From positions 6,123,215-6,187,214 of the forward strand of contig JAJEKV010000059.1 of assembly GCA_021234155.1 (NCBI GenBank): 64,000 bases of DNA, given 5' to 3'. Of this stretch, positions 1 through 64,000 are shown in pieces. A program made the position numbers and the translations under genes. How positions within the stretch are numbered: position 1 is the stretch's first letter; every line of letters begins with the position of its first letter. This stretch comes from Isoetes taiwanensis. Lineage: Eukaryota > Streptophyta > Lycopodiopsida > Isoetales > Isoetaceae. The notes below the pieces were generated by a model that searched no databases, was not told where the DNA came from, and was given only the letters and a program-made list of their open reading frames with translations.

Positions 1-112
1 TAGTAACTTTTGGCTTATATCTCAATTGGTTAGGTAATATTAAAAGGAAGATGCGTACTCATATGGCTTGGTTCTGTGATTATATTGTTGATTATCAAAT
101 CAAAATTGCAAG

Positions 113-185
113 GCTCTCGTGGCCTAATGGATAAGGCATTTGACTTCTAATCAAGAGATTGTGGGTTCGAGTCCCATCGAGAGTG
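113..185 (+). tRNA. tRNA-Arg (UCU), copy 1
   Basis: A 73-nt cloverleaf reads AGA codons. The acceptor GCTCTCG pairs with CGAGAGT (one G-U), discriminator G, and the anticodon loop CTTCTAA gives anticodon TCT. The A box TGGCCTAATGG and B box GGTTCGAGTCC are present. No intron and no encoded CCA. No run of four T follows before the next Thr-like copy. Confidence 0.95.
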
Positions 186-240
186 TGCAAAAGAAAGTGG
201 AGGTGAAAGTGATATATGTTATTATAACTGAGGTGTTGAA

Positions 241-318
241 GCCGTGGTAGCTCGGGCTGTGTAGAGCACCCGCTTAGTAAGCTGGAGGTCTCGAAGTTCG
301 ACTTCAAATGGAAAAGCA
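241..318 (+). pseudogene. Decayed tRNA-Thr (AGU) copy
   Basis: The D arm reads CTCGGGCTGTGTAG and the T arm and acceptor no longer pair. The anticodon loop TTAGTAA is retained. It sits in the odd position of the unit, where every Thr copy is damaged. Confidence 0.75.
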
Positions 319-392
319 TATTTAAACAAAGCCGCGACTCATATGGATTGGTTTTGTGATTATATTGTTGATTATGAAATCAAAATTTGAAG

Positions 393-465
393 GCTCTCGT
401 GGCCTAATGGATAAGGCATTTGACTTCTAATCAAGAGATTGTGGGTTCGAGTCCCATCGAGAGTG
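393..465 (+). tRNA. tRNA-Arg (UCU), copy 2
   Basis: Identical 73-nt cloverleaf to copy 1. A run of eight T at 500-507, 35 nt downstream, is a plausible Pol III terminator before the Thr copy. Confidence 0.95.
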
Positions 466-523
466 TGCAAAAAGAAAGTGGAGGTGTAATTGATATATAT
501 TTTTTTTCAACAGAGGTGTTGAA

Positions 524-598
524 GCTTTTGTAGCTCAGCTTGGTTAGAGCACCCGCTTAGTAAGCTGGAGGTCTTGAGTTCGACTCTCAATGAAAGCA
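524..598 (+). tRNA. tRNA-Thr (AGU), nearly intact copy
   Basis: It differs from the intact Thr copies at 2350, 3272 and 4207 by one extra C in the D loop and one mismatch in the anticodon stem (GCTGG instead of GCGGG). The acceptor and T arm pair as in intact copies. It may be functional or newly inactive. Confidence 0.6.
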
Positions 599-930
599 AA
601 GTGATAATGGGCCTGCAAGGAGTTTCATTTCTAAACGATCAAATCTCTTTATTGATATGCTAGGAAGAAGTGACTTGTACTTGGTTGTTTTACCCAATAA
701 TGCTTCTCTTGATATTTTTTGCAACATGCATTACGATATGTTCTTCACTATTAAGTTTTTTTTCATTTAAGTGGCAATTGACTCGCGACCCTCATCTACA
801 TATTGCTATGGCAAGAGACCGACGAGAGAATGATTGTTTAGATTCAATTATCTTGGATATCTACTCATTTACGCCATCTACCGTGAATCTTTTCTTGCCC
901 ATAAGACGGGCTTTGACTACTAGTAGTAAC
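599..930 (+). repeat. Spacer of the tRNA array (first copy)
   Basis: This spacer recurs near 1525-1835, 2424-2750, 3346-3700 and 4281-4600. In most copies one frame reads through a short stretch containing NNASLDIFWQHALRC before a stop in a T-rich tract, so it may derive from a protein-coding gene. I do not recognise the product. Copy-specific small indels break the frame, so it is probably not coding now. Confidence 0.6.
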
Positions 931-1035
931 TTTTGGCTTATATCTCAATTGGTTAGGTAATATTAAAAGGAAGATGCGCATCATATGGCTTGGTTCTCAT
1001 GATTATATTGTTGATTATCAAATCAAAATTGCAAG

Positions 1036-1108
1036 GCTCTCGTGGCCTAATGGATAAGGCATTTGACTTCTAATCAAGAGATTGTGGGTTCGAGTCCCAT
1101 CGAGAGTG
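1036..1108 (+). tRNA. tRNA-Arg (UCU), copy 3
   Basis: Identical 73-nt cloverleaf with TCT anticodon; no T run follows before the decayed Thr copy. Confidence 0.95.
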
Positions 1109-1164
1109 TGCAAAAAGAAAGTGTAGGTGAAAGTTATATATGTTATTATAATCTGAGGTGTTGA

Positions 1165-1243
1165 AGCTGTGGTAGCTCAGTTGTGTAGAGCACCCATTTA
1201 GTAAGCGGGAGGTCTCGAAGTTCGACTCTCTCAATAAAAAGCA
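1165..1243 (+). pseudogene. Decayed tRNA-Thr (AGU) copy
   Basis: The acceptor 5' side is GCTGTGG, the anticodon stem is CCCAT/GCGGG, and insertions disrupt the T arm. The anticodon loop is still TTAGTAA. Confidence 0.75.
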
Positions 1244-1318
1244 TATTTAAACAAAGCCGCATACTCCTATGGATAGGTTTTGTGATTATAATGTTGATTA
1301 TGAAATCAAAGTTGGAAG

Positions 1319-1391
1319 GTTCTCGTGGCCTAATGGATAAGGCATTTGACTTCTAATCAAGAGATTGTGGGTTCGAGTCCCATCGAGAGTG
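1319..1391 (+). tRNA. tRNA-Arg (UCU), copy 4, variant acceptor
   Basis: Same gene with C2 changed to T (GTTCTCG), which replaces a C-G pair with a T-G wobble. Everything else matches. A T9 run at 1426-1434 may terminate transcription. Confidence 0.9.
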
Positions 1392-1450
1392 TGCAAAAAG
1401 AAAGTGGAGGTGTAATTGATATATATTTTTTTTTAAACAGAGGTGTTGAA

Positions 1451-1524
1451 GCTTTTGTAGCTCGGGCTTGGTTAGAGCACCCGCTTAGTAAGCGGGAGGT
1501 CTTGAGTTTGACTCAATGAAAGCA
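1451..1524 (+). pseudogene. Damaged tRNA-Thr (AGU) copy
   Basis: It occupies the even position that holds intact Thr genes elsewhere, and its anticodon arm CCCGC/GCGGG is perfect. The D arm has an insertion (CTCGGGCTTGG) and the T arm is shortened so that its stem is lost. Confidence 0.65.
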
Positions 1525-1942
1525 AAGTGATAATGGCCTTTTTAAGGAGTTTTCATTTCTAAACGCATCAAATCTCTTTATTGATATGCTAGGAAGAAGT
1601 GACTTGTACTTGGTTGTTTTACCCAATAATGCTTCTCTTGATATTTTTTGGCAACATGCATTACGATGTGTAGAGCACCCGTTTTTTTTCATTTAAGTGG
1701 CAATTGACTCGTGACCTCATCTACATATTGCTATGGCAAGAGACCGACGTGAGAATGATTGTTTAGATTCAATTATCTTGGATATCTACTCATTTACGTC
1801 ATCTACCGTGAATCTTTTCTTGCCCATAAGACGTAACTTTTGGCTTATATCTCAATTGGTTAGGTAATATTAAAAGGAAGATGCGTACTCATATGGCTTG
1901 GTTCTGTGATTATATTGTTGATTATCAAATCAAAATTGCAAG

Positions 1943-2015
1943 GCTCTCGTGGCCTAATGGATAAGGCATTTGACTTCTAATCAAGAGATTGTGGGTTCGA
2001 GTCCCATCGAGAGTG
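1943..2015 (+). tRNA. tRNA-Arg (UCU), copy 5
   Basis: Canonical copy. From here no run of four T occurs until 2330-2333, past the decayed Thr copy and Arg copy 6, so one primary transcript could span all three. Confidence 0.95.
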
Positions 2016-2071
2016 TGCAAAAGAAAGTGGAGGTGAAAGTGATATATGTTATTATAATCTGAGGTGTTGAA

Positions 2072-2145
2072 GCTGTGGTAGCTCAGTTGTGTAGAGCACC
2101 CGTTTAGTAAGCGGGAGGTCTAGAGTTCGACTCTCAAAGAAAGCA
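2072..2145 (+). pseudogene. Decayed tRNA-Thr (AGU) copy
   Basis: The length of 74 nt and the anticodon arm (CCCGT/GCGGG, loop TTAGTAA) are kept, but the acceptor GCTGTGG does not pair with AGAAAGC and the T stem has a mismatch. This is the least damaged odd-position copy. Confidence 0.65.
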
Positions 2146-2220
2146 TATTTAAACGAAGCCGCGTACTCCTATGGATAGGTCTTGTGATTATAATGTTGAT
2201 TATGAAATCAAAGTTGGAAG

Positions 2221-2293
2221 GCTCTCGTGGCCTAATGGATAAGGCATTTGACTTCTAATCAAGAGATTGTGGGTTCGAGTCCCATCGAGAGTG
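2221..2293 (+). tRNA. tRNA-Arg (UCU), copy 6
   Basis: Canonical 73-nt copy; TTTT at 2330-2333 follows before the intact Thr gene. Confidence 0.95.
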
Positions 2294-2349
2294 TGCAAAA
2301 AGAAAGTGGAGGTGTAATTGATATACTTGTTTTAAACAGAGGTGTTGAA

Positions 2350-2423
2350 GCTTTTGTAGCTCAGTTGGTTAGAGCACCCGTTTAGTAAGCGGGAGGTCTT
2401 GAGTTCGACTCTCAATGAAAGCA
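2350..2423 (+). tRNA. tRNA-Thr (AGU), intact
   Basis: A 74-nt cloverleaf reads ACU, and ACC after A34-to-inosine editing. Acceptor GCTTTTG pairs with TGAAAGC (two G-U pairs), discriminator A; anticodon arm CCCGT/GCGGG with loop TTAGTAA; T arm TTGAG/CTCAA with loop TTCGACT. A TATA-like stretch lies about 25-30 nt upstream. Confidence 0.92.
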
Positions 2424-2858
2424 AAGTGATAATGGCCTGCAAGGAGTTTCATTTCTAAACGCATCAAATCTCTTTATTGATATGCTAGGAAGAAGTGACT
2501 TGTACTTGGTTGTTTTACCCAATAATGCTTCTCTTGATATTTGGCAACATGCATTACGATGTGTTCTTCACTATTAATTTTTTTTTAGTTTAAGTGGCAA
2601 TTGACTCGTGACCTCATCTACATATTGCTATGGCAAGAGACCGACGTGAGAATGATTGTTTAGATTCAATTATCTTGGATATCTACTCATTTACGTCATC
2701 TACCGTGAATCTTTTCTTGCCCATAAGACGTGGCTTTGACTACTAGTAGTAACTTTTGGCTTATATCTCAATTGGTTAGGTAATATTAAAAGGAAGATGC
2801 GTACTCATATGGCTTGGTTCTGTGATTATATTGTTGATTATCAAATCAAAATTGCAAG

Positions 2859-2931
2859 GCTCTCGTGGCCTAATGGATAAGGCATTTGACTTCTAATCAA
2901 GAGATTGTGGGTTCGAGTCCCATCGAGAGTG
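2859..2931 (+). tRNA. tRNA-Arg (UCU), copy 7
   Basis: Canonical copy. Its 3' flank resembles that of even-position copies (GGAGGTGTAATTG) but lacks their T run, suggesting gene conversion or recombination between unit halves. Confidence 0.95.
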
Positions 2932-2988
2932 TGCAAAAAGAAAGTGGAGGTGTAATTGATATATGTTGTTATAATCTGAGGTGTTAAA

Positions 2989-3067
2989 GCTTTGGTAGCT
3001 CAGGCTTGTGTAGAGCACCCGCTTAGTAAGCTGGGAGGTCTCGAAGTTCGACTCTCAAATAAAAGCA
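2989..3067 (+). pseudogene. Decayed tRNA-Thr (AGU) copy
   Basis: Insertions in the D arm (CAGGCTTGTG), variable loop and T arm lengthen it to 79 nt. The anticodon loop TTAGTAA remains. Confidence 0.75.
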
Positions 3068-3142
3068 TATTTAAACGAAGCCGCAGACTCCTATGGATTG
3101 GTTTTGTGATTATATTGTTGATTATCAAATCAAAATTGCAAG

Positions 3143-3215
3143 GCTCTCGTGGCCTAATGGATAAGGCATTTGACTTCTAATCAAGAGATTGTGGGTTCGA
3201 GTCCCATCGAGAGTG
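3143..3215 (+). tRNA. tRNA-Arg (UCU), copy 8
   Basis: Canonical copy. Unlike other even-position copies its 5' flank (TTGTTGATTATCAAATCAAAA) is of the odd-position type. T8 at 3248-3255 follows. Confidence 0.95.
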
Positions 3216-3271
3216 TGCAAAAAGAAAGTGGAGGTGTAATTGATATATTTTTTTTAAACAGAGGTGTTGAA

Positions 3272-3345
3272 GCTTTTGTAGCTCAGTTGGTTAGAGCACC
3301 CGTTTAGTAAGCGGGAGGTCTTGAGTTCGACTCTCAATGAAAGCA
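3272..3345 (+). tRNA. tRNA-Thr (AGU), intact
   Basis: Identical in sequence to the intact copy at 2350, with all stems paired. Confidence 0.92.
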
Positions 3346-3802
3346 AAGTGATAATGGCCTGCAAGGAGTTTCATTTCTAAACGCATCAAATCTCTTTATT
3401 GATATGCTAGGAAGAAGTGACTTGTACTTGGTTGTTTTACCCAATAATGCTTCTCTTGATATTTTTTGGCAACATGCATTACGATATGTTCTTCACTATT
3501 AAGTTTTTTTTTCACTATTAATTTTTTTTTCGTTTAAGTGGCAATTGACTCGTGACCTCATCTACATATTGCTATGGCAAGAGACCGACGTGAGAATGAT
3601 TGTTTAGATTCAATTATCTTGGATATCTACTCATTTACGTCATCTACCATGAATCTTTTCTTGCCCATAAGACGTGGCTTTGACTACTAGTAGTAACTTT
3701 TGGCTTATATCTCAATTGGTTAGGTAATATTAAAAGGAAGATGCGTACTCATATGGCTTGGTTCTGTGATTATATTGTTGATTATCAAATCAAAATTGCA
3801 AG

Positions 3803-3875
3803 GCTCTCGTGGCCTAATGGATAAGGCATTTGACTTCTAATCAAGAGATTGTGGGTTCGAGTCCCATCGAGAGTG
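3803..3875 (+). tRNA. tRNA-Arg (UCU), copy 9
   Basis: Canonical copy. No TTTT occurs until 4183, so a transcript could include the truncated Thr copy and Arg copy 10. Confidence 0.95.
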
Positions 3876-3931
3876 TGCAAAAGAAAGTGGAGGTGAAAGT
3901 GATATATGTTGTTATAATCTGAGGTGTTGAA

Positions 3932-4000
3932 GCTTTGGTAGCTCAGTTGTGTAGAGCACCCGTTTAGTAAGCGGGAGGTCTCGAGTTCGACTCTAAGGCA
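3932..4000 (+). pseudogene. Truncated tRNA-Thr (AGU) copy
   Basis: The anticodon arm is perfect, but part of the T arm and most of the 3' acceptor strand are deleted, leaving 69 nt. Confidence 0.75.
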
Positions 4001-4075
4001 TATTTAAACGAAGCCGCGTACTCCTATGGATAGGTCTTGTGATTATAATGTTGATTATGAAATCAAAGTTAGAAG

Positions 4076-4148
4076 GTTCTCGTGGCCTAATGGATAAGGC
4101 ATTTGACTTCTAATCAAGAGATTGTGGGTTCGAGTCCCATCGAGAGTG
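4076..4148 (+). tRNA. tRNA-Arg (UCU), copy 10, variant acceptor
   Basis: Carries the same C2-to-T change as copy 4 (GTTCTCG); otherwise canonical. T8 at 4183-4190 follows. Confidence 0.9.
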
Positions 4149-4206
4149 TGCAAAAAGAAAGTGGAGGTGTAATTGATATATATTTTTTTTAAACAGAGGT
4201 GTTGAA

Positions 4207-4280
4207 GCTTTTGTAGCTCAGTTGGTTAGAGCACCCGTTTAGTAAGCGGGAGGTCTTGAGTTCGACTCTCAATGAAAGCA
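4207..4280 (+). tRNA. tRNA-Thr (AGU), intact
   Basis: Identical to the intact copies at 2350 and 3272. Confidence 0.92.
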
Positions 4281-4708
4281 AAGTGATAATGAGGAGTTTC
4301 ATTTCTAAACGCATCAAATCTCTTTATTGATATGCTAGGAAGAAGTGACTTGTACTTGGTTGTTTTACCCAATAATGCTTCTCTTGATATTTTTTGGCAA
4401 CATGCATTACGATATGTTCTTCACTATTAAGTTTTTTTTCATTTAAGTGGCAATTGACTCGTGACCTCATCTACATATTGCTATGGCAAGAGACCGACAG
4501 AATGATTGTTTAGATTCAATTATCTTGGATATCTACTCATTTACGTCATCTACCGTGAATCTTTTCTTGCCCATAAGATGTGGCTTTGACTACTAGTAGT
4601 AACTTTTGGCTTATATCTCAATTGGTTAGGTAATATTAAAAGGAAGATGCGTACTCATATGGCTTGGTTCTGTGATTATATTGTTGATTATCAAATCAAA
4701 ATTGCAAG

Positions 4709-4781
4709 GCTCTCGTGGCCTAATGGATAAGGCATTTGACTTCTAATCAAGAGATTGTGGGTTCGAGTCCCATCGAGAGTG
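4709..4781 (+). tRNA. tRNA-Arg (UCU), copy 11
   Basis: Canonical copy and last of the array. The unit breaks off at about 4985, inside the region that would lead to the next Arg gene. Confidence 0.95.
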
Positions 4782-4837
4782 TGCAAAAGAAAGTGGAGGT
4801 GAAAGTGATATATGTTGTTATAATCTGAGGTGTTGAA

Positions 4838-4914
4838 GCTGTGGTAGCTCGGGCTTGTGTAGAGCACCCGCTTAGTAAGCTGGAGGTCTCGAAGTTCACT
4901 CTCAAATAAAAGCA
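4838..4914 (+). pseudogene. Decayed tRNA-Thr (AGU) copy
   Basis: D-arm insertion (CTCGGGCTTGTG) and T-loop deletion (AGTTCACTCT) destroy the fold; the anticodon loop TTAGTAA is kept. Confidence 0.75.
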
Positions 4915-4980
4915 TATTTAAACGGCCGCTGCACTCCTATGGATAGGTCTTGTGATTATAATGTTGATTATGAAATCAAA

Positions 4981-5487
4981 GTTAGCTTATTATAATGTTT
5001 TTAGTTATTGTTTGGATCCAGCCCTAGATCGGACGTTTGAGTTAAAATATTAACTGTGCCTTTGATTTTTTTTTTCGCCTTGCTCGAAATGGTTCTCAAG
5101 CTATGGCCACACCTACTGAAAGGCTGCTTAGGGGTTAGTCCTTTTGTTTGTCAATACACCTTCGTGGTTCTCAGCTATGGCTTTCACCCGAGCCAAGTCC
5201 CCATCCTTTCTTCAGCCTCCCCCCTTTCAAGCTATGGTCAGTTTTGACCCGCGAAAGCACGTCGTAGGGGCCTTACTTCAACATGTCATCTCTTTTCGAG
5301 AATATTATACCCCGATTGGTTTAGGTGAGGAAGATCAAGGGGACGAGGATTCGACTGCGCTTTTGCTGTTAAACGGCACACTAAGATTGCCAGTAAATTT
5401 ATGTTCGAAGTTCTCAGAGGTGAAGATCACAAAAGCTGAGCAGAGAATAGATAATCCTTCTGTTGATGAGTCCCGGTAGATGCCACC
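4981..5487. other. Anonymous junction after the tRNA array
   Basis: The array ends abruptly near 4985. An open frame from 5144 to 5479 (111 codons) contains no motif I recognise. Confidence 0.3.
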
Positions 5488-5658
5488 ATGGCGGCAGATT
5501 CGTCATTGCATTATCACAGTTCTTTTCAGCTGCTTCTTAGGTTTCCTCATACCTTGCACGACCATCTCTCCTGCATCTATGTTATGTCTCATATAGCACC
5601 AGCGACCGACGGCCTATTGCTTTGCACGGCCATCTCTTCTGCATCTGCTACTAACAAG
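5488..5658 (+). other. Possible 5' exon of the zinc-finger gene
   Basis: An ATG at 5488 in good context (ccaccATGG) opens 57 codons ending in AAG followed by GTATGT, a strong plant donor. The next AG acceptor with recognisable coding sequence is at 6186. The peptide is not recognised, so assignment to the YY1-like gene is inference. Confidence 0.25.
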
Positions 5659-6186
5659 GTATGTTCTCTTTGTCTGGATCTTCATTAATGAGTTTCACAT
5701 TGGCAATGTGCATTTGATTTTTATTTAATTAGCTGCATGCAAGCCTGTTTATTGCGAAAATCATATGGGTTTTCTTCAGCACAACTTACAGCTAAAAAAT
5801 GCTTCAGCTGCAAAATAAGGGCCCTGTATATAGAGGAGCAGGGATGTTAGAAGCATGGATCTTTTAAGCTATTAGAGTTTGTCTTCCAAGCATGGATCTT
5901 TTGAATAAAAGGCAGGTTCCGGTAGACCATCAAGTTCTGCGTCCGCACAAACAGGTCGGTTTTGAGCTTTTGCGTTGAAACTCTGTACCTGTCACTAGGC
6001 AAATGGTTTCTTTCATTTCTTCGCAAATTTGTCTTTCTCATCCATCTTTTAGTACATGATAAATTAGTGAATTTTGTGGCATTTTTAGTATTGCAGTTTC
6101 CTGTATTATTTAGACTGTAACAAAGTCTTGGTTTTAGCATGCATGCCAAATGCATAAGCGCATTTTCTTATATTCATGTCTTGCAG

Positions 6187-6696
6187 GTTTTTCAGGGTGA
6201 CTCAGGATACTGTTCTTGGCAATGGGAAGTGCTCTTTATTGAAGTGGGTCAGTGGTAATCTCTTGAATTATGCTTGCATAATTGTCGTTTTGCAATCTTC
6301 ACCATTAGTCCAAAGAATTGACTTGAATTGTCCTTTTATAGATTTGATGGTTCTCATTTGGGTGGTGTTGTGTAATGTGCAGCGATTTATGGATAGTTCA
6401 AAGTTGAAGAGACATCATCTAATCCATATTGGAGAAAAACACTTCGTATGCAGTTTCGAAGGATGTAGAAAAGTAAGCTTTGTTCTGTTCAATATTATTT
6501 TGCATCTGAGTTTACCTGAGATCTTTTCTCATTAGTTTTAAATATCATTGAACCATAGGCATTCTCCCTTGATTTCAATTTGCGCAATCACATGAGGACG
6601 CACACTTTGGAGAACTACCATACGTGTACATATTGTGGCAAGCGATATGCTCATGAATACAAATTACGCAGTCATTTGACGGCACATCATGATAAG
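6187..6696 (+). pseudogene. YY1-like C2H2 zinc-finger gene, three exons of a probable fragment
   Basis: Exon 6383-6472 reads from RFMDSSKLKRHHLIH to EGCRK, and exon 6559-6696 from AFSLDFNLRNHMRTH to KLRSHLTAHHDK. Both are flanked by AG acceptors and GT donors and spell the C-terminal half of one C2H2 finger plus two full fingers. The order and wording match the plant YY1 family (Arabidopsis At4g06634), DNA-binding transcription regulators. A short upstream segment at 6187-6254 contains TQDTVLGNGKCSLLKWV, resembling the N-terminal part of that family. The exon with the first finger and the Cys pair of the second is not present between 6255 and 6382, and no exons for the rest are found before the Helitron starts. 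It may be a truncated gene, a Helitron-associated fragment, or a gene whose remaining exons lie beyond the Helitron. Confidence 0.75.
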
Positions 6697-7172
6697 GTAA
6701 TTGGTTTAATGTTTTAGCATCGTGCGAAAGATGACTCTGTGTTGCAGAAACTGATGCATTTGTCTCTGTGTTTGGATATTCATCTACAAAGTCTGATTGA
6801 TTAGGGCAGCAAGCATCTGCAGCCATATTATATATCTCAGATAACATTCTACATCCAAAGGTAAAAAGCTGATACAACCTATATTGAATGACTTTCCTTT
6901 CTGCGTCAAGCCAGATTGAGCATAGATTTGAATCTTTTTTTCAGATGTATATTAGAGCATTTAAAGGAGATCTTTGCAGCTATTTATAGTCTTTGTAGCG
7001 GTGTTTCTTGCTCGGGCATCAAGCTCGAGTTTGCTATTTCATTTCAAATATTTTGCATGAATCTTCTCATCCTATTTCCAACTGTAAATGGTATTAAATT
7101 TATGTCTACATGCTTTATGTTTAGTGGAAAAAAACCTTGCCAAATATACACCAAAATATACTAAAGGCTGGA
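6697..7172. other. Intron-like AT-rich DNA
   Basis: This is AT-rich sequence without a recognisable exon after the GT donor at 6697. Near its end the words ACACCAAAATATACTAAAGGC and a close variant occur in tandem (7147-7195), next to the candidate Helitron 5' end. Confidence 0.3.
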
Positions 7173-7334
7173 GTCTACACCAAATATACTAAAGGCAAGT
7201 CTTAAACTTAAAACACCTTAATAAATTTAGCTAGATTGGATAGTTTATTTTCCAAATGATTTTGTTGACGGGTTCTAAGCTGGATATACTACGAAGGTTA
7301 TAAGTTCTGCATTGCTAACCATAACTTCACTCTC

Positions 7335-7640
7335 GACCACACGCCACACGATAAACCTTTAAAAAAACAAAAAGGTTCACGTTTTAACAAAAAGTAACAA
7401 AAAGCCCTTTTCACGTGAATGGGAAAAAGGTTCGCGTTTTAAGGTTCACGTGATTTTGTTCACGTTTTAACAAAAAGGTGCGTTTTAAACCTTTTCACTT
7501 TGGCCTTTTTTAGCCCTTTTACAAGAAGGCTATTGCCTTTTTAGCCTTTTCACTTTACCCCTTTTTTAGCCCTTCAAACCAACGTAAAAGGTCTAAACAA
7601 AAGGCACAAAAAGATACCTTTTGCCTTTTGCCTTTAGCTA
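7335..7640. repeat. Low-complexity repeats upstream of the Helitron ORF
   Basis: Imperfect repeats of GGTTCACGTTTTAACAAAAAG and of TTTTAGCCTTTT-type words fill the 5' region of the Helitron. No coding signal. Confidence 0.5.
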
Positions 7641-7708
7641 GGTTTAAAATGATTAGTAGAGGAGCAAGGTCTCATAAAACTTAATATCTTTTTGATAGCT
7701 AATTCGTA

Positions 7709-7899
7709 ATGACGGAAGAACGGGAAAGAAGGCTTTCATCTGCAAGAAATAATTACAAGGAAAAACATGCTAGAGAGACACCTCAAGACCGCGAAGCTCG
7801 ATTGGAAAAACGAAAAGAGTATTACAAGAAAAGAAAGCTGCAACAGGCTACTAGAGAGACACTTCAGGACCGTGAAGCTCGATTGGAAAAACAAAGAGA
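7709..7899 (+). pseudogene. Helitron Rep-helicase, N-terminal segment
   Basis: The ATG at 7709 opens a charged region with repeats of the type ETPQDREARLEKRKEYYKKR, likely helical, as found at the N terminus of plant Helitron proteins. The frame runs to CAA AGA GA at 7899 and is cut there by the TIR of the nested transposon. Joined to 19763 it reads through as ...EKQRE then Y..KKRKLQQATRETEEE, apart from one extra T. The segment duplicates its own KKRKLQQATRET motif, so the N terminus is a tandem repeat. Confidence 0.8.
7896..7899 (+). repeat. Target-site duplication GAGA, left
   Basis: GAGA directly precedes the left terminal inverted repeat and is repeated at 19759-19762. Keeping one copy restores the Helitron codons CAA AGA GAG TAT. 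The site is GA-rich, so part of the match could be chance. Confidence 0.65.
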
Positions 7900-7931
7900 A
7901 ACCATCATTCAATTAAATTGGGATTATGTCT
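7900..7931 (+). repeat. Left terminal inverted repeat (32 bp)
   Basis: Begins AACCATCATTCAATTAAATT and matches the reverse complement of 19727-19758 at all 32 positions; similarity stops sharply after that. Confidence 0.92.
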
Positions 7932-8613
7932 TAATTTTGGGATAAATTTTATATTGCACTTTTTTAGTAACTTTGTTAAATTCACTTTTTTAGTAACTTT
8001 GTTGCCCTTAGACTAGAATAGACGTTAACATATAATCACACACGGGAATATAAATTCACACCTTAACTTCAAATTACAAAATCATATATCATGAAACTCA
8101 AGTAATACACAACTTTTATTAAAAATGATTGATACATAGTAATCGTTTATCATTTTTCCACCAACATCCCCAAGGATATGAGAACCTTATTCCTTACATC
8201 CCCGAGGTATTGTAACTCTCATTGCTTTTACTAGGAATAGTTTTTGAGTCCATGAGTACAATACGGTTTCAATGTCTTAGCCAAAGATCGTGATCACTAG
8301 GATTTCTCCTCCACCTCTTTGTCCAACAATCACCAATATCTTTCTTTTATCTATGACATTACTCAACCGATGTACTGGACACCACCATTCCACGCCAAGA
8401 CCTTATTGAAGTTAACATCACCTTCTTCTTTGCAAATATAAAGAGATAGTCCATCCCAACCACACCGATAGGTCTCTAGATCTGCTGGTTTTACTACTAC
8501 AAATTGGTGGCACTCCACGCCGAGAAGGTTCATAACAATCCATGCCTAGATATTTTGGCCTATCCTTCTTAGGACCAACATAGTGTTTATCGATTGAGGA
8601 GGAGCATATGCCT

Positions 8614-10392
8614 TCACAATGCTACTAATGGTACCATCATCTTCCCAGCACTGACTAATGTTTTCCACTTACTTTTAGGGAACCACCTTCCAAAGAAATT
8701 GCTCGAGGATGTGTCTACCTCATCCAACAAGTTGATCACCTTCTTCCAATAATCTATCAATGCACGATTAGTCTCATCCCAATTAGTTTGCCAATGCTTG
8801 ATGTAGTCATTGATGCCATCCTTAGTCAAGCCCAATTGCTTGACTTCTTAGCTTGGTTTTAGAGCTTTTGGTTGACTGTAGAGGTATCATAGGCTTGCCA
8901 TTTGCATCCCCAGCCAAATTTCTGCCCCCACCTCTCCACTTCTCCTCCCAAGGTCTCATTTTCCATTGCATGATTGGAATCCTTCTCTCACCCAAAAAGT
9001 GAATTGAAGAGGTTCAGAATGACCTTCCATGTCGAGAGCATAACCATCCACAAAACTCTTCCAATCGCACTTTTCTATGATAGATCCTATAGGAGATGGA
9101 TTTGTACATCCATGAAATATTTCCAATAGCCCGGGAAAGTTGGTAACCGTCTCATTGCCTCAATACATGACTATATTTTCCAAACAATGCATCCACATCC
9201 TCATGAGTATGTCCGCATTAGAACCCCAAATTGACTCTTTCAAAAATACCCCACAAAAGTATAGGATAGGAAAGAAAACATCCACCTATTCTTATTTTGA
9301 CCAAAGACAATTATCTAGTTGCAAGAGGAGCTTTCTAAGGATCTCGAGGTTTAGCACGAGATGTTGAAGCTCCAACATGTTCCATAGGTCCATTCCTCCT
9401 AAATCTTGCCTTGCTAAACTTTTCAATACTATTAGGGGTTCCATCCAACAATGCACTATGTAGTGCCTCGCTAGTCAGAGGGATCCCAGAGGGTGACCAT
9501 TGTAACCCTTCTCATAGTTTTCTAAACACCTCATGATACTCCCAATGTGAAAATCCGACCATCACTCCACAACTCTAAACCGAAATGGCCATAATAGGTC
9601 CAGACTGCCCATGCAATATTGCCCCCAATCATTGAAATCACGCAAGGGTATGATCTTCCACATGACTTAGAATGTATTTTGAATTGTGGAAGACAAGTCT
9701 TCCGTATCCATTTTATCATGTATAATACATAGATAGTTATTAGGTTCCATTGCATAAGGTCCTCCACATCCAATAAGTTGATCTACATGATAGTTGATCC
9801 GTCATATGGTCCTTCATATGTTCCCTTTATCTTTGCCTTAGACTTGGTTGTACAAATTTATCTAGTGTCTCCTTCAGCTTAGCACATAAATTGCACTTTT
9901 GGCAAAGTTGTTTGAAGTTGCTATGGTCACATGCTTGAAATGCTTATTCCATAGCCTACTAAAAACTGGTGGGATATAGAGGCCACTCCAAGTTCCCCCC
10001 GCAATGCATTTATTTCCTCTAATATGCTCTTCCGGGTACAATGGGATGGGCAATCTCTTTTCAACAATAACTCCTACCCTGTTCATCCTTCTTACCTTAT
10101 GTGGCATGTTTTCTCGCATTGAAATCCACATATCTTTTCAAATATTTTCCTTTGCAGCTATAGTTCTGAGAGGTAGGCCTTACCAGCCGGTGTTCCCATG
10201 CAATGCAATTTTACTACCATTTTCATGTCTCTTTTTGCCGGTTGTGCCAAGAAGAGGTTGGAATTCCATGTATAGCCATCCATGCTTTTTGAACATATCC
10301 ACTTTCCATTCAATGGGAATCTTTTCTTTTGATCTTTCATCCTTCAATTGCATAGCCAAATATGGTGTACATGAAATTCCTCCCATTATCAC
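8614..10392 (-). pseudogene. DUF7869-like transposon protein, frameshifted
   Basis: Read on the minus strand in changing frames, the pieces fall in the order expected of the DUF7869 group. First comes a segment ending FSRLWNKHFKHVTIATSNNF with a Cys-type continuation (9880-10131), then a middle segment (9531-9773), then LDNC followed after a frameshift by GQNKNR (about 9285-9320), then GHTHEDVDALFG (about 9172-9210), then a C-terminal segment (8614-8835). The DNC-GQNKN and GHTHED blocks are the signature of this domain, which is common in eukaryotic transposon-related proteins and may have an RNase H-like fold. At least three frameshifts and several stops make it nonfunctional as read. It is the best candidate for the transposase-like gene of the element; that role is inference. 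Confidence 0.6.
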
Positions 10393-11059
10393 ACTTATGT
10401 TCCTGATATGTAGCTCTTGCTCCTACCAACTCCTCTATTGAACATTCTAACACAAGAAGCCCAACAACATTCACCTCCCTCTAACCTTCATCATAGCTTC
10501 GTGGAGAACAATCATAATCTAACTTGCATCTTTTGGTGGGATAATGTTTGAAAGTTGGAAGTGGCCTCTTGCTACAATTGCAGAACATTGTTGACAATGG
10601 TTCTACATCTATAGGAAACGTGTAGTTCCCCTCGGTGAATAATGTCCCCTAGGCCATGCAACAATAGTTGGAACCTCTAGTTGCTTCACACAAGCTAGGC
10701 ATTCTTGTTTGCCCTGAACCCTTTTCCTTCCAATTGTCATATAATTTTGAGATTGCCACACCTAACCCGCCCTCCCCAATCTTTCATCATTCACCGCATT
10801 GATAGGATCTGCTAGAACAATAATCCCTTCTCCCTATCGCCTCTCTCATGCATGCATGCAGATCTTGACCTTCTTTGTTTTTCCAATCGAACTCGAAAAA
10901 TATAAAGTACAATTTCCTTTCCTTTGGCATCATCATTTTCATTTGAGGTCTTTTCCTTTCCTTTTGCATCATCTTTGTCATCTCTTCATTAGTTGGAGAT
11001 TTTTCCTGCCTTGATCAACATCATTGGGGGCCTTGGGGATTTAGCATTTTGCATGGCAT
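10393..11059. other. Transposon interior, no gene recognised
   Basis: May hold the N-terminal part of the minus-strand gene, but no motif is recognisable. Short direct words such as CATCATCTTTGTCATC recur near 10930-10980. Confidence 0.3.
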
Positions 11060-11460
11060 TGACCTAAAATGCATAAAAACTTATAGTAAGTTAGCATATC
11101 CAAATAATATCTCCTTAGCATGAGTTAACCTATAATATAATATATTAACCTATAATAACCTTAAATGTTGTCACCTTAGAAAAAAACTTTTGAGGGTATT
11201 ATAGGTTAGCAATTTTAGGTTAGAAGTTAATTATAGGTTATTATAGGTTAGAAGTTTTAAGGTAGGTTATTATAGGTTAAAAGTTAAGGTTAGAAGAAGT
11301 AAGTTTACAACTTTTAAGGTTAGAAGTTCCGGTTAAAACTTCTAACCTTTAAATAAATATAACCTTTTAAACTTCTAAAACTTAAAGCTTATAACCTTTT
11401 AAACTTAAAAATTTCCTATAACTTATAACCTTAGCCCTTTGCAATAAATTTTCACAAGAA
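11060..11460. repeat. AT-rich imperfect repeats (GGTTATAGGTTAGAAGTT family)
   Basis: The word TTATAGGTTAGAAGTT and its complement TAACCTTTTAAACTTCTAA recur in both orientations, giving potential for extended hairpins. Noncoding. Confidence 0.6.
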
Positions 11461-13156
11461 GTTATAATGGCGCCATTTCGATTTTTAAAGTAGTTATTAC
11501 TTTTCGCTTTACACCCCTTTCCAATTTACGCTCTCTCTTTCTTTCAATCCCAGGGGATTTCATAGTGCATTTCGATTTCATAGTGCGATTTCATAGTGCT
11601 TTTTCTCGGTGTCCGCCGCTTCTACCATTGTAATCATCTTAATTTTTAACAATCATCATTATTTTCTCGGCTTCCTAGGCTTTTCGGGCCGGCTGGTTTT
11701 CGGGCTTTTCCGCTTTTCGTAAGTAATTTTTTAGGGAAGCTTTACGAAGTTTTACGTCTATGTGGTTTCTACAATCTTCTTTCTGGCTTTTAGAAGCCTA
11801 CTATATACATTTTTTTTCTCTGTGGCTTTTCGGCTTCTGCTACAATCTTCGCTTTTGGTTTTTCGCTCAAAGCTTTCTACAAAGCTTTAAACTATATTAA
11901 AGTCCTATTGAGGTTAGTATTTCATGTTCTTTACTTAAAGTCTCATTTATCTTATTCTTGTTTTTATTCTAGTATTTGAAAGTTCTCGTTTCTATCAGCT
12001 TTATACTGTTCTTTTATCCAAGTATGAGCTTCAGGGTTAATCAAAGGGAGTGCTTTTACTGTTTAGACTTTTACATGCATCAATCCTAAACCGCCTAGCA
12101 CCTTCATATATACAGATCTATTGCTTATAAACATGTTCTATTGTTTATATGATCTTGCTCTATATGATCTTCCTATATGATCTTGCTCATGATCTATCCG
12201 GCCTATGATCTTGCTTTATATGATTTTGTCAGATATCCTATTCTATTTCACTAGCTCTTCCTCTATCCGCTCTAAATAATGAACTAAAACAATGAACTAA
12301 ATATTGAACTAAACAAGGAGTATTATTATTATATATCTGCTCTAACGGCTTTATATTTTGAATTTCGGGTGATTCTCGTGATTCCCAGTGATTCGTGATT
12401 ATGCATTTTGTTAGAATAATATGTTGAATGGAGAAATCGCGGCATTGCATTTCTATTTTTGGGTTACGCTTCCACTAGGTTAATCAAATCACAGCGCTTT
12501 TAGTTTGGCATTGCAATTTCATACGGGTTTATACAAATCGCGCCAGCGCCGGTGAAATAGATCAGGCTAATTACTTTCTCGCTCTAGTGCCATGGATTTT
12601 CCTTATGCATGGACAATCGGCTGGTTCAAATATTAATCGGCCGGTTCTAGGTTCCCCGGATCGACCATCAACTCGACCCCCTCAGACAAGATATTACTTG
12701 AGTGTGTCGCTCAAAACGCTCTAAGAGAGTTGGAGAATCCATTAGATGCGCAGATGTCGGGCCATGGGTACACTTCCATCGCATCTATGGACATATCGAC
12801 TCATGCTCTTTAGTAAGGCTCATGCCAACAAATAAGTACAAGGATTTTGATTTATAGTATCGGGATCGATACAACACTGTTTGAGACTCGACATCCCGGA
12901 AGATGAGGATCCCGCCATATCGTGGTGGTTCGTGGGACTTCTTGGATTGGGCGATGAAGTGGGCACGTGTGACATATTGTAGAGATAGAAAGAATTCACA
13001 CCGAGCATTTTTGCGAAGAAGAAATGTACATAACTTTTTGAATATGAATACAAACTTCGCTACCGCAATTTTGCACTATACTTTTCGTCATTAGTTTATT
13101 TTTTATATGCAATGTCGAAACATTGAATCCTCGGTGATACCCTCCAAACAGAGACT
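11461..13156. other. Transposon interior, noncoding
   Basis: Contains the palindrome AATGGCGCCATT at 11468-11479, repeated GATCTTGCT words near 12150-12230, and GCGCCAGCGCCGG near 12541. No recognised coding region. Confidence 0.35.
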
Positions 13157-13202
13157 AACCCCAAGAAACTACATATTTTCATTAATGTAGTTTCATGGGG
13201 TT
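13157..13202. other. Strong hairpin, 18-bp stem with one mismatch
   Basis: The arm AACCCCAAGAAACTACAT (13157-13174) faces ATGTAGTTTCATGGGGTT (13185-13202) across a 10-nt loop, pairing at 17 of 18 positions. Its role is unknown; it could be a small-RNA precursor, a transposon fold-back or a short MITE. Confidence 0.75.
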
Positions 13203-14619
13203 GATATGACCTAAAGAGCATCAAAGAATACAAAATTCACAACATCACGCATGATATGATATATTCTTTTTTTTTGAATATCCAAATATACATACCTTTT
13301 TTCGGGGACGTTCTTTTGGCCATGCTACAAATGTGCCCACGCCACCAATCAGACATTCAACGGATGTCTTCTTGGAAGAGCCTCATCTTCATAATTGCAG
13401 CTTTAGAATAGAAATCTTACGTAAACTTATTCCAAGAGGAACACCATGACACATAGAACTTGATTCAAATCTTCGATTTTACACAATACTACAGTAAGCC
13501 AAGTTTGTTTTTTAAAAGATAGCATTCTTTTCTCCATTAATCGATAAAGAACCAGAATGCATTGTAAAAAAAAAGAGGATCGAAAAATTGAGAACAAGAG
13601 AATGCATTCGAATTCACCATAGTTCAGCGCATTATCGAATGGGAATTGAAGGCGCTCGATCGAATGGATTGAAGGCGCGATCGACGAATGGGATCGAATC
13701 TTCTTGGGCGCCTGATAGTCGATTGTTCTTGGCGCCTGATACTAGGAATGATCTTGGGCGCCCGATAGTAGGTGGCCGATTAGGGTGGTAGTAGATTGCC
13801 ACATATGCGCTTCTTGAAATTAATAATTAATTGTTATCTTGAAATTGCACTAAAAAGAAAACACAATTTAAATTTGTAAATGAGCCGGACCCGGCGGTTA
13901 ATTAAGGCGGTATAAATTTAAAAGGACGCTAATTTGAATTTTTCACGGTTGTAAATCGGACGGCCTAGATTATGAACACATACATATAAGTTTAAACCAA
14001 AACCCCAATCCTCATACTATCCGCACTTTGCAGCCTATATGCGTCTAGAGGATCGTCGGGCCGCCGAGGGCGCTACCGGTAGAGGTGGGCTTACGTACCA
14101 AAGCACAAATCCCAAGCCCGAGGCTGAACAAGCGTAAAGTTTTGATCCAACAAGCCTCGTAATTGATCCGTTTTTGTTTTGTAATTGATTTCCGTGTCCC
14201 TTTTATTGTTAGGGTTTCTAGGATGTTTTTCAACCCGTATTTTCCTCGTATGTTGTCTCTGTGTATTGTCTACCTTTCATATTGTTTCGGTGGTCATTTC
14301 TATTTGCTTTTACCTACCTTTTGTTTTGTGTGTTTTTGTTATAATCTTCTCCTTTTCTCGATATGTTTTTTGTTGAACAATTCTCCATTTTGTATAATGT
14401 AGACAAGTCTTTACTTCAGATTCTCCGTTCTTTTGACAAAGTTTTTGTAGCCTAGTATGTCTCTTATAAAAGAGAAGTGTCTCGTAGGTCCCCTAAGAAC
14501 GCAGCAAGGGATTTATAATTATGAGTGGTTTTGGTTGTCTCTCGCTACTTTCCCGGTACAATTTATGTTTTTGAAAGTAAGGCGTTTATGAAAACGCCGC
14601 CGATTTCATTACTCACCAC
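13203..14619. other. Transposon interior, possible 5' region of the FCP1-like gene
   Basis: Between 13630 and 13760 the words GGCGCGATCGAATGGGA and TTGGGCGCCTGATAG recur in tandem. No protein similarity recognised. Confidence 0.3.
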
Positions 14620-14907
14620 ATGATTGTAACTTTCTCAGATCTTCTAAAATGTGAAAAGAAAAAGCAAAACCTCAAGTCCGTGGACATCCTGCATTTAAAA
14701 CCAAGAACGGATGAAGATGTATCGGGCTTGCAGATTTGGCACACGCTTGTGACCATTGACGATACGACCGAAATAATGAGGCTCCGTGTAGAGCCTCCAT
14801 GTCCGAAGAAGATCTACCGTAGGGCTCAATGGTATGTGGAGATCTTCAAGACTAAGCGGAAAGATGACCGATTTTCATGTCTAGAGTTAAGGAAACGCAT
14901 CAAATGA
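14620..14907 (+). CDS. ORF upstream of the FCP1-like domain, unknown
   Basis: A 95-codon open frame beginning MIVTFSDLLKCEKKKQ, rich in Lys, Glu and Asp, with no domain I recognise. It lies on the same strand as the FCP1-like exons and may be an N-terminal exon of the same gene. Just upstream is GAAAACGCCGCCGATTTCAT, one of the GCGCC/GCCGATTTC motifs. Confidence 0.35.
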   Translation: MIVTFSDLLKCEKKKQNLKSVDILHLKPRTDEDVSGLQIWHTLVTIDDTTEIMRLRVEPPCPKKIYRRAQWYVEIFKTKRKDDRFSCLELRKRIK

Positions 14908-16600
14908 AGAAACAAGGTATTCGATCACATAAGAACGGATCCATTCTTACCGTTCCATTATTTGAAGCGGGTCGAAAAATAAAAAAGTATTGAAGAAGTT
15001 AAATTATCGCGGTGCTAGTTCCTTTAAAGAGACTCCAGCAAGAACGGATGAGGCCAGCAGATAACCTCTTCAAATTTGGGCGGGTCGCGGTGATCTATTG
15101 ACACCAAAAAATATGTGAAGGTCTCACCGGAGAAGAGCAATCAAGATAAAGGCCGCCAGCTAGTCCAATACCACAAGTTTTAAAAAGAGAAGGAAGATGC
15201 AAGTTCTAGAGCCGGAAACACTGACGTTCTAGGCATTACGTATATGACTAGGTGATGATGACAAGGCGAGACGGTTAGAGGCCATGAGCAAACTCAAGAA
15301 ATATGTCGACAAGTATCCACTGGCCTTAGCTTCACGATCCTATCCATGTCGACCGTGCTTTTCAGTCCACGGAGGCTATGTTTGTCGCCAGAAGATTTGA
15401 CAAGCATTTACGCAATGGAAATAGTCGATGCGAAGATGATAGAAAACCCGTGAAAAGCCAATGCCTGCAGATGTGGTGCCTTTTGATATGAAGACGGAAG
15501 AAGGTGTTGATATGGAATAAACTTGAAGATTTAACCGGCAACCCTCGATATTCACTTCATGATAATAGATGGCCAAAGATTCAAAGGAGGCGAGAAGGTT
15601 TTGATCAATCCAAGCACAAAAACCGGAAATCGGGCTTATTCTATAGAGACCCGTAGATTCAATGTAATGTCGATTCCTCGCTGGCTCCACAACAAAAACA
15701 GACTATCAAATCGCTAGCCATCGAACGAATGACATGGGAAAGACATTCTGTACAAAAGGTATTTTATGTTCCACAATAGGCGTTTAAAATGCCAAAGCCC
15801 GGTAGCTTAATCACGATGAGCAAGAAACGCGCGCCGATTTCTTCATATATGGCTGCGATTTTCTAAATACGTGATTAGCAAAACGCCACCGGGCGCGTTT
15901 TTATTTGTTATTTGTGGTGACGGATTTACAAGAAACGCTACCGCGCGCCATTTCTTCATCATGAAGAAATCGCGCCAGCGCCGCGTTCGTAAATACGATT
16001 AACGAAAACGCTACCGCTTTTATATTGTTACTTTCACGACTGCTTATTTTTTTTTTCTAACGCCCATATTTTATAAATTGTGATGTGGAGCAGCTTGGCG
16101 CACGCCAGAACCAAATGGATCAATATGGAAAACCAATGTCACCGCGACAAGGGCAATCTAAGAGTGCCGAATTCAAATTACTAGAAAGGACAATCGCGGC
16201 CAAACCATAATACAGACAAGAACAAGGCCACTAGATCAAAAGAAGAAAAAGGGGATGCACAAGTCGGCAATGTGAAGAGCAAAGCGGTGCCAAGGATGCC
16301 CGCAAGATTGTTTTTTCTTCCTCACTGCATGGGAAAAGTGGAATCTAATTTTGGGACGCTTATTCGAAAAGAAGTTGCCGATTCGTATGGCAGGTTTCCT
16401 CCGGGCAAGATACGCCTATTTTTGATATAGGTATCACAGAAATGAGAAAAGGCACAAGGATTGGATGATGCAATAATCGCTTCTAGATAGTTGCACGTAA
16501 AGGAAGTTATCTACAAGAAAATGTCTCACAAAAAAAGCACTTGACATCTTTCAAGATGCATGCGAATCGATAAAGAATATGAAAGTCCCGAAAAGTCAAG

Positions 16601-16888
16601 GTGAAGAACTGCAAAGGCTCTGTGAGACATGATGTTATTAGAGATAGGCTTAATGCAAAAGTACAACGATCTAATGATGACATTAAGAAATATGTATTTT
16701 GGTCAAAAGATTTTGTGAAGCGCCAAAAGGCGAAGAATGTGGCAACCTTAAGGGGATCTACACGAAAGTTAAGCGGGCCTCGACCTAAAAGAAAAGTTGC
16801 TTTGGTGAAGAAGACGGCGAAGAGCGAGTCTCCTTTTTCTATAAGGTGTCCATCGGGTTATAAGTGTGCCATCGCAGGAGGTAGGTGA
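16601..16888 (+). CDS. Basic ORF in the transposon, unknown
   Basis: A 95-codon frame with a Lys/Arg-rich stretch (SGPRPKRKVALVKKTAK) that could act as a nuclear localisation signal. Same strand as the FCP1-like domain. Not recognised. Confidence 0.35.
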   Translation: MKNCKGSVRHDVIRDRLNAKVQRSNDDIKKYVFWSKDFVKRQKAKNVATLRGSTRKLSGPRPKRKVALVKKTAKSESPFSIRCPSGYKCAIAGGR

Positions 16889-17640
16889 AGGGCCAACCGA
16901 CATCACTCTATTTGTTCTTGATAGCCGTGGCACGAAGATGGACACAGATGATTACAGCACCTTCTTCAACACATGCAAAGGGTTTGACGACCGAGATGCA
17001 TTATACTATCGCGGATAGGCCACACCGACATTTCCTACGATATGCACTAGTCAGCGCTGCAATGATGTCAATGCATTAAAGTGATGAGGCAAGCAAGAAT
17101 GATAGATGAAAACAAAGATAGTGAGTTTAGTACCGAAAGTAAGATCTCACATGTGCTAGTCCTTATGATAGCCATTATGGATGATAAAGAATATATGAAA
17201 GACTCAAGGGAAAACCAAGGTGAGAAGATTGTTTGGGGGTGCTATCGGCCAGATGAACCCCTATTGAAGAATGTTTTTATGTCGAATCCAATTCGCGACA
17301 AAGGGAAAAAGGGACCGCAGATGTGGATGTGGACTCGGACGAAGAGGAAGAGGAAGAGGAAGAAGAAAATCGGATTAAGACCCTGCCCTTAATTCACCAA
17401 TCAAGTATGAGCTACCGACGGGCGATAAGGAGTACCTGAATAAGTACGGGTTTTCTTTGGCCCTTTCGAAGTTTTCGGATTGAGCCTTCCGCCTTAGAGT
17501 CTACGTCTTTGGGAGTTTCATGTTGGAGGTTATGTCTGGCGGGAAGCTCGCTAGCTAGAAATGCCAAAGTGTGGTCTCGATGGTCAAGCCAAGGACTTCC
17601 TCGATATTTTTTCGAGAAAGTGCTAGAGGTGGCACCTAGG
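16889..17640 (+). pseudogene. Fragmented coding stretch, unknown
   Basis: Several plus-strand fragments look coding: one from 16881 containing TDITLFVLDSRGTKMDTDD, an acidic/basic stretch near 17320-17370, and one from 17440 containing FSLALSKFSD. Stops and frameshifts separate them. Probably part of the gene that ends in the FCP1-like domain. Confidence 0.3.
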
Positions 17641-18082
17641 GGTCCCCGCCAGGTAGTGCAAAAATAAAGCTTCCAGCTCTAAGTTCACCTACCCCGCGAT
17701 CTAGCTGCAGAAAGGGAAGAAATGAGAAAGCATATAGAGGGCATAAAGAAGAATATCGACAAGCAACAAAATTAACTATGCGGCCGAGAGTGCCTATCCT
17801 TCCAATCACATTGGAAAATCCGGCGGGATGTAGGTAACGCATAAGCGAAAGACAAAAAAGAATCCTAGATGATACAAAGGGGATTCTGAAAGTCCCCAGG
17901 TTAGCATAAAGAGTAATGAAGTATCAACCATAGTTCAAACACTAAGTGATGTGGTTTACACTTTCGCGCATCGAAGATGCGGTAGAGTAAGCTCATCATT
18001 GGATGTTGAACAGAAACCTAAAGGTATGTTATTCAAACAATGAAAAACGCGGCCAGCGCCGATTTCAATTCTTTTTCAAATC

Positions 18083-18185
18083 ACGCTTGAAAGCGCCATT
18101 TCAATTATTCCAACAGATTGAAAATCGCCAGCGCCGATTTCAATTATTCCAACAGATTGAAAATGGCGCCGCCGCCGATTTCAAT
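18083..18185 (+). repeat. Short tandem repeat with GCGCC cores
   Basis: A unit of about 39 bp, ATTTCAATTATTCCAACAGA followed by TTGAAAATCGCC, occurs twice, flanked by GCCGATTTCAAT words at 18056 and 18176. It lies immediately upstream of the FCP1-like domain. Confidence 0.65.
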
Positions 18186-18210
18186 TTTCTTTTCCTTGTC
18201 TCACAAGTGT

Positions 18211-18745
18211 GTGCTTTATTATTACGCACCTAATCCGGTTTTCTCCAAAATTCGTGTGTTCGATTTGAATGGAGTGCTCGCAAAACGCTACCTAAAGCAC
18301 AATTTCCTTTATCATGGTATGCACGTAAAAACCATTTGAGACATATACTGAAATGGGTATATCCGGTCGTATCACGAAGGAGATGTTAGACCAAGCTTTT
18401 CTTTTATTTCACAGCAATTTTGGTCGCCGATGGAGAATAGAAATATACGTGAAGTTTTGAGAGTAGTTCCCCAGTTACATAGAGATTGGGCATCCGCTTG
18501 GGATCGAGCAAATGTAAGTCATTCAATAACCCAAAAGGATCCTACGTAAAAAATATTTTTTGAAAATGCTTGATTATTATGATGGATGACTTGGCTGCTT
18601 CCTGAGAAGGAAGACATCATTATAGTTGATGATGACGCCTTGAAGTGTTGCTTCAATCAGTCAAATACTAAATCCACCATCCTATCATCCTGAGGGGATT
18701 TTGGACAAAGATGACTTCCTCGCCGCTTTATGCAAGATCTGCGTA
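18211..18745 (+). pseudogene. FCP1/HAD (NLI-interacting factor-like) phosphatase domain, captured by the transposon
   Basis: The frame at 18237 reads FSKIRVFDLNGVLAKRYL, the first HAD motif of FCP1-like proteins. Across frameshifts it is followed by HGMHVKT, an FWSSMENRNIREVLRVV-like segment near 18415-18460 (the FWS part needs a frame change), DWASAWDRAN ending at a GTAAGT donor (about 18513), then EKEDIIIVDDDALKCCFNQS at 18607-18664 and a segment ending DKDDFLAAL (about 18700-18725). This is the order of FCP1 homology domains, which dephosphorylate phosphoserine/threonine, for example on the RNA polymerase II tail. The classical DxDxT nucleophile motif reads DLNGV, as in some divergent plant relatives, so activity is uncertain. 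The gene is broken and sits inside the TIR transposon, suggesting capture or a standard accessory gene of the family. Confidence 0.65.
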
Positions 18746-19726
18746 ACTAAATAGCTCTGTGAAAAAGGTCTGGAGATGATAAAAACATAATACACCGAAC
18801 TTAATCTGGACAGGGAAATTGACAGGACCTAGAGAAGATCGCTCTAGAAAGGGAACTTTTGATATATATATATGTATACACGGGAAATACACTTTCCAAA
18901 AAGTTTTGAATATGAAATATACTTTACACCAAACTCTTTTCGAATATATATTGTGTTCTTATATCAGCATTATTGGTTCCCTGGTAAAATGATTGTTCTT
19001 TTTATATTACGGTATGGTTTGCTATACTTGCAATAATTTGTATGTATATACCGGCCAATAATTTAGGTGTCTATAAATACGTATGCATGAAATTGGCAAA
19101 CCATCGGGCCGGCCCGCACCGCTTGTTATTATGGCACATTCTATTTTTCACTCGCCAGATGAACCACGCAGACCTCTGCAGTGCCGCGCCAGAAATAGAA
19201 CTTCGGGGACGGCTTGATGTCGCGTTATGAATCCCGGCCCGCTTCTATCCCGGACGATCCCTTTGATGTTGTAATCCATCTTTATATGGAATCCGAGCAT
19301 GGTTTGTTCATGATCGAAGGATCTCAAGATCACCGCCGCAAATACCGCCGGCGATGATTCGATTAGTTTTAAAGTTTATGTTCCACTATAATACGCTATT
19401 TATAGGAATAAAATGTACGCCGATTTGACCCTTTGAAAATCCTCGCTCAGAGTAACTTGCTTGCTGTTATTTATTCGTGAAAACACTACAATTTCAATGT
19501 TTAGATTTCTCGCTATGCGCCGTGATTGTACTGCAATAATAAGCAATTTCCTACTTTTTATATTGCCAACATTCTTTCATAATATGGGTCATTTGGACCA
19601 ATATTTGATGCCCTTGCATTTCAACAACATAAAATGCATCTTCCTAGCCCGAAAATGAACTCAACAAAAGTGTGGTTAATTCAATATAATGGTCAATAAA
19701 TAGCTTATACTAAGCGATTTTGGAAT
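18746..19726. other. Transposon right end, noncoding
   Basis: AT-rich sequence with a (TA)n-like stretch near 18860-18875 and no recognisable genes up to the right TIR. Confidence 0.35.
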
Positions 19727-19758
19727 AGACATAATCCCAATTTAATTGAATGATGGTT
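19727..19758 (-). repeat. Right terminal inverted repeat (32 bp)
   Basis: Exact reverse complement of 7900-7931. It contributes an accidental ATG (19751) that opens the downstream Helitron reading frame. Confidence 0.92.
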
Positions 19759-19762
19759 GAGA
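19759..19762 (+). repeat. Target-site duplication GAGA, right
   Basis: Second copy of the GAGA found at 7896-7899, directly after the right TIR. Confidence 0.65.
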
Positions 19763-22700
19763 GTATTTACAAGAAAAGAAAGCTGCAACAGGCTACTAGA
19801 GAAACAGAAGAGGAGCATCAACAAAGATTGGACGAACTCGCACAATATCAACGCGAAATGAGAGCCCACCCATCTACATACAGAATAGCAAGGACGCTCG
19901 GGGTCACACAGGTAGAACGACACCACTGCGGCCCATTTAATAGGGAATGCATATACTGTAGGGCACTGTCATTCAAGGACGATGGTACAAATTGCTGCCA
20001 CGACGGACAAATCAAGTTGGAGCCTCTACAGCCAATGCCCCATCTAATTCAAAGATTACTGAACCACCAACACCCGAAAAGCACTAACTTTCACCAGCAC
20101 ATCAGGGCCTACAATAGTGCTCTTGCCTTTGCTTCCTTTGGCGCCAACATTGAACAATTTGGAGGACGGGGACCATACTGTTTCAAGATCCAAGGACAAA
20201 CCTACCATAGGGTTGGGCCAGCTTATGCCGATAATTCCGAGCCTGCAACATATTCCCAGCTTTACATTCTAGATGCGGACTATGCACATGAAGCACGAAC
20301 CCAAAATCCTCAAAATGTAAATTGCGATAGCGACCTTCTCAAAGAACTAGATGCCGAGCTACGCAATGTCAGTCCCTATGCATCAGCTCTCATGATGATG
20401 CACGAGGTAGAAGAACAGGCACAACGTTCAGGTGAAGGTGTGAAAGACATCAGGATGTACTTCAATGCTTCTCGAAACCTGGACCTTAGGAGATACAATC
20501 CAGCATGCTCAAACGAAGTTGCAGTAATATTTGTCAATGCAGACGGAGAGCCACCATTTGATAGGGACATCTGCATACATCAAAAGGGTGGCGGCCTCAA
20601 GAAGATCCCAATCACAAACCCAAATCTTGATCCCTTAGTTTACCCCATTCTCTTTCCCCTTGGTGACCAAGGCTGGAGCATAGGAATCAAGAAAGCGGAA
20701 ACATCTTCTACATCGACGTCTTCTAAGAAACATGAGCATGTGACTATGTTTCAATTCTACACCATCTCGCCAGCAAATAAGGAGGGAGATTGAACCCACC
20801 GCTTTATACCGCAAAGTTAACACAACAATTCATTGTTGACGGTACTCAAGAGTGGAAGCAAAACAATCTAAACCGATCAAACAAAATCAACCCGAAGTTA
20901 AGCAGTAGAGTTGTACCAAAGGTCTCATTGACTATATAGATCAAATTTTGGAAAGCAAAGAGGTTTAAGATCCCGCCCAAGTTGGTCATCCCGCCTTCTT
21001 CATACAATGGGAGCCCAAGAGCAATGCAACAAAACTACCAGATTCTATGGCCTTGATCCAAGATTTGGGAAAGTCAACCTCTTGTAACATTTACATCCAA
21101 CCCAAATTGGTAGAGATTACACACAACCTGCTACCGGACAACAAATGCGATGATAGGCCGATGAAGTTGTAATGCCAGATTTCACAAAGCTCAAAGAGTT
21201 CTTCCATGACCTATTCAAAATGATATCTTGGGCAAGGTGAAGGCACACACATACAAGATAGAGTTCCAAAAACCAGGCTTGCCACATTGCCATCTCCCTC
21301 ATGATTCTAACAACAAGAAGACAAGATCCGGAGATAAGCGAGGACATCGACAAAGATCAATGAAGCGCCGGTGATACCGTGCCCGTAAAACCGAACCCGC
21401 AAAGATCGCCAGGCATCAAGCATATGGTCCACGCCCCATCGCGGGCCCTCAACCCAAATGTTCCTTGTACGCAAAGCCAAGGAAGGCAGCCCAACCAAGG
21501 AATGCACAAAAGGATTTCAAAGCCATTTAATGACAATACCAAAGTCAACGCGAAATGGCTATCCGTCTGTACGAAGATCCGATATCGCCACTTCATGAGG
21601 GGCAACATGGCCTATTGACAACAGATGGGTAGTTCCCCACAATCAATGGCTGCTTGAAAAAGTGCACGCACATATCAATGTTGAGCGTTGTTTCAGTCGG
21701 TAAGAATGGAAGTATATCTATAAGTACATCCACAAAGGGCAACGACGCATCCATCAAGATCACCTAAGAACCAATGGGGAATCCACATCCACATTCAATT
21801 GGGACCCGAGGTAGCGGTATATCTTGACACGCAGATAACGCCTCTAAGAATTGAAGCCATGTGGAGGCTATACGGATTCAAGATGCATGGCAACTCCCAC
21901 ACGTACCGACACCTCGCCACCAATCCTACCAAACAACCAAGTTGTCTATTATCGGAAGGCCGCAAAGACAAGCCATCGAAATGCAAAAATGCAAAAGCAA
22001 ACAATGTTGGCGATGGTTTCCAACTCAACAAGGGGACGACCCAACGCATTATTGAATATACTTACCCGTAAATCCCCAAAGACTATATACATTCAATAGA
22101 TACGGGCGATCCGGAAAAAAGAGGGAGCGGAAGTTCAAGCTCATCACACGGATGTACAACGTGAGCCCTAAGGGATTCGGTGGATCGCCTTTTATCCGTC
22201 TCCTATTGTTAAGATATCAAGGGCGCAACCAGACATGCGCCTTGGTAATGGAAAAACTATGTTCAACATTCAAGGAAAGCCGCCAAAGAGCTCGGCTTAT
22301 TGGAAGACGATCTTTGAATGGGAGAAAGACGCAAGCGTCTTCGAGATATAATCCGGCCTACGCCCGGATATTCGCATTCATTTGCCTCATACAATGACCC
22401 CCAAGATCCAATGCGCTATGGGACCTCTTCAAGGACAACCCTACGTACCAGCGCATTTTTCACCGGCGGGCTTATTTATAACCATGCACCGGGCGACATC
22501 GGCGTCCTCTTCAAATGAGCGGTACGCACAACTTGGACGGGCTGCGAAACCGCGGATAGACATTCTTAGCCAATCTCCCAAATGAACCCACCTTCGATGC
22601 GTAAAAGGAGTTGAAAGAAGGGCAGAAAACTACGGAAAGCTCAACAGGGGGCAAACACATAGCCGACATTATCCTCGATGCAATCAGCCAACATCGAAGC

Positions 22701-24010
22701 CCATGTATCCAATGTGGACGGCCCAGAGGCACGTGCAAGACATTCCTCTTCAATAGTCCGGATCAGCATACTAAGAGGGGATGCGCTGCGTGGAGTATCA
22801 GCGGTAGACAGGCATTGCCAGCCTCAAGGGAGCACAAACAGTTCATTCGACGCCTGCTACCACTCAACCTCACACAAGAGGTAATCTCAAGACCACGCTA
22901 ACAAGCCAACAAGCGTAGGTACTTAGAAAGCAAGCATCATGGTATATGGGATGAAATGGAGATGACACATAACGCTAGCTAATCAACGCCATCTACGGTT
23001 CTACGCCAGATACATTTATCGCCGCTTGGGGAATGATAATGCTCACCCAATCCATTTTCGACAACAATCACCGCGATCAAGCCGCAAAAAAGACAAATCA
23101 TCCTCGGCAACAAAAGAAACCTCGCTAGGATTAATTTCAAAACCCACAAGTTTGACACAAACATACCCAAAAAAGACGGAAAGCAAATCTTCTCAAATTG
23201 GTTTTAATTTGAATGGGGAATCCATCGAACAATGAGTCGACTTATCAAGACTTGGTTGAGATACCCGAAGAATGCGCGGGTAGAAGACGACTTGATTGAC
23301 AAAGATCTTCTAAGGAAATACCGTAGGCTTAATGTGCATCTCATCGGTGATGACAAGGCCATCTTGACTACAAAGACGAAGACATCGAGAATCAACGATA
23401 AGGTCCTTCTAAGGTTGAATGAACAACCCATATCGCACGAAGTATAGATTAATATTGCGTATAGCTTAAGATGCTACAAGCGATTTCCAATTGAGTTCAT
23501 CAACCACTGACTCTTCGCATGCCACCGCATAAGTTAACATCAAGGACTATGTACATCATCATCCCACTTTCAGAAACATGAACCCGAAGGCCGGTTCCTG
23601 CAATGGGTGAATCTGCCTCCGTGTAATCAAAGCGCACCCAAGAATTATAGATGCAGAAATAATCACTGGCACCTATAAAGTGAACACGTGTCCTCATGCT
23701 ACCAAGGATAACACTGGAGCCATCATATAACGACTCTCCTCCCCTTCAAGCGAAGGTAGTCTCGTGACTTGCATTCGATGATCATAAACAAGTCGCAAGG
23801 ACAGTCAATGACCTCCGTTGGCATCTACCTACCAACTCAAGTATTCGCACACGACCAGCTCTTATGTCGCATTCTCAAGGTGCACCACACAACACGGAGT
23901 GAAGGTATACATTCAAGAAACTCAAGACAAGGAGCGCTGCTAAAAACAAAAGGAGGTTCTCACTCCAAATGTAGTCTACAAAGAAATACTACGTGATGAA
24001 ATAGCCCCTA
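19763..24010 (+). pseudogene. Helitron Rep-helicase, main segment, frameshifted
   Basis: This replication initiator and PIF1-type helicase drives Helitron rolling-circle transposition. Its first part is open to 20793 and holds the Cys/His-rich GPFNRECIYCRALSF and the Helitron-like N domain ending NLDPLVYPILFPLGDQGW. Beyond that it shifts frame repeatedly but keeps order: the HUH motif as EFQKPGLPHCHL at 21261-21296; HMVHAPSRALNPNVPC at 21419-21466; the catalytic double-Tyr motif as KYIYKYIHKG at 21710-21739; EAMWRLYGFKMHGNSHT near 21855-21904; a Walker A remnant GTCKTFLFN near 22730-22756 with Cys for Gly; and the C-terminal INKSQGQSM and GIYLPTQVFAHDQL near 23780-23860, ending NVVYKEILRDE near 24000. 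With the segment at 7709 the original protein was roughly 1,450 residues. Many frameshifts and stops show it is dead. Confidence 0.92.
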
Positions 24011-24181
24011 GTTCTATAGATTTCTTACATCAGACTAATACCCAAAGAACACCGGGCACTATAACTATGTTTGAAATTTTTTATTCCAATAATAAAGCTT
24101 ACTACACACATTTCTTATTGCAATAAAACATTTACAAACTTCAACAAATGCTCAAAGAACGGGCCAAGCAATCGCTACTAG

Positions 24182-26220
24182 TCTTACACATATAATTCGG
24201 GCTTTGTTATTTTTCATTTTGTTCCGGGCTTAATTTTTCAATGCACTATTTCTTCATTTATCCGACACGCGTCCTCGAAAATCTACTCCATCGATGGTGT
24301 TTTTCGTGATTGCAGCTCCTACCAAGAAGAAAAATTGAGATTGAAGGGCTCACCTAAAGCCCCCGTTGTCGTGATTGCTTTACTCGCGATACTTGGGCCC
24401 CTAGTCAGCTTTGTGGCACTTCCAAGCAAGAAAAAGTGAGTTTCAAGCCACCTTTTATGGCGCTTCCAAGCAAGAAGAAGTGAGCTCCAAGCCGTGTTCA
24501 TCCTCAGACAGCAGGAGCAGCATCGGGCATTCAATCTTTCTTTGCTTTATGTTTACTTTTTTTTTTGGATTTAGGTTAGTGTAATGGATGGCAAAAAAAT
24601 GGATGTTCTGCAGGGCCATCAAGGTAAGAAATTAGTGCTGGAATGCGATGGCAACTAAAGTGGATGCATTAAGCAGGCAAACAAGGAAGAAAATTATGGC
24701 AAGGAAGCAATGGCGGATTTCCGCGAAATTGCATCCTCTCAATCGATTTGTTTTCGCATCCTAAGACGACCTACCATTGCTACTAAATGGAAATAGGGTT
24801 CGCTTTATTCCGCTTTGACCTGGGTCATGCGTTAGGGTTAGGGTTCTTCAAGCTCGTCGTCACCTTATCACTCCTTCGCTTCCGGTCAGGCGCCAGCGCA
24901 TTCTCGACACAACGTTTCAAGCACAATTCTTCATTCTTTCACTCAACTACTGGTTCTTCATTCTTACATAAACTCGGCTCTGGATTCACTTAAAAGTTTA
25001 TTTTGTTAACTGAAGCCTCGCTTTGCCGTATCTTCGTTTCAAAACTCATTCTGCCAAGATCCGGCCGGCGGTTTCAGATCCCACTTCTCAACCGTTTTCG
25101 CTAAGATTTGACTCTCGCTTCTGCTTCAGATCCGACTGTAGTTTGTTTCTGCCAAGATCCTTCGAACTTTGTTTTTGCCTCCCCTATTTTTATTTTGTAG
25201 GGGAACGTCCTCCATTCCCGACTCGCGGTCCCGGTTTTGCAGGCGACCTGCTCTGGGCTAAGGCTATAGAGAAATTGCAATAAGGGAATGTAGAAAGATA
25301 GAGAAATTGCAAAAAATGATTCATTGTGGAAGAGCTAAGCATGAAGCATCAGACGCCATATGCTTTAATACGCTTTAATACTGCTTTAATACTGGTTGAC
25401 GAGTCTATTCCTTGAGAGGCTGAAGCACTATGCCAAACCTTGGAGTGTTTCTGTCCGTTGAAACAACTAGGTGATGATAGACTCCCTCATCTTGCACTTT
25501 TGAGTCCACTGCAAACTAGCTTGGGCTGGTATAAGCAATTAACCAAATCATTAAAGCAATGGGGGATGGACCACATACCTGCGATTGGTAATAGATAGAT
25601 ATCATGTTACACACAATATTATTCTTGAGCTAGGTAAAAGTATAAATTTGGGATTAAACTTTTTCGAAATGTTGGATAGGCATACGCCTCTTTATTCCTT
25701 TTACCTATACCGCATACAAAGCTCCTCGTCATAAGTATGCAAGTACAAAATTTGCTATACTATATAACGAAGATTCGCAAAAATACTATAAGATTTCGCT
25801 GCACTATATGGTGTTGATTTCGCATCGCAAAATACATATAATTATGAAGGCTCGCCGCCTCTACGTCACCCCCTCGCGGTGAATATGCACCCAAAACCAA
25901 GGGGTTTAAGGGATTTTAATTTAAATGTGTTGGGACCCAATGGTTAAAGCTTAACAACGCCTACCGGGTAGCTATGTTTAATTGTTAATGTCAATGGTCA
26001 GTGGGTTGTTATGTTGGTTGTTATGTGTTGGGGATTTAATTTCATATGTTGGATGTTAATGGTTTGTGTTGCAAAACAATTTGGTCTCTTCTGTGGCCTT
26101 AGTGGATTTTCCCCACCTATGACAAAACTTTAGTAATTCAAACCGAAAACCAGAATTCATTTGAGGCTTATCACCCGAAGCTTTTTGAATTTGATCACAC
26201 AAAAACAAATAGAACATAGT
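24182..26220. other. Anonymous DNA after the Helitron
   Basis: No gene recognised. A repeated phrase (GCGCTTCCAAGCAAGAAGAAGTGAG) occurs at about 24409 and 24460, and GTTAGGGTTAGGGTT at 24832-24846. The stretch 24780-25280 is less AT-rich with open frames but no similarity. Confidence 0.3.
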
Positions 26221-26228
26221 ATATGGTG

Positions 26229-26469
26229 GTTGCAATATCAATTTGTGTAGTACCTCATCCTTATTTGATAAAAGATATAGCTGATGTGGTTTGGCAAGAT
26301 ATACACTACTACATTCGCAGGCAAGGATGCATCAGTTCAAGTCCCTATTTGTTTTTAAACATCAAATTTGAAGCTTCACCATCTACCTGGTTGCAATATC
26401 AATTCCTATGGTCCTATGGTATCTCATCCTATTTGTCAAACATATAGGTATAGTTTTGACAAGATATAC
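26229..26469 (+). repeat. Imperfect direct repeat, two copies of about 78 bp
   Basis: Copies at 26229-26304 and 26390-26469 share TTGCAATATCAATT, ACCTCATCC/ATCTCATCC, ATTTG and CAAGATATAC in the same order, separated by about 85 bp. Confidence 0.55.
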
Positions 26470-27580
26470 GCGACCATGGTTTTGCAAGAAGCCCCATATT
26501 CCCAAAGTTGCTATTCATCACGCGGTTTGTTCCATCAAGACTTTCTTATGTTTGTTCCTATGAACTTTCTTATGTTTAATTTCACCAATATTTTTCTATA
26601 TTAAGATATACAATATTCATATTATTTCTAGGTTCATATAATTCAAATTTTTTAATACAACAACTAACACATAACTACTTCATTAACATACTCAACTTAA
26701 ACCATTGCATCTAACCATTTTAAATACAATCCCCTAAACTTCTTTGGTTTAGTGCATATTCACACGGAGGGTTACGAGGGCAGCCAGGGCCCTGCAAAAC
26801 TTACAATACATGTACAAAAATTAACACCAAGTACATTCCCTCAAATCTATGTAAGCATTTTTATAAACCTCAATATACCGCGGTACAAAAACTTGTATTG
26901 TGCATTACCCCATAAATCCAGATCACATGTATGGTCCGTGATCAGCGAATAAAGGGCAAATATGCCCATCCTAATGCCTCTCAAGGTCTCGGGCAACCCC
27001 CGTAATGGTAGTTATGTGTTGGTTGTTGTATTAAAAAAAATTTTGGACCCTTCGGGCCCTTAGGGAAATAATGAGATGGCACCATTGAAAAAAGATGGTA
27101 TTTTTCATTTTCGATGGGAGCCCCAACCTTGAACTACTGACGAATGCCACGATGTACATTAAACAAGATTTATCATGCACCTAAAAGCAACACCATCCTA
27201 GTCCTATAACAGTTCTGAGTTTGTGATTTGTAACATTACCAATCAATGGCAATGGTAACTCCAATGGTATTCTTGTTTTGCAAGCTTTGATGCCTTGTCG
27301 GCATGCAAACCTAGCCTGATAACATAACTTTCAAGTATAAGTGATGCCTGCAGTTGAAAGTTCAGCATCGAAAACAGTGAACATAGAATTCAAAAAATAT
27401 GAGCTGTGTTGCAAACAAAAAAGGATAAGCCATCTCATCCATGGGCATGTCATGAGCAATATACAGATGTAATGGCAACACAAAGTAGGTAAGTAAGATT
27501 ATGCACATGCAGAGAAGAATTTTTATCAGATATGCAAATAAGAACAAAACGTGGTCGAATTAACGTTTTTTTTATGTATG
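26470..27580. other. Anonymous AT-rich DNA
   Basis: No recognised gene or structured repeat. Confidence 0.3.
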
Positions 27581-27690
27581 GGGGAAGGGCACTTGGGACC
27601 CCTTTCCCGTGATCTGCGGGGTCTCAAGAATCGGCGGTTGAAGCGATCATCTAATTCAATCTTCGCAAAGGGGACCAAGTGCCCTTCCCT
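27581..27690. mobile_element. MITE-like inverted repeat element, about 110 bp
   Basis: GGGGAAGGGCACTTGGGACC at 27581 is mirrored by the complement ending GGACCAAGTGCCCTTCCCT at 27690. The arms are about 25 bp with one or two mismatches and the interior is about 58 bp. No clear target duplication and no coding. It could be a miniature inverted-repeat transposon or an inverted duplication. Confidence 0.55.
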
Positions 27691-28551
27691 CAGAATATAA
27701 AAACATGGTAGATTTTTTTCCCCCTTTCCCCTATCGCTCGCGATGGCAGTTCTATCGAGTTTTCCTTGATGCCTTCAACTAGAGTTGAGTTTTGCTTCAA
27801 ACTTATTTTCTGCATGCAAATGGCAAGTCCCTAGGTAGGTTTCTTGCATTTTGGTGCCTACAAGCCTTTTATGTTCTGATTTATTTATTTTTTGCAGATG
27901 GTTGTGCTTTTAGCGAAGCAGAGATGGGATTTTTTTCCAGGAGCAGCGACTTTAGTACTCTATTTTTCTCAACTCGAATTCTTGATGCTTTGAACTTGTT
28001 TTCACAATTCCCAAGAAGTGGTTTCCTTAAACATGCTTTACGCAAATGGCAAAGTCTTTCTCGCATTTTTCGCGGGTCTTTGATGTTCCTGATCTCGGCG
28101 TTATTTTGTTTGCGATGATTGTGGTTTTTGGTAGAGCAGAATTTTTCCTTACGAGCAAAATGGTTCTGGGCTATTTTGTTTTGGGTAATTATTGAAGTAG
28201 CAAAAGGGAAGTTCCATTGAAGTTTAGTTTTAGTCTTCACGGCCAGCTTTTATTTATCTGGAAGCTTGTGTCGTCATAACTCGATCTATAATCTATGGAT
28301 CTCAGATTTCTATGAGTTAGATTTTGAGTTTAGTCATTCTGCCATCCCAGATTTTGTTATCGCGGGAATGTTATGAGCCTTTTGCTTTAGGTTTTGTATG
28401 TTAACAATTTATCGCCTCTACCCGAAATGCGATTCAAAATGCCGACATTTTGTCTCTCTTCATGTGTGAAATGAGCATCACATCCAGGCATCTATGATCG
28501 AGTCTTTGAATCTATGAAAAACTATGTAAAACTATAAGATTTGACAATGGC
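27691..28551. other. Unassigned DNA with an open frame at 27792-28118
   Basis: A 108-codon plus-strand frame rich in Phe and Leu is present; it has no recognised domain. It ends at the LINE poly(A) junction region. Confidence 0.3.
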
Positions 28552-29022
28552 TTTTTTTTTTTTTTTATGGATAAAAAATTTTATTTGATACTAAGAAAAT
28601 ATTATATGACTATATAGCGAATAGGCACCCTCCTGCACAAGTTTGAAGAGGGGATAGCTACAGAGTCAACCTTCAAAGTGATAGCTTTGCGACTTTCCAC
28701 CAGTTTAGGTGCTTTTGCAGACTATCATCTCATCCCAAATTCTAGTTGTATGAATATTGATCCCCACAGGGATCCCTAGAAGCTTGGAATACTGGAATTA
28801 TTTTCCATGGAAGACATTGAAGACAGTTAAGGTGTGTCTTCCCCCACCCATTGCACAAAGCATTTCTTCTAGCTAATGAAGCACCGTGATGCCAAGGAGA
28901 ATGTATGGAGCAGTTGACTTGCACTCTTTAAATTATTTTCCTTTGCTAGTAAGAATAGGAAAGAGTCATTTGCACACTAATTGCAGACTCACTGGGAGCC
29001 ATCCCACATCTGTAGGTCCCTA

Positions 29023-29590
29023 TTAAGCCTTATTTTTGTGGTTGACAGCCATAGAAAAACGCTCACGCCACACAATATGGATAGAATGGTACTGTGCACC
29101 ACTGATGCCTTCTGCACTTTTCAAAACAGAGGAGGATTCCCCGTGGACTAAAATAGATGCACATGTAGAGTGCGATAACTTTTTAACATTATTTGTGAAG
29201 GCTTCACCACCTCCCAGCTTTAACAACATTTTATTCAAGAAGCTCCATCTGATACTATCATATGCCTTAGTGGAATCTAGTTTGATCTAAGCCACTTCTT
29301 GTTTTATTTTTCGCGCCCAGTACAAACCTTCAAAAGTGGCAACTACGTTATTTAGGATACTCCTCCAAGGGAGAAACACTGATTGTGCAGTAGAAATATT
29401 CGATGCCAATAAAGGTTTTATTTTTTCTGCCAAAACCTTTGCTATAATTTTGTAGAATGCGGACAAAAGTGTGATGGGACGCCAATCATTGATGGTGCAT
29501 GGATCTTTACTTTTAGGGATTAAAGAGATACAACCTCTATTTAATTTTGCATCCAAGTTATCAGCTTGTGTAAAATTAATGTATTGGGAA
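29023..29590 (-). pseudogene. LINE C reverse transcriptase core
   Basis: RT blocks in order: GCISLIPKSKDPCTINDWRP, ITLLSAFYKIIAKVLAEKIKP, then after an in-frame stop near 29288 KLDSTKAYDSIRWSFL (the first catalytic Asp block), then VKKLSHSTCASILVHGESSS. Downstream the GVRQG-PLSP block is degraded and the YxDD box is not found. Related sequence may continue to 28742. Not functional. Confidence 0.85.
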
Positions 29591-30255
29591 TGGAATCGAT
29601 TGACATTCAGCTACTAAGTGGGGTCCCGACGGCCAGAGTTTCCGAGTCGGGTCACCCAAGAACCGGAATGCCGGGACCAGCTTTTTATTTTTGGCGGCTT
29701 TACAAAGAGATCCTCCGCCAATCGTTTTACCCGAAGATCTTTGTAACACCAAAGAACGTGACCGGTTTTAGAAACGTGAAGTTTTACCCGCAAAGATCCA
29801 AAGATTTTTTAGATACGAGTTTAATTTGAGTTTTAGAAAGGATATAGTTTACCTTCAAGATCCACAAATGATGATGCAGCAAGAGACATGCTACCGTGAA
29901 GTAGCCGCGAAGTAGAGAGCAATATCGTAAACTCTATTTCCGGGGATGACCTATCTCGTCAGCCGGATTTCCAGCCTTACTTTAGCTTCAATCGATCGAT
30001 GAAGAAAATCAGATACCGCTAGAAGCCCAGCTTGAAGAGGAATTTCTATGAACAATCCAAAGACCAAAAAACATGGTTTTACAAGAACAATGTCAGAAAA
30101 CGTTGCCAAACAACGCCTACGAATCTCGCTTTCTAGATCTCTGCTTTTACAAAGAACTCGCTAAGATCCTGGAAGTACAAAGAAGCCAAAACCTAAAAAT
30201 GAAGTGCTAAGGCTTTAACTCTAAAGAAAACCCTAGAAAGACCTAAGGCGTACAC
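29591..30255. other. Insert 1 within LINE C
   Basis: About 665 bp with different composition interrupts LINE sequence between the linker and the RT. It starts with a segment around GGGGTCCCGACGGCCAGAG and contains many GATCC/AAAGATC words. No gene recognised; probably another mobile element. Confidence 0.45.
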
Positions 30256-31092
30256 GCTTAATGGGTCAGACTGACTTCCATTCGGGCCAGAGGTTGAAAG
30301 GATGCCTTCTTTTGTCCATTCCCGGTAATGTTGAAAAACTTCAATTGGTATTCCATCCATCCTTGGACATTTTCCTTTGTCTAATGAGAGGATTGCCTAG
30401 TGCAACTATTTTAATAATAGTTGTTGATCCAATACCTGTTGTTATTCATGTCCTATCATTGGTTGTACCTTTGATGTCACTAGGTATTTTCAAAAATATC
30501 CTGATATGGCATGGTTTTTCCCTCGAAGAACTTTTTAAAATAGTCATGTAGGAAACATTTTAAGTCGTCTGACTTGCTCAAAATTGACCCGTCTTCTAAC
30601 TTGATATTAGATAGCGCCTGGACCACTTTGCTTTATCGCCTTAAAAGGAATCTTGAGATTTGTCCGTGATGCTTTCAGTTTCATGTTAAGCCCGGGACTT
30701 GTTTCTATTTTCTATTACTGGAATCTCCTTTTTGTTTTTTATTTTATCAAGTAACCTCTTCTCTTCCTTTCCATCATTGGCCCCCCCTACTCTCAATACT
30801 GCAAGTTGTATACAACTTGTCCAAATCACCCCTTTCTTCTTGTGCTTTTGCCCTGCCAAATAACTTTGCAAAGTTCTTTATGTTTGCTAATGCAACGGTG
30901 AGGGCTTTCATGCCAGTGTTGGATCTAAATGTAACATGCCACAATTCTTTGCATTTGTCCTCAAATTTGGGTCCTCCAAGTGTCTAATGTTTACCTTAAA
31001 GACTGTTTTTTAAGTCTTTTTGTTTAGTTTCCTGACCTGATATCACTTGAGGGTTATGATCAGATATTACGTTCTCAATCACATTTGATCTG

Positions 31093-31119
31093 TATAGGTT
31101 AGGAAGGAAGGAAGGAAGG
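31093..31119 (+). repeat. (GGAA)n microsatellite
   Basis: Six to seven GGAA units at the edge of insert 2 of LINE C, a position compatible with the 3' tail of an inserted retroelement. Confidence 0.7.
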
Positions 31120-31870
31120 AAGAAATTTTAATGTCTACTAACCCACCCAAGCTATGGAACCGTAATGAAACAAAGGGGCATAAGCCCTAACAGAACAGAG
31201 GGCCGAAGCCCAAAAATGTAACATGGGGCCCAAGCCTCATACCGGGCATAAAATAAAGGAAACAACCAATCCAAAACAGTGGAGCCCGTGGCTGGCGCTG
31301 TAGCCATTCAGGATCACCGCCAACGATCCCTAATGATACCGCCTCCCTATACACTCCCATTTCGCTAGTAGGCGAGCTCGCGACCGACATAGCGCTCTTT
31401 CTTTCCGCCGCAAAGTCGGCCGGGTCAAATCTTCCCCATCGTAGAAGGTGGTTCCCTTCAAATGATCACATGCCGTAAGATGCGCCCGAAAGAGCATCCC
31501 CGAAAAGGCATCTCAAGAGATGATCAAGGCCGGGCCGTACGTACCCAACCCGCCGTCGAAAAGGATGCCTACAGTATGCATCACCGACCGAAAAAGAGGC
31601 AGCCTCATCTCAGAAAGGTGCGCAGTTACTCCGCCTGCACTCCAATACGCTAAAGGTCGTGGTCGATGCATGTTCTCGCGGGCCCTACTCAAACTCGTGG
31701 CTGACCTCTCAAGATGGGCAAGTGGGTAACAAATCCTCAAGTGGGAGGCTATGCGCATTGAGACGGCTTCATCGCCCCGTGACAGCACTAGGCAAGAGCC
31801 ATGCATTCACATAACAACCGCTACCGTGTTCGCATAACCCCTACCTTGTCCTACCCATCCATTAGACCAA
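31120..31870. other. Insert 2 within LINE C, GC-rich
   Basis: About 750 bp of GC-rich sequence containing GGGGCATAAGCCCTAACAGA and GGGCCGAAGCCC words, quite unlike the flanking LINE. It may be the 3' end of another LINE. Confidence 0.45.
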
Positions 31871-32519
31871 GTGAATTCCAGCATGTCCCCTAGGCTATGT
31901 TCATTCGCCGTGTTTAACCCATCGGGTCTTCTCAAAACCACTTCACAATTTCCGTTGCTCTCTTTCATCATCCGCTACCTCACCATGTTAAGTTCCAAGC
32001 ATAACCATGCCTTCAAAACCACTCACAATTTCCGAAGTTGCCCCTCTTCTATCATCCGCTACCTCTACCATGTTAAAGTCTCCAAGCATTACCATGCTAC
32101 CTGATTACCCAATTTTTGTGTCTGATGATTGCCCATAGTGCACCTCTTCCCCTAGGGTTGTTATGGGATAGAGGTTTACGATCCCCTGTTTTGTTATTTT
32201 GTTGCCAAATGGTAATTGGCCACCTGTCTACTCCATAGAGGTAGTTACCTTGACTGAGTTCTTCCACGCAATCAATGTACCAGCATTAGAACTTTAGGCA
32301 ATTCCAACGTATACATTGGCCTAGTAATTTCAACAACTTGCCAATTTCGTCTTGCTTACATTTGTGTTCCTATAGACACACAATATCTGAATCATTCTCT
32401 TTAGGGCTGTTGCAAGCCTATTACATTCAAGTTTTGAGGATTTCACCCCTCTGATATTCCAACTCGTGATTTTAACATACATATCTTGGAGCTTGAAAAA
32501 TGATCCTTTCCCTCCACGT

Positions 32520-33026
32520 CTAATTCCCCGTCAGATGCAGCTCAAAGTCATCCAAGCTGCGAGGGTAAGAACTTAAGGCCCTTTTTCGTTTCATTACATT
32601 TATACTGCCAGAGTCTATATTTGTATCCATCTTGTTCTTTTTCCCTGTTAAGGCAAAAGGATTTTCTAAAATCTCCATGTTTTCAAGCGTTTCTGAATCT
32701 GTCCATTTACTGTTATTTCTTTGCACTACTAAGCTCGTTTCTGGATGTGCCTCTTCCGTTATACCTTTGTTTATCACATTCCTTGCATCATCTTTTTCAC
32801 CTGAGATCACCTCTGCTATATATTCAGACAATGCAGAAGTTGCCTGAGGGGCACCTTCTGTGTTCTTCAATGCATGAATATTTATAGCATTTTTTACTTT
32901 TCGAGCAACATTTCTAGACCTTGTTCTATGCTTGGATATCACCATCTGCCAAGGGGCTTCTTGATGTTGCAGCATCTCTTGATTTTGCAGAGCTTCATCA
33001 GTGGCTGCTTCTAATTGTTGAGCCAT
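32520..33026 (-). CDS. LINE C 5' open reading frame
   Basis: An intact frame of 168 codons, starting MAQQLEAATDEALQNQEMLQ, hydrophilic with Gln, Glu and Lys and a predicted helical N terminus. It lies directly upstream of the endonuclease start on the same strand, as the linker or ORF1 tail does in plant L1 elements. No zinc knuckle seen, so the 5' end may be truncated. Confidence 0.55.
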   Translation of the reverse strand: MAQQLEAATDEALQNQEMLQHQEAPWQMVISKHRTRSRNVARKVKNAINIHALKNTEGAPQATSALSEYIAEVISGEKDDARNVINKGITEEAHPETSLVVQRNNSKWTDSETLENMEILENPFALTGKKNKMDTNIDSGSINVMKRKRALSSYPRSLDDFELHLTGN

Positions 33027-33149
33027 TTGATGGATGGGGATGACAGGAGGAGTAATGGTAAAGAAGGTCCTTGTTGGTAGGATCTTATTGTTTGTGCCCG
33101 TATTTTCTTCTGTACTGTTGAAGCCAGGTGCACCTACTATGTGCCCTTA

Positions 33150-34215
33150 TCTGCACCTACTGTTATTATCTGGGGTGCAACGGTAGCAGCTTATGTGCAG
33201 CATGGATTTAACAATTGTGCTTTTCAATTGCTTGAATAAATGCTACAGAAGCATATAGATCCAGATAGGGTAACATCTCTGAGTCCTTTGGAGGCATGAT
33301 CTAGCAGGTTTGTACATGATATGAAAGCAGGTTAAAGCTTGATCTAGTTCTTAGCAACACACTAGTTTACTTGTATTCCAAATGGGATGGTTTAGATGAA
33401 GCATATATAGTGTTCGACAATTTAAGCAGTCGAGATGTAGTATCATAGGGAGCAATAATTGCAGGATATGTTGGCCATGGGCATGGTGAAATTGCTTTAG
33501 AACATTCGTTGAATGCGGACTGACAGTAAATTTTATGCTTGGGAACAGTCTCGTTGACATGTACATCAAATATGGATGCATAGATGAGGCACATAAAGTT
33601 TTTGACAAGTTGATCATCCACGATGTGGTAACATGGAGTGCACTGATTGGACGATACGCTGTGCATGGTTTGGGTGCCATTCCTCTAGATTTGTTCGGGT
33701 GCGTGCACAGATGGGCATAAAGACAGACAAAGTTGGATTTTTAAATCTTTTGAAGGGGTGCACTGGCATTGATAGTAGTTTTGAATGGGATCTTGAACTT
33801 GGAATTATGCTTGTTGACATGTATACTAAGGGTGGTGGTTTAGATGAGGCGGAACTTATGTTTTGCCAAGTAATAATATGCAAACAATAGGTTTGAAGCC
33901 AGAAAAAGCCTCGTGTTTGGGTGTTTTGAAAGCATGTGGTGATGTAGGAGCAATACATGTGTGACAAAATGTGCATAAAAGTGGTTAAAAATTTGGTGTG
34001 GTTATATGCAATGCCCTTGTGTACACGTATGCCAAGTATGGAATCCTTCCAAAGGGACACAAAGTATTTGATAATATGCAAGAACGAGACATAATATCAT
34101 GGAAAGAAACAATGGGAGTAGTTGATGAAGGATGCAGTCATACAGGAGTAGTTGATGAAGCGTGTACGTATCATAACTTTATGAGAGAAAGTATCTCAAA
34201 TCACGCCACACGTTA
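33150..34215 (+). pseudogene. Pentatricopeptide-repeat (PPR) gene remnant
   Basis: PPR proteins bind RNA in organelles. Repeats in order, in shifting frames: WGATVAAYVQHGFNNCAFQL near 33167-33225; LVYLYSKWDGLDEAYIVFDN then IIAGYVGHGHGE near 33363-33500; LGNSLVDMYIKYGCIDEAHK then VFDKLIIHDVVTWSALIGRY at 33535-33660; LVDMYTKGGGLDEAELMF near 33810-33865; and VICNALVYTYAKYGILPKGH with VFDNMQERDIISWK at 33999-34110. The phrasing is that of PLS-type, editing-factor-like PPRs of ferns and lycophytes. Stops and frameshifts, and no intact start or C-terminal E/DYW domain, mark it as a pseudogene. Confidence 0.88.
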
Positions 34216-35903
34216 AGCACTACAACTGCATGATTGACCTCAAAGATCGAAGGTAGAGAAATTGTAATAAATGATGCGTACCAGGTTCATCACTTCAAGG
34301 ATGAAATGTGTGCTGTATGGATTATTATTGATTAGCTCAAATATTATTGGAAAACCAGAGTTTACAGTCAATATGTGGAGATCAGATTGTTGTGAATGGG
34401 TTAGATTATTGTGAGTGGGTTGTACAAAGACATCTAGCTGCAGAACATATAGGAACCTGAAGCTGGGAGATTGTGCTTTGATGGCAGAGTTACTTTGGAC
34501 CTTTATCATGCTCGTGGGTCTGTTTGCTATCAAATACATATGCTTGCACAGGATGGAGGAGCTTTAGAAACATGTGGTGACATGGAAACAACCTGCAATG
34601 CCATTGACAAGGGAGATAAAAGTTATTCATGAGTTGTTTAGATTCAAATCAAACACAGTACACCACCATGTTTGAACTTAATATCCTGGGAACTGCCAGA
34701 TAGGGACAAGAAAAATACTCTTGCTAGACACCTGAGGACACCTTAAGGGACAATGCCAGAGCGAGCAAATATCTTTGAATGTGTGTTGATGGCTACAATG
34801 TGGCTAAGTTACATAGAACGTTGAACTTAGAAAATTGTGCATTGGGTTCATTCACGCTTGTGGTGATATATATTGATTAGCTTGAATCACCAAAGATCGT
34901 TATCTAGAGACCAGTTTATGGGAATGCAGTATTTTAACAAGAAGAACAAAGCGTCTTTTAAAGAGAGTTTTCATAGCATGCTATTCAAAACGATTCTCTT
35001 TAGTTGTATAGATTTCCTCACATTCTGATCTTGGGCCACATTAGCAGTGGGGGCTATCCTTCTCATTCAGCAAAGGAAGTACATAAATGAATAATGACGA
35101 AGTCCTTCATATGCTGCCTTGTTACTCAATAAATATAAGCTGCCTTATCTGTTCCCTTCTATGTCTCAGCCTTGTGGTGGCAATGCTTCAGGTAATGAAT
35201 AGCTAGCCATGCTAGTTTATAGATATCGTAAAGAATGAGTATTACGCTTTCCCAAGGTGCATATACAGAAGAGATCATTAGACAAGTTGACTGATTATCA
35301 AAGAGGGTCAGATTTTTTAACCAGAGCTTTATCAGATGGTTTACAGCATCTACTGGTAAGGATGATAACAAGCCATGCAAATCCAAGTTGCATATGCTTC
35401 ATTCCAAAAGCATAGAACAACGAGGATATATTACAATTGGGCAAGTTTCTCTTGAGGGCAGAAAGACGTTAATTCTATGAAGATTTTATTGTCTTATTGG
35501 AATCTCGCTTGTTATACTGATATGAGATATCGCAAATGGCCAAGTTAGGACTTGAAGAGTTGCTTAAGGTGTTATTTAGGAAAATAATAGTCCCAGAAAG
35601 ACTCACCAACAAAATTGACATTAAAATATACATTAGCCTATCTAGGCTCAAACAAATTTGGCAATTGTACCAAAATACATGGGTATCTTTGACAGCTTTT
35701 TGGTCTTCCAATGGCAAAACCTTTTCTACTTTGTTCTACATTGTTTAGTGACCTACCATATACTTCCAAAGAAGTGTCTGGCAATTTCTTTGGTTCCCTT
35801 TTTTCAAAATTATAAAACAAGTACAGCTCATGTTCCATGAGTAATTCGCAATAAGAGAAGTGAATTTAGATACTGCCATGTTATACACTGATCTGCCGAA
35901 TAG
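34216..35903. other. Intergenic DNA
   Basis: No recognised genes; the 3' flank of the DCAF12-like gene occupies the right part. Confidence 0.3.
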
Positions 35904-38163
35904 TTACCAAATGCCAACATAAGATCCTTTAAGGCCATAAGGAAGGGGACCTCCTGCAGCCAGCAACACAGTACCAGTTATGTCATAGGCATGGCTGTAC
36001 ACGGCTTGAGGTGCTTCCCCTCTATAGTGTGAAACAATAGCTTCTTGATTCTCGTGCTGCCAATAAATGTTAGTTCAATTTTGTTTTGCTGAATGCAAAT
36101 CAAACGAAATGATGCATTACCAAAAATCCTTTCCCAATGCTAAGATAATACCGATCCCTCAAATATCGGGTTGTTTTATCCGGATCTATAAATGCTATTA
36201 GATTGCAAACAGCCGCATCCAACGCATGTATGTGGATGGAGTGATAAGACTTACAAGGCATTATGTATCGCTCTGCCCTGATATCGAAGAAGGATATTCT
36301 GCCGCTGCCACCACCAATTGTAAGAATGGGTCCTTGCAAACTTAGAGACCTGACTCCTGTTCTCCCATAGCACTGCCTTAGCTGGAAGATTTCCATGGAT
36401 GCACACAATAATAACATACATACCAAATCCTTCATCAAGTGATTCCACGTGATTTATAATGTGCCCACAACGGGTGTCTATGAAAGAGATGAACCTTTGA
36501 GATCCTACAACAATATAGGGATACTCAAAAACAAGGCAAGCAATTTCTCTTTTGTGAGCCAGTGAGATCCCCACAACCTGTTATTTCAAAAATTAGTCCA
36601 GGACTTGCAACTCAATCAGAAAAGAAATGACTCACCACTTCCATTACATGTGGATCCCACACTTTACAAGTTTCATCTGGACTGACGGTTGCAAATAGCT
36701 GCTCTTGGGTCAAAGGAACCATCAAGTTCATGCACACATACATATTTTACTCTAGCAAGGGCTGCACCCCTACCTCGCATCGCGCACAGTACTTAAGATC
36801 CCGCACCTTATTCAAGTGTTCTCTTTTATCAGCAATTGGTTTTTCATTTATAAACTCCTTGCCATCCATCACAGACCATAGCTTCACAGTGGAATCACGA
36901 GAACCTGCAGTATCTCGTTAATACAAATTTTCAAATAGGGCTTCTGTGGCTAGGAATACCTGTGACGAGCATAGTTTCAGTAACCCAAGAACTTGAGAAT
37001 ATCCAATCATTGTGTTTCTGTATGCAGTGAGAATGACAACTAGGTATAGACGTTCTCTGTTCTAGAAAGGTTATTAAAAATAAAGCTAAATAACATCAGA
37101 TGTACAGGACTTGTAAATCATGCAACATTGCTTGAGCTTTCTCCTCAGGTTTATGTCATGACTTCAGAATGTTAATATATGAAATATATATCATACGACC
37201 AAAAGAATAACAAGTCTGTTTCTTTCATGATTCAAACAGTTGCTTAGAAAGAGGCATTATTTACAACATTTGATCTAGGTATTAGTAACTGTAAATTAAA
37301 TTCAGGGAGTTATTTCAGCCTTTCTTTTCTTTTGAAGGTCACTATAATGATTAACTTATCCCAAGGCTCTGGAGCGTTAAGCTGAACAACAGCCCGTGAA
37401 ATCTTATGAGGATGATCAACAGCTATTCTAATACGTTTCTGGTTCATAAAAAGGTTTAAATTTACCTTTAATAGTCGAATTGGTTCAAAAGATGGAGTGT
37501 CAAAAATCGCCACATCATTAGGGTGGTCTCCTCCAGTCGCCAGAAGCGTCCTAGAAGAATTTATGCTTCTACAGCAGCTAAAGATCAGACAATTCCTGAG
37601 CTAGATCTTGCGAAACTTTATATAATAAAAGGATACATTGTGTGGATTCCGCAACTTCTCGCGCTATTATGAGAGGGACCATTTCTGCCGGGCAAAGGAA
37701 TGTCGCAAACTTATCTTTATGTGAATCGACGACCAAAAGCTTGTTGTCCTTTGTTCCAAGAACCACATTCGCACTATCAAGCCAAGCTGTTGTAAAACCT
37801 TGTCATGACATCTTGTTGCTGTCAGCCCCTTTCAAAGCATCTTTGTGTATTTTATCAGCTGTAATTTCTACAGTTTGAGCTGCATCATTTATCAATCTTC
37901 AGAAAGCTAAAACCAGCAAGGCTTTCTAGTTTTGCATACAAAATCATAGATCATATTAAAGTCTAAGCTGTATCAAACAGCAAATGAAGATGATTGGAGC
38001 AAAATCGAAAAGAAAAGGGGTACATTTGCATCAAAATGCATTTTACATTTTGAGCATCAAAATAAAGGTCAAAGAAAGCTGGAACTTCAATTTGGAGAAT
38101 CCAGATTAAGCTAACGGACCAGGATTTGCCGATGATTTCACGATTGAAGACGTAGCTGAGCAT
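35904..38163 (-). CDS. DCAF12-like WD40-repeat protein gene (multi-exon)
   Basis: DCAF12 proteins are WD40 substrate receptors of CUL4-DDB1 ubiquitin ligases. Minus-strand exons with GT-AG borders: 37568-37466 (INSSRTLLATGGDHPNDVAIF), 37017-36960 (HNDWIFSSSWVTETMLVTG), 36904-36774 (GSRDSTVKLWSVMDGKEF), a poorly bounded exon ending 36636 (VSPDETCKVWDPHVMEV), 36577-36424 (AHKREIACLVFEYPYIVVGS), 36356-36121 (ILTIGGGSGRISFFDIRAER) and 36056-35904 (GTVLLAAGGPLPYGL, ending GIW-stop). Upstream, 37637 to about 37900 holds AWLDSANVVLGTKDNKLLVV. The likely ATG is at 38163 (MLSYVFNREIIGKSW). Order and motifs match animal DCAF12. Odd points: a frameshift between FATFLCP and SCGIHTI (about 37690), another near 37800, and one acceptor near 36750 that cannot be placed. 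These could be assembly errors in a live gene or early decay. Confidence 0.85.
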
Positions 38164-38700
38164 TCTATTGTTCCTGCCACATCAGACGCCACAACGATTT
38201 ATGGCGTTTCTGCATAAGCCTCGTGTCAATTAATCTCCTCCTTCGGCTTTTTGTGATCTAGACCGTTGATTGTTCCTTGTCATTGCAAAATGACACTCTA
38301 GGCGCGGGTTCCATGGGCGTGAAACCTCTAAGTTTTGTAGAGGTAAAAAAAAATAGCAATACTTTGTGTTCTAGTGAACCTCTGACCTTAGAGGGGCTTG
38401 GAACCTGAAATTGAAGAAAGGCCTCGCCGTTTCTTGATACCCATGTCCACACCCAGGCTTGCCTTCTTGTGGGATGTGCATATGCTTCTTCTTTGCCGGT
38501 CATTACCTTCCAAAACAACTAAGAAACATGAATCAGATCCAAGTGTCCATGGGAACAGTGTTGTTTGGCATCGAGGTTGACCTTGCTATGTATTTAGCAC
38601 ATCAAGTAAGCCGCCCATGAGAAGTTGCCCCATGGGTGCGTTTTGATGACGCACTGGATAGGAGGAACCCGATGTACCTGCATAATTTGCATGCACTACA
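38164..38700. other. Upstream region of the DCAF12-like gene
   Basis: The promoter of the minus-strand gene should lie here. No TATA box stands out. Open frames in both strands have no recognised motif. Confidence 0.3.
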
Positions 38701-38932
38701 ACTTACACTGCATGCATCTTATGAATAGGAATGGATGAACCCTAGTCCATGCCCAAACTAATCAATCACAATATACTTGTTGATGAGCTTAAAGAATGGT
38801 TGGGCAATCAAAGTGGATAAGGGGCTAGCTATATGGTGCAGATGATGTGGTACTTATTGCTAAAACAACATCTAGATTTCATAAACAACTTAATGTTCTT
38901 AATGATTCTTGTCTTGCTCGAGGAATGAAGGT
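38700..38932 (+). pseudogene. LINE (D) reverse transcriptase scrap
   Basis: Plus-strand fragments read LVDELKEWLGNQSG near 38778-38818, then ADDVVLIAKTTSRFHKQLNV near 38840-38905, ending GMKVN. This is the YxDD region of a non-LTR reverse transcriptase, with a frameshift. It stops at the (GAATA)12 tail of LINE B, so it was probably the insertion target of LINE B. Confidence 0.75.
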
Positions 38933-38992
38933 GAATAGAATAGAATAGAATAGAATAGAATAGAATAGAATAGAATAGAATAGAATAGAATA
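38933..38992 (+). repeat. (GAATA)12 pentanucleotide microsatellite
   Basis: Sixty bases of perfect GAATA repeats, reading as TATTC repeats on the minus strand, at the 3' end of LINE B. Simple-repeat 3' tails are known for several non-LTR families. Confidence 0.97.
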
Positions 38993-39325
38993 TGATTTTA
39001 TCGCCCACTATATCAAACCGCCTATGGGACCCAAGTAATGTAAAAGAGAGAGCAGCAGCATATTACTACCGATTAAAAACTCACCGGGCGGTTTTCTGGG
39101 AAAAACCTTAGCAGCAATAAGGATGTCGTATTACACCGCGACAGCCATATACATAATCACAAGTACAACCGAGGTTAATGTCTGACGTAAAGGCTAACCG
39201 CAGTCCTGCATCCATTACCTCCCCGTAGGTAATGATCCCAACAAGCCTGCTGTGAGGCCGTGGCTCAGCTCATGCAAGGCTCGATGGGGATGAATTAACC
39301 GAAAGCATACCGAAACCGGATATGC

Positions 39326-40970
39326 TCAGACGGACAGCCCGAGGGCATGACTTTCATCCTCACGGTTCGCTGACAAAGATCGGCTAATAATTCGGCCCTC
39401 ACGCTGCCCCCGAATCCATCTCCCCTGCCTCACGCGGAGGTGGTGTGCACTGCACGGATGGAAACAATCACCCCGCTTTTTCATGGGTAGATGGGCGCGC
39501 AGGTGGTGTAGCCCCCGTGAGCATGCCGGGATTAACTCCGTCGCATAATTTGCCACCTTGACATGTGACAGGTCAGACCAAAGTCTTGGCCATGAAGCAA
39601 GCATCTCAAGTACCGCTTCAAGGCCAAGCCTTCTGTATGCACCGGGTCCACATCTGTGTGCCCGCATTCCATAGCGAACCACTGGCTTTGTCTTCAAAGA
39701 AGTTGAGTCGCCAAGGGCCTATCACCACCGCCAAAGCAAGGTTGGGCACCAAGCTTCATCCATAGCCACCACCTTCGGAAGTAAATAATGTGACGCCCAG
39801 CCGCGTTCTCCAGAATGGAAGGGAAGCCCGCTCGAGCAAGATTCCTATGGACCGTGGATTTCACCAGCAGTTCCTGCCAAAGAAGGCTCTCTCTGCACTG
39901 CTTGATCGCTCCAAGTGGTGAGGGATATCACTGCCCCACACTTCGCCAGCTCTATAGAGGAGGATTCCCAGCCAACCAAGGCCTCAACAAGTGTGCCCCG
40001 GTGACCCCATGCATACCGCCCAGGACTGCTTGTTTTGCATTGGCTGCATGTGGCTTTCCAGCCTCCCGCAAAGGACCAGAACTCCAATGGATGCATCCCA
40101 GCAGTGTAGTAGAAAACTCCAATGCCCAAATACTTATAAGATCGAGAGCCACCTCCACTACCCGCCTCGTAAGTGAATGAGGGAAGGCGGTGCCGCATTA
40201 TGGGACTAGCAAAGACTTTGTTCCTGGGCTAAGTTAACTCTCATGTCTGAATTGGGCGTGAAGTTTCCAAAGCATCCGTGTGGCGCGGCATGTCCTCTGG
40301 TATATACAGCAAAATAACATCATCAAAGATATGAGCGTTTGATTATGTGGTGCATCAACCGAGCTCTGCTCGCCTAGCCATTCTTCTAGCTGGTCAATGT
40401 ACGTTTCTAAGAGCTGCCGATAGAGGGCAGCCCCCGGCGCATCTCTAATGCTACTAACAACGGGCTCTCGGACAAGGTGAGACTAATTGCAAGCCTCGCA
40501 TACCAGAGCATAGCATTCGCAAGTCGACGGGGCCCTAGCTGTCTCTAATCAGTCTCCCAACTTATCCCGAGGCACCGGTGTCAAAAAGCCTTTTGGCAAA
40601 TCCACAGCAACAGCATGCATTCCGCGCCGACTCCGCTATCCTCTATGAGTGTTCGCAGAGTGAAGATATGGTCAATAGTAGAATGCCGGGGCGGAAGTCA
40701 CCATAGCCCCAGACTTCTCCATCCGCCTAAAGTGTCAATCAGCCAAGAATCCCTACAAGCAACTTGGCAAAGACAGAATCGAGCATAATGGTACCGATAG
40801 TTGGTCACTGCGGGGGTCCCCCGCTTGTATATGGGCACAACCTCACCGTAGTCCAAGTATGGGGAGTTTTGTACCGTTGATACAGAGAAATCCAGATTAT
40901 GGTCTTTGGGACCACAATTTATTCTTCTGATTAATTGGAAGGGAGAGAAGCTAGAAAGAGATTCACTCTT
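39326..40970 (-). pseudogene. LINE B reverse transcriptase
   Basis: RT blocks in order on the minus strand: DYGEVVPIYKRG and NYR (about 40860-40795), FRPG...TIDHIFTLRTLIE (about 40690-40645), AFDT-like and LGD blocks (about 40590), YIDQLEEWLGEQSSV (about 40395), DDVILLYIPEDMPRHTDAL (about 40330-40265), PSFTYEAGSGGG and YKYLGIGVFYYTAGM (about 40190-40100), then WGHRGTLVEALVGWESS (about 40010-39960) and a thumb region. The catalytic YADD box reads FDD. Several frameshifts and stops. Confidence 0.8.
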
Positions 40971-41286
40971 ACAACATTTTTTTTTTTTTTTTTTGAGGTA
41001 AGAGTGTGTTTTTGTCATTAAATAATAATAATAAAGATACGTAGGAATCCCAATGGGACAAATAGGAAGCATTAGGGTTATTAAATGGGTTCTCTATAAT
41101 CAAGATGCTGCACTAAGGGAAGTCCTATTCCACAACAACATAATGGTGTAGAGATCTCTATCCGTCAGCTTACTCGATTTCTTTCTCCACTAAACTCGAA
41201 TTGTTCCACCATTAGACCCATCATGAAGGTCTAGGTCCTCGTAGCTCATCCAAATGGCACTCTCATAGTTATAAAATCCTTCAATC

Positions 41287-41632
41287 TTACCACCGGCCCA
41301 ATCCCTTATTATAGCTCATCCCCATCTTTCCGGTGGTGGGACACGCTATTAAAGCAACTTCCCCATAAAAAGATTTTAAGTTTCTCAATAGAGATAGATT
41401 GCTCCCCCAAAGTGACATCGTCAAGCAACGGCATAGTCCAGAGCCAAACCAACTGTGGAGGTTTAATACTGCCTCCTGAGACCATGACAAATATTCGCCA
41501 TCCAAGTTGGTGCACATGCAAGCCCACAACAGGGCATACCCAATACCACCAAACTCTATAATTTTGGATGAAGAAGAGATGTGAAAGAGATTCACAGCCC
41601 GGCAATCTAAGAGACATAAACGTAAGACACAA
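41287..41632 (-). pseudogene. LINE A zf-RVT-like C-terminal domain
   Basis: Two overlapping frames spell the zinc-binding domain found at the end of plant L1 ORF2: PPQLVWLWTMPLLDDVTLGE, then SIEKLKIFLWGSCFNSV, then CPTTGKMGMSYNKGL. A frameshift separates the halves. Confidence 0.65.
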
Positions 41633-42922
41633 TTCCTCTATGGACCGCCTTCACTTTAGTGTTGAGGCCTCCTTTGAGGGCTCTCCCATCTAAAAAATTG
41701 TATTCTCCTAGAGCAAGGTTTTCCAGAGTTTGCCAGAGGAGCTTAGCCACGATCCACTCACTTGAAGCCTAGCTTCTCGCTGAGAGGGGAGTCATCACAA
41801 AGGGCCCGATATATACTAGCAAAACATCAGAGGACTCCTTACCGCACAGATCACTTTTCCTCGTGACCGTGAGTCCCTTTATTTAACATTATCTAGAATT
41901 TCTTCCGTAGTATCTTTCTATCACCCTCCCCTTTGCATCTTTGAGTCTGTAAATTCATCCAAGAGATCCAAATATCATTTTCCCAAAGATGTCGCACTTT
42001 AAGATCCCATGCCCCGCCATTTCTAAAGATGCAGGATACGAACTAATGCCAAGGGACGCCCATTTCTTCCTCCCATACATGAGTATTCCAAAATATACCG
42101 ACTTTTCCTCAAATTTCTCGGGAGCAGTCATGGGGAGCATAACAAGCCAGACTCTCTCCAAGCATGAAGAATACTACGATCGGGAAGCGCCGTGAGGCTT
42201 ACCCCAGTTGCCACAAAAGAAGGTTTTAGTCATCCCTAGGAAGGATGGTTTACCTCGAATCTTGCACAAATCAAACCAAGGTTTAACAAATGCCGTAGCA
42301 GAGATAAATACCTGTAACACTGCCAGACAAATCTAGGGGCCGCCGTGAGCTTGAGTCTGCTGAAAGGGTCCTTACAATCCCTCCATCCTTTTATCCCCGC
42401 AGATAGTTTCCTGACTAAGTAACGTGCTAGCCATGGCCTCCCCAAATGAACTTTTCTAATGATAACTCAGATTTGATTATAAACTCTTCTCTGGGGCTAC
42501 CAACACGTGACGGTAGGAATATATGAGAGTCGGCCGTAACAAAGACAGTAACCTGGCATTTTCCCGCCACGCATAATCCTTTAGAGACCATAGCCCAACC
42601 TTTTTCTAAGTTTGTTCGTTAGGAGCCCGTAGACCCTTCATATATCTCGAGACCCAGCGGGACAAACCCAATAGCTTAACTGCTTTCCCCAGCCACGACC
42701 GGGAAGCCTCGTAAACCATTAGCACCAGGGGGTCAATATCTCCCCTCCAAGGCTCCATAACGGGTACTTTTGGTGCATTTAGGCTCATGCCCCGAAGATA
42801 TAACCTCAAAAGCAATCAATACCTCACTAAAGGAATGGAAGTACCACTCATATCTCGAGGAACATAAAGGTGTCGTCCAAGATATTGCATGATTGTGAGT
42901 TTTTCAGCTTGATCTCGTAAAA

Positions 42923-43529
42923 CTAGACCGTTGATGCCCCCTTCCAATACTTTGAGATTAACCATCCTCGCGGAGAAGGTTGGCCATAATTAGAAATGTA
43001 TGGGCAAGCTGTACTTTTGCCTCGATACTCCTTCCCCGAGGTCAAAGAGACCGTGGTTAGTTCACCATTGACCAAGATGGCGCAGAGGCAAATTTGTTCA
43101 TTCCCAATGAGATGTCGATGAACGCTATTGAAACCCACATGTGACTCATCACTTCTCAAGCAGGCCATCCCACCTAAGGGAATCGAGGTCTTTCTAAAAT
43201 CCATCTTACGCGCCACGCTTTGCCGTAGATCACACCAATGCATACCTCTAGCCGCCAGGTAATTGTCCAATATATATTCACCGGCGTAGTTAGTCACAAT
43301 TTCTTCCAACAACCCCGCTCAAGATGGGCTTAAGATCGCCATGCATGTCATGCATCTTTATATAAGACATTGTTAGCAATGGACGCCACACCCCCAAGTG
43401 GGATCGGTGGCCTGCAGACTTTGGGACCAAGGTGATGAATCCCCGCCACCAGAGTTGGATGTGGCAAGAGGACCAAGCCCCCAAATAGCCTCCACAAAGT
43501 TCGGGTCCAAGAGCCGCCCCAAAACCCAC
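42923..43529 (-). pseudogene. LINE A reverse transcriptase core
   Basis: Block order on the minus strand: WWRGFITLVPKSAGHRSHLG and VWRPL (43290-43529), then ARKMDFRKTSIPLG and VNGELTTVSLTSGKEYRGKS (42923-43312), followed toward 42840 by a degraded QYLDDT-type box. Nonfunctional. Confidence 0.7.
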
Positions 43530-44129
43530 AAAAATTTAGTGGAAGCCATCAGGTCGGGGATCCACTGTACGTAGATAGTACTCTAAATATCTCCCTCTTC
43601 GGGCCGCAATGCTGTGCCAGAGAAAGTGTGGTTGTCACCGGCAGTATCTTATGTGCCCAATCAATCAAGCCAACCAAAGAGAGATTTGGGATTGATAGGA
43701 GGATGTGGGAGATTGTCTGCTTTTGAATTGAGCCCCAAAGCCGTCTCACACGCCCCATAGCCCCGGATCGAAAGTATATTTTGGCGCCATTCTAATTAGC
43801 ACACTGCCTTCTGACCGCCCCCTCGCCATTCTAAAGAAGCACTTAGAGTTTTCATCCGACCAGATACTTGTTTTAGAACGTAACCGCAAATTTCTAGCCT
43901 CGCTTCCTCACTGGCTTTTGGCTCTTGTTTCCCGCCTCCCTCCTCTAAGGATCGCTTGTCTCTCATGAGGACTGGGCACGTCCCGCTTGACTACCCTTAG
44001 AAGGTTGTGGCCAATCTACATCTTTTTCTTTCTTGGAATTTCAAGCATTCCTCCTTGCCCCATTTTGATCCACATCTTCATAAGACTCATCTTTTTAACC
44101 CAAGCCTTCAAGTGAAGGTAGGCATTCCA

Positions 44130-45803
44130 TTAGTTAGAGAGGCCAAAGTCCCAAAGGGTCCGGCAGAATGCCTCCTTCCCTAATAGGGAGGTATTGAACT
44201 TTGAAAGGAAGTACATTCTCCTTCTTTTAGTGTGGATGTTTCCAACACCAACTTTGTGGCACATGATCCGAATGAGAGAACACAAGCTTCCTTCAACATA
44301 GCATCTGCCCATGAAGGAGGTTGTCCTATTAGCCATGTAGAACCCGCTCTAGTAAGCGTGATACTCGCCAGGTCTCCCCTTCGCTTATTGTGACCAGAAA
44401 ACTCAAATGCTAGATGGAGGAATTAGGGAGAGCCAACGCCGCTTAGAAGTGAGTTCCACGAAGCTTCCTCCTCTGTAGCAAATTCCCTGCGTTCTCAATT
44501 TCTTGATCCCATACATCTGCCATATTCGTATCCTCCAAGGATCCAATTTTCAACTCCAAACCCCCATGAGTTATCCAAAGCTCACCCTCCACATAGCCGC
44601 CTTCCGCTAGGTATATTAGAGGCATAAAATGCTGATGAGCTTCACATATACAATTATTTGTTTCAAAATTACAACCTCACACTACCATTTCTCCCCGCAT
44701 ATTGATACTTTTGGATCTAGTCCTTCCATAAGATATTGTGTGCCTCCTTTAGTTCCTTCAAATTAATAACCAAAGGAGAGAAGCTACCTCCAACTAACCC
44801 AATGGACTCCTCGCCTCAAAGTCTCTGCCTCAAGGAAGGATGACATCCACATAAATCTTAATAGTCGCTAACACTGACTAATTGAGAACACCCTTTGATA
44901 CACGCGAAATTCCATGAGACAATAATCATGAGTTGGAAGTTGTAAACCGCCAGTTATACCATTGTCATCAAATAAATTGCTAAAGGAAGAGGTCAGTTTT
45001 CTTCCTTTTCATATTTCACCCTCGAAGTTATCCGACTCATATTTACATCCAGCTTATTTTTCTTACCAAGTAGAGCAAATGGATTCTCACATCTCCCACG
45101 CCATCTATTGTATCTCTGCCCCCACACCTACTTCCACTTGAGTTGCTTTATGACTCCCGTATTTGCCAGAAGCCTGTTCTCCAAGGTTCTTGGATATCAA
45201 ACTCCGGCGATTCTTCTCAAGAGAGATCTAAACCTCTCGAGATATATTTAGACAGAAATTTACATTAAGGTTGTGGAGAGTCTCCACATTTTGAGTTCAC
45301 CATGTCATGAGAGCCTCGATTTCCTCGCCAAATAACTTTCTAGCTCTATACCATGTTTGAGGCCACCACTGCTATTGAGGTTCCTCTCCCCACCAAGGGT
45401 GTCCACTTTGAGAACATGGCAACTCTCTGTCACGCTTCCAGCACACCGCTTCAAGCACACCTGGGATGAGGAAGGGGTAGCAAGCCGGTAAAGGGATCGA
45501 GTAAATGGGGAGGACTCAACTGAGGGGGAACATGTGGTCCCTTGAGGGGTTTCCTCCCCGTGTGTCGCCTTCACACACACATGTTCTCGTCATTCTCTAT
45601 ATTTTGGATCATTGACGCTGTCGCTTGGTTTGGTCACTTCTTCCAGCTCCACATTTGGGAACATCCTCCTTATTTCCCATCCATTTAATAGCTTGAGTAA
45701 AACTTCTAAAGCAACACATACCACTTTTCACGCCACTTTGGGGATCTCGTTGTCGTGATGGCAACACGCATTCGCAGTCTTGGCGACAGAGTGAGATACA
45801 CAT
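44130..45803 (-). pseudogene. LINE A upstream ORF remnants
   Basis: Short minus-strand frames at 45609-45803, 45305-45580, 44443-44625 and 44130-44336 lie upstream of the RT and may represent ORF1 and endonuclease. No diagnostic motif is visible. Confidence 0.35.
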
Positions 45804-46000
45804 ATGAGCCTAGCGCAGCTGGCAATAGACTCTTAGGAACGTGTGACTGGTGGTCCGGTGGATACTTATTTCAAACCAAAGAAGGGGTTTTGATAGCGTA
45901 AAGTTTATTAGGGAGAAAACCGGTGTGTAGAATCGGTATAAAATGAAGCTCTCCCCGCAATGGGGCCCCCTGCACCGCAACTAGTCTATCCACAACAAGC

Positions 46001-47690
46001 TTTCACCGCCAAACATGATGAGAAAAACGCTAGTTACCAAAGGCCTTTATGATTGGTGTTGGGGCAAACCTCTTCAGTGAGCCGATACCATGAGTTTAAC
46101 TCGCAGTCCGTGGTGCAAAACCCCCGTAAGAAGCCCATCACAGCTACGAGATCAAATCTCTTTCCGTATATCTTTGGTGCATCTCGTGATCAATTTCACC
46201 AATCGGGAAATTATCTTCTGCCTCCCGCATTAAAAGCACATTGACCAATCCGCTGTGCTCATTTGTAGTTACTCCCGTGGTTCGGAACGACCTCGTAACG
46301 CTTGGAGCTCTCCGACTCTTATAGCCTGCTAGTAGCCCGGCTTGCTTTTTAATTCACTCCAGACCAGCTTTACCACTCAATCAATCCGCCCTTCCAAGAA
46401 CCCTTTGATGATTTGCACCGTTTGTATGAAATTCCTCATAGCATCATTCCCATCATTAAGGATGCTCTGATCCAATACTCTTTTCCCTGCTAATCGCCTC
46501 TTTCTGTGAGAGATGAGTAATCCATTTCGTTTTTCTTTGTTTCACGGGCCTACTTTCCATAGGTGAAGATTCTCGACCGCTAGATTATATATGGGTATTC
46601 CCCCGACCACATGTCAGCCTCCGCCCCCGCCCCAACATTGCATCTTCACTCTCGATAGCTCCGCTAGCTAGAACGCCGGGGCTTTGGCAGCCTGCACTCA
46701 CCTACTCTATTGTACTGTGGCTCCTTTGGGGATGGTCTATATCCCAGGAAGCGTGAGCAGCTGTAAGGGCCTAGATTTATATCGACGCTTAGGAGAGGAC
46801 TTACCTTGTGCGGTGGAAGCCCCATGGTCGATCGGGGAAGTTGATGGAAGCCCCATCATCCGGGACGATGCATCGCCTTTTAGATCCCAGCCATTTGCCA
46901 AGTTGCCCACTGAACCGGGCCGGTAGATCTAAATGGTACATGGGTCTCCACAGCTCACCAATGAATCCGTGTTTGCCTCCCTACACGCTTAAGGTTGCCG
47001 TGATGCATCCCCGACCTGCACCATGTTCATGTTCCAAAATCTTGGCAATCAATCTCGCCTCCCAGCCTACTATTGTTTCAACTTATGCCTGCACGTCGCC
47101 TGAAAGCTCGCCAGCCTTATGTAGGGCCCCTCGCTTCCTATTCTCCTCCACAATTGTTTCTTCCTCGCCTCATCATCCTTTGTCTCGATCTCCTTACCGC
47201 CATCGATTCCATCCACCTCCCCGTAAGGGCCGCCTCACGGTAAGCTTTTACCGGGTTTAGCGTAGCCGGGCGACTTGTGGGGCTGCCATCTCTGCCCCTT
47301 CGACGATTGCAAAGAATGCCTTACCAGCTTTTGCCCTCAATGCATTTTTCGCCTTGTCAGAAACACTGTGGATAAGCCGGAAACCATGAATCGACCTCTC
47401 TCGACTCAATGAAGATGGAGCTACTCCGCCACTGCGGATGCGCATCCTGATGAGCTTCAAGAAGAACAAAATCATCTCATGTCCCCGTCTCCCCACGCAC
47501 GTTTCTCCTGATCCTTTTCTCCCTGGCTACACCTCTCAAGACCTCTGGATTTCCACTGCCGGCCGGGGCCTTCACGCTTCTACATTTTTTCGATCTATCG
47601 TCACATTCTCACTCTACAAATATCTTGGGATAGATGTGTTGGATAAATACAAATGGAAAAATGCCATTGGACTGAGATAAATCATATGGT
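46001..47690. other. GC-rich DNA, possibly the 5' part of LINE B
   Basis: Open frames exist on both strands (46808-47260 plus; 47257-47496 minus) without recognised domains. Codon-like GC content contrasts with the AT-rich DNA that begins at about 47690. Confidence 0.35.
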
Positions 47691-47904
47691 TGCTTGTAGA
47701 AATTTAGAGCCTAGCTTCAATTCTTAGATGCGAACCAATACAACTATAACAAGATAAGCTACAAGATCAAACCACCCTCTAGAGATTGGATTTATCCTTA
47801 AAGGTCCAATTTTGACTTCAATTATAAGATTTAGTGGCAAAATACAAATAATATTTTCCAAATTCGATATTGTCGCCTAATCCAAATCCATCTTGCAACA
47901 AAGG

Positions 47905-47975
47905 ACACCACTACATTTGAACCGATGACTATTAAACTGCAACCAATTGATCCACCATTGAATTATATCTTCATG
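47905..47975 (-). pseudogene. tRNA-Cys (GCA)-like relic
   Basis: The reverse strand retains the D arm and the anticodon arm around TTGCAG of the tRNA-Cys seen at 61285, but the stems are broken. The flank that follows (47990-48075, CCCATTGCAACA ... ATATGTTTCAAG) matches the repeat unit of the 60.8-63.55 kb array, so this is a dispersed unit. Confidence 0.65.
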
Positions 47976-48349
47976 AAAACAAATTTAAAAAACAACAAGA
48001 AATCAAATACCATCATATTGAGGTAACTATATCATTTAAATTGTCCCATTGCAACAAAAATATATGTTTCAAGGTGAATTCTAGAAATGCTCTAAGAATT
48101 TTGATTTCATTTTTCTCATTACATGTCATATTTTCATTTATTTTGGAGTGTTCAACAATGCCATTCCCAAGCTAGAAGCTTAGAATCTAGCTGAGCTTCA
48201 TTGGCCCGCACCAACGTCTTCGCAATGGGCTAAACAAGTAAGTAACTTATTAAAATAATTTTACTAGCAACCATAGAAAAATTAAGATGCCTTATTTCCA
48301 TTATACAGATAGGTAAAAAGCGACTTCATTCATTTTATAACATTTTCAT

Positions 48350-48420
48350 GGAAGTTTAGCTTAGCGATAGAGCAGTTGGTTGCAGTCCACTAGGTCATTA
48401 GTTCAAACTCGGTTGCCTTG
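48350..48420 (+). pseudogene. tRNA-Cys (GCA)-like relic, plus strand
   Basis: A 71-nt tRNA-like sequence with A box TAGCTTAGCGATAG, anticodon loop TTGCAGT and B box AGTTCAAAC. Acceptor GGAAGTT does not pair properly with TGCCTTG (three mismatches). Related to the array copies but in the opposite orientation. Confidence 0.7.
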
Positions 48421-48877
48421 ATAGTTTGGTAAAATCATCTTGAGCATTTAAGCTTGAAGAATGCTTTTCAATGTTATCCCTTCTGACAAATTGGATGGAG
48501 ATTCCAAAAGTGTAACAGGCCTGCTAAATTGGACCCTTATTGGGCAACTTGGGATCCTATCCCGTGACCATTGGAATCATACAACATTTGTTGCACATGG
48601 TGGTAGGTTGGAAAATACTTATATGGTGCAATGCACTTTAGCGATATTCAAGATTCAAGGTAAAGAATAAATCTTTATTACAAATGAATAAACCCATAAA
48701 TACTTAAACCCAAATCCATCATACGTACAATACATATGTTCAAATTATAAATGCAAACATTCAAAGGTTTCCTCAAATCTCTTTTAGTCTAAGAAGAAGA
48801 AATTCAACACTCCTAAACTTATAAAAGTTAATAAATTCCTATCTCCGCTTCTCAGCTGCTTGGCTACACCCAGAAGT

Positions 48878-48947
48878 ACCTTGCCCAACTACTTACACCA
48901 TATACGCAGGGCTAGTAGCACCTTGCCCAACTACTTACACCATATAC
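48878..48947 (+). repeat. Direct repeat of 28 bp, period 42
   Basis: ACCTTGCCCAACTACTTACA followed by CCATATAC occurs at 48878-48905 and again at 48920-48947. Confidence 0.85.
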
Positions 48948-49257
48948 ACAAGGTTAGCCACAAGGACTAAGTGGGGGTTTAAGGGTGCAAGTAAATGCTA
49001 CGGTATCATACACAACCAAATAACAAACATGGTCTACTTGCTCAAATGACCCACTACGTAATTGCACCCCAATGTTAATAAAGCATATCCAAGTGTCATA
49101 TGCCACATTCATAGTGCATCAAATCACAAAACATAGAAATGTTATGTCCACATAATTCCATCAATGCAACTAGTGCCCACTCCAGTTCATGCATGACATC
49201 ATAATAGTTATGCGAAGCAACATGCCAGATTCATCCATTACATATCCCAATATTATG

Positions 49258-49337
49258 CCATGGCGCAGCGGCGCCATTTGTACGCAATGAGGGCCAATGC
49301 GCTTCTGTGGTCGAAATGGCGCCGCTGCGCCATTTCC
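49258..49337. repeat. Pair of GC-rich palindromes (GCGCCATTT family)
   Basis: ATGGCGC-AGCG-GCGCCAT near 49260-49277 and GAAATGGCGC-CGCT-GCGCCATTTC at 49314-49337 are perfect short hairpins about 50 bp apart. The same core occurs at 58799-58856 and inside the TIR transposon. Confidence 0.75.
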
Positions 49338-52300
49338 TCGACTGGCAATGGCGGCATGTTTCATTTGCATGCAAATGGCTTAGCGGCTGGGTTCGTCATG
49401 ATTTGAATAAGCGATTTGTTTCGCTTTCACAGGCAGCCTTCACGTCTGGCGCCCAAAACGCGCTGCGGACGGAGAAGACCGCCATCACGGGCCTAGCGTT
49501 ACTGCGATACGGAAACGGCCGCGCATTCCTCGGAAAGGGTCGACCAACAGCGTGTGACAAAGAGCAGAGGAACTTTGCTCTCACAAAGTCGGTGGTATGG
49601 TGAACAAGACGCTGTGGATGCGTACCGCAGCATCGCCGTCACAAAGTGAGGTGAAAAGCGTGGAAGATAGGGACTTCCTTTGGTTGTACGTTGAGGATCC
49701 CGTGAATTAAAGATTGATCCAGATCGGTGATGACGTAATTTTACGATCCACGATGATGAACCATCGCGACCGTGACATACCGCTAAAATAGTGGTGGCTG
49801 CTGTCTTCATACTTAAAAGCAGTAGAGAGGTACCGCTATTAATGGCACCTGCCGAAGCTACTAGAGTCGGCATTCGTCACTATGGACTCGGACAAAGAAC
49901 TCGTCACATATTAGTCGGCTAAGCATCTTCTTGTAATATGCTCGTTTATCGGACGCGACTTGGCTTCCGCATGTGATTTCAAGGAAAGCTAAGCCAAGCT
50001 GCTTTCAAACCTAGTAAAGCTGCTGGCGTAAGAAAAGTAAACCAAATGGTGCTCCAAATGAAGGACAGAGCATGAGGAAGAGAATCGTGAAAGACGCAGG
50101 GAGTTCGTGTCTCCTGCCGCCCTTCTAAGTCTCCCATCGTGATCGGTTCTCCTATCAAGTCCCCTGATAAATGTGATTTCAGAGAGAACCATATGATACT
50201 AAATCCCTCTCCACATTTGAGAGCGAATAATAATAACCCCAAATGTGTTTCTACGTGCTTTTGCAATTTTGCAAAACAACACCTAAAGACTACCCATGGG
50301 TGATTGTTCAAAATGCTAAACAACATGTAGTTTTTGTCTAAAGTTTCATGCATGTGAATTGTCATACCAGAAAAATCAATATGTTGTTTTTTTCTTTGTC
50401 GTTGTTTCTAGAGACCGTGGCGTTGTTTACTAATATAAGACGCATTTCTACATTACAACACGTGGAAAATAAATATTACTACATTAGAAACAAAAAAGAT
50501 CCACATGAGATATCCATCGCAGAACAAAAGAAAACATTGTTTTAATGTCACTAGACATTGTTTTCCTTCGACAAACAATGTGTTAAATATTACAATGTGT
50601 GGAAAACTATTATTACAACAATGAAAAAAAATATATGATCTGTCAAACTGCATGTAGGCATTGTATTTTCTTTCATTAAGACATCGCCAGAGATACAATG
50701 CATAGAAAACAATAAGATAACACATAGTTTAAGTGAGCAAATATAGCATTTTAAAACAATTCTAGTAAAAGAAATACACACGACCACAAATTCTCGACAT
50801 TTTGTTTATTTAAAAATGCCTTTGGGAATCGAACCCAAACAACCAAGATACCATAATAATCTGAAGAAAATAATTAAACTAGGAATTAGACATAAAAAAA
50901 GTAAAAATTTTATCCATTATAAACTACACTATTATCAAGAGCCAGATGAAATACTCAAAAAAAATGCACACAAATATGTCAATTAACAAGAAAAAACTTA
51001 ACAACTAAGTTTTCACCACTCCATCAAGGTGCAAAGAAAAGTAGTTTGAGCACATAGGATCCAGAGGTTTGATCATATGTGCATAGAAGAAAAGCAAGTG
51101 AGCAAAAGCAAGAAAAACAAAAAAACGAGTACTTAAAAGGCTACCAAACATGCAACATGCAAGGCAACCTATGCTACTATGTACTGGTACAATCTACCAT
51201 AGTCGCTTAGCGGTGATCAGTAATATGGGGTCGATCTTTAAATGAATTTGAAAAACAATAATATTTAAAAGAAAAGCCAGCTTAATATACACAATATTTC
51301 GTCCTATAACAATTCTCGTTGCCAAATTAACTATGTGTTCAAGCATGTCATGGAAACCATTCCATAACCGGTCGTGTAATCGTGATCATTTTTTAAATCT
51401 ATATCCAAAGAATAAAAAGCTTATCAAACCTCGATAAGGAGAGCTCCTCTAACATCAATATCCACTTTAGACAAATCTGAATCCTCGTTTCATATTGTTC
51501 TAAAGTTAAAAGCAAATACGAAATTGGAAAGTAGAACCGCATACAAGATTTTTAAGAGATTAAGATTTATCGCCCTACTGAAAAGCTCAGCACCTCCTTG
51601 CAACCTTTCCAAATCGCTTCGCGTGCTTGATGGAAAGACCTAGCTCCATTACATCACGGTGTTCAAGAACGAGGATTTAAATGAAAATGTTAGTCGATAG
51701 TAAAGGAAGATAAAGCATCATTTCAAATAGGGCATCCGGCAACCACAAGTTAGCCAACCTCTGGTGATTCGACATGTCTAGTGCCGCTATGCCTTTAAGT
51801 AATCTATGCAAATGCAAGTAATTACAGCAATTAGTAATATCCAAGTTTAAAGAAAGAAAGAAGGATCTTAGCAAAATGATTTATAATGAATTTAAATCTG
51901 TTCTAACAAGAAAAATGCAGAACCGCTAAGGGCTCAACAAGAAAATGCAATAATCATGAAGATCTTAGAAATGCAAGGGAGCTTATCCGCATCGCTTCAT
52001 GAATATCTTAAAATGCGAGCTGGTCTATTTGGGCTTCACAAGGTTGCATCGAATCGATATAATGCAAGGAGCTTATCTACTATCAATTCTAAAGTGCCGA
52101 AACTGAAATCGCGAAGCACAGTCGGCTTGGACGACAGAGAAAAAAGATACTAAGGCAACAAAGAGTTTTACCGTAAGTGCATCATAAGATTCAAGACATA
52201 GCCATATCTAAAGTATTTTCGATTTGTTTCAAGAAGAGGGCTGGCGCTTTGTTTTTGATTTGCTCGTAGGCGAAGGCGGTATAAAATATACGGAGAAGTA

Positions 52301-55300
52301 TCAAGATACTAAACGCCATCGCCATACGCCTACCACCGAAGCCGAGCATCAGGCGTAGAGCTGGAACAAACTCAACCGCCTTCATATTTCAGTCTCGGAC
52401 TAATAGAATGATAGGCCTAGATCAAAATCTAGCCGCTCATCCTAAAACATCTCTACCGCTGAATGCATGCTTACTATAATATGTTTTATTGTTTGTTAAA
52501 CTAACCCTTTAAGCATGACTCTTCATTTGTTCAATACCCCTCTAGCACAAGATGAATTTTAAGGAAATAATTCTTCGAACCTTATACAGCAAAAAGTACA
52601 ATAATCGTTTCCATGTATTTGCAAGATTTGCCATCACCTCTATTATATCAAAAGTTAGATTGTTCTCTAATCTTTATAATGTACATTTGTCCCTTTACTC
52701 TAAAAACATTTTCTTTAGAGTTAGGCTTTCTATTCATTCCAATAGTATGAGAACAATTTCAACTTTGTAAATTTATGAATAGGGCTTCTCCTATTCTCTT
52801 CTTAACATTGTTCAATTCACTATGTTCGACATTTAACTCAATATCTGGGAGAACACCCAACTCCCATATTTCATATTGTTTGGCATCGCCCAACATCTTT
52901 GCAATGTCGCCTCTATTAAGCAAAGACCCTGCAAACCCATGTTGTATTAACTCTATGGATGCAAAATGAGAATATGTTATTTCAAATTCCTTATTAAACG
53001 TACAGCATAAGTTACGCTAAGAACATTGCAACCACTCATCACAATAGGGCTATGAAATGTAATTCACAGAACCACATACGTATATCGAGAGACACAACCA
53101 GAACAACTTCGGCACATGAGTGAAAAGGTACATGTGGCTTTGGACACAAAGGCCAAGAGGCACTAGGTTACGGTTAGGATTAAATGCTGAAAACACAAAA
53201 TTAGACAGTTGGAGATTACCCAACTTATCGCCATGTTGACCCGCATAGATTAATTACGAGATTATAAAAAGAGAGAGAAATCGCCAGTTGGAAGGAGAAA
53301 TGTTGGAATAAAGTTTGATGACGTTTTCTTCCGTGTTTGACGTTGCATCGAGGTTATTGTGTTCAGCATGTTGCTTTATGTTTATGTTAATCGTTGAACC
53401 GCAGCGATGTTTTAAATGTTTGTAACGAACATAACAAAAACATAAGAATAGGGTACGAATGTAATCCAACGCATAACTCCGTTTTCATTTAAACCACCGC
53501 GCTGTATCCGGAGTCCTTCCATCGCTATTCCGCATCGATCAACAAGCAATTCCTGATCATGACCCATCTTTTCAACGATTCCGCATCCAAGAACTGCGTG
53601 GAAAGTGCGCCGCGATTGTTTCGCTCGATATACCGCATACCGCGAGCATCGATGGAGATTATTTTCTAGAGTTATGTGGTGGGACAAAAGACAAAAAATC
53701 ATTCCCAAGAATGTTCTATTTAGTTAATTCCAAACGCACCCCGTCACGCTATAAAATCTGAGTTTCCACAAGGAACTTCTGCTTTGCTAGTGAAAGAACA
53801 AAGAGAGTAATACGGATACTGGCCGCGATTCTTGTGGATATGCTTGTATTGTTAAAACTGGTCCCTCGGTTACCTAGTCAGCCTGGTGTATGTCTTGTGA
53901 TGCGCATATGGATATGGATGAGCAAGGAATCATAAAGGAAACCATTAAATCGGAGAAATTTCGGGCAAGAGCCCAATGAGCAAGATCAACTTGCCCGGCC
54001 GATTTCCTTCTTTGCAAAGTCAAGCATCTTTTGGGTGAGGAGACCTGAGGGTTAACGGGTTCACGCTGGAGACCTACCTACCAACATACCGATGCCAAGG
54101 TGGTCGCTTACGCCACTCTAGGCTCGCTACGCCATCTAGGGCACCCAAATGGTGACATGGCATGCCCGCTAGCGGCAAGGCCAAGTTTCAAAATGAAAAG
54201 ATGTCCACATCTTGGTCTTTCTATCGGTGATAGCAAATTTTGGGTGACATGGCTAGATGGATGGTGACATAGACATGATGACTAGACTTTATGCAAGCAA
54301 AGCATAACCTTAAAATTTTGGTAGAGGAGTTTGGCAATGGATAGAATAGGATCTTGCTACCGACCTTCCCAACCAAACCAAAGCCGTGACCGCGCCATTC
54401 CAAAAAATCATTTGAAAAAGATAAGCACAACTCTCGATATCTCGTGATCTAAGTGCAACCACCCTCTTGTTTAGGGATCCTAATGTAGTTGATGCCTTTT
54501 GCAAAATTTTGCATCAAAGATTTGCCACTACAAACCCGGAGGTTCTAACACACTATATCCATCATGATATGTCCTGCGCAAAAGACCAAAATTCGACTCC
54601 AAAACATAAACCTTCAACAACCTAGCGGCAACTCATATTACGTTTCTGAGGCCGAAAACATTATGGTTCTTTTCATGGATAACTTGCACCATCTCTAAAA
54701 CATGAATGCGTAGTCATGCCAAATCTGAAATGTCGATCACTCCGGCCATCCGTATTATCCCAAACAATGCCCTCTACCGCAAAAGTGGCTCTTGACTTCT
54801 AATTGCCATAGCTGGAGAAGAATAGATCCAAACCCCATTTCTTTCAGTTCATTGCTTCGCTCAACCGCAACTTGACCATGTCCTGCAGTAACCACTAACT
54901 CGATTTCCATAACGTGAACCCTTCAATAACCTAGTGTCACACTGTGGTTTACTGCTGAGGCCATATCCTGGGCCGATTCGACCAAAATCTTGCACAATGT
55001 CACGAGTGGAGGGTGCGTTGACAAAGATGGACCCTAAACCTTCGAAGCAGCGCTCGACCTAAAAAGTCAATGGCCTAGGGCCGGTCACACCGCCATGTAG
55101 GTTCGTGTTTTCATTGCAAAAATGACCGCGTAACTTGTCCCTAGGGTACCATTCTGACGATATGAGTAAGTCGGTCTCCATTCAAGCTTCAGCCGTCTCT
55201 AACGACAAAATACTGGGTTTCTCACAAGGTCAACCGCAGGACGCTTCCGCTTGGTAAGTTCTCCTGACTCCATCTTTGATTTTTGAACCCGCCGGGCAGT

Positions 55301-55560
55301 TACTTGAACAGCAGCATTCAATGGTTGGATAGCGGTAGTCCCAGCTCCCGTGAGTGGGGGCATTGCATTTTCCTGTGAGCGCCGGCAAGAAAGGTCAGCC
55401 GACAACCTTTCTCTCGATGTCCATCTCCGTCTGGCCTCTCCTCCGTGAGGAAGTCACAGTCCCCGCCCTCGGGTTCTGACTTGGGAAGGATACGCTTTAA
55501 GTTCTTCAAGATCCTATTCTCTGCATCCCTGGGCCGAACCCTCTCACCAAAAATTCCACT
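49338..55560. other. Anonymous DNA, 6.2 kb
   Basis: No gene recognised. The AT-rich part is 50.3-53.1 kb. A short tRNA T-arm-like word (GGTTCGATTCCC on the minus strand, about 50825) lacks the rest of a cloverleaf. Open frames at 55199-55510 on the minus strand are hydrophilic and unrecognised. Confidence 0.3.
54570..54962 (+). repeat. Imperfect direct repeat, about 84 bp, 310 bp apart
   Basis: Segments 54570-54653 and 54879-54962 share TGTCCTGC, the stretch around CCTTCAACAACCTAG/CCTTCAATAACCTAG, and TGAGGCC in order. Probably an old tandem duplication. Confidence 0.55.
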
Positions 55561-57585
55561 GATGCCTAGGTGGCATGGTTGAGCCTAGGTGGGCATGCCC
55601 GATCCACCTGGCATAAGTCAGAGCCTAGGTGGTATGTTGGAGCCCACATGGTACGTTTGAGCCACCTTGGTGACACAGCCGGAGCCTGTGGTGGCATGTT
55701 GGAGCCTAGGTGGTACTGCTTGAGCCACCTTGCATGTTGGAGCCACCTTGGCATGTTTGTGCATGTTGGAGCCACCTGCGTTTGAGCCACCTTGGGAGCC
55801 TATATAGGTGGCATGTTTGTGCCACCTGGGAGCCTAGGTGGCATGTTTACCACCTTGTCATGTTGGAGCCTAGGTGGCATGTTGGAGCCTTTGTCATGTT
55901 GGAGCCACCTGGCATTGGCCCACTGGCATGTTGGAGCTCATCGGCATGTTTGAGCCACCTTGGCATTGAGCCTAGTTGGCATGTTGGGCCTAGGTGGCAT
56001 GTTTGAGCCTATAGCTGATGTTTGTGGCATGTTGGAGCCTAGGCATGTTGGAGCCACTTGCATGTTTGCCCACCTTGGAGCCTAGGGTACTGCCTGGAGC
56101 TTCACCTGTCATTGGAGCTCAGGGTGGTGGGCATGTTGGAGCCACCTTGTCATGTTGGAGCCTAGGTAGAAGGTTGGAGCCAACCTGGCATGTCAGAGCC
56201 AGGTGGCATGTTGGAGCCCATGTGGTGCATGTTTGAGCCACCTTGGCATGTTTTGAGCCTATGTGGCATGTTGGAGCCTAGTGGTATGTTTGAGCCACCT
56301 TGGCTGTTTGAGCCTATAGTGGCATGCTGTTGGAGCCTAGGTGAGCATGTTTGACACCCTGGCATGTTTGAGAATGCTGGAGCCTAGGTGGTGATGCTTG
56401 AGCCACCTTGTCATGTTGGAGCCTGTGTGGCATGTGTATGAGCCTAGGTGGTGATGTTTGAGCCAATCTTGGCATGTTTGCCTATATGTGGCATGTTGGA
56501 ACTTAGTGTAGACATGTTTGAGCCACCTTGGCATGTTGGAGCCTAGGTGGCATGTTGGAGCCCAGGTCACAAGTGGCATGTTTGAGCCACTCCAGATGCT
56601 TGAGCCACCTGGCATGTTGCCTAGGTGGCATGTTGGAGCCTAGATGTAGCGTTTGAGCCACCTTGGCATGTTGGAGCCTAGGGTGGCATGTTGGTTAACA
56701 TCGCAGAGTGTTTGAGCCACTCCCGCATGTTTGAGCCCAGGGTGGCATGTGGCGATTGGAGCTCAGAAGGTGATGTTGGAGCCCACGCAGTTATGCTCGG
56801 AGCCACCTTGGCATGTTGGAGCCTAGGTGGCCTGGAGACCGCTGGGCAGAGGTGAGCCACCTTGGCATGTTGGAGCCTGGTGGCATGCTTGGAGTCACCT
56901 TGGCATGTTGGAGCCTCATGTTTGAGCCACCTTGGCACGTTTGAGCCCAAGTGGTGCTGTTGGGAGCCTAGGTGAAAGCACGTTTGAGCCACCTTGGCAC
57001 GCTGGAGCCTAGTAGCATGCTGGCTCACGGTGATGCCTGAGCCACCTTGGCATGTTGGAGCCTAGGTGGCATGTTGGAGCCCGTGAACAGCATGTTCGAG
57101 CCACCTCAAGGCCTAGGTGGCATATTGGAGCCGCGGGTGGCACGTTTGGAGCCACCTTTGGCATGTTAGAGCTCAGAGGCATTTTGGGAGCCCGCCTGGC
57201 ATGTTGGAGCCCAGTGGCATGTTGTGAGCCACCTTGGCTGTTGGAGCCCTCAAGTGGCATGTTTGACACTGCATGTTTGACCGGGTGGCATGTTGGAGCC
57301 CAGGGTACATGTTTGAGCCACCTTGGGATGCTGGAGCCCAGGGTGGCATGTGTTGGAGCTCACGCGGCATGTTTGACATCTTGGCATGTTGATTCACATG
57401 GCATGTTTGAGCCACCTCATTGAGCCTAGTTGGCATGTGTTGGAGCCCACTGCAGCATGATTGAGCCACCTGGCATGTTGGAGCCAGGGTGGCATGTTGA
57501 GTCCATCGGCATGTTTGAGCCACCTTGGCATGTTAGGAGCCACCTCTTTGCATGTTATGAGGGTGGTACGTTTGAGTCCTTCAAG
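55561..57585 (+). repeat. Minisatellite of alternating 19-bp monomers
   Basis: Two related monomers, TTGGAGCCTAGGTGGCATG and TTTGAGCCACCTTGGCATG, alternate for about 2 kb (roughly 100 monomers), many with small deletions. Each monomer pairs in part with the other (CCTAGGTGG against CCACCTTGG), so single strands can fold repeatedly. All frames translate as GGMLEP- or LSHLGMLEP-like repeats by chance; I do not consider these proteins. Confidence 0.95.
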
Positions 57586-57784
57586 AAAATGCCTATATAA
57601 GGATGCCAACCGCTGTCCATCTTGGTTCTTCATATCACTGTGGCTTCTAAGGTGCTGCTGGGCGATCTGATGTCTTCAGTTTCACGCCTAGAAGCTCACA
57701 CAATACATGTAAGGGAAGCCAAAATGCCGCTGAAGTGTGTCAATTGTAATGGCATACGACAACTTGGTCATACATTGACTTTAG

Positions 57785-57965
57785 AAAACCATAAAACCAC
57801 ACCTAAAAAAAAAAACACTACCTTAAAAACAACACCTTAAAAAAACAAAACATCCCTTCAAAAACCATACCGCCTGAGAGAAACAACACATCCTTAAAAA
57901 GAAAACACGCCCTTAAGAAAACCACACATTCTAAAAAACTACTTCAGCCCAAGAAAAACTTTCAC
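57785..57965 (+). repeat. A-rich imperfect tandem repeats
   Basis: Units of about 25-35 bp with a CCCTTAAAAAAACCACAC-like consensus occur six to seven times. Confidence 0.6.
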
Positions 57966-60165
57966 AAGATAACCTTTGAAAAACCACACTCCCAGATAAC
58001 TACGTAGGTTTTTTTTCAATTCAAAAACAACCCGTGAGTGTGTTTTTACCGTTGTTTTCAACCGGAACAAATTTTGGGGTTGTAGTGTAAAGGCTAGCTG
58101 ATCGGACGCAATACCGAAAGTATTCCCAAGATAAAAGGAGGAGGGAAACAAAGAAGGAGATGAGGGTCAGAAAGCGAGGAAATGGAAAGTCCGAGGTGCT
58201 CCTGAGTTGAAGATGGACCGCATGCCGAGGAGGAGTTGGCGAAGAAACTCTAAAAATACAAATAAAGATGGTCACATGTTTCTAGGTGTGACATATGTAA
58301 GAAAATATCCATCCGGGATATGAAGATACCTAACATGACAAAGACGAAGTTGTAAACTCAACATGTTAGGAAAACCGCAAGCCGCTGGTCGAAGATCCCA
58401 ATCCGCCACGCCAAATAGATGTAGTGCCCTTTGATCCGAGCATAAAGCAGCCTAGTACCATGGTCGCCAAGAATCTGACCCCGCTGGTATGAGGTTCCTA
58501 CATCATCAATGGCAACCATTCTGCCTCACTCGTCACTGCGGTGTCGGTTAGACGTAAGACGCCGCATTGTAAACCCGAAGATTTACACTTATAGATTCTC
58601 GGCAGAGTTCTTCGAGTAATCGAAAATTTGACCTTCTTCGGGCCAAAGGTGGGATGTCAATGACATCGTGAGTTTAACGGTATGCAAGGAACCCACGCAT
58701 CGATACACCACCGCCAGAATACCAGAGGCGAACCAAAGACCGCCAGAAAAAGGCTAATCAAGAAGCTTATTTAATACAAGGTATGTACCATCGATGATTC
58801 AAATGGCGCCGCTATTATTTAGCATCAAATGGCGCACGGGCCATTTGACACCGCTTTGGCTGACATTCGCTCTAACATATTTCATTTGCCTTCAAAGACA
58901 ATTTCAAAATGGTTGACAATACGCACGCGAATGCCTCTTCGCCAAAATGTAACAAATGGAAAAGGGGAGCTGAAAGATGAAGGGCCAACAAATAGCAAAT
59001 AATTGGCAAAGGATAAGGACTACTTTAGCGAACTACCTGGGATATGAGGAGAGGCCTGATTATGAAGATTAACCGCCCTCCGTGAAGCCATCGTAGGGGA
59101 CATTTATGTTAAGGTCACACGGACATAAGGGTGATAATTTTTCAAGACGAGCAATGTAACTTGAGGATTCTGCTCAAGGAAGAAGCGAGATTCTCAACTA
59201 CATCCATATGAATCCGTACGTAAAGTTCGAGGACTTGAGAAAGGTGTCCGACGGATTCCACTCAACCCTCCTATCGCGTGGTGCATAATAAGTGGGTCTC
59301 GACTAATAACAAAGAGGGCGCCCATGTAATGTGCCTCTCATTAGGCAGAGATCCATCCGTGAAGATTCTAAAGCCCGAGTCGCAGGACGAAGTTCAAAAA
59401 GATTTTCAGGGAGTGCGCTTCTAGTGGTGGATTGTCCAGATCTATCGTTGCCCGGCCAACATGATCTCGCTTTGGATGCGCGAGGCAATTACTCCTCGCA
59501 TTTGGGATCCCCACCACCTCGCCAAATTCTTTTGATGTCAAGCCAAGATGATGATGTCGAGACATACCGATAATATGTTTTGCTAGGCCTAACATAATGA
59601 AGTCTCTTCTCAAGATCACCGGAGACTAGAACTTATCTAGCCTACTTGTGCATGTATGAAGAGGAAAGGGTGGGCACCGTGGCATAAAAGAGCCAACAAA
59701 TGGTTCTAGCCACCAGGATCTCAAACAAGCACATCCCCGATGAACACCGATCTCGTGTTTTATGGTGAACATCCCCAAAGCACCCCGGTTCCTAAGACCC
59801 ATAAAGATGCAAGCAGTCGTTTTAGAATCTGGCTAACAAGCCCTCAGGACAGTGTCTAAATACAGCTTGGGTAAGGTATGGAAGGGGAATACTTGTCTGC
59901 TGTAAGCAAGGTGTTGGTCCCAAGTACAAACAAATATACCTTGTCGATAAGCTTCCAGCCTCCAAAAGTAACTTTGTTCTCGACTTTTTTGGTGGGCTTT
60001 ACTAGGGCATCATTGCAGTTAAAAGGAGTAGTGTGGCCTATGAGCATGATGGAAAAATATCCACTGCATGCTAGAATGGAAGAATTGACAACGCCATTAA
60101 TCCCTTGCTTGATCCGGGCTGTACCATGGACTATCGTGAAGGTTTGCAGACCGACCGACTCTTAC
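57966..60165. other. Unrecognised DNA with coding-like stretches
   Basis: Plus-strand fragments with coding character occur near 59500-59560 (SPPPRQILLMSSQDDDVETY) and in an open frame at 59878-60171 (97 codons). No family recognised. GCGCC palindromic words at 58799-58856 match those in the TIR transposon. Confidence 0.3.
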
Positions 60166-60169
60166 CTGT

Positions 60170-60225
60170 GAGAGACATCACATGGTGGTGGAGGAGAGAC
60201 ACATCACATGGTGGTGAGGAGAGGG
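60170..60225 (+). repeat. Short tandem repeat, two units
   Basis: GAGAGACATCACATGGTGGT is repeated with a period of about 29 bp (60170 and 60199). Confidence 0.75.
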
Positions 60226-60814
60226 TCATAGGCTGAAGTGTGAGAGCTACGATCCTGGGAAAAAGTGTGGTAGAAGACACAGATTCGCAGATTGACCTAA
60301 GTAAGATTAACCCGATGATATTGATAATGCATTTATAATGTTTTGGTGAGCAATATTGAAACCGATGGCGATCATACTTGTATATAAGATTTACCCTATG
60401 CTATTGATGATACCGCATCGATTAATCTTTTGAATACCGATAACATGTACGCATCAGATTTTGCCCTTTGTATATCTATTTTTGTAAAATAAATACGCTA
60501 AAGAAATGCATTTGCAATATGGAATATATTGTAACAGACCGGGCTTATTTGTTTGCTTTTTCCTCGCAGTATTGTCCTTGATTCACCAAATGCAATGACT
60601 ATTGCTTTTTCCCACAATTTTTATTCAAATGGCTACAACTAAAGTTGTTCCGCCGTTTAGATTGCCCCATTTCGTCAAATGGAGCGGTTAAAGCATCCTT
60701 GTGCATTTTAAGTAAATAGCTTAAATTTGATGTCGAATGTGTGTGAAAACAATCCAACAATTTCATTTCGAGCTAAAATGGAATCTAAATTTCCAACTTA
60801 ATGAAATTCCGCTA

Positions 60815-60866
60815 TTTGAACTGACACCCATTAGGATTGTAGCCAATTGTCACCACCGAAGAACCA
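60815..60866 (-). pseudogene. tRNA-Cys copy 0, decayed
   Basis: Only the anticodon-side remnant (GGATTGTAGCCAATTG on the plus strand) is recognisable. Confidence 0.55.
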
Positions 60867-61284
60867 TAGAAAACAAATTTGTAAGTCAAAAACAAGAAGT
60901 TTAATAAATCTATTGGAGACAACTATATCATCGAATTGGCTCCATTGCAACAACAACAACAACATATGTTTTAAGTTAAATTGTAAGAATATTCCATGCT
61001 AGTTTAAATATCCTCGGTTGCAATGTGTTTGCACACCATTTTTTCCATGCTCAAACATGCAAATAATTGCCACCTGCCGTGAATTGCTATTTGTGGAGTT
61101 CCACCACTTGTCATAGACTTGTGGCTACTCAGATGAAGTTCTTGATAGCCAAGTAGTTGAACTTTTTGAATCTCCATCCACTTGTCACATGCATGTAGAA
61201 ATGAGAAGTATTTAGGCATAAAAACGCTAAGATAATCTAGCAAAAGAGAAGATAGGGAAGGCTACAATTATCAAGACGAGCTAA

Positions 61285-61356
61285 AGGAGGCAACCAGGTT
61301 TGAACTGATGACCTATTGGACTGCAGCCAATTGCTCTACCACTGAGCTATACCTCC
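61285..61356 (-). tRNA. tRNA-Cys (GCA), intact cloverleaf
   Basis: Read from 61356: acceptor GGAGGTA pairs with TGCCTCC (one T-G), D arm TAGCTCAGTGGTAGAGC, anticodon arm ATTGG-CTGCAGT-CCAAT giving GCA, T arm ATCAG/CTGGT with loop TTCAAAC. The discriminator is T. A box and B box are present, no intron. The acceptor and T stems differ from the usual plant nuclear and plastid tRNA-Cys that I know, so this may be a variant gene or a tRNA-derived repeat that still folds. Confidence 0.8.
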
Positions 61357-61746
61357 ATAAAAAATAAATTTACAAGAAAACAAGAAGTCGAATAAATCTT
61401 ATTGAGACAATTATATCATTTGAATTGGCCCATTGCAACAACAACATATGTTTTAAGTTAAATAGTAAGAATATTCCATGCTAGTTTAAACATCACTTGT
61501 TTCATAATGTGTTTGCACACCATTTTTTCCATGCTCGAAATTTACGCAAATAATTGCCACCGTCCGAGAATTGCTGTTTGTGGAGTTCCAATTTAATTTG
61601 TCATAGGCTTGTGGCTACTGTTTGAAGTTCTTGATAATTTGTCACATGGGGGTAGAAATGAGAAGTATTTAGGCATAAACGCTTAAGATAATCTTAGTAA
61701 AAGAGAAGATAGGGAAAGGGATTGCACTATCAAGATCTAGCTAAAC

Positions 61747-61822
61747 GTAGGCAACCAGGTTTGAACTGATGACCTATTAGATTGTGGTAGCCAATTACTC
61801 TACCAATCGAAGCTATACCTCC
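61747..61822 (-). pseudogene. tRNA-Cys copy 2, decayed
   Basis: Insertions enlarge the D loop and the anticodon arm; the GCA position reads CACA. The 5' acceptor and T arm are recognisable. Confidence 0.7.
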
Positions 61823-62248
61823 ATAGAAAACAAATTTGAAAGTCAAAACAAGAAGTCAATAAATCTTATTGGAGATTAACCACATCATTTGAATTGGCTC
61901 CATTGCAAACAGTACCATGTTTTAAGTTAAATAGTAAGAATATTCCATGCTAGTTTAAACATCACTTGTTTCATAATGTGTTTGCACACCATTTTTCCAT
62001 GTCGTAAATTTACTTAGCCAATTGCCACTCTGGCCCCAGAATTGCTATTTGTGGAGTTCCAATTTAATTTGTCATAGGCTTGTGGCTATTGTTTGAAGTT
62101 CTTGATAGCCAAGTAGTTGAACTTTTTGAATCTCCATCCAATTTGTCACATGGGGGTAGAATTGAGAAGTATTTAGGCATAAACGCTTAAGATAATCTTA
62201 GTAAAAGAAAAGACAACGAAAGGGATTGCACTATCAAGACGAGCTAAA

Positions 62249-62323
62249 GGAGGGGCAACTGGAAGCTTGAACTGATGACCTATTGGATCAAGAGCCACTG
62301 TTTCTACCATGAGCTATACCTCC
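62249..62323 (-). pseudogene. tRNA-Cys copy 3, decayed
   Basis: The anticodon arm is replaced by unrelated bases (GGATCAAGAGCC on the plus strand) and the T arm has an insertion. Confidence 0.7.
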
Positions 62324-62735
62324 ATAGAAAACAAATTTGCAAGTCAAAACAAGAAGTCGAATAAATCTTATTGAGACAACTATATCATTTGAATTGGCCC
62401 ATTGCAACAACAACATATGTTTTAAGTTAAATAGTAAGAATATTCCATGCTAGTTTAAACATCACTTGTTTCATAATGTGTTTGCACACCATTTTTTCCA
62501 TGCTCGAATTTCTACGAAATAATTGCTACCTGGCCTCGAGAATTGTCAAGCTAGGAGTTCCACTCACTTTGTCATAGACTTGTGGCTATCAAGCTGAAGT
62601 TTTGATAGCAAGTAGTTGAACTTTTTGAATCTCCATCCAATTTATCACATGGGGGTAGAAATGAGAAGTATTTAGGCATAAACGCTAAAGATAATCTTAA
62701 CAGCGCAAGGGATTGCACTATCAAGACGAGCTAAA

Positions 62736-62804
62736 GGAGGCAAAGCTCGAATCGATGACCTATTGGACTCGTACCAATTGTTTTACCATCGAAGCTATAC
62801 CTCC
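62736..62804 (-). pseudogene. tRNA-Cys copy 4, decayed
   Basis: The anticodon region reads GGACTCGTACCAATTG on the plus strand and the T arm is shortened. Confidence 0.7.
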
Positions 62805-63225
62805 ATAAAAATAAATTTACAAGAAACAAAAAGCTCTATCAAATTCATTGAGACAATTATATCATTTGAATTAGCCCATTTGCAACAACAACATGTGTTT
62901 CTAAGTTAAATAGTAAGAATATTCCATGCTGGGCTTAAACATCACTTGTTTCATAATGCTTGCACACCATTTTTTCCATGTTCTAAATTTTACTAAATAA
63001 TTGCCACTGGCCCCAGAATTTATTTCAGGAGTTCAATTCTAATTTGTCATAGGCTTCTTGTATACCTGCTCTAAGTTCTGATAGTAAAGTAGTTGAACTT
63101 TTTGAATCTCCATCCAATTAATTGTCACATGGGGGTAGAAATGAGAAGTATTTAGGCATAAACGCTTAATCTTAGTAAAAGAGAAGATAGGGAAGGGATT
63201 GCACTCATCAAGACGAAAGCCAAAA

Positions 63226-63300
63226 GGGAGGCAAAACTGTGTTTGAAACTCCATTTCGACCTATTAGGATTGTGGTGCCACTTTGCTCTCTACCCACCAT
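63226..63300 (-). pseudogene. tRNA-Cys copy 5, decayed
   Basis: Multiple insertions; only the T-loop region and part of the anticodon arm can be aligned. Confidence 0.6.
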
Positions 63301-63550
63301 AGAAACAAATTTGCAAGTCAAAACAAGAAGTCGAATAAATCTTATTGAGACAACTATATCATTTGAATTGGCCCATTGCAACAACAACATATGTTTTAAG
63401 TTAAATGGTAAGAATATTCCATGCTAGTTTAAACATCCCTTGTTTCATAATGTGTTTGCACACCATTTTTTCCATGCTCGAAATTTACGCAAATAATTGC
63501 CACCTGCCTCAGAATTGCTATTTTGTGGAGTTCAATTTAATTTGTCATGG

Positions 63551-64000
63551 GAGCCTTGTAGGACGTTTTTCCAAAGACAAGATAATGGCCCCGCAGACGT
63601 AGACACTGCATCAAGTTCACACGCCACACCACTCCAACTCCATCACGACGCAGGCCGTGAGTAGCCCTAGGGCAACTTGCCAGGTATGTGTGCATTTCTT
63701 TATTAATGTGCACATAATATTTATCAAGGTGCACATATTTCCATGTGGGCACATTTAGGTGCACAGCTATCATGTAGGCACATTTGGCCACCTAGGCTAT
63801 TAAAGGCAGTGGGGCCTTATTTCCACTATCCCACATGCCTAAAGGGATCATTGGAACCCTAAGCCCAACCCTTGCCTATTTAAGTAGGAAACCCTAACTT
63901 GCCCATTTTCGCTCCTATTTAGGGTTTTAGAGCTCATTGGCCGCCTCCAGAGTCAAAATCAGCCCCTGCACTGGGCTCAGAGAATACACCATTAGTTTCC
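63551..64000 (+). promoter_or_regulatory. Promoter-like or LTR-like region at the window edge
   Basis: Direct repeats of GGTGCACA/GTGGGCACAT words (63700-63785) precede TATTTAAGT at about 63877, a TATA-box variant, followed by AAACCCTAA (telo-box-like) at about 63889 and TTTAGGGTTTTAGAG at about 63920. The arrangement suits a plant promoter or retrotransposon LTR reading rightwards. The downstream gene lies outside the window. Confidence 0.4.

What the first reader, a model, noticed from the sequence alone, without database searches (positions are those of the whole stretch)
1..4980. Tandem tRNA-Arg(UCU)/tRNA-Thr(AGU) array with a two-level repeat structure
Eleven Arg and at least three intact Thr genes lie in about 910-930-bp units that are themselves duplicated halves. 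Mixed-isotype tandem arrays are rare; this may change the supply of an AGA-reading tRNA.
Basis: partly seen in the sequence, partly recalled or inferred. Interest (0 to 1): 0.75.

Follow-up and report, generated by a model that had tools for sequence, protein, structure and literature searches.

The report
Amplified tRNA-Arg/tRNA-Thr gene arrays in quillwort
A nuclear genome that is very probably that of the quillwort Isoetes taiwanensis carries hundreds of copies of a tRNA-Arg/tRNA-Thr gene pair, mostly in tandem arrays, of which this window shows a small part; such tRNA arrays are known in other plants, but this pairing and scale, and the better preservation of the Arg genes than of their surroundings, are worth a test of expression.

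Summary
The array is real. The window holds 11 tRNA-Arg(UCU) and 11 Thr(AGU)-like genes (6 called by ARAGORN) in 906-944-bp units of two unequal Arg+Thr halves plus a spacer. It is a fragment: the genome has 249 copies of the Arg core (up to 3 mismatches) and 114 of the Thr core, on at least six contigs, against three non-array Arg(UCU) genes found. Assembly size points to Isoetes taiwanensis (1658.30 Mb, nanopore-based). Four small isolated places have different endpoints, which speaks against a TRIM or SINE; unequal exchange plus dispersal of DNA fragments fits best. Private differences between units pile up at CpG and its neighbours, with many transversions and gaps, as nanopore errors at methylated cytosines would, so part of the apparent decay may be error and the array is probably methylated. 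Outside CpG, Arg bodies vary 2.6-fold less than flanks; Thr bodies do not. I read it as a mostly silenced tDNA array of the Arabidopsis SYY kind whose Arg genes stay functional-grade. A changed AGA-tRNA supply is untested. New member of a known kind; a tRNA-Ile(UAU) family is also amplified in this genome.

The parts
1..4985 (+). Right-hand part of the array: five A+B units (the first cut at its left end by the window start) and a truncated sixth, 906-944 bp apart; continues left of the window
113..185 (+). tRNA-Arg(UCU), A position, unit 1
393..465 (+). tRNA-Arg(UCU), B position, unit 1
1036..1108 (+). tRNA-Arg(UCU), A position, unit 2
1319..1391 (+). tRNA-Arg(UCU), B position, unit 2, C2>T
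1943..2015 (+). tRNA-Arg(UCU), A position, unit 3
2221..2293 (+). tRNA-Arg(UCU), B position, unit 3
2859..2931 (+). tRNA-Arg(UCU), A position, unit 4
3143..3215 (+). tRNA-Arg(UCU), B position, unit 4
3803..3875 (+). tRNA-Arg(UCU), A position, unit 5
4076..4148 (+). tRNA-Arg(UCU), B position, unit 5, C2>T
4709..4781 (+). tRNA-Arg(UCU), A position, truncated unit 6
524..598 (+). tRNA-Thr(AGU), B position, unit 1, altered (54.8 bits)
1451..1524 (+). tRNA-Thr(AGU), B position, unit 2, altered (45.3 bits)
2350..2423 (+). tRNA-Thr(AGU), B position, unit 3, intact (63.5 bits)
3272..3345 (+). tRNA-Thr(AGU), B position, unit 4, intact (63.5 bits)
4207..4280 (+). tRNA-Thr(AGU), B position, unit 5, intact (63.5 bits)
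241..318 (+). Thr-like, A position, degenerate (unit 1); ends read by eye
1166..1243 (+). Thr-like, A position, degenerate (unit 2); ends read by eye
2072..2145 (+). Thr-like, A position (unit 3), 38.7 bits, not called by ARAGORN
2989..3067 (+). Thr-like, A position (unit 4), called by ARAGORN, not by Rfam at its gathering score
3932..4000 (+). Thr-like, A position (unit 5), 35.3 bits, not called by ARAGORN
4838..4914 (+). Thr-like, A position, degenerate (truncated unit 6); ends read by eye
2424..2748 (+). Spacer of unit 3: no long open frame in the spacer consensus; all 41 listed matches of window 2440-2740 lie on array-bearing contigs (40 of 214 candidates scored)
4985..4986 (.). Right edge of the array: the sequence departs about 3 bp before the expected B-position Arg of unit 6 (by eye)

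Best explanation
It is a nuclear tandem tDNA array, very probably of Isoetes taiwanensis. A neighbouring tRNA-Arg(UCU)/tRNA-Thr(AGU) pair was duplicated to a dimer (halves A and B), joined to a ~326-bp spacer, and the ~918-bp unit was amplified head to tail by unequal exchange, partly homogenised within loci, and scattered as DNA fragments to other sites (structure shown; mechanism and order of events inferred). The array is probably cytosine-methylated and mostly silent, like the Arabidopsis Ser-Tyr-Tyr cluster (inferred). Its Arg genes keep cloverleaf, internal promoter regions and upstream TATA/CAA elements and vary less than their surroundings, so they can probably still make an AGA-reading tRNA in some tissue or condition; the Thr genes are drifting (difference in variation measured, expression inferred).
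For: 249 Arg cores and 114 Thr cores at up to 3 mismatches, reversed controls 0. 56 complete units of 871-959 bp align to one 918-column consensus. Mean unit identity within C1066 is 0.959 and within C1079 0.963, against 0.948 between them (0.950 within C526); 11 sites separate C1079 from the rest, none in an Arg gene. Array Arg differs from a dispersed gene (C1018) at 7 sites, which include two compensatory pairs (5/68 and 28/42, C-G to U-A). In 72 spacer-chosen segments the private-substitution rate away from CpG in Arg bodies is 0.39 of flanks (bootstrap 0.14-0.64) and 0.25 of Thr (0.10-0.43); Thr/flank is 1.53 (0.93-2.10). CAA within 12 nt upstream in 74 of 76 A and 64 of 75 B Arg genes; a TATA-like word in 75 of 76 and 74 of 75. 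Private substitutions are highest at CG of 16 dinucleotides (0.049, next 0.028), CG neighbours 0.041, with 76 transitions, 67 transversions and 58 gaps at CG. Nanopore consensus errors concentrate at 5mC motifs, shown for bacterial Dcm sites (Wick 2019, PMC6591954, passages).
Against: No expression, methylation or read data were available. A-position Arg genes have no T4 run until a median of 310 nt downstream (B: 34 nt), while the three non-array Arg(UCU) genes have one within about 10 nt. The Arg effect shrank from 0.14 of the spacer (Arg-chosen units) to 0.39 of flanks (spacer-chosen); 3 of 72 segments, all from C526, carry 32 of the 46 Arg changes. Short-read polishing may have homogenised the most repeated stretch. 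Of 104 changed acceptor-stem cells, gaps aside, 59 break the pair; without pair 2-71, where 27 are one C2>T type, 58 of 75 do. On the error reading: transitions are somewhat commoner at CG (76:67) than far from it (198:280), shared plus private variants at CG are transition-rich (164:89), and the CpG excess is weak in C1066 (0.032 against 0.018) compared with C1079 and C526; real deamination, which also implies methylation, contributes. A tRNA-Ile(UAU) family is amplified too, which speaks for a general tendency rather than for Arg supply.
Confidence: 0.55

Rival explanations
1. A purely selfish or neutral tDNA satellite: amplified by unequal exchange, silent, with no role in tRNA supply.
For: A second tRNA family is amplified in the same genome; no T4 run within 50 nt behind 74 of 76 A-position Arg; Thr genes not less variable than flanks; 59 of 104 changed acceptor-stem cells break the pair.
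Against: Arg bodies less variable than flanks and Thr under both ways of choosing units; promoter-type upstream elements kept in nearly all copies.
Confidence: 0.35
2. Assembly artefact: over-expansion, duplicated haplotypes or misjoined nanopore contigs.
For: The presumed assembly is miniasm/racon/pilon on R9.4.1 reads (PMC8566536, passages); private variants look partly like consensus errors; C526 (92.6 kb) and C638 (72.6 kb) are small contigs; unit 2 holds a Thr-like piece inside its spacer.
Against: The C1066 and C1079 clusters lie inside contigs of 9.2 and 7.4 Mb; the right flank 4990-6900 matches full-length only itself, with no listed match on C1079 (40 of 118 candidates scored); 11 diagnostic sites separate C1079.
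Confidence: 0.06
3. A mobile element: a Helenus-type TRIM with tRNA-like LTRs, or a tRNA-derived SINE.
For: Helenus can inflate predicted tRNA counts and form tandem arrays; its only characterised plant host is a lycophyte, Selaginella (PMC10886601, outline, passages and sections 3.4-3.5). Dispersed fragments exist.
Against: Four small isolated places (C423, C908, C1066:5.39 Mb, C1079:0.11 Mb) hold different pieces of the unit; array Arg aligns end to end with the dispersed gene. No primer-binding site at 10 of 11 bases for the four tRNAs tried, though one reached 9 of 11, so this point is weak.
Confidence: 0.03

Closest known systems
Arabidopsis tRNA Ser-Tyr-Tyr (SYY) cluster
   Same: Tandem mixed-isotype nuclear tDNA units; one isotype occurs twice per unit; major sequence plus minor and pseudogene copies; clustered gene type largely distinct from the dispersed type; CG and CHG methylation reported there, inferred here
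   Different: Arg(UCU)/Thr(AGU) instead of Ser/Tyr; no introns; an unequal dimer plus spacer; several clusters on several contigs; very probably a lycophyte host; no expression data
Cpu (bryophyte) multi-isotype tRNA tandem repeats (PMC12652284)
   Same: Two or three tRNA genes repeated together, up to 37 times, in a seed-free plant
   Different: Ala/Leu and Val/Glu/Phe units in the figure shown; copies of one isotype there are reported 100% identical
tRNA-Pro and maize tRNA-Ile clusters (PMC11700998)
   Same: Tandem tDNA clusters with at least 3 genes per kb
   Different: Single isotype
Helenus TRIM elements (PMC10886601)
   Same: High-copy tRNA-like sequences, partly in tandem; one plant family, in Selaginella
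   Different: Two LTRs, primer-binding site and 5-bp duplications (plants) define them; common termini were not found here

Membership tests
Plant tandem tDNA cluster | At least 3 tDNAs per kb (definition in PMC11700998, passages) | tested here: met
   11 Arg + 6 Thr called by ARAGORN in 113-4781, 3.6 per kb
Plant tandem tDNA cluster | Repeated combination of isotypes in one order | tested here: met
   Arg-Thr-Arg-Thr-spacer in 56 complete units
SYY-like silenced cluster | Clustered gene type distinct from the dispersed type | tested here: met
   7 differences between the array Arg and the dispersed C1018 Arg(UCU) gene
SYY-like silenced cluster | High CG/CHG methylation | tested here: inconclusive
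   CpG-focal variants rich in transversions and gaps fit nanopore 5mC error; no methylation data, no control region
SYY-like silenced cluster | Silent in most tissues, reactivated in some | not testable with these tools
   no RNA data
Helenus TRIM | Two LTRs with primer-binding site and polypurine tract between them | tested here: inconclusive
   best PBS match 9 of 11 among only four tRNAs tried, one of them from recall; the polypurine tract was not tested
Helenus TRIM | Common termini with 5-bp target-site duplications | tested here: not met
   four small isolated places have different endpoints; one shows a ~22-nt direct repeat. Only four such places were looked at
tRNA-derived SINE | Fixed 5' tRNA head, tail and target-site duplication | tested here: not met
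   four small isolated places have different ends, and the C423 piece starts about 30 bp before the Arg gene

The most novel reading that the evidence does not exclude
The array is a dedicated, selected source of an AGA-reading tRNA: the 249 array-type Arg genes outnumber the three non-array ones found by about eighty to one and could be the main tRNA-Arg(UCU) source in a tissue or stage, made partly from unusual tricistronic precursors, because the first T4 run behind most A-position Arg genes lies after the B-position Arg. A special use such as import into mitochondria, which in Isoetes have lost tRNA genes (PMC3325193, passages), is conceivable and untested.
Probability: 0.17. Interest if true: 0.75.

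Novelty: new member of a known kind. Interest (0 to 1): 0.45.

Why it matters
What plant tDNA clusters are for has been answered in part for Arabidopsis SYY. A lycophyte array of this size, with one isotype less variable and the other drifting in the same unit, gives a built-in control: if Arg copies are maintained because they are used, array-specific tRNA-Arg should be found charged somewhere, and array Thr need not be. It also warns that tRNA gene counts from nanopore assemblies of tandem arrays may mix real pseudogenes with methylation-linked sequence errors. The related Isoetes sinensis was annotated with 8,975 tRNA genes (PMC10541799, passages), not explained in the passages read.

Tried and rejected
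Haplotype duplication: rejected, because the right flank matches full-length only itself and no listed match lies on C1079. Helenus/SINE: rejected mainly on the differing endpoints; the primer-binding-site test was weak. Simple C-to-T decay at methylated CpG as the only source of variation: not favoured, because at CpG private transitions, transversions and gaps number 76, 67 and 58 and neighbours are hit too; a modest transition excess remains and variants counted with the shared ones are transition-rich, so some decay is likely real. A first estimate (Arg/spacer 0.14) was inflated by choosing units through Arg hits; I replaced it by spacer-chosen segments. Compensatory change inside the array: acceptor-stem changes break pairs in 59 of 104 cells. 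A Helitron protein search to place the organism was uninformative, perhaps because the length limits leave out long plant proteins; an rbcL pattern and assembly statistics were used instead. The rbcL protein search did not name the genus: among 17 rows at E <= 1e-300 the best identities were 95% to one EukProt entry and 94% to several, named Musa, Allium, Fissidens and Rhynchospora.

Literature searched for this array in print: (listings with titles and starts of abstracts). I saw no Arg/Thr array and no Isoetes tRNA array named there; the library lacks most subscription papers, and supplementary tables could not be read.

Full report
Observation. ARAGORN reports 11 tRNA-Arg(UCU) and 6 tRNA-Thr(AGU) in window 113-4781, all on the + strand. 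Rfam agrees for all 11 Arg and gives 7 Thr above its gathering score, three of them at 63.5 bits. Every Arg is followed by a Thr-like sequence, so there are 11 Thr-like copies, several degenerate. The unit is about 918 bp: half A (Arg, Thr-like), half B (Arg, Thr), then a spacer of about 326 bp. A-to-A distances are 923, 907, 916, 944 and 906 bp; A-to-B 273-284 bp. The two halves align over most of their length (the top of the printed alignment was cut).

Where it is. The window is C1066:6123215-6187214 of a genome of 1,658,258,908 bases in 1110 contigs. It has plant rbcL copies, one of them intact, on C840. The published Isoetes taiwanensis assembly measures 1658.30 Mb in 204 scaffolds and 909 contigs and was made from R9.4.1 nanopore reads with miniasm, racon and pilon (PMC8566536, passages). 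I take this as the source. The match rests on size and nearly on contig number (1113 against 1110), and on the rbcL looking lycophyte- or fern-like from recall; the protein search did not name the genus.

Extent. The 65-nt Arg core has 249 places at up to 3 mismatches, control 0; the Thr core has 114, control 0. Of the 249 Arg places only the first 100, all exact, are listed; they lie on C423, C526, C638, C908, C1066 and C1079. Non-array Arg(UCU) genes found by a 43-nt pattern: three, on C1018, C978 and C1089. Four listed Thr cores (C1018 twice, C1048, C1059) carry a different T-arm and lie outside the array clusters; I did not fetch them. In 192,571 fetched bases plus the window (254,785 bases in eight merged stretches), BLAST finds 186 Arg and 178 Thr hits; 66 and 29 are full-length and exact. 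Four small places outside the big clusters (L030, L032, L033, L034) hold pieces of the unit with different ends, and a fifth (L031, on C638) is a stretch of array. The one on C423 is a single Arg-Thr pair between two copies of a ~22-nt sequence (read by eye), which suggests insertion of a DNA fragment at a break.

The Arg gene. It differs from the dispersed C1018 gene at seven positions: 5 C>T with 68 G>A, 28 C>T with 42 G>A (two compensatory pairs), 26 G>A, 43 A>G and 65 C>T (read). Rfam gives 68.6 bits against 73.0. This suggests that the progenitor diverged while its cloverleaf was kept. Upstream CAA and TATA-like elements are present in nearly all copies. Terminators are unusual: the first T4 run is a median of 34 nt behind B-position Arg (75 copies) but 310 nt behind A-position Arg (76 copies; 18 further copies unclassified), so an A transcript could run through Thr-A and B-Arg. 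The three non-array genes have T runs within about 10 nt (by eye). Among 168 of 169 Arg hits of at least 60 nt (one lay too near an end), 68 match the reference in all kept columns and 15 differ by C2>T alone.

Variation. In 56 complete units, private substitutions (alleles below 12%) are most frequent at CpG (0.049; other 15 dinucleotides 0.011-0.028) and at its neighbours (0.041). At CpG there are 76 transitions, 67 transversions and 58 gaps, against 198, 280 and 290 far from CpG; deamination alone would give mostly transitions. The excess is clear in C1079 and C526 and weak in C1066. With shared variants included, CpG changes are transition-rich (164 to 89), so real deamination contributes as well. 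Nanopore basecallers of that time made systematic consensus errors at a 5mC motif, the bacterial Dcm site (Wick 2019, PMC6591954, passages), and short-read polishing is weak in repeats (my inference). Hence part of the degenerate look of the array is probably error, and either way the array is probably methylated. I had no control region of known methylation.

Constraint. Leaving out positions within 4 nt of a CpG, Arg bodies carry 7 private substitutions in 86 sites x 56 units, the spacer 141 in 250 x 56 (ratio 0.14); none of 489 windows of 73 nt outside Arg was as low. This choice of units favoured intact Arg. Chosen through the spacer instead (72 of 80 segments; 8 of odd length dropped), the ratio Arg/flank is 0.39 (0.14-0.64) and Arg/Thr 0.25 (0.10-0.43); Thr/flank is 1.53 (0.93-2.10); three C526 segments carry 32 of the 46 Arg changes. 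So Arg varies less and Thr does not. Homogenisation by exchange or by polishing could add to this, though Thr, repeated twice per unit as well, shows no such effect.

Concerted evolution. Units are more alike within C1066 (0.959) and C1079 (0.963) than between them (0.948); within C526 the value is only 0.950. Eleven sites separate C1079 from the others, none in an Arg gene. A stretch of C1079 has a Thr(CGU) anticodon in place of Thr(AGU), and a few Arg copies carry a UUU anticodon (2 of 168).

Known kinds. The nearest relative in kind is the Arabidopsis SYY cluster: tandem, mixed isotype, methylated at CG and CHG, mostly silent but expressed in root cap cells (PMC12308677, abstract and two sections). 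A 50-species survey names ten clusters with repeated mixed isotypes, from three species, and clusters of up to 110 genes (PMC12652284, passages). I found no Arg/Thr case in print in the searches named under Tried and rejected. Helenus TRIM elements, known in Selaginella, can mimic tRNA expansions, but the four isolated places lack common termini.

Verdict. A real, large member of a known kind, not seen in print within my searches. Function as a reserve or special source of tRNA-Arg(UCU) is plausible, not shown.

Noticed in passing
G000:C1101 (1-18 kb, 111-178 kb), C1018:5.02-5.05 Mb, C1021:260-281 kb, C1074:7.46 Mb: A second amplified tRNA family, tRNA-Ile(UAU), in repeated units; 21 places within 3 mismatches of one core; the Rfam search scored only 63 of 99,846 candidates, so its full size is unknown. 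Only three short stretches (6.2 kb) were read.
   Followed up: partly
G000:C1079:4790-4797 kb, 4908 kb, 4914 kb: Copies in which the Thr anticodon reads CGU instead of AGU.
   Followed up: no
L033 489-561, L016, L026: Arg-array copies with anticodon UUU (called tRNA-Lys by ARAGORN).
   Followed up: no
L030 (C423:475.7 kb): A single Arg-Thr pair inserted between two copies of a ~22-nt sequence, like a repaired break.
   Followed up: partly
window 4990-6900: Flank is a mosaic of pieces found separately elsewhere (for example 862-1061 of the query at 100% on C933), with a zinc-finger stretch that resembles plant YY1 from recall.
   Followed up: partly
window 19750-20793: Open frame of 347 aa similar to Helitron helicase-like proteins.
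   Followed up: partly
window 61636-63548: Another tandem repeat of about 470-500 bp, 78-93% alike, next to a tRNA-Cys(GCA) at 61285.
   Followed up: no
window 55692-57561: Long diverged minisatellite with units of about 19 bp.
   Followed up: no
window 38933-38992: Perfect (GAATA)x12.
   Followed up: no
window 1668-1685: Unit 2 has a short Thr-like piece inside its spacer, a template switch or a consensus chimera (by eye).
   Followed up: no
G000:C840:19969, C1052:5417263, C1076:3146835: Three rbcL-like copies: one intact, one open but without its ATG, one that stops matching after the first residues.
   Followed up: no

Follow-up and report, generated by a model that had tools for sequence, protein, structure and literature searches.

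The 11.9-kb insert at positions 7900-19758 of the window, the 64,000-nucleotide stretch of Isoetes taiwanensis DNA analysed here, is a damaged member of a family of cut-and-paste DNA transposons that is abundant in the quillwort genome. Taken as a whole, we consider it probable that this is a non-functional copy of an element with a DDD transposase (DUF7869), most likely of the Sola superfamily, and with a regular FCP1/NIF-like companion gene.

Ends, target site and copies of the element

The left arm (7900-7931, plus strand) and the right arm (19727-19758, minus strand), defined by arm pairing and genome copies, are 100% complementary over 32 nt, and a copy of GAGA lies on either side of them (7896-7899 and 19759-19762), as read from the flank letters and from empty sites at paralogs. 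An earlier note on this DNA had described a TIR transposon with base-exact ends and had proposed collecting further copies to confirm the repeat and the length of the duplication; the search bears out both ends and duplication. At up to three mismatches, the 32-bp arm was found at 3,429 places in the genome (1,719 forward, 1,710 reverse), and the reversed arm sequence, used as a control in the same genome at the same threshold, at 0 places. The perfect TIR match ends at base 32 in all nine copies compared (the window and eight siblings), where only the stop at that base is informative, since the siblings were picked for mismatch-free arms. These eight were the full copies read, out of at least 17 end pairs lying 11-15 kb apart, and because every one was chosen with mismatch-free ends they lean towards well-kept copies.

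Among the matches listed, 15 of 16 adjacent plus/minus end pairs less than 30 kb apart have exactly 4 bp common to both flanks, the sole pair without a matching 4-bp duplication being C24 (13.95 kb). With C30, C67 and the window added, an exact 4-bp TSD is present in 18 of 19 end pairs. The earlier note had held that copies with deviating ends or duplications would speak against its boundaries; 18 pairs agree with them and C24 does not. The duplications (n = 18) are 71% A+T overall, with GAGA, CCTC and ATGC as examples. Furthermore, a 21-bp direct repeat lies just inside the left end (7957-8003, plus strand, with units at 7957-7977 and 7983-8003) and recurs with small changes in eight of the nine printed left ends, being missing from C258; it is possibly a transposase binding site.

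Six host-like loci were cut out, two of which are the window's own halves, and in all four others (L047, L048, L051 and L052) the junction is free of the insert, with a single GAGA in three of them and one substitution within GAGA in L047. The interrupted gene (7703-7895 and 19763-20793, plus strand) is one that we take to be Helitron-like from its motifs; a Pfam search gave no match for the 343-aa host ORF and no Helitron match for three downstream ORFs. Removing the element and one GAGA does return the letters CAA AGA GAG TAT, as had been claimed, but the reading frame is not restored with them: the joined host frame soon runs into a stop. Just beyond the junction, a short run of T in the window's host copy has a one-base length difference relative to all four paralogs, which suggests either old decay or an assembly error.

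The DUF7869 gene and the FCP1/NIF-like gene

Both the DUF7869-like protein and the FCP1-like phosphatase domain that had been read from the window's letters were recovered in all nine copies, and both score over the Pfam cut-off in sibling copies. Domain calls were made on the ORFs of these siblings, the two halves of the window copy containing stops. The left gene, a transposase pseudogene on the minus strand (8153-11097; tblastn of sibling ORFs p31, E 2e-111, and p33N, E 3e-42), is broken in frame at several places as assembled and stops some 250 bp short of the element's left end. Its DUF7869 (PF25273) core has approximate borders at 8950-9360 (minus strand; Pfam, tblastn and the motif GHTHEDVDALFGKYSHV). 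The window piece 8959-9159 matches this family weakly (E 0.015, 15.4 bits, below the cut-off of 26), and the natural sibling ORFs L031 and L032 reach 125.6 and 131.8 bits (E 2e-36 and 3e-38). Long open frames of 807 aa are kept in sibling copies, and dN/dS was 0.18 for L031 against L033, 0.22 for L031 against L032 and 0.62 for L033 against L032, values from which columns with local protein identity below 50% were omitted, which lowers dN. The window copy is probably non-functional as assembled, and the family of autonomous type. A first look at the genome gave 9,907 DUF7869 candidates, of which 150 were scored; searches of PHROGs and NCBIfam with the transposase gave nothing useful. The same genome holds a second DUF7869 family (L054-L056), whose ends were sought in the genome and not located.

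The most plausible reading of DUF7869 is that of a DDD transposase, and it draws on conserved residues and on a predicted fold. The transposase has aspartates in the motifs HDKMDQ, QLDN and GHTHEDVD. In alignment A1, where L031 and the L025-like proteins share 22-24% identity, the second and third do not vary in any of the 10 rows; the first is absent from the conserved columns of alignments A1 and A4, to which frame shifts or misalignment of some rows at this place contribute, and its assignment is less firm than that of the other two. An AF2 model was obtained for the DUF7869 core of a relative, L037, from alignment A4, which contained no protein of the window element's family (pLDDT 76.1, pTM 0.78). 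In it, the succession of strands and helices is that of RNase H; strand 1 carries D51, D132 comes after strand 4 and the helix that follows holds D174, so that the three aspartates are predicted to be placed as in DD(D/E) transposases. VIA-align returned retroviral integrases in the top 21 rows for this model (Z 7.9-8.8, rmsd 3.1-3.5), followed by Mos1 (7.9), IstA (7.8), Metnase (7.5) and a CAST V-K structure (7.5), in a list that also includes an Argonaute at Z 7.5; by the program's own note, the best Z is typically 7-8 for models without a clear match. Foldseek gave no match in the PDB at E <= 0.001, with a listing that mixes Argonaute, UvrC, Metnase and Mos1, and a structure search of BFVD gave one match, an RNase H (8e-4); we do not count either listing as proof. 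Sequence searches of the PDB with an L025 protein, with the NIF exon and with the A4 profile were all without a match, and a full-length AF2 model of L034 was discarded (pLDDT 41). On the reading of DUF7869 as catalytic core, the left gene would yield a DDD transposase of roughly 980 aa, as estimated from its span. As fold and duplications suggest, this protein would bind and cut the 32-bp ends and join them to the target with a 4-base stagger, leaving the 4-bp duplication.

The second gene (12588-18858, plus strand; tblastn and Pfam) is transcribed away from the transposase. Its matched pieces lie at 12588-12881, 14640-14951, 15068-15331, 16080-17308 and 17506-18230, followed by a last, NIF exon. 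NIF is the sole Pfam family over its cut-off in this gene: the FCP1/NIF-like domain (PF03031), with the motif VFDLNGVL, is degraded in the window (18247-18760; tblastn E 8e-21, borders mapped from L053), where Pfam gave no NIF match on the copy's own piece. The sibling exon L053 scores 51.3 bits against a cut-off of 21.8 (E 1.4e-13), and C258 scores 30.8 bits. The right part of the element has diverged (83.5%) without becoming unrelated. The second Asp of motif I of HAD phosphatases is the general acid/base position. Unlike the DxD of active FCP1/NIF phosphatases, motif I here has Asn in its place. It reads DLNGV in all nine copies, and a tenth, L053, has NLN. As Asn stands at the acid/base position, the product is perhaps a phosphatase-like, non-catalytic partner.

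This is an FCP1/NIF-like domain inside a transposon, and NIF phosphatases are ordinary host proteins, so it is possible, though in our view unlikely, that the gene is a captured host passenger outside the transposon machinery. Indeed, the FCP1 gene was not found in other DUF7869 stretches (14 of 3.0-4.2 kb, three of 9.9 kb and 13 from relatives of 3.6-12.4 kb), most of which could not reach it, as in the window family about 10 kb separates the gene from the transposase. Against a passenger stands the NIF match at the same place in nine of nine copies. A genome search for NIF gave 4,716 candidates, and the best 150 were scored: 28 of these have a transposase match within 30 kb, as judged against 150 listed transposase matches, and in 26 of these 28 pairs the two genes diverge. 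By hand count, 130 of the best 150 have no internal stop, in a sample biased to intact matches. We favour a regular companion gene, whose product would have an FCP1/NIF-like C-terminal end with Asn at the acid/base position. As to its role in the transposon, we can only infer that such a protein, perhaps without catalysis, might aid expression or regulate transposition through a host protein, e.g. the RNA polymerase II tail.

The size of 12 kb and the long accessory gene might also recall a large virus-like element (Polinton/Maverick) or another non-DDD mobile element. Polintons duplicate 6 bp of target, not the 4 bp found here, and no polymerase, capsid or integrase family is among the Pfam matches of the ORFs searched, which makes such an origin very improbable.

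Superfamily placement and bacterial relatives

The earlier note had seen the pairing of an FCP1-like domain with a DUF7869-like protein, which stands, and could assign it to no named superfamily; a provisional place can now be given, as the family most likely belongs to Sola. In the passages available of PMC10741241, Sola has a DDD transposase, a 4-bp TSD, TIRs of 11-1124 bp and sizes mostly of 2-9 kb with some above 15 kb, and it is present in Physcomitrella and uncommon in flowering plants; in those of PMC12477816, giant Sola-1 elements occur in Ectocarpus. The DDD-like DUF7869, the 4-bp duplications (18 of 19 pairs, together with the empty sites) and the 12-kb size fit Sola as printed, the DDD core by prediction from the Asp motifs and the RNase H-like model of the relative. 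The closest likeness is to Sola, with its variable TIR length and sizes above 15 kb, and to Sola1 in particular. The placement rests on features of mechanism and on size, the comparison being with a printed description. One difference is the FCP1/NIF companion gene, unmentioned for Sola in the passages available of PMC10741241 and PMC9033089.

hAT elements duplicate 8 bp, and CACTA/EnSpm elements have CACTA ends and a 3-bp duplication. For Mutator, 7-12 bp is given in the available part of PMC10741241. Mutator and hAT do not fit, since 15 of the 16 listed pairs match at the junction over precisely 4 bp, and nor does CACTA/EnSpm, given the ends, AACCATCATT, and the 4-bp duplication.

None of the 18 duplications is TTAA, the TSD of Sola3 and one shared with Kolobok and piggyBac. 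Nor does any (0 of 18) follow the AT-rich pattern AWWT that the available part of PMC3627910 gives for Sola2. The Sola2-Fanzor chimeras of slime moulds described there resemble the present family in their 4-bp TSD and in joining a constant transposase part to a very different accessory part, but their accessory is Fanzor1, not FCP1, their TIRs measure 12-21 bp and their TSDs are AT-rich. Kolobok elements with accessory nucleases or KolX, as far as covered in PMC9587614, likewise combine a DDD/E transposase, a lineage-specific accessory gene and a 4-bp TSD, which is TTAA only, unlike here.

Bacterial relatives extend the comparison. The DUF7869 genes L042 and L044 lie within perfect inverted repeats of 43 and 36 bp, 2.12 and 2.05 kb apart, with one copy of each element in its own genome. 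One has a 4-bp duplication, ATTT, only if the repeat is taken to begin at GGGAC; the other has no matching duplication (flanks AAAT/ATTT). Across 395 genomes of L042's phylum, PF25273 matched only L042's own, plasmids searched with its protein gave none, and an IMG/VR scan gave 20 pattern matches with no relative confirmed.

DUF7869 elements might instead form a DDD superfamily of their own, sharing the 4-bp TSD and the DDD core with Sola by convergence or distant kinship. We regard this as rather improbable. It would agree with the absence of AWWT duplications of the Sola2 kind (PMC3627910, in part), with a match to Sola by description alone and with the open-licence PMC literature, in which we found no paper naming DUF7869. 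In the same literature no paper joined Isoetes and Sola, and none of three further papers listed there mentions FCP1. On the other side, the Sola features tested are found here, the DDD core by prediction, and Sola is said to occur in moss and bacteria (PMC10741241 and PMC9033089, in the parts available), just as DUF7869 genes lie within inverted repeats in bacteria. Sola is the placement that we prefer.

Implications

DUF7869, which Pfam has until now carried as a domain of unknown function, can be given a proposed function, and it ties plant elements to bacterial elements whose ends are inverted repeats. In the present family, moreover, the retention of a phosphatase-like partner by a transposon can be put to the test. 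As a tentative and rather doubtful extension, DUF7869 may mark a transposase superfamily, unrecognised in Pfam, whose members range from bacterial insertion sequences to giant plant elements and which in the quillwort family would be permanently paired with a divergent FCP1-like pseudophosphatase gene acting on host transcription or repair and aiding high copy number. If the reading of DUF7869 as a transposase is right, it allows many such genes across plant genomes to be given that annotation.

Ends, abundance and empty host sites

The element occupies 11,859 bp of the window (7900-19758) and is bounded by a perfect inverted repeat of 32 bp (TIR; 7900-7931 and 19727-19758), with the target-site duplication (TSD) GAGA flanking both arms (7896-7899 and 19759-19762). 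Throughout the assembly (1,658,258,908 bases in 1,110 contigs), 3,429 places matched the 32-bp arm with at most three mismatches, evenly between strands, and a reversed control gave 0; if all were paired, this would correspond to about 1,700 elements. Among the matches listed, 16 pairs of adjacent plus and minus ends lay less than 30 kb apart, and all except C24 had a TSD of exactly 4 bp at the element borders (15/16). Three copies beyond these pairs, C30, C67 and the window copy, also had a 4-bp TSD. The 18 TSDs were 71% A+T overall and lacked a fixed motif. Eight further full copies were taken from 17 pairs 11-15 kb apart, again among the matches listed; all nine copies read, which were picked because their arms lack mismatches, had an inverted match ending at base 32. 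Three left ends on one contig (G000:C2; 110566, 138722 and 161049) have an identical 12-bp flank, TCGTTTACATAT, and the block containing them was therefore probably duplicated after insertion.

Four paralogs of the Helitron-like host gene (L047, L048, L051 and L052), the only host loci read apart from the window's own two halves, all cross the site uninterrupted, which shows that an insertion took place. GAGA is single in three of them, and L047 carries one substitution within it. The earlier note had stated that removing the element plus one GAGA restores CAA AGA GAG TAT. The letters it gave do come back on joining the flanks, but the open frame is not regained, because near the junction the window host copy differs by one base in length from all four paralogs. 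The assembly is nanopore-based and Illumina-polished (PMC8566536), and single-base length errors in repeats are therefore possible.

Elsewhere, the window holds a weak reverse transcriptase fragment (29290-29610, minus strand; PF00078, E 2.9e-6, under the cut-off) and tandem arrays of a 500-bp unit (61636-63548, 3.9 copies), a GGCATGTTGGAGCC-type minisatellite (55692-57561) and (GAATA)12 (38933-38992).

Two divergent genes

Both genes are common to the copies read. The putative transposase gene, located in the window by protein matches and assigned to DUF7869 (PF25273) through sibling copies, lies on the minus strand (8153-11097) and is broken in several frames; sibling copies are also frame-broken on that strand, to varying degrees. 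A genome protein search found long open frames in some copies, including one of 807 aa at sibling locus L031 that terminates about 200 bp from its TIR, and natural sibling ORFs matched the DUF7869 profile at E 2e-36 and 3e-38. With dN/dS of 0.18 (L031 and L033) and 0.22 (L031 and L032), two of three comparisons show purifying selection; the third, L033 against L032, gave 0.62. Aspartates lie in the motifs HDKMDQ, QLDN and GHTHEDVD, those of the latter two being invariant in protein alignment A1. A frame break directly past the second of these motifs is common to the window copy, C30 and C106, and probably to C67 and C258; it would reflect either descent from one non-autonomous copy or an assembly error that recurs systematically. 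As assembled, the window copy can make neither the transposase nor the second-gene protein.

The second gene, on the plus strand, points away from the transposase, and pieces of it were present in 9/9 copies. Only its last exon matched a Pfam family over the cut-off, NIF/FCP1 (PF03031; E 1.4e-13 at sibling locus L053 and 2.8e-7 in copy C258). Motif I reads DLNGV in all nine copies and NLNGV in L053. When the 150 NIF matches scored, out of 4,716 candidates, were compared with the 150 listed transposase matches, 28 had a transposase match within 30 kb, in divergent order in 26. Stretches from other DUF7869 families and from relatives yielded no such gene, though most of them are not long enough to include its position.

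Predicted fold and relatives of the putative transposase

We modelled the core of L037, a relative from a prokaryote-labelled contig, with 11 relatives (pLDDT 76.1, pTM 0.78). From the N-terminus, the model predicts strands 45-52, 79-86 and 90-97, helix 105-117, strand 126-132, helix 140-152, strand 158-164 and helix 173-185. The candidate catalytic residues D51, D132 and D174 are placed as in RNase H-like DD(D/E) enzymes; the first is not in the conserved columns of alignment A4, where the bacterial rows are unaligned at that position. In a comparison with PDB structures, rows 1-21 were retroviral integrases (top match Z 8.8, with 130 residues aligned at rmsd 3.3), followed by Mos1, IstA, Metnase and a CAST structure at Z 7.5-7.9 and one Argonaute at 7.5. 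According to the comparison tool, models that match nothing clearly often reach a best Z of 7-8. Foldseek alone found no PDB match at E <= 0.001.

A genome search for DUF7869 gave 9,907 first-look candidates, of which 150 were scored. Other families in the genome (L017-L030, L054-L056) have open frames of 600-987 aa, and a search for their element ends found none. By eye, the left flank of L032 (1-600; G000:C1065) holds a partial ORF like the N-terminus of another such family (cf. the 320-aa ORF of L027), probably one DUF7869 transposon nested inside another.

A scan of contigs from prokaryote genomes turned up relatives at 13 loci. Eight (L034-L041, genes of 873-963 aa) are on contigs titled cyanobacterial MAGs (Synechococcales, Trichormus) and are probably plant or algal DNA mis-binned with cyanobacteria. 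In two bacteria, DUF7869 genes lie within perfect inverted repeats: L042 of Desulfocicer vacuolatum DSM 3385 (43 bp, span 2,124 bp; profile E 2.8e-18) and L044 of Candidatus Thiomargarita nelsonii (36 bp, span 2,046 bp; E 1.5e-21), the latter gene divided between two frames. L044 has ATTT on both sides, provided the repeat starts at GGGAC; the flanks of L042, AAAT and ATTT, show no duplication. Each element was found once in its own genome, and in the phylum of L042 DUF7869 genes are rare, with a match in 1 of 395 genomes, its own.

Affinity of the element

We infer that the element moves by cut-and-paste through a DDD transposase and that its phosphatase-like second gene has a role. It would probably belong to Sola: its 4-bp TSD, TIR and size range and its predicted DDD triad agree with the description of that superfamily in PMC10741241. 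Mean identity among the nine copies (36 pairs, gaps excluded) is 94.6% over the left 3 kb and 83.5% over the last 1.5 kb. The element is thus a constant transposase half joined to a right half that changes faster, which recalls the Sola2-Fanzor elements described in PMC3627910.
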